Assembly: GCA_963978905.1 (NCBI GenBank)
Contig: OZ022257.1
Location: 20,975,664 to 21,039,663, forward strand
DNA: 64,000 bases
Source: Trichostrongylus colubriformis
Lineage: Eukaryota > Nematoda > Chromadorea > Rhabditida > Trichostrongylidae
Reading direction: 5' to 3'
The notes under the pieces were generated by a model. The model was not told the origin of the DNA, made no database searches, and worked only from the letters and a program-made list of their open reading frames with translations. Below are positions 1-64,000 of the stretch, piece by piece. How positions within the stretch are numbered: position 1 is the stretch's first letter; the number at the start of each line of letters is the position of its first letter. Both the position numbers and the translations under genes were made by a program.

Positions 1-189
1 GCTCTGTTCAAGTCTACAGGATATAACGTACCACATGCCCTCTAAATGTCTTGAAAAAATGCATGAATCAGGAAACGTGAAATTTTGTCCCTCTTGATGT
101 TGAATGAAGAGGTAAACCTTTCAAATACTCACTAATACGCACTTTCTGGGTTCATATGAGCTGAAGGGAGAAAAAGCAAAAGAGCAATC

Positions 190-262
190 GCACAAAGGAT
201 CCGAACCTGCGACCCATCTCCTGCGAAACACCCATCGTATCCAGTACACCACAACTCACCTT
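190..262 (-). repeat. tRNA-like sequence, probable SINE head or tRNA pseudogene
   Basis: On the minus strand an 11-base block at 197-207 is one base from the tRNA B-box consensus, and an A-box-like block lies at 241-251, about 33 bases apart. The intervening sequence does not fold into a convincing anticodon arm and no complete acceptor stem is visible. A functional tRNA gene is therefore unlikely; a SINE promoter region or tRNA pseudogene fits better. Confidence 0.35.
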
Positions 263-1969
263 GTTGAGCTAGCATTCCACGTCCACTCAAGTCGACCATG
301 TCGGGAGACTACCCTTCATAACTTTGCTCACAGAATCGTTTCGCAAATTTGGAAGGCAGATTTGAGTTTCTCGTCCCAAGACGAGTACAGTGGTATACAT
401 CCCATCGCAAAAGGCCGGACCGACCTGATGACCCTCCCTTGTAAGCCAACGCTCTCTAATAGTTCCATTGCTGCTCTTTTTCAGAGCGCCTTATGCTTCG
501 ACCATAGCATATTATTCCAGAAGATTTGCGTGCGTAAGCGCTACATTCAAGGTGCACAAACTTTACTCAGAGGCACAGTCACAATAATATGAATTCTGGT
601 TCATCCGCGAGTAGATAAGCCCTTCCAGAACGGCAGAGCAAGTGCCATTACCGCGGCGCGAGAGTGAGTTCCAGACGCGTAGATATTCTGCAAATGAGAT
701 GGCGACCACCGTCTCAAGATGACCCACGCCCATCCCACGATTTAACGGCAGGGCAACAGTGGTATATGCGGTATAAGAGGCATGATATCGACTGCGATAA
801 GAAGATAAGAGAATTTCGCAATGTAAAAACAACCTTATTGGATGATGATATATCATGAAAATCTGTCCAAATGCTTGCTTCTATAGTGCAAACTCGTCGA
901 AGCCAGAGGTCACAAAGCCCTCATTTTCGAAGTTTCTGAGAATTTCTTTCGTTCTCTTCTTCGCTTCTGAGTTCGTCGGCACCCCCAAAGTCTTTATGGA
1001 GCACGAGGAAGCGCGAAAATTATCGTGAACTGGGCGTCTAAGAAAAGTAAGCAAAACTAAGGTATTACTATGGGTATCTCATCAATTCTCCGACACGAAG
1101 GCAGCTGCAGTCGGCCTGTGGAATGCCCCTAAGGTAAGCAAGCCGTTTGGCGGCTGATGTTCTTATAATACAGCCGAAAACATAGAGAGTTAACTGATTT
1201 AGAAAAACTACCAATTGTCAGTGATTATGTGCAAAAAATGCTTGAACTGGTTGTATAACCACCTCAACGGGTCCACAAACCGTCATGCCAGAACATGCCA
1301 GACCACTGATTTCCCGTTGGGTATAACTCAATTGAGGAAAAGGAGATGGTTTTTGGTCATCCAACGATGAACTGTGGCTCAGTGTACATGAGACGCTTTC
1401 TGGAACATATTGCTGAGCCGCAATGCGATGTACATGTTCGACCACAAAGTTTTCACCAGAGGAAGCTGTTCTCGGATTTCAAAGACATTATGAAAAACCT
1501 CCGCAATGAGCCAAGATAGCATCGCAACTTTTGACCGGTCTGATTACGGTATTCAATGCGATAATGGTCAGCTTCTGTGAAATACTCGTAAAAGCCATCC
1601 ACATGCGAGCAAGAATGAGAAAATCGTTACGCTTTCAGTACCTCCTCATCCTGGGCAGGACACACGAACTGGGTAACCGCGTCACACGAATCAATCGCCC
1701 TCTGCTCGCGAGAAACGTCTTTCGGATCCGATTCGATCCTCTGCGCGGACCATCCCCTTCACATTTACATTCTTGAGGCGCTACGGCCGCTTTCATACCC
1801 ACCGTATTGGGATTTTTGGATTTTCAGCGTCAAAAAAAGGGACACCTATCGATCACGAAAATAACACCGGGAGAGGGGACAAGAAGGGGAAGCTTCTATG
1901 AAAACACTCATCTCTGTAAACGAACTTTCGAGCCTTGAAGATATAGTGCGTAGCGAACTGGCATTGAAA
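263..1969. other. intergenic, no gene recognised
   Basis: Only short open frames occur on either strand (longest about 97 codons at 563-856, minus). None shows a recognisable domain, splice pattern or repeat family. Confidence 0.5.
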
Positions 1970-2340
1970 AACAAGCCTTTGGGGGGCTATTGCGATCTCA
2001 GCGTGTTTCACTTCGATGTTCACGTTTGGTCAAGTGGTCGAGTTGCCTGCTGGCAGCGCCAGAGAACTCCACTGTCATTTGATATCGCTACGGGAAATAG
2101 AATCATTCATGGTGATGTGGAAAATGTGGAACAAGAAAAAGCAACGAGCAAGTGATGCAACGAAAGAAAGAATAATCAAAGGAGTAAGAAAAAGGTGCTC
2201 ACAATGAAAAAATGAACCGAATTACATTCGACATCTTGGCAAGGCTCGTGTGTGCAATTGTGGCAACCGAACAAACTGCAAGCCGGCGTACATAAGCCCA
2301 TACCATAAGCCGAAATTGCCTGCTCTCGGTGTCTTCAAAG
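1970..2340. repeat. dispersed repeat, copy 1
   Basis: This stretch shares long patches with 33520-33850 in the same orientation. Shared parts include the start around TTTGGGG...TATTGCGAT and the block at 2250-2335, which matches about 33705-33790. It is diverged and codes for nothing recognisable. The second copy lies in intron 1 of the acireductone dioxygenase gene. Confidence 0.55.
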
Positions 2341-2729
2341 AAATCGTCCATGGAAGAATGAGTTTTATGTTACCCATATAATCATGTTGTATTTGCCTAA
2401 TGTGGGCCGCATGCAAATTTTTCGCGAAAAAAATGTGAACGGCTAAGATAGAGCACCAAAGTCCTGGCCGGATGGGCGGGGCCTCCGAACAAGTGCCACC
2501 CCGTCGTCCGCCGCGGTCGAAGACGCATTGTAGGAACAGAAAGTTAAGTAGACAGTTCCATTCTTCGTTCTCAACGGCGGTGGACGAGGAGACGGCCCCC
2601 CCCACTCGGCCGAGAATTGGAGAGCTGTTTTCTAACCAAAATCTCACTTTTTCGCGTGATATATTGCATGCACCCCTTGTTAAGCAAATATATGGATTAC
2701 AAGAAACTCAATTTTCCGTGGACGATTCC
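2341..2729. mobile_element. foldback MITE, copy 1
   Basis: The ends are inverted repeats: the segment beginning AATCGTCCATGG at about 2342 matches the reverse complement of the segment ending near 2729 for some 70 bases, with mismatches. The GC-rich middle (2470-2600) is itself partly self-complementary. The same architecture recurs at about 56808-57232, and the middle alone recurs near 61888-62045. No coding capacity is seen, so this is a non-autonomous element. Confidence 0.65.
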
Positions 2730-4988
2730 TTTAAGCATATCGCCCTATATGTGAAACAGGGCCTTGTCATGCACTTCAACCGTCATGCATCTGTTCGAAA
2801 TTCGGTCAGAAGCGAAAAATTTATTTTCAGGAATCGTCTCTGTGTGCCATAATTCGCTTCATTACGCTGAATTTTATTTGAAAATTCAAGCACAGCAGGA
2901 CTATCAGCGCTCCATATCAATTTTTTTCATCTGGTAGCATCGGCTGAACTTACTACTCCCGTCGTCCTACAACGTCGTATAGAATTTTAGAAAATCCTCC
3001 AGAACATGTCAAAGAATTCTAAGAAGCGAGAGTGTCAGATTGTCAAGAATCAAGAAAATTACTGAAAGAGGGCATATAGTCTATCTTAGAACAAGCCGCG
3101 TCATCCTGTGGACAGTTCCACAGCTGATAACGGAGTTTCCATGACTCTTGAAGTCAGCGGTGGGGGTAAATAAAGCCGAATATCAAAAGAACATCGAATG
3201 CAAAAGTTCAGATTTTCACTAGTACGAAAGAAAGCGGAGAAAAATGAATTGGAACTGTCAAAAACTGAGAGATAAGCCTCCCCTCCGACCATTTAGTACG
3301 ACAGGAGGCGTGTTCTGTTATCGAAAAGGGCGACCATTGTTGAAACAGTGGCAGCTGTTGAAAAAGGCGTATAGATCCCGGAGGCCCTTCTTTTCATTGT
3401 AAAATTCGTTACATATGGTCTTTCTGACCCCGTAACTTTATTCTGAATGCTCGGAGTCCTCATTGCTTACATTACCCTGTCGCTGTTTTTAAAACTGTCG
3501 TATTGAAAGAGAAGACTCCAAAAAATAAGTGCTCCGTTTATTTGCTATCTGTCATCAGGGTTAAGTGAGGCGTCGAGAGAAATTTTCAAAAAATACGACC
3601 GCCTCCCACCCCAAAAGAGGGTCTCCATACAGACCCCTCCCCTTCTTCAGGCTCCACTATTTCTGTGGTTGCTACCGAGCTAAGATTCACCATGAAAATT
3701 AAGAGCCTACGGTGAAAAAAAAACAATGAGGGCAAACTTCTGACAAAATAAGAAAAGTGAGAACTTAACAAAACTTAGTAAGTATATCCCAAAACAAAAG
3801 CGTTTAAGAGAAATAAGAACCTAACAAAATTCGACACTTATGTTCCGAAACGAAAGCGTAGCCGACCATGGAGGATATGCTCGTCTTCTTGTGGCAAAGG
3901 AAAAGGCTCAAAGGCCATGCAAGTAATGTAATACGGCAGGGATAAAGGATGGAAAAAGAAGAACAGAAAATCAGAAATTAAATGGGAGCCGTGTAATGTG
4001 GTCCATCACGATCGTCCCGTCGCTACTGCGGTAGTGACGCGCGACTAGACCGTTTTTCCCATACTAAATTTGGACATTTTTTGAATACTTAAAACTTTAC
4101 TCAGACTACATCTTCCAAAGTACTGAAAACTGTTTCCTCAATGAATTCCCCAGACCAATATGTTGACAGCTTGGTTTCCCTAATAGTTGCGTAGTTTTCG
4201 ATCTGGGTATCCAGTCGAAGGAAATTTTGAAAATTTTCGACGTGCTCTTCAAATGGTCGTAACTTCCTACAAAATCAACCATATGAGTGCGATGTTGTTG
4301 TCCGAAGTTTACGAGGTCGCCGGTTTTCAATGACTACTTCAATATGACCTTTCTCGGAAACGAAAGAAGTTATCTTGAGGAAAGCCAGTCGGAGAATTCT
4401 TTTTTCATCAAAGTGACGAGATCTATCCATCCACGAATCTTTTGGAAAAGGATCCCCTAGGTCCGAAATGCCTCCAGTACACACTCTTTGCTCTCAAAGA
4501 TAATGGGCTGGCCACTGGCGTTGGGCGTCCTCGCTGCAGGATGTGCCACGTATGAGGATTTCATCCACATTGTTGGCAATACAAACTCCTATCCGATCCG
4601 TATAATGGCTTGCCAGTACCAGTTTACGTCCTTGTAATTTTACTAAGATATAAGAGAAGTCGACATTAGCTAATTTTTCCTTTTCATCCCATGGTTTCTT
4701 GAGTATTCATTCATGCTGGTACCCGTGAATAGTTACCCCTTCCGACGGCCAATCGGTGAATTGTGGAGGTCTCTCTGTACGTGAGAAGCATCTCTCATTC
4801 GATGAATAGGTTGATTCAAGTTCACAAGTCATTCAGTGGATCAACCGTCTTTCATAAATAGAAACTCCCCTGCAATGCAGACAATTGATCATTCAGAATA
4901 CAGGCTATCAAGTTTTGAAAAGTTCGGTATACGGCAAGTCATCAAACCACAGAGAAATCAACTGGAATTTAATATAGAGGCAACTAAG
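2730..4988. other. intergenic, no gene recognised
   Basis: No supported gene. A diverged tandem duplication of about 50 bases lies at 3758-3860. An open frame at 4836-5045 only runs into the retrotransposon LTR and is not taken as a gene. The last five bases, CTAAG (4984-4988), are the left copy of the retrotransposon target duplication. Confidence 0.5.
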
Positions 4989-5214
4989 TGTAGAGATTCC
5001 TCTACAACCATCTCCCATATAACTGCTCATTACAATGAACATTGAGATCATTGTTTACCATGGTAGTGATATGTGCTTATCTTGAGTTGTATAAAAGGAA
5101 TGTGCGGTGTGGTTATTCACTCATTCGTTCCTGCTTCCTGGACTGTGACGTCTGCAATAAACCCTTCCGAAGACCCGCGTGGCACACATACGACACAAGG
5201 AGCCAACCGTTACA
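4989..5214 (+). repeat. 5' LTR of the BEL/Pao element
   Basis: It contains a TATA box (TATAAAAG, 5090-5097) and a polyadenylation signal (AATAAA, 5156-5161), so the promoter and transcript-end signals are in place. It matches the 3' LTR at 225 of 226 positions. Confidence 0.95.
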
Positions 5215-5232
5215 TGGTGCATCGGCTGATTG
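5215..5232 (+). promoter_or_regulatory. primer binding site candidate
   Basis: The sequence directly after the 5' LTR begins TGG, as expected for pairing to the CCA end of a tRNA primer. I did not assign the tRNA species. Confidence 0.5.
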
Positions 5233-5303
5233 GATCCGAACAGAAGAAAAGCAAAGAGCAGTGAGTGCAGCTACAGCCTTTCTTTCTTCGTTGTAATTGC
5301 AAG

Positions 5304-8300
5304 ATGAGTTCGCTGATCTCAACAAGACAAGGTATTTTAACACGAGCAGGAAATCGTTTGTCAGCGATTTTGAGAGCACAGTCTGGTCTGGTTGACTTGT
5401 CCCAAGAGGGACAAGACGTCAGGGAGTTTCAGAAACAGATTAAGAAGACAAAAGTAACAATGCTAGCCGAAATGGAAAAGGTTGAAGAAGCGATGGATAG
5501 GTACGCCGCAGCAGTCGACAACTTAGGAGAAACACCATCGAAACCGGACCTGCTCAATCGGACGGAAGAGCACATCAGCGAAGCACAAGAACTCTCAGAC
5601 GAGGCTCACAACTTTTTGAACAGGCTCATGGAACTCCAAGAAGATATGACGGGAATGGCAGAACAGAGGAACGCAACTTCAAGAGGACCTGAAGTCCCTC
5701 TCACTCCTATTCCAATACCCAAATTCAACGGCGACATATGGGAATGGGAGCCCTTTTGGCAAAGTTTCGAACGGAGCGTGCACTTGCGCAACATCGACGA
5801 CGTCTATAAACTAAACTATCTTCTTGACGCACTTCAAGGAGCAGCCAAAGAATCAGTGAAACATTTCCACGTCGCTGGTAGCACATATCCTCTAGTCATT
5901 GAACATCTGAAGAGGAAGTATGGAGACAAACAAGCACTGGTGGACCGACTCTTAAGCAAGCTACAATCGACCGAAGCTAGCAGTGACCATCTCAAAGACC
6001 AAGAAACGTTGTGCGAACAACTCACTTCCATCACGTCACAACTGGATCTCCACGAAGAGCACATTGACAACACATTCCTACAGAAACAACTGCTAGGAAA
6101 GTTCTCCGTGGACGTTCAAAGACAGGTTCTTCGACAAAAATCAAAGCTGCAATCAGAAGGAGCTTGGAACACAATGACGCTACTAAGAATTGCAAAAGAA
6201 TTTGTCGAAGCGGAGCTGAGAATCACAAGCCAAATAGAACGGCACATTGCTGACAGCGCTAGAATTCAAGCAACGAATGCGATAGAAGAAAAGAAACCTC
6301 CAATCAACAAAAAACCAACACAATACCAACCATCACCGTGTTTCTACTGCGCGAAAACAGGACATCCTGCAAAAAATTGCCCTGATGTTCCTTCGCTTGA
6401 GCAACGTCTCGAGATAATGAAGAAGCATAAACTTTGCCGTAACTGCGGACAAATGGACCATGCGGCAGCAAAATGTCCGAAAGGAGCCTGCAGAATGTGC
6501 GGGGTAATCGGACATCACACCTCCATTTGCAGAGCTCTGTTTCCACAAAACACCTCTTCTCACCCGGCTCACAACTTAAGGAAACAGAAAGTGAATCCTA
6601 CAGAAAACACCTCCACAAAGTTGGCAAATGTCAACACTATAGATTCCAACCAAGGTCATACCTCAGAAGAAGATACCGCACATCACACCAGCAACCAAAG
6701 CAACGGAATGGTTTTGGCAGGACAGGCGAAAGTACTCAACCCAGCTACGGGTGCACTTGAATCTGTCCACGTCATGCTCGATACGGGCGCTGATCGTTCG
6801 TTCATCAGCAACGCACTCGCCAGGAGATTGCACCTCAAAGATATTGAGTCCAGAATGCTCAATATCAACACATTCGGCTCACAGCAGCCTATGCAAAAAA
6901 CATGTGGTGTCACCACCCTCCAAATGTGGGACGCTAATGGTACACCACATGTGTTCACGGTCACAAGGATCGACACAATAACGGAGTCACTGCAACGGAA
7001 TCGCCTCAGCCTCGAGGATAAACGATTTCTCTGTGACAACGACCTGCAACTCTCCATAAGCCCAAACTTGTCAAGCATCCAACCACAAATTCTTCTGAGC
7101 TGCACCGACCTCTTTTCACTTCTGGATCATGGCATGGCGCCACATCACATACTTCCGTCGGGACTACGACTAATTTCTTCAAAACTCGGTTATTTGGTAG
7201 CAGGATACGACAGCAGCTCTACGCCAATTGAGGAGAGTGACAAGAAAACGACATTAAACCATGTGAATATAGAGGAGCCAGAAGAAACTACACAGTCGTG
7301 GGAAGACTTCTGCACGTTCGAGTCATCAGGAGTGGATGAATTCACAGGCCCGAAGACGGAAGAACGTCAAAGAATAGATCGCGCTATATGGAACGCATTT
7401 GAACAAACAATTGAAAGAAAGGAAGACGGTTACTACGTACGCTTCCCCTGGAGAAAAGATGCGGAACAACTACCAGATAACAAGAATATGGCTCTGCGTC
7501 GCCTACAAGCATCGATTACCAAGCTAAAGGCTACTCCTGAAATACTACGACAGTATCAGGAAACAATACAAACTCAATTAAACAATGATATTATCGAAGA
7601 AGTTGATGAGTGCCAAACTCCCGATGGAGACATTGTACACTACTTGCCTCATCGTGCGGTTATCACTCCACACAAGAATACAACCAAGTTGAGAATCGTA
7701 TATGATGCATCTGCCCATCTGAAGAATGCTCCATCTCTCAACGACGTACTCCATCGAGGACCCGTTATGCTGCCCAAGCTTTGGGACATCCTTCTTCGCT
7801 TCAGGATTGGAAATGTCGCCATTGCTAGCGATGTTGAGAAAGCCTTCTTACAAGTACGGCTCCACTTGAAAGACAGAGACGCAACTCGCTTTCTGTGGCT
7901 GAAAGACGTAGACCGACCGATTGTGCAAGACAACCTTATCACGTACCGCTTTAGTCGCGTCACCTTTGGACTGATATGTTCACCATTCCTCCTTGCTGGA
8001 ACAATCAAATATCATTTACAACATTATACGAAGAACCCCGAACTCGCTCGTGAAATCCAAGACAACACCTATGTGGACAATGTCGTGATGACAGCAAATT
8101 CCACGACAGAGGCAATCCATCTCTACAAGGAATCTAAAACCATATTCGAAGACATGAAGATGAATCTTCGAGAATTCATTTCCAACGATGTTGACCTCAA
8201 ACAACAAATAAGCAAGAAAGACCTAAGCGAAACCACCACTCAAAAAATCTTGGGAATACTGTGGAATTCGGAGGAAGACAAGCTAATCCTCTCCTTCAAG

Positions 8301-11222
8301 TATCCTCCAAAAGAAAAAATAACAAAGCGATCAGTTTCTGAACAGATAGCTTCCATCTATGATCCACTTGGATGGATGACACCAATTACGCTTCATGGAA
8401 AACGATTCCTGCAGCATCTGTGGAAATGCGATTACAGTTGGGACGAAGTTCTGTCTCAAGAACATCAACAACAATGGATTAGAATTGTACAAGAAGTAAA
8501 TGGCTTTCAACACAAGCTCAACAGACGAGTCACGCAAATCAACGAAAAGGTGAAACTAGTAGTTTTCTCAGATGCGAGCAACATCAGTATGGCTTCATGT
8601 GCATACATTACATCAAACAATGGATCAACTCTGGTAGCAGGAAAATCCAAATTACCGTCAGTGAAAGAAAGACCCACGATCCCGAAAATGGAACTCAACG
8701 CCCTGACGATGGCAGTCCGATTGATGTATTCTATATATGACGCGGTGAAAGAACGCTTAAGAATTCAGGAAGTAGCTATCCTGACAGATTCAGAGATTGT
8801 CCTCAACTGGATATCATCAAGTTCATTGGACCCATCAACCGGCGTGTTAGTAAGAAATCGAGTCCGCGAGATTCAACGGATCGTCTCTCAAGTTCTTCCT
8901 CCTGTTATGTTCGGCTATGTAACAACCGCGGATAACCCAGCTGATTGTGCGACCAGAGGAGTGAACAGAGCATACTTCGAGAACCATTTGTGGTGGACTG
9001 GACCGTCTTACATTTCGCACCCAGTAGAACAATGGCCTCAAAAGTGCAGGATTTTCAATCTACCATCGAACAACGAGAATTTTCACATTCTAGCTGCCGG
9101 AACAACTGACAACATCTCTGAACTGCTGGATTGGAAGCGGCATAACAATCTTCAAAAAGGCCAAAGAGTGGTAGCATACGTGTTACGTTTCATCAAGACA
9201 TTACTCAGCCATGTGAAGGACAGTCTCAAAAACAAAGTAGAAAGCGGCATCCCCGAAATTCGATATGCAGAATCACTCGAATACATAACCGCCAAAGAAA
9301 TGGAAACGGCTTTGAGAACTTTACTTCGGAATCACCAGAAAGTTCATCTTACCACAGAAAGGCAAGCGGTTTTGAAGCAGCTGAAATTGAAAGAAGACGA
9401 ACATGGAATCCTACGATGTCAGGGACGGCTAGGAAATTCCAACCTATCTTCTGATACTAAACACCCCTATATCGTCGCCACTAAAACTGATCTCGCTCGG
9501 TTAATTGTGGAAAAGGCCCACACATCACTACATTGCGGAGTAGCACACACCATGGTGAATGTGAGACAACAATTTTGGATACCGAAACTGAGACAGATGG
9601 TTCGATCAGTAATATCACGATGTATACCATGTCAGAAGATGAACAACCTCCCGTATCGATATCCGGAAATGGACGACCTGCCGAAGCAACGAGTATGCAG
9701 AACACGACCCTTCGAGCACACAGGAATCGACTACTTTGGACCTCTTTCAATAAAAAGAAACGACGAGCAGGCGAAAGCATACGGTATAATCTTGACGTGC
9801 ACAACGACACGACTCATTCATTTGGAACAAGTACCAGACATGAGCACAAACCATTTACTGATGGCATTGCGCAGATTCTTTGCTCGACGCGGAATCCCAT
9901 CTAGCATAACATCTGACAACGGATCCAGTTTCCTATTAGCGGAACAAATTCTTCGTGATCTCATCCTACCCAAGACGAGTGATGTTTCTTTCATGCAGTC
10001 AATTGCAACAAAAGGAATTGTTTGGAAAACAATCACGCCATATGCTCCGTGGCAGGGAGGTCTTTATGAGCGTATGATTAAATCCATCAAGGACAGTCTC
10101 TACAAAGTCATGCAACGAAGAGTTCCGGATGAGAAGACTCTTGAAACCTTCTTGATAGAGATCGAAAGTATCATCAATAGCAGACCCCTAACCTATCAAG
10201 AAGAGAAATGGGATGAAACACCGGCGCTACGTCCGATAGACTTCATTCAACGTGATATGATCATAACATACCCATACGATACCATTGAAATGGATGAATC
10301 AGACCCAGATTATTTTCCAACTGGTGGAATCGTGATGCAAACCAGACAACAGGCAGAAGAAGCGCTGAAGACAAGCCATCAGTTGATAGAACAATTCTGG
10401 AAAATTTGGAATCAACAGTACCTGACCGCCTTGCGAGAATCACACAAACTTCACATCAATGATAAACGCAGTACTCCGAAAACACCGTCAGTGGGAGAAG
10501 TGGTGCTGATAACCGAACCCCTGTTACCAAGAAACACGTGGAGAATGGGTAGAATCACAAAGATTCACTACTCTCACAACGATGTCATCAGGGACGTAGA
10601 GCTTCGAATGCCAAATGGACGTACAACTCACAAACCAGTGAACTTGCTCATCCCTTTGGAACTAGGAGACACTAGCTCACCGAAGCAAGAAGATACAAGT
10701 ACAACTACATCCCGAAGGTACAATCTACGTTCCCGCCCACACGAAAAAGACACCCATATAACGAATGCATACTGTACAAAAAGTTCCGTTGACCGCACCC
10801 ACCCTTCTACCACTGTCACATCCCCGCCAGGAATGACAAGCTCTCAACCTCAGACCCACCATCCGTTCACCCTCCGAACCGTTACCACCCAACGCCCTCC
10901 AGTGCAAACCCACAGAACGTCTCTTGAAACTGAAATACTGCCCCTATTTCCGCAAATTACCGACCAAGAAGCAACCACCCAAGTTCCCCGGGAGAATACT
11001 CTACACCAACAAACAACTGCAGCAACCACAACATCAAGAGTAGTATCGAAGAAGGAAACCGCCTACCAGCCTGGCATTGACAGCAACGACAAGCGATGGC
11101 ATCCAATGGAAATAGAAGAAGACAGAAGCGAAAAAGACAACAATCACACTGTAGTGGCGGGGGAGTGTAGAGATTCCTCTACAACCATCTCCCATATAAC
11201 TGCTCATTACAATGAACATTGA
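5304..11222 (+). CDS. BEL/Pao gag-pol polyprotein
   Basis: This is a single uninterrupted polyprotein of 1972 residues that drives copying and integration of the element. The frame can be opened at a GTG at 5265, but the ATG at 5304 (MSSLISTRQG) looks like the natural start. In order: a gag region of DUF1759 type (about 120-330); three zinc knuckles (cysteines from 346, 378 and 396); an aspartic protease with DTGAD at 493; reverse transcriptase with YVDN at 923-926; a Pao-type RNase H with its aspartate at about 1090; an HHCC integrase zinc finger (about 1408-1450); an integrase core with D1476, D1538 and E1589; and a DUF5641-like region (about 1655-1760). The tail is rich in Thr, Ser and Pro. 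All catalytic residues are present with no stop or frameshift. The stop codon lies inside the 3' LTR, so the last 19 residues are LTR-encoded. Confidence 0.95.
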   Translation: MSSLISTRQGILTRAGNRLSAILRAQSGLVDLSQEGQDVREFQKQIKKTKVTMLAEMEKVEEAMDRYAAAVDNLGETPSKPDLLNRTEEHISEAQELSDEAHNFLNRLMELQEDMTGMAEQRNATSRGPEVPLTPIPIPKFNGDIWEWEPFWQSFERSVHLRNIDDVYKLNYLLDALQGAAKESVKHFHVAGSTYPLVIEHLKRKYGDKQALVDRLLSKLQSTEASSDHLKDQETLCEQLTSITSQLDLHEEHIDNTFLQKQLLGKFSVDVQRQVLRQKSKLQSEGAWNTMTLLRIAKEFVEAELRITSQIERHIADSARIQATNAIEEKKPPINKKPTQYQPSPCFYCAKTGHPAKNCPDVPSLEQRLEIMKKHKLCRNCGQMDHAAAKCPKGACRMCGVIGHHTSICRALFPQNTSSHPAHNLRKQKVNPTENTSTKLANVNTIDSNQGHTSEEDTAHHTSNQSNGMVLAGQAKVLNPATGALESVHVMLDTGADRSFISNALARRLHLKDIESRMLNINTFGSQQPMQKTCGVTTLQMWDANGTPHVFTVTRIDTITESLQRNRLSLEDKRFLCDNDLQLSISPNLSSIQPQILLSCTDLFSLLDHGMAPHHILPSGLRLISSKLGYLVAGYDSSSTPIEESDKKTTLNHVNIEEPEETTQSWEDFCTFESSGVDEFTGPKTEERQRIDRAIWNAFEQTIERKEDGYYVRFPWRKDAEQLPDNKNMALRRLQASITKLKATPEILRQYQETIQTQLNNDIIEEVDECQTPDGDIVHYLPHRAVITPHKNTTKLRIVYDASAHLKNAPSLNDVLHRGPVMLPKLWDILLRFRIGNVAIASDVEKAFLQVRLHLKDRDATRFLWLKDVDRPIVQDNLITYRFSRVTFGLICSPFLLAGTIKYHLQHYTKNPELAREIQDNTYVDNVVMTANSTTEAIHLYKESKTIFEDMKMNLREFISNDVDLKQQISKKDLSETTTQKILGILWNSEEDKLILSFKYPPKEKITKRSVSEQIASIYDPLGWMTPITLHGKRFLQHLWKCDYSWDEVLSQEHQQQWIRIVQEVNGFQHKLNRRVTQINEKVKLVVFSDASNISMASCAYITSNNGSTLVAGKSKLPSVKERPTIPKMELNALTMAVRLMYSIYDAVKERLRIQEVAILTDSEIVLNWISSSSLDPSTGVLVRNRVREIQRIVSQVLPPVMFGYVTTADNPADCATRGVNRAYFENHLWWTGPSYISHPVEQWPQKCRIFNLPSNNENFHILAAGTTDNISELLDWKRHNNLQKGQRVVAYVLRFIKTLLSHVKDSLKNKVESGIPEIRYAESLEYITAKEMETALRTLLRNHQKVHLTTERQAVLKQLKLKEDEHGILRCQGRLGNSNLSSDTKHPYIVATKTDLARLIVEKAHTSLHCGVAHTMVNVRQQFWIPKLRQMVRSVISRCIPCQKMNNLPYRYPEMDDLPKQRVCRTRPFEHTGIDYFGPLSIKRNDEQAKAYGIILTCTTTRLIHLEQVPDMSTNHLLMALRRFFARRGIPSSITSDNGSSFLLAEQILRDLILPKTSDVSFMQSIATKGIVWKTITPYAPWQGGLYERMIKSIKDSLYKVMQRRVPDEKTLETFLIEIESIINSRPLTYQEEKWDETPALRPIDFIQRDMIITYPYDTIEMDESDPDYFPTGGIVMQTRQQAEEALKTSHQLIEQFWKIWNQQYLTALRESHKLHINDKRSTPKTPSVGEVVLITEPLLPRNTWRMGRITKIHYSHNDVIRDVELRMPNGRTTHKPVNLLIPLELGDTSSPKQEDTSTTTSRRYNLRSRPHEKDTHITNAYCTKSSVDRTHPSTTVTSPPGMTSSQPQTHHPFTLRTVTTQRPPVQTHRTSLETEILPLFPQITDQEATTQVPRENTLHQQTTAATTTSRVVSKKETAYQPGIDSNDKRWHPMEIEEDRSEKDNNHTVVAGECRDSSTTISHITAHYNEH
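11153..11165 (+). promoter_or_regulatory. polypurine tract of the BEL/Pao element
   Basis: A purine-dominated run (GGCGGGGGAG core) abuts the 3' LTR, the expected site for plus-strand priming. It lies inside the coding frame. Confidence 0.75.
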
Positions 11223-11391
11223 GATCATTGTTTACCATGGTATTGATATGTGCTTATCTTGAGTTGTATAAAAGGAATGTGCGGTGTGGTTATTCACTCA
11301 TTCGTTCCTGCTTCCTGGACTGTGACGTCTGCAATAAACCCTTCCGAAGACCCGCGTGGCACACATACGACACAAGGAGCCAACCGTTACA
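11166..11391 (+). repeat. 3' LTR of the BEL/Pao element
   Basis: This is the right LTR, followed by CTAAG, the second half of the target duplication. TATAAAAG is at 11267-11274 and AATAAA at 11333-11338. Its first 57 bases encode the C-terminus and stop codon of the polyprotein. Confidence 0.95.
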
Positions 11392-14300
11392 CTAAGCATT
11401 TTGCGGAGCCTCATGAGCTTTATGAGATGGTGCCACTTAACAGCAGCAAAAGATGTCATGTCACAAAATCGTCGGGCTATTTACTCTTTCTACTCTCTTA
11501 AAACTCTCCTGCTAGCAGTTTAGGGACGCCGGCAGGGGATCATTTCGGCCTACGGTACCTCTTGTAGTTCGGCAGTTGCACACACGACATCTTGCCAAGT
11601 CGCTTAGTGTGAAATCACTGCACATTTCCTATAATGAACACATTAGTTGTTCGTATTTCTTCGCCTAAGCTCCCCTCCATTGTTTCATTGTTTGTTTCTG
11701 TTTATTGTTTCACTTGCTGAACATCATCATGGATGTAATCAATTTCGCGCTCTCTGCCCGCCGCCAGCAGTTGACTCGGCCACTGAAGCGTGCAGCTCGA
11801 GGTGAAGCGCGCTAGGATTTTAATAACGTCCCAAAGAATCATTTTCAACGCGTTTTTCACTACACATCGTTTCCTCTGGGCTCAAAAGTTAGTTCACAGA
11901 GAATGGTGTCTTCGAATAAGCTTCCTGTTCTTGCCACCCTACTATTGCCTTTGAAAAATGAAACTGACATGAGCACAAAGTCCTTTCTCCGTCATTAGGG
12001 GAAACAAGAAGCACAACGAAACTTTTGGTGGTCATTTAAGGCTGAAACCTGTGGAGAAGCGTTATTCAGACGAGAATTCTGGACTATATGGCGCAGTTAA
12101 TTGTTTGCACGCAGTTCTATTAAACCTGATGGCTATTACATCCAAGCCATTGATACATATTTTCATGATGAGTACTTCAGTCGGCTTGTGCAAGAAAAAA
12201 AGTTGCTAAGACCTTTAACGCAATCCGAAGCAAAAACTCAAAAAAATCTTTGTGTTCTGCGTGGTGTTCACCAGGACACTTACCAACGCCGATCAATTCT
12301 AGTATTTCAATGGTCTCTATTACCTAAGAAACACACTAGTACAATCTGGTGCCGGAAATGTGCTATTGTACTGATGGAGCGACAACATACAAGTTTTTCG
12401 CTCGCATTAGGATATGCATACTGAAGGATTGGAGCACCCGAAAACGACTAGCGCTCGCCCCGCTTCGAGCCCGTTCCAGTGACTACAACTACTTCTTACT
12501 GGATTCGAAAAATGACCCTCAGAGAGGACATGGCTTTTTCAACAGTTCTCTGATACTCACTCAGTGCCACACGTCTAATTTTACTCTGACTCTTCACACT
12601 GATTGTGCGTCAGTTCGGCCCAAATGGGTCACCGCGCCTACCATTGGTGGCGCGGCGCCGCATGAACTGCACTCTATCCCGTCTCTTTTCTCCCTTTCAC
12701 CCACCTTCTACTTCATTCCGTAATCAATCGTGAATTGACCGCGCACTGAGAGAATGGCCACAGCCTTAGCTGGTTGAAGCTTACTGACGCACACTCCTCT
12801 CAATAGGCTCGGTCAGCTCACCTCTACTCCTCGAAATGGGTAGTTTGTCTCTGGAAATTTCCTAGGAAAAGGACAAAAAAATCGAAAAAGCAAAAGTATT
12901 CGGTTTTCTAATGTCCGTGAGTCCGTAGTGACTTGTCAAGCTTTTGACGATCAAGCCATATACGAGTCGCATAAAGTAGTGACATATTTCACTTGAACAG
13001 TGAATGACAGACAGCCTTGTTGGACTGAATCGGGTATATAGAGAAGAAAAAGGAAGGTTGTAGAGGGAAGTGCTCGACGAAAAAAGGCAGCTCTTCTATA
13101 GTGTCCATCTGGACATTAAGAATATGCATTTAGGGACGATAGAATCTCATCGTAGATAGATACGTGAGGATTAGATTGCCGAGAAGGAACATGAAGGAGC
13201 CCATATGTATGTTCTATTAATTCTGGTGCTTGTGGTGCAATTCTGCTGGAACGCAAGGATATATCTGGCACTGGTTTTGTTGACCGCCTTGAGAAATTAT
13301 GGAGCGTAATTTTCAGAAACCAAAGTTTGTGGTACGAGTGTCGTAAAAAGAATGAAGTGAGAGATAAGTTGAGGCAGTAAATTCGCAACAAATAAAGAAC
13401 AGGACGAATAAACACACAAATAGTGCTTTTACTCTGAATGGTGACAGAAAGGAAAACGTCATAATGCTTGACATCAAAATGTGGGCTATGCATGCTCGAG
13501 ATCAAAACTACAAAATGAAAAGGAAGTGATCAACAAGCTACACTCAGCTAAGGTAATACCTATGAGTACACAAGCAATAGAGGAGGTTTTGGGATTGAAT
13601 AAACCCTTCTTGGGACCCTTCTCTACGCAGTCTAGTTTCATTCGAAATCGTTGTGGCACGTGAATGAGACTATGCCCTGCAATGACTTGCAAAGGCAATC
13701 AAAGTAAAATTTAGTACTTTCATCTTCTCAGAGGAGTATGATCTAATCTACCTACGTCGGAACAATGGAAAGCCTGATTGGATGGGCAACAATCAGGGAG
13801 CTGGTCCCAGCACCATACCAGAGGGTCTGGGCAATTTTTCGCCCCACCACTTCCGTTTCATACATGATCATACGTACATACTTTGCATTTAATCTAGAAA
13901 TTGTTGCTAATACTAAAATCTCAGTGTCTGCAGAGAGCGGATAGGGCGTGTTCCGAGCCACTGACATCAAAGGAGTCCTTCAGAACTATGGCGATCAGAG
14001 CACCATCTGTTTTGTTTCATCCTGTGATGTGATCATGGCATTCCACACCTAAGGCACGATGGGAAAAATGAATATCAGTAAAGTGCTTTGCGATAGTAAG
14101 CCACACAGAGATCTGCTTCGTACCCACCCTATTTCAAGGCAGCTTCATTGCTATCTGTTTTATATCGGCAATCTCTGCAGTTGGCAAATTATTCTCGGCT
14201 GCTTGTGGAAGAAGAACGCCTAGATGGCTCAAGGAATGTTTCGCAGTGAAACACCTCTGCTCCATTTGAAGGCACCACCTAGTAGACGAGAAAGTGAAAA

Positions 14301-14834
14301 CTGAGAAACATGTTTTCTTAAAACGAACATCCCATTTTAGAAGAGGCGATGTGTGACGAAATTCTCATTGAATCAGTCGGACTGGCGGTCAAATACTGGT
14401 CAATCACGCTCGGGGCCGCGTGTGGCTGTCCGGAGGGGACGGCTCGACTAGGAGATATGTACCTACTTAGAACCCGGTCCACTGACGACAGGTCCCATTC
14501 AAAGACAATAATAGGGACTGTTGGGGTATGAAAACAAAGCCAAAGTGTTCAGTACCACAAAAATGAAGAAAAAACGGAGCAAAACGGCTAAAAACTCGGG
14601 AAGTATTGGATTCTCTCCAGCGTTGATTCCGTTGGAGTTTGGCCACGATAAAAAAAGGGCGAGCCACGTTAAAACGGTTGGCAGCTGTTAAAAGGGTCTT
14701 CGAAGCCTTTAGAGCTCAGAGATGCTTCCTTCATCGTGAGTTTACCAACATACAAATTTCTGAGAGCCTAACTGTTATGTGGGTGACTCACTGAGAGCTC
14801 TCATTACCCACATTACCCCTCCAACCGGGGTGTA
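11392..14834. other. intergenic, no gene recognised
   Basis: Open frames of 107 codons (12101-12424, plus), 124 codons (12349-12723, plus) and 129 codons (13116-13505, minus) occur, but none has a recognisable domain or convincing splice context. Confidence 0.45.
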
Positions 14835-15044
14835 GGTTGGGACACACGAATCTAGGCCGTGACCCTGTAACAGCTTGTGGCCTTTGACCTAAGCCTTAAA
14901 TAATTCAGACAATTTGTTCATGTAAATCGTGTCCTCCTTGCAAGTCTGTTCCGTTGCATAGTCAAATTGTCTGAATTATTCATGTCACAGGGCAAAGGCC
15001 ACAGGCTGTCACAGGGTCATGGCCTAGATTCGTGTGTCCCAACC
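14835..15044. mobile_element. 210-bp MITE with about 80-bp terminal inverted repeats
   Basis: The left end, starting GGTTGGGACACACGAATC, matches the reverse complement of the right end for about 80 bases with few mismatches, leaving a spacer of about 45 bases. A 13-base direct repeat (ACCCCTCCAACCG) lies just outside both ends, at about 14814 and 15048. It has no coding capacity. Confidence 0.8.
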
Positions 15045-16283
15045 GTCACCCCTCCAACCGTCTTCACCTGCTCCAATAACTTGTTTACTTTAATCTATCT
15101 ATCCGTCATTACCTCCTATAATCTATCTCTATCGGGTGGGGGTCACGACGTCGAACTTTCGCGCGGCATGAGAATGTTCAGAACGGAAATGACACTTTCC
15201 TTCACCTTCCTACGAAAATGGTTTACATAATTCAAATTCAGATAACCGGTAGATGAATCACGCTAAAAGGAAATGTCCCAGTATTTGAGCTGACGTAGTC
15301 AAGTAACCAGTAACTATTAGGTGGTAAGGAAAGTTCTGGCCACTTTTTCGCGTTCACAAGATAAATTCAAGTATCAGAGCGCGTCAACATGAATCAGCTG
15401 ACATCTTGTGCTCCTTAGATGGACAAAAAGTTGCTCTTTCTTGTTTTCTTTGGAATGCCTCAAGAATTTCGAATCATTAGGGGAATTTCGAAGTACCGCG
15501 AAAATGACACTTTTATGATAACTTCACTTCACTAGTTCAGTCGAGTCGCAGCAAAGGAAACCACAAATGAGAATACTGCAAAAGGAGGGGGTGAAGCAAT
15601 GGATGGAACATTTTGCCCCTGGCTTGAGAAGTGCAGAAATGAGGATGAATCGCTCGAATTTTCAATTGATCAAGTCGTTTTAACTAAAACGGCAGAAAGC
15701 GATGAGCGTCCATACTTGCAGAGGATATCCACAAGTATTGGCCCAAACAGACAACTTAGATGACCACCTCGAGTAGCCTTGATCTGAAAAAATCTGAAAA
15801 AAATGGATGCCGCTGGACCCCTCACGGCTGTTGTGCGCAAGCGTATTTTTCACAAATCCTCTTCCAGTAAGTGAAGCAGCTGCAGGCTGAAGCCCTCACT
15901 TGTTCATCGTATTCACCACATCTAGCGCTTACCAAGCCCCACTTTCCCAAACATCTGGACAGCTCCTTCAGTAGCAGTGTGTTCAGAAACAGTGACGATT
16001 TAGAGTCGACTTTTTTCATTTCGCGCAATATAAATCATCAGCCCTCATCAAATTGAGATATATAGGTATGCATAATGTTGCCAAGGGTGTAGCAAATCGA
16101 ATGGTGCTTATTCTGTGAGAAAAGATGCACTCTGAGCCGAGTTATGATCCCCGGAAATTGAAATTTCAAAAATTGACTGAAACTTTCCTTTTAACCTGAT
16201 AAATTGGACCCTATCGGTATTTCCCTATTTCTGCGCATGCTCCGCCCATAACAGGCGCCACATATCAGGTAACCGAAAAAGTT
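15045..16283. other. intergenic with one dispersed repeat
   Basis: No gene recognised. 16096-16196 is the reverse complement of 27645-27742 over about 95 bases, a dispersed repeat in opposite orientation. Confidence 0.5.
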
Positions 16284-16782
16284 CTTTTTTCTAATTGATT
16301 ACTTCTAAGCAATGTATTAAAAAATTTATAGTAGAAGAAGGGTAACTTGCATATGCTTGGGAGCTTGTTTTATGCAGAATCATTCAGTGTGTCTCATAAA
16401 TTCAAGTAGTGCGTTTCAAGTATAAAATTTTCAAGTCTAGTATGGCTGTGTCGAATGAGATTTTCAGAAGGAAATTTTTCAAAACACTTCTGACCCGTCC
16501 GTGCCGCTATGGTACCTTCCCCAAAAGCAGCGCATGTCTTACGGCAAGCTTCTGCAGTTATGGTGCCAAGTTTAAACTCGTAAAGTAAACAAGCGCGAAT
16601 TACCTCATTCGACACGACCACACTCCACTTAAAAATTTCAAACTTCAAACGCACTACTTAAACTTACAAGACACCCTGAATGATTCCGCATAAAACAAGC
16701 TTCAAAGCATATGCAATGTTACTCTCCTACCGCAATCATTTTTTTTCCGATACATTGCATAGAAATAATCAATTAGGAAAAA
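16284..16782 (-). mobile_element. long inverted-repeat element holding a mariner transposase fragment
   Basis: The arms, about 16284-16425 and 16640-16782, are inverted copies of each other over some 140 bases with mismatches. The centre, read on the minus strand from 16654, encodes a mariner N-terminus: a YEFKLG motif, a Cys-rich 'AEACRK' segment and a 'KCFEKF' stretch correspond to the helix-turn-helix start of mariner transposases. No catalytic aspartates are present. It is a deletion derivative. Confidence 0.7.
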
Positions 16783-17642
16783 CCGCACAAACTTTTGTGA
16801 TTGCCTAATAGCTTAATTTCTGTTCTTTGCGAGCGTACCTCTTCCAGGAACTCGCTGACCTTAACCTATGTAGCGTTTCCTAAAGTCTACTCCAGAGCTG
16901 AATTAGAATTTTTTCACTTGGGTACCAAATGTTCCCGAGCCTACTAATTACGGGTGGTAGCATTTGTTATTTGCGCTCCTTACGTATTACCCGTACCATC
17001 CCTAACCCCTTTACAGATTGTCCTTCAGGTAGTTCCAAATTTCGTGACAGATGTACACATATTGACTATTGTCCCACGCATTGCAGCTTGAACGGGCCTC
17101 GAGTTTGTGCTTGAACCGAGCCACAAATTTTAGTCTTAAGCTCCACTCAGTCAAAATGGACCTTTTCTATCAGTTCCAGTACCCCATGACTGACTTTATC
17201 CCAGTTTCTCCCCACTTGTGAGTCACTGGAACTGAATTAGAAGTCTTAGGGCACTGAATAATTCAGCGCACGCTCCGCCCCGGTGGGCAGGGCCTAGCAT
17301 CGTATCGTCCATGTGCGCCTTCTTGTCTCACCTTGAAAATTTTCTGAGCTGTGCTGGAACCGAACTACAAATTATGGTTTTCAGCCCCGTCTATTTGGAA
17401 TACGCTTCGCCCACTGCATTAAGGCTACATAGAATCGTGTTGTCAACCTCACTCCAACATTTGCCCACGTTTGGATTAATTAGAAAATTAGCTAAGTATC
17501 AAATTTTCAGCGCATGCCTCACGCATTGTGGGCGGCACGTAGCACTGTTTATGTGCCCCCCTTCCTCTTTCACCCATGCACTATCCATTCCAAATTTGAC
17601 GTGACCTTGGTAGGTTGCACTTCGGCTAGTTCTGAATTGCGG
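16783..17642. other. no gene recognised
   Basis: Only short frames without recognisable content. Confidence 0.45.
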
Positions 17643-17661
17643 GACAGACAGACAGACGGAT

Positions 17662-17750
<89 letters not shown>
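17643..17750. repeat. (GACA)n microsatellite
   Basis: About 25 units of GACA with few interruptions. Read on the minus strand it gives a repetitive Ser-Val-Cys-Leu peptide, which creates a spurious ORF at 17499-17963. Confidence 0.95.
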
Positions 17751-17751
<1 letters not shown>

Positions 17752-17969
17752 CTTAAGCCTTTTATATATGTTGGGTCATTCCATAAGTAATGTCGTTTTC
17801 TTGAGCAGAAATTTCTTCTATAAGGAACAAAAATTTTTCCATTCAAAATGAAAATTGTCCTTCGAAATTCCTTGCTCAGCGTTGCTTCATGAATCATTCC
17901 CTCTGCTCTATCAAAAATATGTTTTGTTTCTGTTCTGGCTGGAGTATTCTGTACAATAGCCACACATCA

Positions 17970-18085
17970 AAATAGGGTCACCCTACAGGCAGGACCAGGA
18001 GGTGCGAGGTGAGATGCAATGACCTAGAGTAGTCTTGTAATTATTTCACCGTAAATCTACTGTGTACTTTCCGGACTAAAGGTGC
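17970..18085 (+). repeat. dispersed repeat, 'tagggtcaccct' family
   Basis: This shares about 100 bases with 58068-58165 in the same orientation and with 55421-55530 in inverted orientation; a more diverged match lies near 53670-53740. The last three are in introns of the astacin gene. Confidence 0.7.
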
Positions 18086-18185
18086 ACACCCCTTCTCCGT
18101 CAAGAGACGGATCATTCGGGCAAACTGTCTTTTGGCGCAGTGCCAAGGCTTTTCGTGTAAACACGCTCGCACATATAAGAATGGA

Positions 18186-18345
18186 TTTTTGTAAGGAACG
18201 CAACTGCCGCGGGCAGACGGTTTCCACCTAGAGCGGGACGGGCAGCGGATTGAAAGACAGCCAAGAGCTTGCGACGCGGTTGCATCGCGGTCAGCTGCCC
18301 ATCCGGTGGGGAGCGTATTCCGGCTTTCGTTTTCGTCATGTTCAG
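18186..18345. repeat. GC-rich dispersed repeat, copy 1
   Basis: Starts TGTAAGGAACGCAACTGCCG and runs about 155 bases. A second copy in the same orientation is at 24707-24875. A shorter related patch borders the palindrome near 36356. Origin unknown. Confidence 0.75.
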
Positions 18346-20463
18346 TCGTGCGTGTGATACAGGTAATGTATCAATTCATCGTTTTTGAGCTGTTCAGCTT
18401 TTATCTCGATTTCAACTCAAGAACACAGTGTCTGCGATTCTATATGTATTATCTGGTTTTGATTCTCTTTTTGTTTTACTTAAGTTGTGTAGTTGGTACA
18501 GTACCGATATTTCGTAACATAGAAGCGATCATTCAAACACCTTTTCATTTCTCTTTTATATCTTCCTGTGCTGACGATACAGCACTTTCGTCCGCTGATG
18601 AATCATCGATTAGATCTATAGTCTAGATGCATGATCACGCGCCAAAGGGGGGAAGGGAGTCGATATAGGCCGGGATCGTCACCATTCACGTATCGTCCAC
18701 TCTTCCATTTATTATGATCATTGTTTTCTTGCCTCCTTATCTCGTCCAATCTCATCTGACTAGTAGTAGTGTTTATTCGTCGCTGTTGTCAGATATTTCC
18801 TCTTCATATACTCCATGTCAGTCTAGGCTTGACACTCGCTGAATTGTTCCTGCTGTACCGGTTAGTTCACTGAATTCTTATTGGGCGCTGCGCCGCTCAC
18901 CTCGTTATTCATTCATTGTGTATGCAATTTCGTTCACTCGTAACTTACTGAATCACCGGTCTACCGTGTCACTCATTTACTGTTGTTGTTTTCTCATCAG
19001 GCACGCAATCATGAGAAGGTCAGTACGACTGTTAGCTGACTTATTGTTAGTAGCGTGAGCATATTAGTATCTTATGAGTTGTTTCCTGTTTCGCATAAGG
19101 TTGCACACGAGCGCTAGTGACCGTATTTCAATGTGTAGTTTACTCATATGGTTATTTCACTCAATTACGATTGTTCATTTATCGATCTCATCATCCAATG
19201 CTCTCATCTTATCTCATGCCTTACAGAAGTGCCTCATATTATTTGATGCCGAAGTGTTTTGACTGAGTTTGTGTTCGTACTTATTCGCTCGAAGTTAGTA
19301 ATAAAGTTTAATTACCCAAGTTTGAGCCAATCTCCTGAACCACCGCTTTTCGCAAGACACTTTCAATACGAGAACGAAGGTTGGTTTGCCTTCTCCTCAT
19401 CTTAATCTTGACACACAGACACACACAATCTTAGGGCAACACACACACAACACTTCCTAGAAGTTCGTCCGTGCGGTATAGCACCCTACACCAGAGTGTT
19501 CAAGTTTTATTCTAGGCTTTATTAGCGGTGAACTATATTAGTTTCTAATTCCCGTCATGACATTGATATTTCGCAATACCCATCGCTACTCAAAATTTCA
19601 TTGCGGTGAGCACGCAATTCATGATTTTTTATAATAGTCTTTGTTTATCGTATGTCGATCATCCCAAAGCACTCTTATTAAGCTACATATTCGTCTCGAC
19701 AAGCTATAGGCTTGTTATAATATTCTATTTTATTGGTAGCGGTACCATATTTAGTAATACCAGGCGAAGAGTATTTCATATAGATCTTAGTTAACTACTG
19801 TGAGCCAAATTTCGTAATCGGTACTCTACTTTGCTGCTCTATCGCTATTAGGCATTACTGCTATTTCAGAAATTGAGCTTTGCATTGCATAAATTGGCCC
19901 ATACTCTCAGTATAGGCTTAACGCTACTGATTATTTTATTACCGGTTTCCTTTTTTCCCTGTTCCATCCTTCAACTGTCATTCTCAATCTTATAACTGTG
20001 TCTATTTCAAATTACTTTTGTCTTACAAAGGCACGTTCAACACACGCGTGATATGAATTTCCTTTTGCATTGTGTTGGTACATATCTTTAAAGGGCAGTC
20101 ACTGATTGATACGTTCGTTCAAAAATTTTGTTATGTTTAGTCCCGCTCTTCTCCCCTTATCAATTATTTTATAGATATTGTACTGGAAGTACGAGTCTGA
20201 GGATCTACTCGAAAAAGGTTAACAGCAAAATCTGAGCAAGTGACTAAAATAAGGTAGGCGGAGTATTCCCTATTACCGGTATCAGTTATTCTATTTTGTC
20301 TCCTACAAGTCTTTTCTTTTCGTTATGAAGGTGCTATTACTTTGCATCATTCGCAAGTGAATTTTTCATCAATCTCGTCAATATTGAAAACGGAGTGCAT
20401 TCTCGAATACACTTCTCCTGTTGTACATGAATTAGTTGCGCAAGCTCGGCAGAAACACCAATA
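18346..20463. other. AT-rich, no gene recognised
   Basis: Over 2 kb of T-rich sequence with frequent stops in all frames. A short CA-rich patch lies at 19415-19455. No splice-consistent coding segment was found. Confidence 0.45.
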
Positions 20464-21215
20464 ATGTATCGGATAGATATCCACGCAGACGGCCCCGGCG
20501 GGCGAAGCACAGGTATCAACTACCAGCTAGGCAACTCAGGAGCCCACAGCCGTCATGGCAGTGTTCGACGTCGTAGGTACTCTAGCTCTTCGTCGTCTAC
20601 TCCTGTCTTCACAAAAAGCTACGTACAAAAGCAGTTCGAATTTACCTCTAGGTTGCTTCATCTCCTAATGCCGGTGGTGGAGTTTTTACCCACAGATGTC
20701 GGCATTTGCAACAATGTTACTTCGGCTATTACCAATTACCAAGAAGGACGAACTTCAAGCAAAAGAGGACAGGGATCCAGTTGTATAGGACTCTTTTGAG
20801 GAGCAGGGTTAAGCTCAGATTCTATCCTTGAGGACAGAAACAAGGTCGAGAGGAGGGAACCAGTCAGAAAAGGAGCAGGTATCCAGGCACACCTAGCAAT
20901 AAAAACGATCCAGATTTCTAGAAACAAAAAATTAAAAAAAAATATTTTTACTCACCATCAATGGGTCAACAGATACGGATAACTGATCAACAGCACATGA
21001 AAAAAAAAAGTATTCCCACTCCGTACAGCGAGGTGTCGCCGTATGATTAGCTGTGTATGATGACGAGTTTTGAGGATCGGTGAGCTGGAGGACCTGACAA
21101 CCTGGTCAGACTCCTAAAATGAAATGGGAAATATGTTACCCAATAAATTTTACCTGCCGCATATCTACCACTTACCTCTAGTGGAGGAGAGGGAGATTGA
21201 GGAAAATCGGTTTCA

Positions 21216-21475
21216 AATGTTTTTTCGAAAATGCTAATGTTTCGTGAAAAGTACAGAAAAGGTTATTCAATCCCCGCAATATCATTATAATATAAACTAC
21301 ACAGAACAAAATAGAAACTCAGCCATCGCTCGCTTGAGCCTCATCGGTCCAAGTGCTTCTTCGGAAATGGTAATGTCTTCTGGAAGTATAGAAAGGGGTA
21401 ATTCATTCCTTGCTGTATCATTATAGTATCGATTGCATAAAACAAAGTACAAACTTACTCATCCTCGAGTGAGCA
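21216..21475. repeat. diverged tandem duplication of about 130 bp
   Basis: About 21216-21335 and 21350-21475 share interspersed blocks: TTCGAAAATG/TTCGGAAATG, GTACAGAAAAGG/GTATAGAAAGGG, ATCATTATA, ACAAA, and a CTCG-rich end. It lies just upstream of the retroelement relic, but whether it belongs to that element is unclear. Confidence 0.5.
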
Positions 21476-23489
21476 GGCAGACGATTGAATGAACTCCTCA
21501 CCCAAGTTTGCCCCTCTCCAATGGTCCTATTCAATCCTAGTACAACGTCGCACCTGTTCGGATTAGACATCTACACTAGCAAGCATATTGCCCTATCACC
21601 GATGTCGATCCATCCCAATACTGACATATATAACAGAAAACAAAAAAAGCAAAAGTACAACTAAACAACACGGAGCAACTCTGAAGCGAACTGATTAGCC
21701 GTCATTCCCCAGCTTTCTCTTCCCGGACTTTCACATCAGTTCTCCGCAGGTAAAAACTATTATAAACCTTCCTAACATAGTAATAATGTAACCACAAACA
21801 AATCGTATGGCCCAATCTTAGCAGTTTAGGCGATGTCTACTATCTCCACCTAGCTGTTCCTCTCCACCCAACTTTATAACGGCGGACTCCTAGACCTTCA
21901 CAACGTATTATTAATACATTTACACATGCATAACATTTCGCAACCCCACATCAATAAGTATCACTTTCTTAAATCACCACATCGAGAGCTTTTTCCATTT
22001 TCTACCCATTACAAATAATCATTAGCCATCCCAACCTTCCTACTATACCAACAACCGTCACAATCAAACTATATGGTGCGACTATGGATTCAAACTAACA
22101 AATGGATACCCACAAAAAACTTATTGCATTACACTTTCCCACATTCACATCCTATTTCAACAACAAGTCCCCTTCCCAATACACCAACAGTACAAACAGG
22201 TTCCTCTATAACGTCGTCAACCTTTCAAACGATTTTTTAACACCCAGAATCAAATCTCTCATCGCAATCCTAGGAACCTCTGGAAATGCGTCCGAAATAC
22301 TATCCTATACTTTCTTAGTGAACACAATGCCTTCAGACAGGTAAGAGATTTTTTAATTAACGATCTCCGCCATAAAGTCTTTTCTTCCAACAGAATGGAT
22401 TTTTCAATGCACTATTTTCAAGCTCAAAATCACCTATGACGATTATCAACCCGTGAAAGACTTTTCTTCCAGTAATAGTTTTAAAACTATTCTTCTCACA
22501 TCTTTCCGAAATATTCCATAAATCTTACGTCAATCTAGAAAAGGCTCCAAAACCTCTGCAACCAACACCGTGCCAGATATTCGCAATCAATCGGATCTAC
22601 CGTAATCCCCGCGCCCAACCCGCATCAAGCCTGGGAAGTGAATCAAGCAGCACCCATATCACACAACGAAGTCAACCTTCAGCTATTGCGCCACCAAGAA
22701 GTCATTATTTCATCCGAACTTCTCCAGCTCGGTCGGTCTTCCCTTCAGTTCTCCCCAAAGCAACATCAACCTTCCAACGCAACCAAGCAACTCCCAACGC
22801 TCACGCACAATTCACCAACAACCTTCAGTCAAGTGGACGACATCGAACTCCGTGAGTATTTCCTTCTGCTAACCCTATCAAACCAAAACAAAAAATTTCT
22901 TCAATCCCATAGTAATCCCACAACCTTTTAAACCTCATCGTCTATGGAGCAATTCTGATTCTGAATTGCTATCGATAGTATAAAGAACTTCTAATCGACG
23001 TCGTAGTCGGGGACGAAGTTCATTCAAACGAAAAGCCCATTCCCCTTGAGCCCTGGCCCTATTCCCAAAAGATCTAAGTCCTCGATCTGCTAATGCAACA
23101 TCCTCATACCTCAACGTAATCGCGCACGCTCCCAGCCTCCGCGAGCAATCTCACCCATCGTACCCCTGCTCCACTACAGTTCCTCTCCATCAGCAATACC
23201 CTCTGACCGCGCATTATCGCCGTCACCTGTACTCCTCTCACACCCATCCACACAACCGCAGCTAAAAGGAGCCGCGCACTTGCCTGAGCAACCACCGCCA
23301 GAACATTCGCCTGAGCACCCACCACCAGCGGATCCGTCCTTTTTAGATTCTGATTCTCTGGACATTACTGAACCTTTACACCCACCGAATCAACTTGAAT
23401 ACTACAACCCATCCCATTTAATAACGCCCCATATCTCAACGAAATTTGGCGGTCATCTTACGTCGTAGTGAATGACAGCGACCTTACCC

Positions 23490-24480
23490 AGGGCCTAAAC
23501 CTTGCTTTTGACTAACTGTGTCTGGCCTCTTATGCTAACAAACTCCCTACCTTCTCTGGAGAGAGGGGTGGGACAGGTTTTATGGATTTTATTGAAAATT
23601 CAATGAAATAGGAGACATAATGGGACCTACAGAATCCAAAATGGTTTTCTTACCCCTGCCCATCTGAAAGGGGCTGCCAAAGCATTATTTGATAATTTCT
23701 CCCCGGAAGGAAAAAAAATTGGAGATTGGCAGTCACCAAATTACAACAACATTTTTCTACGGATTAATTTCTAGAAATGGCAAGGGACAAAGTCATGAAT
23801 ATGCGTATGGAACTTGGAGAATCCCCTGTAGTGTTTTCTAATAGGGTTCGCAAAGAAGTTTTGGATGCATGCTCCTCTTGCCCTAGAAGAACACAAGCTC
23901 CTTCAAAACATGATCTTTACAAATGCGCTTCCCAAAACAAACACAGAAGCTCAAATTAATAGGACCACTGCCTCCCCATTATGGCAAATTGGTAGAGGAA
24001 GCCGAAAGAATATAGAACATCACCGAACAAATCCCAATTCCTTCGAGTAAAGGGTACTCAAAGCAAAAATGGATAAAGTTCTCGATACTATCTCTTCCAT
24101 CGTAAAGTATCCTCCACACACTAAACCTTTTTATTCAAAGGCCTTTACTTTCTCGTAAATCCACTTTTAAAAAGTACAAACGACCGTATAATTCCAATAA
24201 TTTTTCCAACAAACGCCCATATAATTCTAACTTCGGACCCCAAAATCGTTACAATCAAAACTCTAATTATCAGCAACGCAATCCTCTACCACGTTCACAA
24301 ACCCCACCGCGCAACATAGTAACCTTTAGCTCCGCCCCTACAGTAAGCATCTCAGGGACCAGTCTCCTTAATTCCGCAGACCAGGGAACTATTCAAATCC
24401 CTAGGACGTTAGCATGGGCCAAAAATCATCATAGTAAAGGAATGTCAGGGTTCCCCATTTTGTCAAGAAAGAACAGGTAG
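23490..24480 (+). pseudogene. decayed gag-like gene
   Basis: Several frames must be combined to follow it. A segment near 23545 reads LPTFSGE followed by GFMDFIEN, and another near 23660 reads AHLKGAAKALFDNF; both are typical of retroelement gag cores. The last part (about 24120-24480) stays open for about 120 codons and is rich in Asn, Arg, Tyr and Pro, like a nucleic-acid-binding gag tail. Stops and frameshifts separate the parts, so it is a pseudogene. The family assignment depends on the neighbouring recombinase segment. Confidence 0.5.
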
Positions 24481-24706
24481 CGGATCCTGGAAATCCAACA
24501 GATAGTAGAGTTTCCTGCGAGATTAACCCCTACTTTAATCATTTTCTCCATTTTTCGCTTTCGGTTCCTCAACAACAAACTTCCAGTTCGCATTCGCATT
24601 GATAAAAACCCAGCCTACTCCGGGCTGTGAATTCATATCTCTTGTTATTAGTTGCGTGATAGACGAAACTTCCGTAGTTTCGTGGTTTTGTACCGGAAAC
24701 TTGTAG

Positions 24707-24875
24707 TTTTGTAAGGAACGCAACTGCCGTCGGCAAGAGGGTGCCGCCTAGAGCGAGACGGGCAGCGAATTGGACAACAGTCAAGAGCTGTACGACGCGG
24801 TCGCGTCGCGGTCACGCTGCCCATCCGGTGTGGAGCGCATCACTCCATTCCGGCATTCATTTTCGTCATCTTCCC
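24707..24875. repeat. GC-rich dispersed repeat, copy 2
   Basis: Matches 18186-18345 over its length. A related head, including GTTAGTTGCGTGATAGAC, occurs upstream at about 24645 and again at 28316. Confidence 0.75.
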
Positions 24876-25446
24876 ACCCTTCCCTCCCGTAGCTTCAAGA
24901 CCTTGCTAGTTGCAGTTGCACCCTTGGCTGCTCACTTTAGCTCAGCTTCAGCCACAACGGCTTTGGCGGCATAATAGGGTCTCGTAGATTCAGTCAGCGC
25001 CATTCAGAAGTGCATAAACTGATCGATCGCGCCGGGAAAGCCTAGGAACATTTTCACTGCCCAACTTGTCCAGGAAGGCAAAAATAGGTCCTTGGGGTCC
25101 ATGCCTCAGCCTTAGCCTACTTTTTCAGCCCGTCACCAGAGCATGACGCAGATATTCTAAAGGCTGTGTTAAGAGACGCAGCCTGAAATAGGTCCCTTAC
25201 GGCACATCGCAGCGAAGCCTCGAAGAACGAGGTCGAGCGCGGAATGGCTTTGTTAGGGTCCTTCGGGTCAGCGAACTTAGGCTTCTTCAACTCCGCGACT
25301 TCCGCTAACAGGTCGAAGGGGAATGGTGGATCACAGTTGAGAAGTCCAAGTTTGATCAGGAATGGCTCGAAGTTACCATAGCGGTTCAGCGGGGCTGGCA
25401 AAAAACCCTGCTCTGGCAGCTGTTTTGCCAGCGAGGAGATCCCCTT

Positions 25447-25690
25447 TGGCCGCATAAATACCTCTTCAACGAGTTCACAACCAACCCGCCCTTCAGAGAC
25501 TATGTGACCAAATTGATCAAAAAGATCATTTCTTTAGCGGGTCTGATACATGAAGGCCTCACTACACACTCATTCAGAAGAGGAGCGGCCACCCACGCCT
25601 AGAAAAGGCGTCGATAACGGTAAAATTATGATTGCAGGGAGATAGATCCTCTCAGGCGTTCCAAAATTACACAGAACGGTCCCTCTTATG
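25447..25690 (+). pseudogene. tyrosine recombinase fragment, frameshifted
   Basis: The frame from 25447 leads into THSFRRGAATHA, the H-x-x-R box of phage-integrase-type tyrosine recombinases, and then hits a stop. One base out of frame it continues to QAFQNYTER at about 25655-25680, which supplies the candidate nucleophilic tyrosine in the expected place. The N-terminal half and first catalytic Arg were not located. This is known chemistry for DIRS, PAT and Ngaro elements and Cryptons; the adjoining gag-like region favours DIRS/PAT. Confidence 0.6.
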
Positions 25691-26209
25691 AAGCTCCGGT
25701 GGTTGGCACGATTGTATGTTTCAGAGAGTTGCATCCAGGAACATAATCGACATGAAATTGCTCAGTAGACGCACAAAAGGAGGATGGAATTTCCAGATGG
25801 GGTGCATAACTGTACCATATCTTTGTAGTCATCATGATATACATAATCATTATTCGGATTTTGGATTCTGTTAAGAGTTATCATTCGCTTCGTTATGTTA
25901 CTCAATTTGTTCCGATTTTACATGTTATTTCATTCGTTACGTCACTCAACGGTTTCGGTTTTCACTGATTACGGTTTCTATCCCATGGTGCGTTTCCTTA
26001 TTTCCGGGTCGTCGTGCATAACCTTACATCAATGTCTCGTTTCCTGCGTCTCAGGATTCCATGGTACTTCTTTACAGGGTTCTTGTTAGCGCCATTGTGC
26101 TTAATACAAATAACACCACATAGTAAAGGGCAACGCTGGGTCATCATATAGTCATTAGTCACGCATATCGTTCCCCATCCTTCTGGTTTCAGCATACTCA
26201 TAATACCTA

Positions 26210-27484
26210 TTAGGTTGTCCGAAAAGTAGTGAGACAAATGTCGTAGTACAGTGATTCGTCAGTAACTTTATTACAAATCATTATCATTTACCATAATATT
26301 CGCCACTGTGTTCCATCGCATATTGCCATCTTTGCGGCAGAGATCCAATTTCACTAGCAAATCCGGAGACTTCGACTTTAAGAAGTTGTTGATAGCTATT
26401 CCGCCGTCCTCCCTATTTTTTTGAATTGAATTGTGAATTTTTTTTCCAGCAAAAGAGAATTGAAGAGAATAAATATGTGGAAGTCTGTCGGGGCGAGATC
26501 TGGTGAGTACGGTGGATGGGGGTACAAGTTCGTCCTCCAGCTCTTTCAGCTTACTCTGACTCCTTTTCGACGCGTATGCCCTGGCGTTATCCATGGGGAG
26601 TAGGACTTTACCTCTCCCACGACGGTGACTACGATTCCGGCTACTTTCTCCAGCTGAATACAAAATCTTTCAGAATCGAGAATGAAGCCAACTGAAACCA
26701 GTTCCCAAAACACCTGGCCGTTGATATCCCACCGGAATGAGATGAACTTCTTCTTGTCGTGATCGGTGTGTTTCGGTGTTGTTTCGGCAGTTCCTCGGAG
26801 TTGACCTAATGTTTTCGGCGCACCGTATTATCGTAGACACAATGCTTCTCATCCATGGTAACGATGTAGTCTATTCAGGAAAGCGTGCGATGATGGCTGA
26901 GCAGGGAAGTGCACACTTCAACACGCTTCTTCTTGTCGCGAGAGCAGAGAGCGTGCGGAAGAACCCGAAGCAACTTTGACACTTTATGTGACGCACGGAG
27001 AACATCGTGTACCGTGGATTTAGAAGCACCCGAGGAGGACCCAAGTTCGCGCACAGTAAAGTCAGGTCGTTCCCCACAGACGGCAAGTATGAGCTGCTTC
27101 TTTCACATAGGTGGACATCCTGAACGACTACAGTCTTCAAGACATTTCTCCCTTTTTCGAACTTGCCGTACCATGTGAAGCACGTCGCTCGAGAAGGTGC
27201 TTGATCCTTCATTTCTTCCATCAAGAGCCGATGGGCCCCATCCGCGGGTTTGCCGGGACGGTAGTGTAGAAGGAGAGCTGCTTGATATAGCGTTTTTCTC
27301 ATCCATCTCTGACACGTTTGTGAAAGATGAAGACAGTATGAAATATATGCCCTTGGTGGCGTATATGTACGGGTCTTGAAACACTGTTTTTTGGAGTTTT
27401 GTCCTCTCACGACTTTGACGTACAAAGATACTTATTGTTGAACCTTACCCTTGCATTTGTCTCATTACTTTCCGGACAACATAG
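26210..27484 (-). mobile_element. mariner element, defective, minus-strand transposase
   Basis: The left end starts TTAGGTTGTCCGAAAAGTAG and the right end is its inverted, mutated counterpart, about 30 bp each, with TA on both sides. Length is about 1275 bp. On the minus strand, 27425-26871 begins with a helix-turn-helix-like N-terminus (HRLLMEE ... APSRATCFTWYGKF). 26663-26271 holds the second catalytic motif as MDNARAYASK, the linker to the third motif (degraded to TRSRPDRLPH), and a C-terminus ending MRWNTVANIMVNDND. The middle is broken by stops and frameshifts, so it is inactive. Confidence 0.8.
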
Positions 27485-27486
27485 TA

Positions 27487-28869
27487 GTATCATCATTAGG
27501 TATGGGTATCGATCATTTATGTCTGTGTTTACTATTCACGTAATTACGCTGACATGTGCTTAGTGATTGCAAAGTCATCCTATACCATGGTATACATGCC
27601 ATGTCCATGATATATGCATGTTAATGTACATAGTATTGGGTTGTAAGGAGAGTTCTGGCTGGTTTCTGCAATTTCAACTTTGGGAGATCATAACTCGGCT
27701 CAGAGTGCTTCTTTTCTCACAGAATAAACATCATTCGATCCGTGTGATAATGTGGGTGATAAAATCCCAAAAGGAGTCATTTGGTGAAAAACTACGGGTC
27801 TGAAAGGCCTATGCATGGCGAAATCCCCCGCGGAAGGCACCCCCTTGAGCTGTGACGGAGGCGGCCTCGTCAGGGCAAGCCGATGTTTAGGGCAGCCCGC
27901 CTCCAGGCGACGTGATTAGTGGTTGGTCACGGTGAGGTTGGTCAACGAGTCGACAGGATTGAAAGTATCGCAGCGCGCTTTCTCACTTTTAGCTTGAAGC
28001 TCACCACATGAAAATAGATGCTGTCGCATTTCCGAACATCCCTTCATGTTGACGTCTTGGTAATGCCAATGGAAAACCTATGCGGACTACCCGCCTCTTG
28101 ACGGAAAGGTCGTCCGTGCCTGGAACCAACGGTGGGAAGGGGTCCTATTTCTCCGGTACTTGGCCATTTCCATACGTTTTTTCTCCACTGTCCTGTTACT
28201 AGGCATCTCGTCTTTCATATTCACTACTTCTTTTACTTTTCGTCCGAATTTCCTCTAAAGCTGCCTTTAAGTGGACCACTTTGGCACGAAATACGATAAA
28301 GCCTATACCCCCTTGTTAGTTGCGTGATAGACAAAACGTAAGTTTCGTCGTAGAGTATCGCATGTGAAACATATATTCGTTGGCTATTTCATTTTTCTCG
28401 TTTTTCTTTCGGTTTTCTTTTTTTTTTCTGCTTCTAGGTACTTCCTTAATGTTATGTTTGCTGATAGTTAGCTCTTTCATATGTAATTATGTTATGCTTA
28501 ACCCCACTATTATATTTTTCGATTATATTCTTTTCTTTGCCTCAGGAGGTTTTTGGAACTCGGTTGAAACTTTGATCGAAAAGCTCCTGTGACAAAGAAA
28601 GGAATATCATTGTACATCGATAGCGCGTCGTGAACGGTCGACTCTGTTATTTCTGTTGGTTTGCAAACGTTGTGCGATGAGTTACCTTTCTTTTCCGTCA
28701 TTGCATCCTAGACATTTCGCTAGTATATTTTCTATACACTAAGCAGATTATCTTTTGTCCGTAGAGATCTGTAACTTTTGAAGACTTTTCTCTCAAAACA
28801 TCAGCGGTCCCCAGATCGCCTCTGTCATCAACGTAAATTGTTTTCTTTCACATCTTCACAGTTTCACTT
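27487..28869. other. intergenic, filled by dispersed repeats
   Basis: No gene. 27645-27742 matches 16096-16196 in inverted orientation. 27745-28272 is a separate repeat described in its own entry. Confidence 0.5.
27745..28272 (+). repeat. 530-bp dispersed repeat, copy A
   Basis: It aligns end to end with 55725-56256 in the same orientation, with roughly one mismatch per ten bases and short indels. It ends with CTAAAGCTGCCTTTAAGT-like sequence. No ORF longer than about 80 codons is shared by both copies. It is a non-coding mobile element or a fragment of one; no terminal inverted repeats were seen. Confidence 0.85.
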
Positions 28870-30157
28870 AAATTGTCGAGATCACATAGGCGGCGTAACG
28901 TCAGAGGAAAGTACGATATTAGTAATCCAGTGGAGCTTGCTACTTCTAAAATAATGGACATGGGTGAACGTCGTGACATTAGCACCACGGATGTCAACTA
29001 CACAAATATGACTGCGAATGCTATCATGAAATGTATTCTAGAAAGAAGTAGAGATCCTGATAGGAAAAGGTTCAAGCGCTGGTTGAAGTAGCTGCAGGAA
29101 CTCTCGGATAGTATCAAAGCGGACAAAAGAGGGCGTAGTATTGTGCTCTCAGGTGTCCCGAATCTCCAGGAAACATTCCACCGTCTGCTAAATAGGGTGA
29201 CTTAGAATCGAAGGTAACTTAATTTTCGGATATCCTGAATATGGAGTGTAGACTAAGTGGGGTTTATCTTATGGGAAGGGTCAACAACACTTAGATTAGT
29301 CAAACTGGTGTTGCCTACCAAATCACACTGGTCAACGGCCCTGTCCAACTCCTACAAGCTCAGAAACTCTAGCTTCGCTAATGTATATGTTAGAAAGAGC
29401 ATAACAGCAAAGGAGCACAAACCTGAGTTCGATACCAGGCAGGAGTACATGGACCGAAACAAAAAATGCAACGTACGCACAAGTGTAGTCTACTGAGGCT
29501 AACTAAGACGTTCCGAAGACCTACCTAACCGTCGCTCTTCGGGAAACTTCTAGTTTCCCACGGAATATCTACCGACATTGAATGCTTTTTGTTTAATTCA
29601 CGCAGCTCATCCGATAAACATCTATGTTTAGCCTGACCTTTCGTTCATCACAAAGGCCTGGCTTTCGCCAAACATACGTGATTCAGATTTTGTTTCTGAA
29701 TGTCCCTACATAGTCTTTCGATATGATCGCAAGGGTAAAGGAGGTGCAGGGGTATGTTGTCCAGTAAAAAATTTTATCACATTCCTCAGTCTCCCACCGT
29801 TCTCCTCGTCCGATCATATCATCGTTCCTTCGAATTTAAATGATTGCTCCGCCTCAGTCGAAAATTCCGCTACTAGATTTCAAAAGAGCTGACTACAATG
29901 CCTTATATTTCTGATCCATTGGTTGCTGGAGAATATTCGAGTCTTTCCATTTGATGGATGACGTATAAAAGATTCGTTAAGTTTATTTTGGGTAGGCGAT
30001 GTTGCCTTTGCGTCGAAATAGACCAGAAAAGCATCACCCTAACAAGGGAAGGATACCAGGTCGCACTGGCCATTTTTCGAAGTTTTTCAACTATATTAGA
30101 ATGTCTCCCCTCTGCTCACATGAAAACTTCTCGAGAATATTTTGGTCAGTGATACTT
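28870..30157 (+). pseudogene. CR1-like LINE remnant (ORF1 tail and endonuclease start)
   Basis: 28873-29190 holds an ORF1-like segment with DKRGRSIVLSGVP after a charged stretch. 29257-29495 continues with VYVRKSITAKEHKPEFD, resembling the C-terminal RNA-binding part of LINE ORF1 proteins. From about 29640 frames give KAWLSPNIRDSDFV and FRYDRKGKGGAG, the endonuclease signature of CR1-type LINEs. Near 29875 a segment resembles the linker before reverse transcriptase (DFKRADYNAL). Stops and frameshifts are numerous. The remnant ends where the mariner at 30158 begins, and I did not find its continuation beyond that element. Confidence 0.65.
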
Positions 30158-31435
30158 TTAGGTTGTTGCAAAATTAATTTTGGTTTCAAGGTATGTATAA
30201 ATAAGTAGATTTTTTACCCTGAACTATTCCATCCCAAGGAACGCCAGGCATATGGTGGGTTTTCTCTGCTCTTTCAGAAACTTCTATGAATGTCGCTCTA
30301 AGTTTTCCAGCCGGCCTTTTCCAGGGCTGCGTATGATCATGAACCGACGCGACTATCGAGTCATCATGCTTTATGAGTTTAAATTGGAACACTCCGCAGC
30401 GGAGGCAGCTCGTAATCTCAGCAGTGTTTATGGGACGAATTGTCCTTGCGAAGGAACAGTGGAGCTCTGGTTTAAAAAATTTGCTTCTGGCGATTTTGAT
30501 CTCAAAGAGAAGTCGGGTCGCGGCCGCAGGTCATCGCTTAATGATCAAGATTTAAGGAGAGCCGTCGAAGCAAATTCGGAGACGAATACTCGTACGTTAG
30601 CAGAAGACCTAAGCGTACATTACTCTACAGTGGCCAGACATTTGCTGACAATCGGCAAGGTGAAGAAGATGTCGAAGTGGGTGCCTCATGACCTGACCGA
30701 TGAGCAGCGTCTGGCACGTTTCGACACCTGCTCTAATCTCCTAGTTCGCCATAAAAAGGAGCCATTTGTAAACCGTATTATAACTGTAGATGAAAAATGG
30801 GCTCTTTATGAAAACAGGAAGCGGGGATTAGTCTGGATAGATAAGGATGCTCCTCCAAAAACTTTTCCTAAACCCGACCTTCGCCCGAAAAAGGTTGTGA
30901 TTACTGTGTGGTGGTGTTGTAAAGGTGTAATCCATTACAGTTTCTTGCAACCTGGTCAGCCAGTCACAGCAGAGTCTTACTGTTGTGATCTGGAGCAAAT
31001 GTATAGAAAGTTGCAAAAATTGTGGCCAGCGGTGGTGAATAGAGGAGGGCCGATCCTGTTGCAGGACAACGCAAGGCCACACACCTCACAAATCACTCGG
31101 CAAAAATTGACCCGCTTGGGTATAGAAGTTCTCCCTCACCCAGCGTATTCTCCCGACCTTTCCCCAACAGACTATCACTTTTTTCGAGCCCTCAATTCTC
31201 ATCTGCGTCAGAAACAATTTACTAATTTAGACGATGTTGAATGTGCCTTCCTTGACTTCGTTGATTCTCGTGATAGTAGTTTTTATAGTGAAGGCTTAGA
31301 TTTATTGCCTGTTCGTTGGCAAAAGTGTGTAGATTCTGATGGTTTTTACTTCGATTAATAAACTTGTGTTTAAGCTGAGTTATAGTAGTTTGAAGTATGC
31401 GGTCCATTTCCGAAATTGATTTTGCAACAACCTAA
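30158..31435 (+). mobile_element. intact mariner transposon, HsMar1/cecropia-like
   Basis: Terminal inverted repeats start TTAGGTTGTTGCAAAATTAA (30158) and TTAGGTTGTTGCAAAATCAA (from 31435 backwards). The right flank is TA; the left flank is TT, so one target-site base appears changed. At 1278 bp with a single full-length transposase ORF it has the standard mariner layout. It abuts a LINE remnant. Confidence 0.93.
30339..31358 (+). CDS. mariner transposase
   Basis: A 339-residue DDE transposase that would cut and re-insert the element at TA sites. The frame is open from 30252, but the start at 30339 (MNRRDYRVIM) fits mariner N-termini; an ATG two codons earlier (30333) is equally possible. 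Two helix-turn-helix segments span about 1-110, followed by the linker WVPHDL. The D,D34D triad is complete: D151 in TVDEKW, D243 in LLQDNARPH, and D278 in SPTDYHFF, exactly 34 residues after D243. YSPDL is also present. No stop or frameshift is seen, so it could be functional. The sequence most resembles the HsMar1/cecropia group; hookworms are known to carry such an element (bandit), but identity was not tested. Confidence 0.93.
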   Translation: MNRRDYRVIMLYEFKLEHSAAEAARNLSSVYGTNCPCEGTVELWFKKFASGDFDLKEKSGRGRRSSLNDQDLRRAVEANSETNTRTLAEDLSVHYSTVARHLLTIGKVKKMSKWVPHDLTDEQRLARFDTCSNLLVRHKKEPFVNRIITVDEKWALYENRKRGLVWIDKDAPPKTFPKPDLRPKKVVITVWWCCKGVIHYSFLQPGQPVTAESYCCDLEQMYRKLQKLWPAVVNRGGPILLQDNARPHTSQITRQKLTRLGIEVLPHPAYSPDLSPTDYHFFRALNSHLRQKQFTNLDDVECAFLDFVDSRDSSFYSEGLDLLPVRWQKCVDSDGFYFD

Positions 31436-31437
31436 TA

Positions 31438-33111
31438 TTTCCTAATTTGGGCGCTCATGTACTATTACTATGAGGGGCACTCAAAAGCGCATTAAGAATT
31501 ACAGTAGGGAACTGTCCCTATTGGAACTTTTCCAAGCATATAATATTAAGAGCCTGATCGTCATTAGGATGTTTTTGTCTTGAAATGTTTGCGATTGATG
31601 ATCGCCCGTCTGTGAAGTGCTTCCTTCCCCTAGACTTAGGCTGAAACCCACATCCCACTTCGCATGCATTTCTTCGTACCGCCAGGAATCAGCTTACATG
31701 CGACATAAAGGAATATGAAAGTGGGAGATGGGAATCAAAAATGATTTAACGAGACACGTTAGTGGGAGTAGGTATGGGAGGGATCGCGCAAGCACTTTCT
31801 ACAACACTTATGGAATGGCTTCAAACGAATATGAAGCTAAAGCACACTTATTCTATCAACTAATCTTTTGTTCTATTGGTTTTTTATTGCGTGTCCGCTC
31901 CAGCATTATGTTTTTACGTGCTGGCAGGTGCCAATATATTTATGAAAACCAGGGAATGTGATTTTTGCCTAACAGTGTGCCTTGGGAGACAGGAGCTCCG
32001 GCATGGGTGAATCAGTTTCTGAGTGCGGAAGTTTTTGGTACCCTATTTGTGGTGGAGGGCACTCCTCAAAGCTCCCCCTTGACCCTACAGGGTGGGCAAA
32101 AATTGTGTGCGACCCCCATAGTACATGAGCTCTAATTTATTAGGCTGGTGAAAGCCGAAAGTAAACGCTGCACACATCAACAGGAGAGGATCGCAGTTTA
32201 CATGCTAACCATAATACTTGATTTGGGTCTACATAAAATAGAACTGATAAAGTTCAAAGTGACTCTACAGTAGTGTTGGTGCAGCTTGGTGCAGCTTTCA
32301 GTCTTCTATTTGGTGCTTGTGAATGTTGCAGAAGCGGCACTGGCTATAAGGGTGCTGAGTTATGTGCAAGACCTTAAGCCTCGCACGGAATAGGAACCCT
32401 CACTTCACGTCTCCTCAGTAGAGCAAGTCTTTTCACCTAGGGTAGCAGAGACTTTTTATTTACAAGAACCTACGTTAATGAGTGAAATAAATTCTTGAAT
32501 CCTTCAATAAATGAAAGAAATAGAAAGGATGAATAATGTAATTCGTAATATATAAACGTAATATATAAATTGTAATGTGATAATATATGGATTCTTGAAT
32601 GAATAATGAAGGAAAGAATAAATCTTTTATTCAGGAGTAGATTGGTGCACTTGTAAAAGAAACGGAGTAGAGCCTGCATTATGCTGTGATCCAAAAGAAG
32701 ACAAGGTACTTATCATGCAGGTTAATGTTCGCTAATGATCGATAGACCGGCTGATTGCTGTTCGCCGCACTTCTCGCAGGCCCTTTTATGATGCCTCATC
32801 GATTGGCATCTATCAATAGCAACTGTTAAGAACGAGAAAACTGTTCATTTCGTACTTGCTCCTCCGATGACCATTTCCCTAAACGCGCATCACTTGAGCA
32901 CCAATTGATTTGTTTTTTTTAATTATTTTATGGCTTAGTTTTAAGCCATTGAACGAGGGTAAATCCTTTCACCATCCTTTTTTCTGACTCTAATTCTTTC
33001 TCAGACCAGTTTACAACGTAATGTTTTCATTGATCTGTCATGTCAGAACTGTGTGCTTCGACTTTGGTCATTGCACTATTGAAGCATAGTGATAATATCG
33101 ATCGTACTAAC
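31438..33111. other. intergenic, no gene recognised
   Basis: No gene or clear repeat family, apart from a short match (GCGACCCCCATAGTACAT, 32109-32126) to 54678-54694. Confidence 0.45.
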
Positions 33112-33121
33112 TGCATTTCAG
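33112..33121 (+). promoter_or_regulatory. splice acceptor just before the start codon, probable SL trans-splice site
   Basis: TGCATTTCAG ends at 33121, seven bases before the ATG at 33129. A strong acceptor this close to the start, with no upstream exon detected, is the usual nematode spliced-leader arrangement. A cis intron in the 5' UTR is the alternative. Confidence 0.55.
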
Positions 33122-33128
33122 CACAAAT

Positions 33129-34508
33129 ATGGAATCTCCTGCGTACTTTATGGGAATCGTACAGGATCAAAGAGATCACTGTCGACTGGCTCCTAATCGA
33201 GATGCAACAATGAGTGATTTGAATAAAATTGGCGTAAAACTCTCGACCGTAGGTTTGTTCACCTCTGAAATGAAAATGCCACCTGCCAACTTGTTTATCT
33301 CTGAAAATGACTTTGGGCCGCTTGCACTGCATCTTTTGGGTCAAGTGAAGGATGGTTCGAACAATTTAATAACCTTGTCAGTTTCGTTTTGACTTAAAGA
33401 CACCCGGAAGGGAGTGGGGCAAGGAAGGAAAGCGTATTTTCAAGCAACGTCATCTGTAAAGGAACATTCGAATTCAGGAAAGATGATGTGTAGCAATAAT
33501 CGCGTTGAAAAACGCGCCTTTGGGGCGGTATTGCGATTCTAGCGTGCTTCACTTCGTACTGCACGCTTCAGGCGGGCCGACTCCAATGTTATTAGATCTC
33601 GCGTAGGGCGAAATTGATTTTATTCACGATAATGGTAAATAAGCCAAAGAGGGAGAAAAAGTGTGGAAGAAAAACAGTGAACTCGCACTCGACGTTTTGG
33701 TAAGGTGCCGTGTGTGCAAGATAATAAACTGCAAGCCACCGTTGCCCATACCGTAGGCCAAAGCTGCCCCCTTCCAGTGTCTTTGGAAGTGTCTCAGCTG
33801 CTTTCGCGCTCAGCGGCACGGTCCCATCGATGAAATCGTGTCGTTGAGTACGGATGTAACCTTTCTTTTGAAAAGTATCTAAAACACCAATAGAACAGTA
33901 ATTTCGTGACAAGTTTACAGGTGGATATGAGCCCAGGATGGGAGGCACGTTTGGATGAGTTGGCTCGGGAGTATCAAATGAGGAATCGCGATGAAGTTCA
34001 CATCAGCAGAGCTACAATGCCTGATTTTGATGCAAAGGTTTGCTTAGTCACCGTTCAAGACACACAACTCCTCACAGAGCGCTGGACGGGGCGTTGCCCG
34101 GGCGGATGGGCAGATCTGTGTGGAATAATGAACTTTAACTCCTTTTTTGTCTCCTCTTTATTTTATTATTCGGAGTTTCCGAATCTGGCATTAGAATGAG
34201 TGAGCTTATTATCAGTGTTTATAACATAGGATCCGCAAATCTGCACACAGAACAAAATCATGCAAATATTTCAGTTGAAAACTTTCTTTGAAGAGCATCT
34301 TCATAGTGACGCTGAAGTTCGGTTCATAAAAGCAGGCACAGGATTTTTTGATGTTCGTAGCGCTGAAGTAAGTCATATCACTGCTTATGCATGTCAAAAC
34401 AATATTTCGATTGTCTTATAGGATGAATGGATTCGTATACCTGTGAAAAGTGGTGATTTTATGTTCCTCCCGGCTGGAATCTATCATCGCTTCACCACTG
34501 ACCGAAAT
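33129..34508 (+). CDS. ADI1: acireductone dioxygenase, C-terminal exon not found
   Basis: Acireductone dioxygenase oxidises the acireductone intermediate of the cytosolic methionine salvage pathway. Four exons fit, all joined in phase 0: 33129-33248, 33921-34037, 34275-34367 and 34422-34508 (139 residues). The N-terminus has the family's DQRD...PNR pattern and a KIGV segment. Exon 3 carries EEHLHSDAE, giving two His and one Glu metal ligands; exon 4 carries PAGIYHRF with the last His ligand. All four ligands are therefore present. Donors and acceptors are canonical (GTAAGT after exon 3; TTTCAG before it). Animal homologues are about 180 residues and continue with a short conserved segment after exon 4. 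I found nothing like it up to 37 kb, so the end is lost, very diverged or beyond a long intron. Intron 1 contains a dispersed repeat. Confidence 0.85.
33520..33850. repeat. dispersed repeat, copy 2, in ADI1 intron 1
   Basis: Matches 1970-2340 in the same orientation with divergence. It makes up about half of this 672-bp intron; the other two introns of the gene are 237 and 54 bp. Confidence 0.55.
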
Positions 34509-36390
34509 GTACGTTTATCAAAGCCTTCAAGAAGATGTGAACGTGAAAAAGATATGAAGGCGCATTCAACTCCAATTGAGGCTTTTGAACGGCTATAAGG
34601 CCCATAATATAAATTTCGGGAAAGTCGATGCACACAGCTATATCAGAGGCATCATCAGGGGTGATGAGAGAGACTGAAACTGGAGAGCTAGGTTTTGTGT
34701 CGATGAAATGGCCAAATTCAAAGATTATATGTGGCCAAACCAGCGTATCTTTCATCGCTGCATCGTTCGGATGCGTTTTGGTGCGACGGATGCCGACGGC
34801 GGGCAAGCAGTGTAGGACCGTGCGACGTTAGCTTAGTAGCATACCACGCATTTATCCAATTACTGGCTTATTTTCTTGGAGTGACTACTCCCTTGGATAA
34901 TCGCTCAAGCCGCACCTTTGTTGAGGCTGCACGTGCGCTCGATGACCAAAGTAGCTTACATGATGAAAATTCGTTCGTATAGAGCCATGTGAGACTTGGA
35001 TGAGTGGGCGTGGCCTTGTTCAGCACCGCGCATCCGCGAGGAATGTGGGCCTGAGCAGTTATCCGAGGACCTACTCGTCCCAGGAAAGTGAGCCACCTGT
35101 CTGGCTATCGCGTGGTGTGCCATAAAGCTGTTCCAATATATTCATCACCCCTCAAGCGTTGCAGAAGAACCTCGTGGTGATGGGAGGCGGCTGCATTTAT
35201 AGGGATTGCACCGATTCATTCGCTTTTTTCCCTGCTGCTGCGATTTTCACATTCCAAAATTTGCCACATTTATCCATAACCGTGTCCTTGAGTTCCCAAT
35301 CAGTATGGTCATTCATGAACCTTGTGGATGAGAGAATTCGATGTCTCAAAGCTGCTTTCATCCGCGACTGGATAGGATTTTTGAATCCTTAGGGTCCAGA
35401 AAAGGATACCATCGATCGAGAAAATGAGAGTATCCGCATATCCGCGAATTGGGATTTTTGGCAGATTGGCGCATCCGTGATTTTGGATATGTACCATAAT
35501 ACACGTAAACTAATGTAGTCGTACGTGGCATAGCCAAAAGTCCCATATCGCGGACGATCTAATACGCCGGTCCACCGATCCGCAAAAACTCATTCAGTTG
35601 GGTATAAGTGGAGCCATGCGACAACCTCATATCGAAAAAGAAAAGGATATACCGTATATATACTCCCTGGGTTTAGACTGAAGCGGATGAGAAGAATACT
35701 TTGGCAGATGTTTCTGTATGTGGAGGAAGGGGATATGAATCTTAGCCCGAACCTAAGGAAAGAAGAAGCTTAAACGTGAGTGAAAGTTGCGTCCTCCCTC
35801 TCCCCCCACCCCCTCCACTTTAACTGACCCCACTCGAACTGATCGGGTCATGGGAAGAGGCTGGTAGTGCCTCTTAGCGCGGCGAATTCATAACAGGGCC
35901 AAGGAACCACTTGTCACACGCGATGAAGCGATTCGCGTGGCGCTGTGAATCGAATCAAGTGTTCTGTCACATAGCAATTCCGCGTATCTATGTACTCCCA
36001 TAAGCGCGTAAGCTTCATGGTATCACATACAGGACTATTTCAGGAGGATCTCGTTGCGATACGGCTCTTCAAAACCGCGCCGAAATGGGAGGCTTTCAAT
36101 CGCTGCGATAATGGTGATTCAATAAAAGAAAGAAAAAGTTATCTTAAGAACATTGCAGCTCAGAATTCGCAATGAACATGTGTGGAATTTGAATAAGATG
36201 TCGTATGAATGTCACGATCACGCAATGCCTCTTACATAGCTCAGGTTTTGTAAAAGTGCTGTAGACGTAGATGTTATAGCGCGCGAAGATCTAGCCCATA
36301 ATCGACCATAATATTATAGAAAAACTCAAATGACGGACGTGACACCTGCCTTTGCGCGGTTGCTTCGCGGCTTCCATGCTGGTGCATGTT
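34509..36390. other. no gene recognised
   Basis: A 104-codon minus-strand frame at 34492-34806 has no recognisable domain. The missing last exon of the upstream dioxygenase gene could lie here but was not identified. Confidence 0.4.
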
Positions 36391-36466
36391 AGGCCGCTTC
36401 CATACTTTGCGCACCGACGCCGTCACGCGCGTGACGGCGTCGGTGCGCAAAGTATGGAAGCGGCCT
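36391..36466. repeat. 76-bp perfect palindrome without spacer
   Basis: The 38 bases from 36391 (AGGCCGCTTCCATACTTTGC...) are followed immediately by their exact reverse complement, centred between 36428 and 36429. Every base pairs. The sequence just left of it resembles part of the GC-rich repeat at 18186-18345. Confidence 0.95.
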
Positions 36467-37079
36467 TATCACCCGCGAAGTGGCGCCACCCTCCCGTGCC
36501 GTACCAGAAACGTGCAAAGGACGCTACTACGACTTCGTCCCTGTGGCAGACGATGGCGGATCTTTTTCATGTAGAAGGGAGGGAATATGATTCTTAGCTT
36601 GAGCCCAGGGAGGAAAATTAGCTTCGACATGGGTGAAGCAAGTTCCACGTGAAAGAGATCTTTCTAACGATAAATAGCTAACCTCTCATCCTCCTTGCAA
36701 GTTATGCCCTTACGTGTTTGTGAGCAATTATGCTTGATACGTTACTAATGAGTCACAGAACGTGAGGTTGCGTTCCATCTCTCTCTCCCCTTCCGTCCCG
36801 AGCCACATAGACCCACCTTTTCAGTTCTCCACCGCCGTATTACCGCGATGAAAAAAGGAACCGTCATTAATGTCTTGTCCATTCACATGTTGCAGGGGAA
36901 AGGAAAAGCGAAATCGTGCTTGAGTAAAAAGAGTCGAATCGTTGAAGTGATCCAGGCGAACGTTTTTGGGAATAGCTTTTAATCTGAAATGTCTCAATTT
37001 GGCCTGCCTCGAGAAATGCCCATTGGAGAGCATACGTGCATCTGTGACTACTGAAAACAGACGTCCTCATCCTCTATCT

Positions 37080-40000
37080 CTTACACGATCTCTTCAACTT
37101 GCTCTACTCGACGAGTCCCCATAGAATTATAATTTGTGAAAATTGCTCCACCACGGACTATGCTAGAACTATGTCGCTTCGGTTGAGATCATCGCTTAGA
37201 ATAGTATTATTATTGGTATGGCTGACAGAGTTCCCTTCTGATGGATTCGGCCCCTATTGAAGAACGAGGTTTTCAATTACTGTAAAATTCAATCACACTC
37301 ATTTGATCTGCTGCAGTGCCATCTTACAGTGCATCTTCATGAGAACTGGTAATTTTGGAACCATTTCCTTATAGATGACACATGTATTTTCTCCCATAAA
37401 AATGCTGGTACTGGTTTGTCACCATCACCTTCAACTTTTCCATGAGTGCCTTCAAATGTTGTGGTGTTTGTTGCAGCGCCTTCATTACTTTATCCTGCAT
37501 GCTACTCAGCATGTCACGATTTCGAAAAACGTACTCTTTGTGAGCAAGAGCGACGTAAAAGCAAGCAAAATACATGTCTTTAAAACAGCAGAAAAAAACG
37601 ACGCTTTTACTCATGGTACCTTTTTGTATCTCACGATCGCTGCATCCTTGAATTTTCCGCCGATGGACTTTGCTACAGAAACCATTTTTTTCACAAGCCT
37701 TCTCTGGACAATCCATCGGCGGCAACGACCAAAAGTAAGTGAGCTAAGGAATATTAACCATATTGTGTGATGTGAAAATCATCACTATAGCATTAATGAA
37801 CTGATTTGAAAGAAGGGGTTATTCCATGAGAATACATTTGCAGCAAAAAGGGAGAGATATTTACTAAAATAGCGAAACATTTCTTGACCAGCTGGCTCGA
37901 ACGTTGTAGAAATTCATACAGTTATCATGAATCTCTCATCTTGAGAAAAGTGCTGCTTCAGAAGCCAAACGGCATTCTCGAGATCTCTGTGAAACATGGC
38001 AACCAGTAGTTGCGATGAAACGATTATATTAGGAACGGTGTGCTGCATCGCTTTACCCTGCATTTTATAACCACTGAATCCCTTTACATACATAAATCAA
38101 GCGCTGAAGAGACAGTGAAACACCGCCATGCTGCCAAAAACAAACTGCAAGGTTCGATTTTTCCTGATCTTCTTCTGGGATGAGGATTGTCGGCATTTGC
38201 AGCAAAAAGGGAGAGATATTTACTAAAATAGCGAAACATTTCTTGACCAGCTGGCTCGAACGTTGTAGAAATTCATACAGTTATCATGAATCTCTCATCT
38301 TGAGAAAAGTGCTGCTTCAGAAGCCAAACGGCATTCTCGAGATCTCTGTGAAACATGGCAACCAGTAGTTGCGATGAAACGATTATATTAGGAACGGTGT
38401 GCTGCATCGCTTTACCCTGCATTTTATAACCACTGAATCCCTTTACATACATAAATCAAGCGCTGAAGAGACAGTGAAACACCGCCATGCTGCCAAAAAC
38501 AAACTGCAAGGTTCGATTTTTCCTGATCTTCTTCTGGGATGAGGATTGTCGGCATTTGCAGCAAAAAGGGAGAGATATTTACTAAAATAGCGAAACATTT
38601 CTTGACCAGCTGGCTCGAACGTTGTAGAAATTCATACAGTTATCATGAATCTCTCATCTTGAGAAAAGTGCTGCTTCAGAAGCCAAACGGCATTCTCGAG
38701 ATCTCTGTGAAACATGGCAACCAGTAGTTGCGATGAAACGATTATATTAGGAACGGTGTGCTGCATCGCTTTACCCTGCATTTTATAACCACTGAATCCC
38801 TTTACATACATAAATCAAGCGCTGAAGAGACAGTGAAACACCGCCATGCTGCCAAAAACAAACTGCAAGGTTCGATTTTTCCTGATCTTCTTCTGGGATG
38901 AGGATTGTCGGCATTTGCAGCAAAAAGGGAGAGATATTTACTAAAATAGCGAAACATTTAGGGAGAGATATTTACTAAAATAGCGAAACATTTCTTGACC
39001 AGCTGGCTCGAACGTTGTAGAAATTCATACAGTTATCATGAATCTCTCATCTTGAGAAAAGTGCTGCTTCAGAAGCCAAACGGCATTCTCGAGATCTCTG
39101 TGAAACATGGCAACCAGTAGTTGCGATGAAACGATTATATTAGGAACGGTGTGCTGCATCGCTTTACCCTGCATTTTATAACCACTGAATCCCTTTACAT
39201 ACATAAATCAAGCGCTGAAGAGACAGTGAAACACCGCCATGCTGCCAAAAACAAACTGCAAGGTTCGATTTTTCCTGATCTTCTTCTGGGATGAGGATTG
39301 TCGGCATTTGCAGCAAAAAGGGAGAGATATTTACTAAAATAGCGAAACATTTCTTGACCAGCTGGCTCGAACGTTGTAGAAATTCATACAGTTATCATGA
39401 ATCTCTCATCTTGAGAAAAGTGCTGCTTCAGAAGCCAAACGGCATTCTCGAGATCTCTGTGAAACATGGCAACCAGTAGTTGCGATGAAACGATTATATT
39501 AGGAACGGTGTGCTGCATCGCTTTACCCTGCATTTTATAACCACTGAATCCCTTTACATACATAAATCAAGCGCTGAAGAGACAGTGAAACACCGCCATG
39601 CTGCCAAAAACAAACTGCAAGGTTCGATTTTTCCTGATCTTCTTCTGGGATGAGGATTGTCGGCATTTGCAGCAAAAAGGGAGAGATATTTACTAAAATA
39701 GCGAAACATTTCTTGACCAGCTGGCTCGAACGTTGTAGAAATTCATACAGTTATCATGAATCTCTCATCTTGAGAAAAGTGCTGCTTCAGAAGCCAAACG
39801 GCATTCTCGAGATCTCTGTGAAACATGGCAACCAGTAGTTGCGATGAAACGATTATATTAGGAACGGTGTGCTGCATCGCTTTACCCTGCATTTTATAAC
39901 CACTGAATCCCTTTACATACATAAATCAAGCGCTGAAGAGACAGTGAAACACCGCCATGCTGCCAAAAACAAACTGCAAGGTTCGATTTTTCCTGATCTT

Positions 40001-40545
40001 CTTCTGGGATGAGGATTGTCGGCTAGAGCGTTTGCAAAGGGGTACATGCTCACATTTCCGAAAAACCTTTCCAGTTGCACTTTCGGGCTACTTAAAAATG
40101 CGCAGCTATCGTTTGAGACACATTACACACGACTATTGATATGCTATATTAAAATAGTGCAATTTTGAGTATAGTGGCAGATAAGTGAGGAGTGCGAGGT
40201 AATAGATATTGCCTTGATTTGCCATATTAGGCACTCGAAATTTTAGTTACAGGAGTTGGAAGTGCAATATGGACCTATCAACTCAGTGCCAGCTGTAAAG
40301 TGGCATTGTAGCAGATCAAATGAGTGTGATTGAATTTCACAGAAACTGAAAACATCGTTCTTCAATGGGGATCGAATCCAGCCGAAGGATGAATCCATCA
40401 GTGAAATCAATAACAATACTGATCTCAGCGAAAATCTATACCGAAACGACATAGTTCCAACCGAGTAGGGCCATTTTCTTTACTTATAATCTTACGGAGA
40501 CTCGTTGGAGAGAGCAAGCTCAAGAGATTGCTGTGACAAATTCGA
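37080..40545. mobile_element. inverted-repeat element enclosing a tandem satellite array
   Basis: The left arm (about 37080-37340) and right arm (about 40285-40545) are inverted, diverged copies. Matching blocks include GAGTCCCCATAGAATTATAA/GAGTCTCCGTAAGATTATAA, GAACTATGTCG, TGATGGATTC and a run of about 30 bases around CAATCACACTCATTTGATCTG. Between them lie about 0.5 kb of unrecognised sequence, a six-copy 359-bp tandem array, and about 0.26 kb of further sequence. No transposase is present. No target-site duplication was identified. Confidence 0.7.
37835..40022. repeat. tandem array, six copies of a 359-bp unit
   Basis: Unit starts are 37835, 38194, 38553, 38912, 39305 and 39664. The spacing is exactly 359 except for the fourth unit, which is 393 because of an internal 34-bp duplication (second copy about 38960-38993). 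By eye the units are otherwise identical. Four units contain the same 62-codon ORF (38180, 38539, 39291, 39650); the 34-bp insertion breaks it in unit four, and unit one lacks its start. Because 359 is not a multiple of three, the array as a whole is not a coding repeat. Confidence 0.97.
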
Positions 40546-40855
40546 CCACTCCTGATTCACGTAACATAAGAACAGTAGATATCCAGATACGTTTTGGTCA
40601 AATGAAGTAAACCGCAAGCGCCTACGCCAACCAGCTGCTGAAGTTAGCCGGCATTCTCTGCCAGCGTTATGCGATGGAACGCGTTTTTATGGAAGAATTT
40701 TGACAAAGTGTCGATTTGGGATCCTGTGTGATAGCGTTTTTCAATTCACGGCTTCCAGAGTTCAGGGCAAAGAGAACTCAGGAACTGCCGACGCGTTAAA
40801 AACTTGTCATAGGAAACAATGACAATTATATTGTAGATTGATATTTGACCTATAT

Positions 40856-41347
40856 TTAAAGGCATATTCCAGGATTATTTGGATATCACATCTCCTGCCG
40901 TGGATGGATAGTTTGACCCAAGCCACGTAGACTGTACCTTTACCGAGGTGTGGGGGTCAGTTTCTGGAGCGTGCAGAGCCAAAGAATCAGCGCAACAGCT
41001 CGGCCCCGCCCACCCCAGCGGGGGTCTGTCTTTACTCTTCGACTCTTATCTTTGACATAGGTAGACCAGCTACGTGGTCAAGATAATGAAACTGGCAGTC
41101 AAGCAATCGTCTCGTGAAGTAAACCCACTACTGAGTGACCTGACCCCACACTAAGCACCGGAATACTTGCAACACACCCCCGACTGGGGTGGGCGGGGCC
41201 GAGCTGTTGCGCTGGATTCTTTGGCTCTGCACGCTCCAGGAACTGACCCTCACGCCTCGGTAAAGGTACAGTCTGCGTGTCTTGGGTCGAAATATCCATC
41301 CACGGCAGGAGATGTGATATCCCAATAATCCTGGAATATGCCTTTAA
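40856..41347. mobile_element. palindromic MITE, copy 1, about 160-bp inverted repeats
   Basis: It runs from TTAAAGGC (40856) to GCCTTTAA (41347), 492 bp. The arms pair over about 160 bases, including AGCGCAACAGCTCGGCC-type sequence. The unique centre (about 41030-41190) is present in inverted orientation in copy 2 at 57483-57945, as expected if the two copies sit in opposite directions. Confidence 0.85.
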
Positions 41348-44300
41348 GTGGATGAGCTGACGGCCCATGACAACAATCGGTGAGAATTCATTGTTATTTA
41401 GCACAGTACACAAGAAAAGAAAAGTGAAAACACGAAAATCCTCTTGTCTTATGCGCCCCTCTGCACCACTAGTGGTGGGGTAGATGCAGACGCACGAGAG
41501 ACTAAATGAGCTGGCAGCGAACGGCAGCCCGATTTTGCCGGGAACTGTTCAGGCGGATGAATGGCAGACGACTCGCTGTGCTGCAGAATCGTGAGAACAC
41601 TCTTAGCCGCGCAATGCGAGTTTCGCCACCCATCACCACTTCTGTAGTGAAATGTTTCTCTCGCAGAACATGTGTCCCAGTTCTCACTTTCTCCTTACTC
41701 CTCACGGTGTCTTCGAAACGACTGCCGTGCCATGCGCCTTACCTTAGGCACAATCAACTATTATTAGGACTCAACGACGTACTGCCATCATAACTTGTAC
41801 GACACATCCTTCGTCATCAGAAGGGCTCCGTGCTTCGTTCGGTAGAGCTTTCGGAAATCTGTGTTGTGAGGAATAGATCCCTATGATATGCTTCAAAAAA
41901 ACCCCAGCGTGCTAAATTTGTTAAAGGCCGAGATTATTGCTGGGAACTTGTGACAACAAGCATTTCACTTCGGTAATACTACTACACTGATGCCGCCTTA
42001 TTTGCGAGGGCTGGAATACACCCGGACTGGTTTCATAAGTGATTCAAGAGATGAATGAATGTGCTCGTCGATGGTTCTGCTTGAAACTGACAATGCGTTG
42101 ACGAAGTATAAAAAAAAGCTTACTATCGACGGCGTCACACTCACAGAAGTATATGAAGGTGCACTCGAAATAAGCAGTGCAAGATCATGATAAATGCCCT
42201 TTTCTCAGCTAATCCGCTTTTTCATGAAGTAGACGCTTATCGAAAAGCCGTCACAGATTACGTGATAAGAATAATTAAGTACGACTTGATAGCGTATATA
42301 TGATTTTCATAGTCACGACATCTGCACACAAAATCTTACGAATACTCTAGCTGCATTCTACTTATTATGTTTTCTTATTACTGTTGAGCTTTGAATAATA
42401 AATACCTCTATATAGCTATGTTACATTGATGTTTTATCTGTAAAAAAAAGATACCTTCTAAGATTAAGGTGCTAAGTGCTTTAACCTGCTCTGTTGAGGG
42501 CTAGCGAATCTTCATTGTATTAGTGTCACAAGAGTGAGTGACATTAGCACTGGTTATGCACACTAGTATTCCTTCCAATTACAAAGCTGCTCGCCATTGT
42601 GGGCGGGCTGCTCTTTGAAACAAAAGAAAACTGTAATGTTTGGATGGTCCACCTTAAGAATAGCTTGCCTGTTTTTGATTTCGACCTGTAGTGTCATTGT
42701 CGCGATAGTATAATGGATTAGCACATAAGTTCGGAAGGCACGGAGTGTGGGTTTGAATTGTCCGATATCGAATGATCAATTATCGATTTTGCCCACAGCT
42801 CAGAATCCTTTGAACATTTAGGGCCAGCAGATAAAACCAGTGTGTCCCAAAAGTATTTGTCACCTTCAGAAAAGACCATTGATTCTCTGACAGTAGTGCC
42901 TTGCGGTCGCCGCCATATGAGCGAAAAAAGGATTAAAAACCCATGAACCTATACTCGTTCTTTTTTCGAGAGCGTGGTGTCCCAAGATGAATTGGGATTC
43001 TTTCGTGCCGTGTAGTCACTTACGTGGCGCAAAAAAACAGTAAACTTCTGAGAAGCGGATATTTCTGATCCTCAATTCCACAAAGGGTGTACTGCTGTGC
43101 AAGGAATGGGCACCTAGTGTATCGGAAAGCACTGTGCACCGTCGCTCAAATAGTCTTTTACATTGAGTCAAAGCGGTTTTCGTTTACGCTCTCACGAGCG
43201 CACACAAAAACGGTCGAGTCCATTTTGTCATAGAACATGTAAGCTGGACGCATCAGTGGGATGACGTAGTTTGAAGGTTATTTTATGGACGTAGTAGTTC
43301 ACGTAGTGCAAGTGTTGCAGGTGTTCTTTTTTGATGAGAAAGAATCCGAATTGGTGGCGCGGATTTGCTAGTAGTAGTGTTATGGTTTGCGCTGCCCTCC
43401 CTCGCTTCGGTAGGAGCCGGATAGCATTCATCACACATCGGATCATCTAGCGCCTACCATGACGCTCTTCGAATTCATTGTTTACCATATAAGCAATGGT
43501 TTCCATCCGTGTGCTCCAGATTTTAAAAAAATAATGCTCCTGCCCATGAGTGCGACTCAACAAAGGCGTGGCCAAGTAGCCAGACTTCAAACCAGTCGAG
43601 AACCTCTGAGGCATCCTAGTTTGAGAGGTTCAATCTGACCCATGGAGAGTTGAAGGGCACCATCCAGGGAGACGAAAGAGAGTGTCGCTGGAAACATGTC
43701 CAGAGCATGCCGAAGCGAGTGATATGAGTGGGGCTGAAAAAGCTTCAATTTTTAGGTGAAATTATACTTTTAGGTACCGTGTTTTGAAAAAAAAGGAAAT
43801 AAAGTTTTACGATTTTACGTTTTCAGCTCTGCTGTCGCATTTGATCGGACAGCCATAAGGTACCCCTGATAAATTTGGAAGGAAATGTTAGTTTAATGTG
43901 GAGATATGGATGAAAAATAGGGTAAGTTCATATTTTGGGAAACACATCTAACAGGCCTAGGCTACTTTCCAAATTCGTAATCCAGAGGTGAGATATTAAA
44001 AGAGCCGACTTTGGGGCAGCGAAAAAATATTCGACATTCGACACCGACTGCGTAGTCAACTTGGCTGACTTGATCTAAGATAGTCCACCGCTTCAAAAGG
44101 GATGGTCCCAGCTTCTCGCGAAGCAGCTGGGACGATGTGCTGTGTTGGCTTCTGTCAGGAATACGGTCCTTGCTGCAAGTCGCAATCTCCCCACAAGCTT
44201 TCCAAAAGTTTCAAGCCACGCTTTGGTTCTTCAAAATCGTGGAAATAAAGCCCCCATGAAGAAACTATGGTCTCTGTAAAAGTTTCGGCGGAAATAAGAA

Positions 44301-44450
44301 AGCGGTTAAAATGGTTGCGGGAACCCTCCTTCAGTGAAACTCGTATTCACAATTATTTCTAGAGAACTCAAGTCAGGGTTTCTAGTGTACCGCTAACCCT
44401 GTATAGCAGTGTGGTGATAAGAAGAAATTTTTTCGATATAAACCTTCCAG
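41348..44450. other. no gene recognised
   Basis: A 95-codon frame at 41506-41793 has a minus-strand rival and no domain. A tRNA-like patch lies at 42700-42775 (A-box-like and B-box-like blocks) but gives no clean cloverleaf. Confidence 0.4.
44440..44450 (+). promoter_or_regulatory. acceptor before the homeobox gene, probable SL trans-splice site
   Basis: A pyrimidine-containing acceptor ending CCTTCCAG at 44450 lies 14 bases before the ATG at 44465, with no earlier exon detected. This is consistent with spliced-leader addition. Confidence 0.45.
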
Positions 44451-44464
44451 AACATTGCTACGCC

Positions 44465-45514
44465 ATGCAGAGCCATTCGAGTACCAGCTATCCAGTATCT
44501 GCCACACATCACCGCAGACAGCAACTGGAGATACAGTTCAACTTGCCGAATACTTTTCGAGGTATTTTTTTGCTTACGAACTACCTTACACATCTTTTCT
44601 CCTCTACTTGTCAAAAAATGACTGGCGAACATAGAAAGAGAGTGCTAGTCGCTTATATTCTATAACCGCAGCGTCTTCAACAAAATCGGGATTTCGGAAG
44701 ATACACCGTATTTACGGTCGTTGCGCGTTGGTATGATGAACTGCCTGCGAAATGGCTTTGCCAAGTACTATTGTACACAGTTTCGGAGTTTATTTGGTAC
44801 AGGGCAGTTTTGAAAGGTTGAAATACTAAGCGATACGATAGATGGTCAGAGAGTGGTAATTCATCGACCAAACATACAAACGTTCTGAGTGTCATTGATA
44901 AAAGCCAGATACGTGACGTTATCAAGGTGTGACCACCGACGACCACCTGCCTCACCTAAGTATGAACACGAAATTTCAGAGAAAACAGACGGCACGATAT
45001 GCTTCCGTACGAGAGCGAAAGTGAGGCGGTCCCGCATTACCTTCACTCCACAACAGGTTGCTGTAACACTGCTATGCATTAACTCCTCTTGTTATCGTCA
45101 TCAACTTTCAGCTGCATGTACTTGAGTCAGTATTCCTGCTTACACCTTATCCAAACGCCACGGCACGTGAAGAGCTCGCTTCTCGATTATTTCTCACTGA
45201 AGCAAGAATTCAGGTTGTTGCCGAGAAAGTCCTCATTATTTGTGGCACTGTTACTCCCTAATTTTCAGGTGTGGTTCCAAAATCGTCGCGCTAAATTGCG
45301 CAAAAACTCGCAGACATCAAGACAGGGATGTAAATGGCTCTTTCCATCCTTTCTCTACTCACAGCCGTACAACCATACAATGGCAGGTGTTGTAGATGAT
45401 ACAGCATCCAACGACAGTAGTGACGCTGAATTACCTTTAGATTTATCGATGAAATGTACAAATAATGCCAATAGTTGTAATAAGGGATGCGGTACCAAAA
45501 TAGAGCACCGCTAG
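44465..45514 (+). CDS. paired-like homeobox transcription factor with PLDLS tail
   Basis: A nuclear DNA-binding regulator. Four exons join in consistent phase: 44465-44561, 44980-45056, 45112-45213 and 45269-45514, giving 173 residues. The homeodomain occupies about 47-106. It opens with RRSRITFTPQQ, continues with TPYPN and REELASRLFLTEARIQ, and ends in the recognition helix VWFQNRRAKLRK. Gln at homeodomain position 50 makes it a Q50 paired-like type; no paired domain is present. Introns 2 and 3 are 55 bp each and lie inside the homeodomain. After a short Asp/Ser-rich segment, PLDLS (148-152) matches the PxDLS motif bound by the corepressor CtBP, so a repressor role is inferred. I could not assign an orthologue. 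A 35-bp intron-like stretch in the last exon is not used in this model because removing it causes an early stop. Confidence 0.87.
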
Positions 45515-45710
45515 AGGTGTTTTGAAAGACACGGAATTATTGTGGAATACGAAATTTGCTCAGAGGTATAACTACAGAAAAGGAACAGTCGAAAATCCGA
45601 GAAATAGGAACCCTGAAATTCTGCCCTTTCGTGTTCTCTGCTTTATTGGCCACTGAAAGGTTGATGCAGGCGGCGAAAGGCCATTCATTCGCTGTTGCTC
45701 TGTTCTCGTA

Positions 45711-46083
45711 GGGGTGTGTACACTTATGTCGAATTTTCGTTTCGAAACGTCGCACTCACCGCGCCATCAGCACAACTTGCCGCGGTCGGTTGGAATTCCA
45801 CTCAGAACGCAAGGTCTGGTACCGTGGAGATCCTTAAAAAAATAGCTGTTTATCTTATCATTATCTGAAACAATAACTTTTGTGCATAAAAAGGCAAAAT
45901 AGTGACATAAAAAGTCAAAGAAAAGATAGCATTACATGGTAACATACCTAATTAAGAAATAATTAATTCGCGCGTAAAGCTCTAAAGGGAGTGTTGCAAT
46001 GAACTCAATGACACGCGAAGAAATCCGCGGCTCCGCTCGCTGCGCACGGCCGCGCGAAAATTCGACATAAGTGTACGCACCCC
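45711..46083. mobile_element. 373-bp MITE with about 30-bp inverted repeats
   Basis: The left end (GGGGTGTGTACACTTATGTC) and right end (inverted) match over about 30 bases, through CGAATTTTCG. TA precedes the left end. The interior is non-coding. It sits about 200 bp past the homeobox stop codon. Confidence 0.75.
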
Positions 46084-47450
46084 TCGTGGCAACTCGCCCA
46101 GCGGATGCGAGGTAGAGCTGTGGGATCGCGATAAAAAGCCCAAGACACTCTTTTCAATGAGGGTGTCGCCACAGACTATCTCTTTCAGACTCCAATGTTT
46201 GTTTTTCCGTAGTTCTCATTTTCTTATAACTCCTATAAGGATTTCCATGCTCTTGAAAATTCAAAGGACATGTCAATTGTACGTATCATTCCGATAGTAT
46301 TACTGGTGCTGCTGATAAATGAACCAAGTTTTGTTAATTTTCATTTGTTAAAATATGTTGATTCAGTGATGTGATAGATGTTTTTTTGTTGTTGAATCCG
46401 ACTGCAAGAAGGGGACAGGTGCGCGGCAATCGCAAGGTCACAAAAGGATTCGCGCAAAAACTCGCATAGCTGCATGGAATATTTGAAAAATGAAATCTTC
46501 CTCGCACTCTAAACGGAACACTAATCGGCTCAGGTGCTGGAGTGGATCTAAATTATGCAAGACGGAGATATGAGGTCACAGATTCAGAACGATTTCCTGA
46601 TTCCAGACCAGATTTCTCATCACTAAACATCCATATCTTAGTATTGAACTCTCGGCAATAGTTTATTTGTTGAATATCACGTAGTGTATCGGAATTGTAA
46701 TGCAGAAACTCGAAAAAGTGCGATGCCAGCTTCCAAAAGTCTGCCTCACTTCTTTACTGCTTAAAATAGACATAGATGGATTAACAGAAAGATTGCTAAC
46801 GCTGATGTACTATTCAGACCTTCCTCTGGAAGAGAACATAATGGACATCTTCGGCTCATTCTTTGAATGTATCATTTAAGCTCTTAAATAATCGCTCGAA
46901 AATACGGACACTATGCCCAGTCTTTCCCTAAATTCGCTCATAACACTCTGTCAATTATAAGCTTGAAATGCAATAACACCTATGTAGTCTGAAACATCCA
47001 GAATGGAAATCGTCTGCTTCACATGTCCTGCGGATTCCTACCATCGGTATCGAATTCAACGGGTATCGGCGCAACGGGTCCGAAAGAACATTCCGAAAGA
47101 GCAATGCATCCCTGGTTACATGGTGTTCACAAACATGCTCAATGCTCTATTTACACCTACATTTCTATTTTGTTCTACAAATATGCCGCATGGGAACTCA
47201 CTAGTGGCTACAAACTTCCTACGGGGAGCCGAATGATTCATTGCTAGAAATCAAATAAACCAAACCAAAAACATATACACTTCACCAACACACGGGAGAA
47301 ATTTCGATATTTTGGTGCAAAATGCTTTTAGATAATCTCAGGCCCAGTGTGCCGCTCATATCACACAATTTTACAAAAACACAAAAATGTGTCACTACAA
47401 AACATCACATGACTCGGTTTCGCTGGTTAATCCAAATGATAATGCCTTTT
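46084..47450. other. no gene firmly recognised
   Basis: A 59-codon ATG frame at 46700-46879 has coding-like composition but no known match. Otherwise nothing is seen. Confidence 0.35.
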
Positions 47451-47452
47451 TA

Positions 47453-48535
47453 TTAGGTTGCCTCAAAAGTCTTGTAGGATTTTTCTAAAAAAATCAATAA
47501 CTCATGTTTACTTCGAGGCAGGTCTAGGCGGTTGAGGAATATGGTAGAACATTCTCTAAGCTTTCTAGCAAAATTAATATTGACCCACCAGAGTCCGTGG
47601 AGAGAGCTACAGTGCCCATAGACGAAACCCACCCAACACGCGGTGTCATCTACTATGAGTGGTCTTGGGGCAGCAAAGCGACGGAAGCGACTACATCAAC
47701 GCTGCATTGGACAAGGGATGTGTGAGCTACGAGACCGTGCGTCGCTGGCTCATCAGCTTCAGCAACGGCGAGATTGATATGAAGGACAAACCACGCATGG
47801 GACGCCCACACGCATTCGACGACGAGACGCTGCTCTCCGCCGTTTGCGCCGATCCTGAAACTACCATGCGCGAGCTGGAGGAGAGGAATGGGCAAGCACC
47901 CATACGTAAATCGTCGCTTCCACGAGACCGGCTATCGGAAGGTGCTGTCGCGATGGACCTTATGCCCTGACGGATGCTCACGAAAGCGCCCGTGTGAGCA
48001 CCTTTCAATCGCTGCCGCTTCGCCCGCATCGCAACGAGTTTCTCGTCTATCTGGCTACGGGCGATGAAAGCTTGGACATGTAAGATACCAACGCACCCTG
48101 CGCCTTTTGGCTGCTACGTGACGCCGAGCCGCTAACGCAGCCCATGTCCGACCTCCATCCCAAGAAGATTCTACTCTGCTGCTTCTGGACGCGGAACGAA
48201 TGCGTTTCCAAGAGATGCTGGCACAAGGCGAGATAGTACCCGCTTCCGTATACACCCAGCAGCTCCAGCAGATCGCCGTGGCTATTCGAGATCTTGGATC
48301 CTTCCTGGCCAAGAAAAAAATCGCTGATTATGACATGCTTGCAAAGGCGATCGCTGACTTCTTCGGCTCTCAGACCAGAGTTCTCGGAGGAAGGAACAGC
48401 GATTTACCTATGAGAGGGCAGAGTGTTGTCAATAACAATGATGAATACGTTGTTGCCTGTTTGTTGTTTGTTGGAAGAAAAAATAATAAAAAGTGATGAT
48501 CGAAAAAATCCTACAAGACTTTTGGAACAACCTAA
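47453..48535 (+). mobile_element. internally deleted mariner element
   Basis: It is flanked by TA (47451-47452 and 48536-48537), with ends TTAGGTTGCCTCAAAAGTCT and an inverted TTAGGTTGTTCCAAAAGTCT, about 33 bp each. At 1083 bp it is shorter than a full mariner. It is a distinct subfamily from the element at 30158. Confidence 0.9.
47659..48496 (+). pseudogene. mariner transposase pseudogene
   Basis: The first part (47659-47900) shows ETVRRWLISFSNG and GRPHAFDDETLL, the second helix-turn-helix region. After a frameshift, a TGDES motif near 48060 marks the first catalytic aspartate, soon followed by a stop. The last frame (48200-48496) jumps from VYTQQLQQIA directly to IADYDMLAKAIADFF and LPMRGQSVVNNNDEYV, the transposase C-terminus. 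The segment with the second and third aspartates is therefore missing. It cannot encode active enzyme. Confidence 0.85.
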
Positions 48536-48845
48536 TATCTCAAGTCATTTGAAAGCCCAGTAGAAAAGTTTTCTATGGGTCAGACTGAAACCTTGCTTAA
48601 GAAGGATCAGAGCAAAAATGGGCAGCTACGAATCGCTTGTTCTATACGATTCAAGCATGTACAGTTCGAATTTTGAGTCTGAACAGATAGCCGTTTCAGT
48701 TGTGGAAAAGGTATGAAACGTTTCATGATAAATATATACTAAATTGACCTTTTCGTTGTTCCTCAATTCTCCCAGTGGTTGCTTCTTATTAGCGTTCTAT
48801 TTGGGTAATCGTTTCAACTTGCCGTTTGCATTGGTGACATTGATA

Positions 48846-49163
48846 AATCATGTACCACCTATGAGAAAGACCCGTGCAAAATTGGAGGAGCTAGTCTGGG
48901 GCAGGTTCCATCCATCCTATTCACCTGATATTGCCCCCTCAGATTACCTCTTGTTCCGGCCCCTCAAGGCTTTCCTGACAAAAAACAACTCGTGAACTAT
49001 GACCACCTTGAACAAAGGGTCGGTAACTTCTTTGACTTCCAGTTCTGGGAGGAGGGAATCGCTGACCTGATGGTTATTATATTGTTGATTAGCTTGCTTT
49101 GTTTTGAGTTGTAAAATAAAACAGAAAAATCTCGACCCTATCAAAACTATTCGACCAACCTAA
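48846..49163 (+). pseudogene. 3' end of another mariner element
   Basis: A frame at 48846-48995 gives KTRAKLEEL and YSPDIAPSDYLLF, the third catalytic motif; where DNARPH should be it reads NHVPP. After a frameshift NYDHLEQRVGNFF follows. The right terminal repeat ends CCTAA at 49163, followed by TA, and in reverse reads TTAGGTTGGTCGAATAG. No matching left end was found, so the 5' part is lost. Confidence 0.75.
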
Positions 49164-49481
49164 TATAATATATCTTTATGCAAGACTGGATCAAAATTGA
49201 ATTCATGTATAATATAGGCAGTCATCTAATTGATGTAGCACATCTGAAAAACATCACAAAGCTGTAAGGTGTCCAGAGTTCTATTCAATGATCAAATCCT
49301 CTATTAATCCTTCTCTCAAAGAGACATCACGCTATTTACCTTGAATGAGTGATGGATGAGTCGTAAACAGCGACGAGGTCGTGTAATCTTGAAGATGATA
49401 TCTAATCGATGCCGATCTAGGGAGGACTAGGAGATGTGGGAGGAGGAGAAGGAACGGTAGTGCAGCATCCTCGCCGCTGCT
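49164..49481. other. region upstream of the astacin gene
   Basis: No gene or repeat recognised; the promoter of the astacin gene should lie here. An AG at 49464-49465, 16 bases before the ATG, is a weak candidate acceptor. Confidence 0.3.
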
Positions 49482-52400
49482 ATGCTGTTCCTCGTCCTTT
49501 CAGCAGCACTATGGACGACTGTAAGCGGGGTGAGTTCCTGCAGTTGTTTAGGACCCATCAAACTGACTGAAATATTTGTATAAGTACCTGTCAAGAGGTG
49601 ATGTTATCTCTTCATTAAGGAAATTCACAGCTGCACTACATAAACTCAATTTGAATCATTTTTTGCCTTGCTGAGCTAGTCACTTCTTGAGAATCAGTCA
49701 TAACGATTTCAGCAAACCATCTACGCCGAGTTGCTGCGAGAGAATTCACCCTTTGCTGATGCACCAAGTGTGGATCGCTACCTGTCAAGTTTAGCAAAGT
49801 TGAACGAGATCCAGAGTAAAATTTTGGGAGTTCGAGTAAGTACTCAGCGATTATCGATTTTATTTTGACTATGACTTCTGTAACCAAATAAAGAGGCTAA
49901 TGTATTCATCGCGGGGACAAGTCATGGTTTCACATTCGATCCATATTCATGAGTCTTTCGAACAATGCTCAAATAGACTACTATATCCGGAACTCGAGTG
50001 AACAGTGGTGGTCCCATCACAGAGAGGATTCTCGACAGGCATAAGATAATCGTTCTCTCTTTATGTAATTTTCCCTTCCTCGTGTATGCGACTGTCAAAT
50101 CTTCCAGAATGCGTCGCTCTTCGTATAGAGAGCAGAGCGACTCGAGTGGAGCGTTCATATGCGAACCCAAAGGAAGTCTGTGATGGGTTTCAATGTTACG
50201 AAAATGCACACTTTCCATATGACAGAGAGCCTGCTGGCTAGAGTGCCACTTGCATTTGAGACAAGGTGATTAGAAGACATTTAGGAAGTCGAGATGGCAT
50301 ACAGTAGTCAAATTTGTTTGGGTATGCTAAAGGAGCCATCGTAGAATTTGTATGACATTTTCTATCAAAATCACTATAATATATAAGATACTGGACACAG
50401 CACGCAAAAAAACACGAAAAGGAAAATTCTCACAGCCCTAACACACAATTGTAATATAGTATGAGAAAAATTGTACCACGCAGTTGATCGTCGAGCATCC
50501 AGAATGCATCTTTTGCGCCGCCATGGTGCGCCATCACTGCGGGCCACACATCTTTGATTCCTCGAAGCTGAACTACTACACACGCCTTTTGGGTCATCTA
50601 CCCAACAAGGAAGCTCCAGTGCGTGTAGTGAGAATCGGTTCGAGCGGTAGAAGTGCCGTGATGGCGCAAGGGCGCAACCCTGATAGTAACCCGAGGGTCT
50701 ACAGTCCTAATAGGAAATTATGAAAGTAACTCGTTTAATTTGACGATGTGTGCCTCTAAGATGAGCGAAACGAAGAGCAGCCTTTCGTTCAAAAGTAACA
50801 CAGATAATGGGCAGTGGAAGGGTAATGACTCCTACAAAAAGAAATAGAAAGCCATCCTCTCCAAAAATTTCACATGTGGACAGGGGCATCTTGTGCATTC
50901 TTAGCAATGCCTAGCGCTGACTGAGAAACACCTACATATGAGGTGTATGTTACGCCATAGGCATTATAACTTATAATCTTCAGTGATTGAACTCGTAAAA
51001 CCATAAACCATCTATCTAGAAATCCGTGTAACCTCATCTTGAAGATGGTAATTCATCTACTTTCCTGTATTGCTAAAAAAAACTGTTTTCGATCCGATGG
51101 GTTTCTTCCAAAGGGGCCCACATTGCAGTTTTCTGTTGAGGATTTAAAATCATTGCCGACGCAATACCTCTGATGGTTGCGTGCCGCCTAGCTGAGCCTA
51201 TGGGCAAAGCGCTCGGCACAGCAAAGCCCTCACGTCATCGCTGGTGCATTCGGATACCGCAATCATTAACAGAGCTACCGCAATATTAAACTATCTGTGC
51301 AACTTCGGAATCTTTGTTTCCCGCAGCCTCTCAGACGACAAATAATCGGAGACGCATCTATAAAACCACCTTCACAACTCTGTCATTTCAGCCCACATCT
51401 CGCGATGAGATGCCTTTTGAGGACAAACCTGCAAGGCCGGATTTATTACCGTACATGTTTGAAGGAGATATCCTTTTGACAGAAAACCAACTACAAACTA
51501 TAATACGGTACAAGCTCCCTACAAATCATATCGAATGACTGCTTCTCTTAAGATCACCTTTGTAGCAATGCTGAGGATCAGCTCTGGACTAAAGGAGAAA
51601 CGCCCAGAAGACGCCGTTCAATGACGTCAAGCCTTTATGCTCGGTGGAATACACTGCCGATACCGTACTATATCAATACGAGATCAGGAGGTCATTGTTG
51701 CACTTTATTTCTTTTGAATACGGTCACCATAGTAATTATCTGTTCAACAAAATGTTTTTTCAGTGGAAGAAGCTGCCGTACTTGCTGGTATTGCACGTTG
51801 GGAGGCTGATACATGCATCACATTCACACGACAATACAGTCTACCCAGTCGTAACGGAATTGAGTTCTTCCTTGGCAGCGGGTAGGCCTTCACGATATAT
51901 ACAACGCTTATTTATGACTTTCCACGATGAGCTAAATTTGAGAGCTTTTTAATGAAGACCGAATGCGAGGTATCCGTTCTTCTAAGCGTAGGAGAATTGA
52001 CACGTCCCGCCTGAAAGTCATCCCTGTTGCGTGAGTGAAAAATTCTACTTAAACACAATTTGTGTAGCCTCTAGAGCCTTTGAACACACTTTACCCTCGG
52101 AAGGGCAGACTTGGGTATCGAACCGTTTTAGAAGCGCTTGGCTTTTTTTCATTTGCTTTTAATTACATGTGGATGGATCTATTTTTTGATGATTGACTCG
52201 CATATAGCCCTGAAAAGTGGCTTTTGCCTCACTTAGCCTAGGTCCAGACATCGAATAAATCAACCACATACGCCAACTTTGTGAAAGGGCCAAAAATGCG
52301 CTTAAAGGCAGCGAATCCATCTATTATGTTTCCCTTACTTTCACACTCTTTTTATTTATTGAAAAGTAGCATCCAGGCTGCCATAGCACTTTAGAATCAA

Positions 52401-55400
52401 ACTTTTTCCGCGCCGGACTCATATGGATCCGAGGACCTCTGCGCATACTAGAAAGAATTCCAAGGAAGTGGGGCCACTTTTTTTTCCATATTGGATGGAG
52501 TCCGCGAATTCATGGTCGAGTTCTGGTCTAGCTATCCACGTTAAGCATCATCATTCTGCACTTCCCTTTCTTTTCTTTCACATTCCGCTCTTCGGCTAGC
52601 GGCTCATGGCATGGGTTATCTTTCAACTGATCCCTCGAATGAACCCTCTACAAAGCCAAGCCACGGGTATCTACGATATGGCTTATAACCGCCGCCTGAG
52701 ATCAGATTCCTTGTATAGTTCGAATTCGATACGGCTGCGTTGTAAATTGAAAAAGGGATTGGCCATCGACATATTTTTTTTCATATGAGTTGACATTCAG
52801 ATGCTATTCAATGATCGGACGTGTCGGCTCATCATCTCAGCAGGTCTCTATCGGATACGGTTGCACCTCACTAGGCACCGTCACTCACGAGATCGGTATG
52901 AGTCCCCTCTGAGCCGATTGTGGCAAATGATCAATCAGTGTATCAGTCACTATTCTATAACATAGGACACGCACTTGGCTTCTACCACGAACAAGCACGA
53001 TACGATCGCGATTCCTATGTGACGATCGTCTCGCAGAATATTCAAAACGGTTACTTGAATCAATTCACTAAGCAGGCGAGGTGAGGCTCAGAAAATAATC
53101 GAATTTCCACACTACCTGCCAACTTAAAAGTTACAGGTCAAATATGGAGGACTACGGTGTTGGTTATGATCCCGGATCTGTGATGCACTATGATCAATTT
53201 GTGAGTGTACAAGCTCCTCAACTTCCATGTTTTGTCCTTTTCATCCTGTCATTCTTGATCGCAGTTATTCAATCGCGTACGTTCAGAGTTTCTCCCAAAA
53301 TGGTGGTCAAAGCATTAGAACACTCGATACGAATTACCAACAGACAATTGGACAACGAGAAGCGCCATCGTTCATGGACGTTAAGCGTATCAATGCTGCT
53401 TACTGCAACTGTGAGTACTCTCTAGTGAAGAACCATTAGCATTTACGGTCAGCGATCGACTGTTCTACACTTATCGGAGGCAGTTTCTAGGGAAACATGG
53501 TAAACCCAGCCCCCGTCGCTCACCTTGTAGATGATTCACATATTTTCTGCACTAATTTGCTTCCAATAGAAATAATCAGTCTGATGAAGGCGGAAAAATG
53601 TGCACCACGCACATTATTTTTGTAAGCCAACTATTTGATTAGCGTTCTGCACCTTTGATCTGGTAAGTGTGCGGTAAGGTAATTAAAGGATTACTGTAAG
53701 TGCCTTCGCACGTCCTCGCACTTGCCTATAGGATAAACCCATCTCATGGCGCGTGCATGCTGACTTCTTCCCTAGCTACACATCTTATAACGAGTTCTTA
53801 TTGCAGTTCTCACTTGAAAAAAATTGAAGCAAAAACGTAAGTAATCAAATGGCTGGTTAGTAGAAAGGGAGAAAAGGACTGAGGATGAGCTGTGAGTAGA
53901 CAATGTTGGAAGGATGTAAGGCTCTGGATTCAAAGTAGCAGTTGATTTTGCTGAATCCATATGCAACACAATGTGCCACATGCTTGATGACGTAGGCCTA
54001 TCCCGAGTGAACATGATGTGCCGCCTCAACACGGCAAAATCCGAGATTTCGTCACTCTCATTCTCAGTCTTGCTCAGGCACTCTGGCTACCTAAGGGGAT
54101 TCATATTGGGTGGTGTTCTCGAACATTCCGTTTTTTACGGGTTCCCATCGCCTTTAGTTTCCAAGAACCACAACGTGTCGTTACCACTAAAAACTCTGCG
54201 GAGGGAAGCTCGAGCTATGAAAAATAACACTCGGATCACAGCAGCGTTGTCCGAGCAGTAAGGACTCTGTGACCTCCACGAAGCGAAGGGCCAGACCTTA
54301 GGGGGCTTCTCACAAAAGACCTAGTGGCTCCCTTGTTTTGTACGGACCTTGATACCGTAGGTGCTCTGAGGCTCGACTGCGCCGACTGAAGGCTCCGTAG
54401 AAGATGAAGGTAGTGGGTCTCAGCTTGCTCCTGTTTCTAGAGGAACATTTCGAGAATATTTTGCCACAATACTTTTATCTCTTTCGTTTCCCTATGTTTT
54501 GTATACTAGGCGGATATGAGTCGTGAGCAAAATTGCTTTTTTGGCACCCCCTGTATGTGGTTGAAATGCCTGCAATAAAATTTACTGCCTATTGTAGTCT
54601 TGAATTTCTTATTTTCTTATTTCTTATTTTATTTATTTTTTTGAATTTCTTATATATTTTTTTTCGTATTTCTGAATGCGACCCCATAGTACATCAGCGC
54701 CTGAGGGTATATCATTATGCAAAAATTTACAAATTTTGGACGAGTTTTTCGAAAACTGACAGCACTCAGTTACTGTCCTACGACCATTGAGACTACCTTA
54801 TATCTCGAAGCCATCTTACTATTAGCGATCACTGGAACATTCCTTGACCGTGAAACATTTTCACATGCTGCTGGACTTTGCGGGATTACAGAGGCTCTAA
54901 CGCTTTCATCACTAGGGATAAAGCCTGTGCAGTGAGCCACTTTCGGGATTGTCCACCCCCCCCGTCTTTCTAACAGTGGGCAACTATCAGCCTCACTCAT
55001 CGTGTAACTTGTTTTCAATACTTCATGTAGCAATGTCAATGTTTCAACTACTGGCGGTCTTTCTGGTATATGAACTCACGTGCAAACAAATTTTCTCCCA
55101 CGAAGTGAAGAAGAATTAAATGAAACGAATGTTTTGTTGAAGATACGTGCTCATCAAGACTACCATGTCTCTACGGAGGCTATACTGATCCGAAAAACTG
55201 TGCCGTATGTCGCTGTCCAACCGGATTTGGTGGAACATTCTGCGAACGTGCAGCCACGAACCCGGCAGCATGCGGAAGTGGTGATCGCGTGGCTGGTGCT
55301 TCGCTTCAGTCAATATCTGTCAGCAATGCTGTCACATGTTCCTATGTCATCAAGGTATAGTCTTTTCTTCCTTTTTCGAGGAGCAGATGATCAGCACAAG

Positions 55401-58400
55401 ACTTACGGGGGTTGTGCACATTTAGTCCAGAAAGTATATGGTAGTACACGGTAAAATGATTACAGAACTACCGTTGGTCACTTGGCACCTCACCTCGCAC
55501 CTTTTAGCCGTGCCTGTAGGGTAACCTGTTTCATTGCTCCCACCAGCTGTTGACTTTTAAGATGCATAGTAATGCACCTGTGCAGGGATAAAATATGAAA
55601 GTGTATAGGTAAAGAAGTTCAGTTAGTTTGCAGTAACACTTCATTGATACAAACCAATCTCTCAAATTTATCATCAGTGACCCATGATCGCGCCAGGCAT
55701 GTATGCCTTGAAGACAGTGCTAGGGATGATGTGGGTGATAGGAAATCCCAAAAGAAGTCATTTAGTGAAAAACTACGGCTCTGAAAGGCCTATGCATGGC
55801 GAAATCTCCCGCGGAAGACGCCCTCTTGAGCTGTGGCGGAGGCGGCCTCGTCAGGACAAGCCGCCTTGGTTTGAGACAGCCCGCCTCCAGGCGACGTGAT
55901 TAGGGGTTGGTCACGGTGCGGTTGGTCAAGGAGATCGGCAGGATTGAAAGTATCGCAGCGCGCCTTCTCACCTTTAGCTTGAAGCTCAGCACATGAAAAT
56001 AGATGCTGTCGCATTTCCGAACATCCCTTCATGTTTACGTCTTGGTAATGCCAATGGAAAACCCATGCGGACTACCCGCCTCTTGACGGAAAGGTCGTCC
56101 GCGCCTAGAACCAACGGTGGGAAGAAGTCCTATTTCTCGGGTTTTTGGCCATTTCCATCCGTCTTTCCTCCACTGTTCCGTTACTAGGCATCTCGGCTTT
56201 CATATTCACTACTTCTCGCACTTTTCGTCCGATTCCCCTAAAGCTGCCTTTGAAGTATTCTCTTCTCAGATAGTTGATACAGTCAGCGGTAAATAAACAT
56301 TTCATTGCTTTTAGGGGAGTTGATTCATAGAGTAGACCCCTCACACCTGTACTTGACACAATATTCTCTTTTTAACCTAATGCCTTGAGAAAGGTCATAC
56401 AAGGGGTTTTCATACAGGTTCGATGGGAATAATCAATTCCTTTTCATAGATTTGGTTTAGTATTCCAAAAGAGAGGAGAAATTCTTCCAGGCTTGCTGTG
56501 CAACTTTGCTCACTGATATTAATCTACTCCATAACCCTAGCATCCTACTTAGGTTACCTGTGTACGGATTCTACAACACCTCCCTTGTTGCTTAACCCAT
56601 TGTTCCTGGTTTTGAGCCTTTCCCTCTCGCATCTTACTATGCCTTATGCAAGTGGCACATCCTGTTGAATGTGGTCTGAGCATCATCACAAAACCCATTT
56701 TCCACATCATTGACTTCTGTTTCACATCCAACTCCAGCCTCCTTACCATCACTAACCCCTTAGCAACCTAAATCTTCAGTTCCACTTTCTACTCTCCTTC
56801 CAGCATTAAGAAATCGGACACAGGAAACTGGGTTCTCTGTTGCTCATATATTTATGTTGTATTCGCTGAATAAGTGCCGCACGCAAAATTTCACGCGAAA
56901 AGGTGAAAATCTTGCTGAGATACCGCTCCTCAAAGTGATGGCTGAGGGGGCGGGGCCTCAAAGTGAATGCTCGCCCTGTCGTCCGCTGAGGTCGAAGATG
57001 CATAATGAGTGCAGAAGGCTACGTTGACAGTTCCACTCTTCGTCTTCCACCGTGGCGGACGGCGGAACGGGCATTTACTTTGGGAATCTACCGCGCTTCG
57101 GCCACCTCTCTGATGAGCTGTATCTCAGCCTCATTTTCACATTTTATCGTGGAACTTTGCGTGCGGCCCTTAATAAATAAATACAACATAAATATATGGG
57201 TAACAGAGAAACTTATTTTTTCGTGCACGACACCTTTGACCTCTCAGTATCCCTCAGCTCCTGCTCCAACTTTTATTTCTACTAGTCACTCGCCAAACTT
57301 CTGTTCCCTATGTGTTATCCCTGCCTTTCCAGCCCCCCCCCCCTCCCACCCGCTTCATCACGCCCTATGAGTTAGTTTCCCTTGAGGAGAGTGAGCTGTT
57401 TATTTACCCCTAATGTATTGATTAGCAGACAACGAGAATGTTTTTAGGCACAAATGTGTGGCGCGATCATTGGTCACTGATATTAAAGGCACATTCCAGG
57501 ATTATGGGGATATCACATCTCCTGCCGTGAATGGTTAGTTCGACCCAAGTCACGTAGGCTGTACCTTCACCGAGGCGTAGATGTCAGTTCCTGGAACGTG
57601 CAGAGCCAAGGAATCTAGCGCAACAGCTCGGCCTCGCCCATACCAGCCGGGGTGTGCTGCAAGTGTTCCGGTGCCTAGTGTGGGGTCAGGTCACTTAGTA
57701 GTGGGTTTACTTCACGAGGCGATTGGTTTACTGCCAATTTCAAGATCTTGGCTAGTAGTTGGTCTACCTATGTCAAAGATAAGAGTCGAAGACCTCCGGC
57801 TGGGGTGGACGGGGCCGAGCTGTTGCGCTAGATTCTTTGGCTCTGCACGCTCCAGGAAGTGACACTCACGCCTCGGTAAAGGTACAGCCTACGTGGCTTG
57901 GGTCGAACTATCCATCCACGAAAGGAAATGAGATATCCTGATAAACCGAAGTGTTATTGGGAATACGAATGAGCTTCTTTATCTTATACACACTTTCACC
58001 TTTTCCCCTTGTATATGTGCACTACCTGTTGCAGCTTAAAGGTCAACAGAGGGTTCAAGCAGTCAAATAGGGTCACCCTATAGGCACAAAGGTGCGAGGT
58101 GAGGTGCAATGTGACTTGCAATAGTCCTGTAATTATTTTGCCGTATACTTTATGGACTGAAGACATTCATTACTTTCAGGCACCAGCTGGACGACGGATC
58201 TACTACGAAGTGCCAACATTCAGATTCTCAAGCTCGAATCTGTGCAGTTACAATTTCTTAGAAATCAAGTACGCTGCCGATCCTCAGCGAGTTGGAGCGA
58301 GGTACAGGATAGCTTGAGTCACATCGTTTGAAAAACTGTTAAGGCGTTCACAAATAGAAATGTCGGGCGAAAGGCTTATGGAAGCAATATTCCCATGTCT

Positions 58401-61400
58401 GAATCTTGACAGTTTGAGAAATTCAGGTTCTGCAAAACACGGCCGCAAAATTCGTATTCTCAAAGCGACATCCTGGTAGTGATTTACAGAGGATCGACTG
58501 GCACTTCATTCACCCTGAACTATCGATTTGGTAGCGCATTCAATGGTTCACAATATACTTCTACGAATTCTCTGTGTTCAATTGTCGCTTCTTTCATTTT
58601 CTTGAAGATCCTCCTTCACCGGTTGTGACACCTCCTTCCTCATCAACAACTACTACTAGTACCACCATAACAACAACCACGCAATCAACTACTACAGCAA
58701 CAAGAACACCAACTACCTCACAAACTGGTAGGTAACGCCAAAAACGTTTTCCTGGACTTTCCGGAGCCATTGAAAGAAAACGAAGCTGTTCAGCACCTCC
58801 TCCAATCATCGACTCGAATGGATGCACTCCATGGAGCCGATGCACTGCAGAATGTGGAGGGTGCGGAACCACAACTAGAAGGTACTAAACAGGGTCCAAA
58901 TCCTTTCTTCAAAATTATTTTTCGGATCTGAGTATTGGCAAGGGTTTTCTTGCTCATGGGAGCCTTTGTTTACACTTTTCGCCCAACCCTAACACAAACT
59001 ATAAGATATGTAAATCGTCCATTGCCCATTAATAACTGATACGATAGCATAGAATTGGGCATGGTACATGTAGGGTACGGCGCGAGGTGTGGTAGAACCA
59101 AGAAGAAGCCTCTTTGAATTGACGAAACGCACGATTTATAACGTTTGACCAAATCATACAACAGTGTATGGTCGTGGCAGGAGGCCGCACGAAACTTGTA
59201 AAGAAGTTGTGGCGAAATGGCAAAAGCTATAGCCAAAATTTGCGCGGACTCCGGCCGCAATCATCATACGATGGTAGGAGTTTGACCATTATAAAAGGAG
59301 CGCGTTGCAGCAGTGCCGGCATTGTCGGCGTTGCGTGCCGCCGTTGACTACGGCGCAGGCGTCAATTGCCGTCGTTGACGCCAGTGCGACGAATTATGAA
59401 GGGGCATATTAGTAAATGATAGGCGGTATATTGTCTCAGACTGGACCATCGGCATAGCATCAGGTGAAGTCCATGTATGAAAAGGCTACTGGATCTGCTA
59501 TTAGCCCAAAACAAAAGAGCTAAATGAAATGGAAGCTGCCTGTCCAATGACTGACTTCCTCCTGAAAAGCTTGAGGGCAAAGAAATGACTGACTTCCTCC
59601 TGAAAAGCTTGAGGGCAAAGAACGAGATGGTGCAAGTTCATGAATCCGGAAAGTTCTCTGGACTACTTCAGCTCGCAACAGTGACGAGTACAGTCGTTAC
59701 TGGTGCCCACTATACTTTCGATGACCACCAGTGACCACAGGTAGCTATACTGTAAGAGCATTGAAAAATATAGAAACCGTCTCCGAACAGCGCTAGTCAC
59801 CTCACCTGAAGGGGTCATACAATACCGCTCACATTTTTTAAAAATCGACGGTGGACGACGGTTAAACGGTACAAACCGTCGCACCGTTATAACTCTGTTA
59901 AAATTGAATAAAATGGGGTAGAACTAGAAGCGTTAGATTTGTCTCGATGCGACGAATCCAACGACCTATGAGATGTTGAATTTTGATAATTAGGTCACCA
60001 GCTTCTAGATAAAAGCTGCAAAGTTTTTTTTACTCTTAGGCAGAACTCCGACTTTTTTCGGCTTACATTAACATGTTCATATGTTGCTCGCCCATGTTCT
60101 GCATGAACATCTTTTTTTAGTGAGCTATCTCCAAGTTTCAGGATACTTTTCAGCACCAAATCCCACGACATTTTCGAGAATTTTTGAGTTCATTTTGTCA
60201 GAATCGATGGACAAATTGGGAAGATAACTCACCTATCACGGGGTACTGGCTACGTACTGCAAGAATTACTTAGACTTCCGAATTACAGGCAGGCGCTTCT
60301 TCTGTGATGAAGCTTCAAACATCGGTAAACGGCGCACATTGACCGCTGAATATTTCCCTTTCCTTTCCTAAGATAACATTTTGATCAGTGAAAATCGCAT
60401 GAGGTATTCGAATATAGCATCCTACACCTCCAGAAAATGAAAGTGGCATTCAAACAATGCCCAGAATTATGAATTTAAAAAGAGTGTTAATTGCACATGA
60501 AAGTATGAATGTGGACGTACACTAATTAATTTCAAACGAAACTTATTATGATGTATTCAGTGTCAAAAATGCTGTTCATCGACGTAAAGATCATTTCACT
60601 GCGAGAGTTTTGAATTTTTGCCACTGTTTTCGTATTCTTTTCGAGCATTGTTGGCTCCGACGCCGCTCGCTGATCTTAGTTACTCTGTGGCGCTCTGCAC
60701 AGATGAGGTCAGAGTGCCCCGCGGTGTTACCACATCACATCAATGCACACTATTGACATTCAAAACCGATGTTTGAAGCTTCATCACAGAAAAAGCGCTT
60801 GCCTGTAATTCGGAAGTCAAGGTAATTCTTGCAGGACGTAGCCAGTACTTTGTGATAGGCGAGTTATCTTCTCAATTTGTCCATCGATTCTGACGAAATG
60901 AGCGTAAAAACTCTCGAAAATGTCGTGGAATTTGGTGCTGAAAAGTGTCCTGGAACTTGAAGAACTCACTACAAAAAATGATGTTTGTGCGGAACATGAG
61001 TGAGCAACAACTGGACATCTGAATGTAGGTCCAAAAAAGTCGGAGTTTTTACTGAGGGCAAAAAAAAATGAATCTTTGCAGCTTTCATCGAGAAGCTGAA
61101 AGAGAAGATGACCTATCAATAAAAATTAGACATATTATAGGTCGCTGGAGTCGTCGCATCGAGACGATTCCAAATCTTCTGATTTTTTCCCATTTTATTC
61201 CTTTTTAACGAAGTTATGAGTGCGACGGTTTGTGCCGTTTAATCCGTCGCCTGCCGTCGATTTTTCAAAAAATGTGAGCGGTATTGTACCAGGTAGCTTC
61301 GGAGAGATCGCAGACCGTCTGCACACCACGGCTTGATAGTAAGGTCGCTCGCTGTCACATGTACACCTCTTGAGTAATAGGTCTTTGCAACTCCTCCTAT

Positions 61401-62671
61401 TTGCTAATGTCAGTTGTTTAGCTTTCAGCGCAGTGAAGGCTCTTATGTTTGAAACTTTCAGTTGTCGTGGCCAAGTACAAACAATGTACTGCAATAAAAA
61501 TCCGTGCAAAGGTGATTTCTGTTGCCGTCCCTTCTTATTTGTCACTCAAGGCTTCTGCTTTCATCCCTATTATGACTATACGGTAAGCTGCCTTTACTCC
61601 TTCTTTGTATTTGATCTCAAGAAGCGAATTTGCTCAAACTACCATAATGTTAGTGTAAGACGTAAGAGCTTCAGCTGCCACAGCAGTGATTTTACGTAGC
61701 ACAGATAGCCTTCTTCTAGGGACCTCAACCATCCAAAGGCTCGATGCAATCTTCTCTCGCAAAAAATAACTAAGCCTGCAGGTTCTGCTAGACTAAGTAT
61801 TTGAACCGTGCCTTATCGGTCAGCCGGAATTTCCAGGCTTTGCTACAGGAAAACAGAGCGTTAAGGGAGTGGTCCTCGGACGTTCAGAGATCTATTGCCG
61901 AGGGGCGAGGCCTCCGAGTGGGTGCCCACCCGACGTCCGCCGCGGTCGGAGACGCATAGGGGGAACAGAAAATTACAAAAACAGTCTCCTTGCCCCTTTC
62001 CAACCGCGGCGGACGCTGGGGTTGGTCACCCACTTGGACACCCCGTTTCTTTTACCACGGACCCTTGAACGATTTCTCTAATGTTAGAGACATTCAGAGT
62101 GAGCGCTAAATGGACCCATTTGAGCGGCGATGCTGGGCTCCTTCACAGATTTATACCCTTTCGAAATCTTTATAGGTGCGAATCTGCTCATTGCCAGGAT
62201 GGGTCACTCACTCGCGAGCGGCGCTGCATTATGAGTGGGCGGTTGCTCCACCTGCATCGCTCACTCGTAATGCACTCCTTATTGGAAGTGTAAAGGAGTA
62301 CGCCGAGTCTTTTGCATTCACTCAAAGCTATTTCATACTTTGCTGTTTGTGGCGCATCAAGGTGTAGGTAGGATCATTTCCTAGAGAAAATCGTTCGCGT
62401 TATTTCTTCTGGTGGAATGTATAAGGCGTGGTGCTCATGCTTGAATGTAGATACTAGACTACTAGTTAAGCCTTTTCCTCGATTGTGCCTCTGTTCTGGC
62501 TAGAATCGATTCGTGCAACATCATACGGCGGTGATTTTGAAAAATTTATTCGTTAAGATAAACGCAGAGGGCTCCGCAGAACTCGAAGACACCACAAATG
62601 ACATCGGAAACACACTCGAAATAGAAGGACGTGGAGAAACAGAATTAGAAGGAAGTGGAGAAAACATATGA
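49482..62671 (+). CDS. secreted astacin metalloprotease, NAS subgroup V (EGF-CUB-TSP1)
   Basis: Zinc endopeptidase of the astacin family. Sixteen exons join without a phase conflict: 49482-49529, 49713-49835, 51392-51507, 51566-51690, 51764-51881, 52801-52895, 52966-53080, 53137-53200, 53287-53410, 55143-55354, 58180-58301, 58427-58530, 58608-58727, 58767-58881, 61462-61582, 62558-62671 (about 611 residues). In order: signal peptide (1-16, MLFLVLSAALWTTVSG); propeptide ending in RRRR (110-113), a furin-like site; catalytic domain (about 114-311) with HEIGHALGFYHEQAR (from 206, split by an intron) and Met-turn SVMHY; EGF-like domain (GGYTDPKNC); CUB (about 355-456); Thr-rich linker (456-496); TSP1-like domain (WSRCTAECGGCG); a Cys-rich segment; an acidic tail. 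C. elegans NAS-33 to NAS-38 share this layout and act in hatching, moulting or procollagen processing; the orthologue was not determined. Exons 10, 13 and 16 use weak AAG acceptors. The last exon is the least certain. Confidence 0.92.
53670..53740. repeat. diverged dispersed repeat in astacin intron 9
   Basis: Resembles the inverted orientation of the 58068-58165 family (AATTA...GGATTACTG...CTCGCAC...GCCTATAGG) with many differences. Confidence 0.4.
55421..55530 (-). repeat. dispersed repeat, left flank of astacin intron 10
   Basis: Inverted copy of 58068-58165 over about 100 bases. It begins about 65 bases after exon 10. Confidence 0.75.
55725..56256 (+). repeat. 530-bp dispersed repeat, copy B, in astacin intron 10
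   Basis: Aligns end to end with 27745-28272. It contains the same GC-rich core, including CCTCGTCAGGACAAGCCG and a CGACGTGATTAG block. Confidence 0.85.
56808..57232. mobile_element. foldback MITE, copy 2, in astacin intron 10
   Basis: Inverted arms around TTCTCTGTTGCTCATATATT (56833) and ATATATGGGTAACAGAGAA (to 57210) extend about 25 bases further outward. The GC-rich centre matches 2470-2600. End points are approximate. Confidence 0.65.
57483..57945. mobile_element. palindromic MITE, copy 2, in astacin intron 10
   Basis: Begins TTAAAGGC and has the same arms as 40856-41347, but its unique centre is inverted and the last roughly 20 bases of the right arm are missing. Confidence 0.8.
58068..58165 (+). 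repeat. dispersed repeat, right flank of astacin intron 10
   Basis: Direct match to 17970-18085 and inverted match to 55421-55530. It ends about 14 bases before exon 11, so it overlaps the likely branch and acceptor region. Confidence 0.75.
59546..59621. repeat. perfect 38-bp tandem duplication
   Basis: The unit beginning AATGACTGACTTCC (59546-59583) is repeated exactly at 59584-59621, in astacin intron 14. Confidence 0.95.
59818..61288. mobile_element. foldback element with about 500-bp inverted repeats, in astacin intron 14
   Basis: The left arm (about 59818-60335) and right arm (about 60765-61288) are inverted copies with scattered mismatches and small indels. Both ends carry TA then CAATACCGCTCACATTTTTT. 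If TA is the target duplication, this is a Tc1/mariner-type non-autonomous element. The spacer of about 430 bases has no transposase. It fills more than half of intron 14. Confidence 0.85.
61888..62045. repeat. partial copy of the foldback MITE centre
   Basis: It shares the GC-rich centre (CGTCCGCCGCGGTCGGAGAC and GGAACAGAAAATTAC-like blocks) with 2480-2600, without the outer arms. It lies in the last astacin intron. Confidence 0.55.
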
Positions 62672-63210
62672 TAAAACACTGATAAATCTCAACTAATCTT
62701 TAACATTGTCTGAATTTTTGTGTTTATTTCGTTGAATTGTTGGAATCAAAGGATAACGTGAACGTGTAATGAATCTTTCATTTCTGTGCAGCTGTAGCAA
62801 GCGCTCGCTAAAATTGTTTTGATTTATTTGTGATTGAGAAATAGAGTGAGCATACGCAATCGGGTTCACCATAGACCCATCAAGTGCGCAGACAAGTTTC
62901 CTAGGCTGTGGGCCACTAGGCCGCGGTCATATTTTGCGGTGCCGGCGGCACGGTGTGACTACGTATCTTTGTGTCTCCGCCTATGCCACCCTGCCTCGCT
63001 GCCTGCGTCATCTCTGCACTTCTTCCATGCCACACTCCCTCGCTGCCTGTGAACGCAGCCACGCCCTGCCGACGTTGAGTATGACGCCTTAGCAGAAGGA
63101 AATGGGGAAATCTCGAGGATACTTCATTCCATTAACCCATATAGAAATTAAGATTTTTGCGTTTCGGTAACTTTTCCCCATTGATTTTTCAACGAAAGCT
63201 TTCTTTGTAG
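62672..63210. other. intergenic, 3' of the astacin gene
   Basis: GATAAA at 62680 might serve in 3' end formation, but no canonical AATAAA is seen nearby. 62985-63055 is low-complexity with repeated CTCGCTGCCTG. Confidence 0.35.
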
Positions 63211-63470
63211 ACAATATTCCAACATGTGAAGAATGCAATCGACTATGTAAGTGTAGAGGCACACCCCAAATAATCCACGAGTTGAACAACAAGGGAAATT
63301 TACAAACCCTGTGCCGTAGCGAAACGTCTGTCTCATCACGTTTTCTCGACGGTGGTGACATCACAGGCGATACTGATGTCTCTGATGAGTTCTTCTTAAC
63401 CGCTGGCGGAGGGGATGCTTGGTGCTTGTATGCTGAATTTGCAATGGCACGGCAGAACCGCAAAAAGTGA
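63211..63470 (+). CDS. candidate cysteine-rich exon of an unknown gene
   Basis: The acceptor CTTTCTTTGTAG ends at 63210, and the following frame is open for 86 codons to a TGA at 63468-63470. It starts with NIPTCEECNRLCKCRG (C-x2-C-x3-C-x-C), then an Asp/Gly-rich middle (DGGDITGDTDVSDEFF), and ends in basic residues. Composition and codon choice look like coding sequence. No domain is recognised and no upstream exon was found. A competing 178-codon frame runs on the minus strand (63089-63625), so the strand is not certain. Confidence 0.35.
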
Positions 63471-64000
63471 TTCACTGTGAGCATTATCCAATTGAGTATA
63501 GCACGAATGTAGCGACAAACACGATAAAGAAGAGGCTGAAATAATTTGTTAGTTAATGCCGTCTTTTCTCGTGGGAATACTTCTATCATCGATTTTGAAG
63601 ATACCAGGAAGGGTAAGTCTGGCAAATTGGAGGATTACGAAAGTAGAGGTGCTCAGCAATGTATTAGTAGAGAAAGAACGACATAAAACTGCGAGAAGCG
63701 AGAAAACCGAGCATTAGGAACCCAAAAATCCCCCTTCTCTCTCCTCCTCTGCGTCACTAGGCGGAGTGTATTGAAGACAGGTCAGAGTCTTAACCAGCCG
63801 GCCGCGATCCTTGTCCCGCCCCTCCACGGAGACTCCCCCTGCTGCATAACCGCATAACGGCATGCCGAGCTGCGGAGTTGCCATAAGACCCCAAGCCCGT
63901 TTTTTCAATGCGATTTTCGCAATGTATGACCTTTTCTGAAGTAGAAGGTTCGTTTTCAGGGAACATGTACTCCCAGATATCATTTTCCTTTACCCCTACT
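63471..64000. other. no gene recognised
   Basis: Short frames only (longest 89 codons, minus, 63714-63983), without recognisable content. Confidence 0.4.

Follow-up and report, generated by a model that had tools for sequence, protein, structure and literature searches.

A uniform 359-bp tandem array between diverged inverted arms in a nematode DNA sequence

Results

The locus at 37088-40528 of the window, by which we mean the whole 64-kb stretch of DNA that was analysed, consists of five blocks: a left arm, a left spacer, a tandem array, a right spacer and a right arm. The left inverted arm (37088-37329, plus strand, 242 bp) was delimited by local alignment to the reverse complement of the right arm (40293-40528, minus strand, 236 bp). 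This confirms the inverted arms of ~250 bp reported in the initial annotation, the arm ends lying 8 bp inside the start (37080) and 17 bp inside the end (40545) given there. The arms are 2963 bp apart, and the array is parted from them by two spacers absent from the initial annotation, one of 505 bp on the left (37330-37834), which is crossed by stop-to-stop frames of 124 aa on the minus strand and 131 aa on the plus strand, and one of 269 bp on the right (40024-40292). The left and right spacers have no detectable relation to each other (48 of 200 shuffles aligned equally well).

The array itself (37835-40022) places ~2.2 kb of head-to-tail units at one place in the window and is satellite-like in that respect. 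Six plus-strand units are present, as first described, but only five of them measure 359 bp: units 1 (37835-38193), 2 (38194-38552), 3 (38553-38911), 5 (39305-39663) and 6 (39664-40022), which are identical letter for letter. The extra length of unit 4 (38912-39304; 393 bp) comes from an exact tandem duplication of 34 bp, its bases 15-48 (38926-38959 and 38960-38993); the unit is otherwise free of substitutions. Base 40023, immediately after unit 6, equals the first base of the unit, giving a 1-bp overlap at the right break. A half-unit structure of the 359-bp unit was looked for and not found: at the best lag, 147, 113 of 359 positions match, a value reached by 198 of 300 shuffles. A satellite with the same period, 359 bp, exists in Drosophila.

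The number and identity of the units may in part be products of assembly or polishing, in which case the true array would have another length or be less uniform, and an imperfect join of two partial arrays would explain the 34-bp duplication; we consider this distinctly unlikely, and it is compatible with either of the origins of the arms discussed below. The duplication falls near the middle of the array, with three whole units and the first 48 bp of unit 4 ahead of it, much as an untrimmed contig overlap would, and among exact tandem duplications of period 20-79 bp the window offers only two more, a GACA microsatellite and one of 38 bp (59546-59622). There is also a precedent in Nippostrongylus brasiliensis, a strongylid. 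The earlier reference genome of that species is reported to have compacted long tandem arrays, a single read spanning 21 kb of a 171-bp unit (PMC5765664). Against an assembly product, the window contains no N bases, a simple contig join would not turn one unit into six, and the 34-bp duplication may also be a genuine slip. The exact 38-bp tandem duplication at 59546-59622 is close in size to that in unit 4, and either could be an assembly join or a slip. Six is therefore given here as the assembled number of units, the true number being uncertain.

The two arms align over 245 columns, with 190 identities, 43 mismatches and 12 gap columns (78% identity counting gaps, 82% without them), and their score was equalled by none of 200 dinucleotide shuffles. 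Their K2P divergence is 0.214 (i.e., about 0.21 per site), whereas no substitution is found across 6 x 359 bp of array, which by the rule of three bounds the divergence of the units from a common unit at about 0.14%. The initial annotation was thus right that the arms are diverged while the units are identical, and the younger age that it assigned to the array follows from the same comparison (no substitution in 6 x 359 bp against a K2P of 0.21): unless the identity of the units was made by assembly, the array is far younger than the arms.

The annotation left it open whether the array had expanded or been homogenised. The edges are abrupt, the match to a further unit ending after 0 bp at the left edge and after 1 bp at the right, and no decayed unit was detected either at the left edge (compared with the unit end; 179 of 200 shuffles equally good) or at the right edge (compared with the unit start; 23 of 200). 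When old, arrays kept uniform by unequal exchange are reported often to end in decayed units, with exceptions where the junction formed recently or where homogenisation does not take place, as in arrays of insufficient length (PMC5139131). Because a decayed unit is found at neither edge, an old array that was homogenised fits somewhat less well than recent expansion, and recent local duplication, rather than long homogenisation, is the simplest reading of the array.

The unit was compared with the arms and spacers eight times, and no relation was detectable (shuffles equally good in 44 to 200 of 200 cases). For the comparisons with both arms on both strands the range was 44 to 155 of 200, and an origin of the 359-bp unit from the arms is unsupported, its alignments being no better than those of shuffles.

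The paired inverted arms agree with the initial proposal that a transposon carries the array, but no target-site duplication was found at them, and no second copy of either arm or unit elsewhere in the 64-kb window. Long inverted repeats stand at both ends of the locus, as in foldback and long-TIR elements. No direct repeat of at least 5 bp adjoins both outer arm ends (37088 and 40528); the scan covered direct repeats of at least 5 bp, and old ones may have decayed. The nearest 7-mer pair flanking both arms (37042 and 40531) leaves a gap of 39 bp before the left arm, and random comparisons of equal size yield a 7-mer in 283 of 2000 cases. Conservation between the arms is highest at their inner ends (36 of 40 positions, compared with 31 of 40 at the outer ends), which does not favour transposase-bound tips, since selection would have kept the outer ones.

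To put the arms in context, the whole window was searched for inverted repeats with a minimum length of 40 nt. The search returned 22 pairs, many of them joining distant copies. With a palindrome at 36391 included, seven inverted-repeat elements are counted besides the present one, their loops measuring 0 to 438 bp; they show that such elements are common in this window. Arm identity in three of the seven is 76 to 82% (163/207, 129/170 and 425/517), so diverged arms are ordinary here. None of the seven contains an array (Tandem Repeats Finder, score 50 or more), and it is the array, not the diverged arms, that is the unusual feature of the locus. Judged by eye, short repeats are present at both ends in three of the seven and are absent or unjudgeable in the other four. 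Because only three of seven neighbours show end repeats, the missing end duplication at 37088-40528 weighs little either way.

Several of these elements are described here in their own right. At 36391-36466 lies a loopless palindrome of 76 bp in which all 38 of 38 pairs match; each end has TTA, one base of which is common to each arm. It resembles a palindromic mini-element, and through its hairpin it matches microRNA families of Rfam below threshold (best E 5e-6). One inverted-repeat element is represented by two opposite copies, 40856-41347 and 57483-57947, which are 88-90% alike over three matched pieces; the former has TTAA at both ends, a palindromic motif that may belong to the arms. A short element at 14827-15052 (79 of 90 columns identical) has a 12-bp direct repeat at its ends, as judged by eye. 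The large element at 59829-61277 has arms of about 500 bp (425/517 columns), a loop of 438 bp and no array, and its arms seem to extend past the stretch that was compared.

The window also bears on a less likely but serious alternative, namely that the arms are two opposite insertions of a ~240-bp repeat, or an inverted segmental duplication, with the array between them by chance. Two other opposite repeat pairs, 1.7 and 2.6 kb apart, are nested in 55443-58149: 55667-55708 with 57446-57487 (1737 bp apart, 83% identical) and 55443-55509 with 58083-58149 (2573 bp apart, 81%). The outer repeat of this nest also matches 17976-18017, which marks it as a dispersed repeat. Oppositely oriented pairs of related dispersed repeats less than 3 kb apart thus do occur in this window, and an inverted pair 3 kb apart is not necessarily one element. 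The same nested pairs enclose, wholly or partly, the elements at 56833-57210 and 57483-57947.

At the locus itself, separate insertions would account for the better-kept inner ends and for the lack of a flanking duplication around the pair as a whole, and short direct repeats occur near the two ends of either arm (left, a 7-mer at 37079 and 37322; right, a 5-mer at 40292 and 40530). However, matches of 7 bp are no rarity (they appear in 187 of 2000 comparisons, each 46 x 46 bp, of randomly drawn window sequence), the inner 7-mer of the left arm is within the aligned arm and the inner 5-mer of the right mostly so, such that both may be arm sequence, and no single arm copy occurs elsewhere in the window. 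The assignment of the arms to the two ends of one transposon is no more than plausible.

We also considered whether the unit is a functional repeated gene, specifying a small RNA or forming an exon array, a reading that we hold to be extremely improbable. On its minus strand each unit contains a 59-codon ATG-to-stop frame and two copies of TGTTTCA, the array accounting for 12 of the 31 occurrences in the window; this heptamer is close to the core motif of C. elegans piRNA promoters. However, the full 8-mer CTGTTTCA is not found in the array, none of the six reading frames is open through it, Pfam gave no match for three unit frames, and Rfam gave none in the array, or anywhere within 37088-40528, at E up to 1. 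Folding of the unit plus strand, with DNA parameters, was no better than that of shuffles (z 0.47).

For the left spacer, the 124-aa minus-strand frame had one protein candidate, with no match at E up to 1, and only a sub-cut-off result in Pfam; the 131-aa plus-strand frame had no Pfam match. Over the five frames submitted to Pfam there was nothing above the cut-off and one sub-threshold match (E 0.1). A coding origin of spacer or unit was accordingly set aside (no protein match for the 124-aa and 59-aa frames, none of the five frames above the Pfam cut-off), as was an RNA gene, which gained no support from Rfam or folding. The arms were also examined as tRNA-like SINEs; the right arm has one near-match to the B-box consensus (40369), the left arm a weaker one as judged by eye, and ARAGORN, run with the bacterial code, found no tRNA gene.

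Recognisable coding sequence is present elsewhere in the window. At 5265-11222 lies an uninterrupted 1985-aa Pao/BEL-type retrotransposon frame with Peptidase_A17, reverse transcriptase and integrase domains, and at 30336-31355 an open mariner transposase frame, whose closest listed protein is 96% identical over the whole length; the best match named to an organism, among 120 listed of 621, is an Ancylostoma ceylanicum protein at 65%. Mariners can pass between species, so that a strongylid nematode as the source of the DNA would be a guess from these matches. A frame at 45083-45514, ~4.5 kb from the right arm, carries a partial homeodomain end (WFQNRRAK) below the Pfam cut-off and is perhaps an exon of a homeobox gene.

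Discussion

Our tentative reading, which we would put just short of an even chance, is that the locus is an old non-autonomous inverted-repeat element of foldback-like or long-TIR type, now immobile, within which a segment of 359 bp has recently undergone tandem duplication. The arm alignment, unmatched by any of 200 shuffles, the units without substitution and the lack of a decayed edge unit all support an old element with a recent duplication. Several observations count against a single element: no target-site duplication adjoins the arms, the inner ends are the best kept, the 2963 bp between the arms are unlike the loops of the seven others, there is no second copy in the 64-kb window, and unit identity and number are assembled values.

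If the locus is an old element with a young array, the first duplication of the 359-bp segment could have arisen by end joining or replication slip at a near-blunt junction, either of which fits parental break points that overlap by 1 bp. Both array edges have direct repeats of 6-7 bp nearby (37813/40037, 37834/40052 and 37837/40031), with none at the observed junction, so that a homology-driven first step is also possible. Growth to the six assembled units may then have proceeded by unequal exchange between perfect repeats or, alternatively, through a small circle that reinserted. Both unequal exchange and a circle intermediate are discussed for the Tetris element, in which two alleles differ by one unit (PMC4079207). 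The inverted arms may have promoted fork stalling or breakage between them, although the scheme would not require it. Nothing points to a role of the array for the element or its host.

The initial annotation saw in the locus a way of dispersing tandem repeats, with the inverted-repeat element as a mobile carrier of the 359-bp array that seeds satellites elsewhere in the genome. We find this very unlikely, even though comparable elements exist in Tetris (PMC4079207), the Cg_HINE Helentrons (PMC7492417) and the Helitron-borne satellites of C. elegans (PMC4595182), and the long arrays of N. brasiliensis are reported to include transposon-associated repeats (PMC5765664). The 64 kb hold no second arm or unit; the arms, if they were identical at insertion, are too diverged for recent movement; a young array in an old relic implies growth in place; and the 59-aa unit frame has no protein candidate. 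A 31-bp probe from the unit also had no exact match in prokaryote genome contigs or viral contigs, which carries little weight for a nematode. We would give as little credence to a broader reading, a nematode family of long-inverted-repeat elements in which the internal 359-bp segment repeatedly forms arrays of varying unit number, some of them outgrowing the element; were it true, the locus would be a satellite nursery at an early stage, with a unit unrelated to the transposon ends.

Tandem repeats associated with transposable elements, inverted-repeat ones included, have already been published, and a single locus is an example of them, with no new principle. They include tandem repeats born from transposons in general (PMC5857280) and from Helitrons in nematodes (PMC9071541), and many satellites are reported in holocentric nematodes (PMC3634726). 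Among titles and abstract openings returned by a literature search for nematode and hookworm cases, we found no strongylid long-inverted-repeat element with an internal array. If the array is real at its assembled length, its interest would lie in its youth: six substitution-free units, sharp edges and one near-blunt junction suggest a young array in which the first step of satellite birth is readable.

In the Helentron and Helitron cases the elements belong to other classes, and the resemblance to the present locus is that of an array within an element. Helitrons are not generally defined by long inverted arms. The non-autonomous Cg_HINE Helentrons of Crassostrea gigas have a central satellite-like array flanked by element sequence and copies genome-wide (PMC7492417), whereas here the array lies between ~240-bp inverted arms and there is one copy in the window. 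The C. elegans Helitron-borne satellites are likewise nematode satellites inside DNA transposons, with units shorter than the present one; that study was limited to units of <200 bases, longer ones being very few in Caenorhabditis (PMC4595182). A further case, to judge by its title, is the MITE-borne Xstir of Xenopus (Hikosaka and Kawahara 2004), which places tandem repeats on an inverted-repeat element and is one of several MITE-associated tandem repeats listed in a review (PMC6947457).

The nearest known system in kind is Tetris, a foldback transposon of Drosophila virilis whose tandem units are known as TIR-220; like the present locus, it is an inverted-repeat element without recognised coding capacity that holds tandem units of a few hundred base pairs (PMC4079207). 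Its units measure about 220 bp rather than 359 bp, and its tandem repeats lie within the inverted repeats and have 37 bp in common with the outer domain (PMC4079207), whereas the present array lies between the arms, has nothing detectable in common with them and so lacks the relation of tandem units to inverted repeats that is typical of Tetris. Tetris is further described with 8-10 bp target duplications, several copies and alleles differing by one unit (PMC4079207), compared with no adjoining duplication of at least 5 bp at the present locus. The locus is best read as a recent local duplication in an old transposon relic, of a kind already known.
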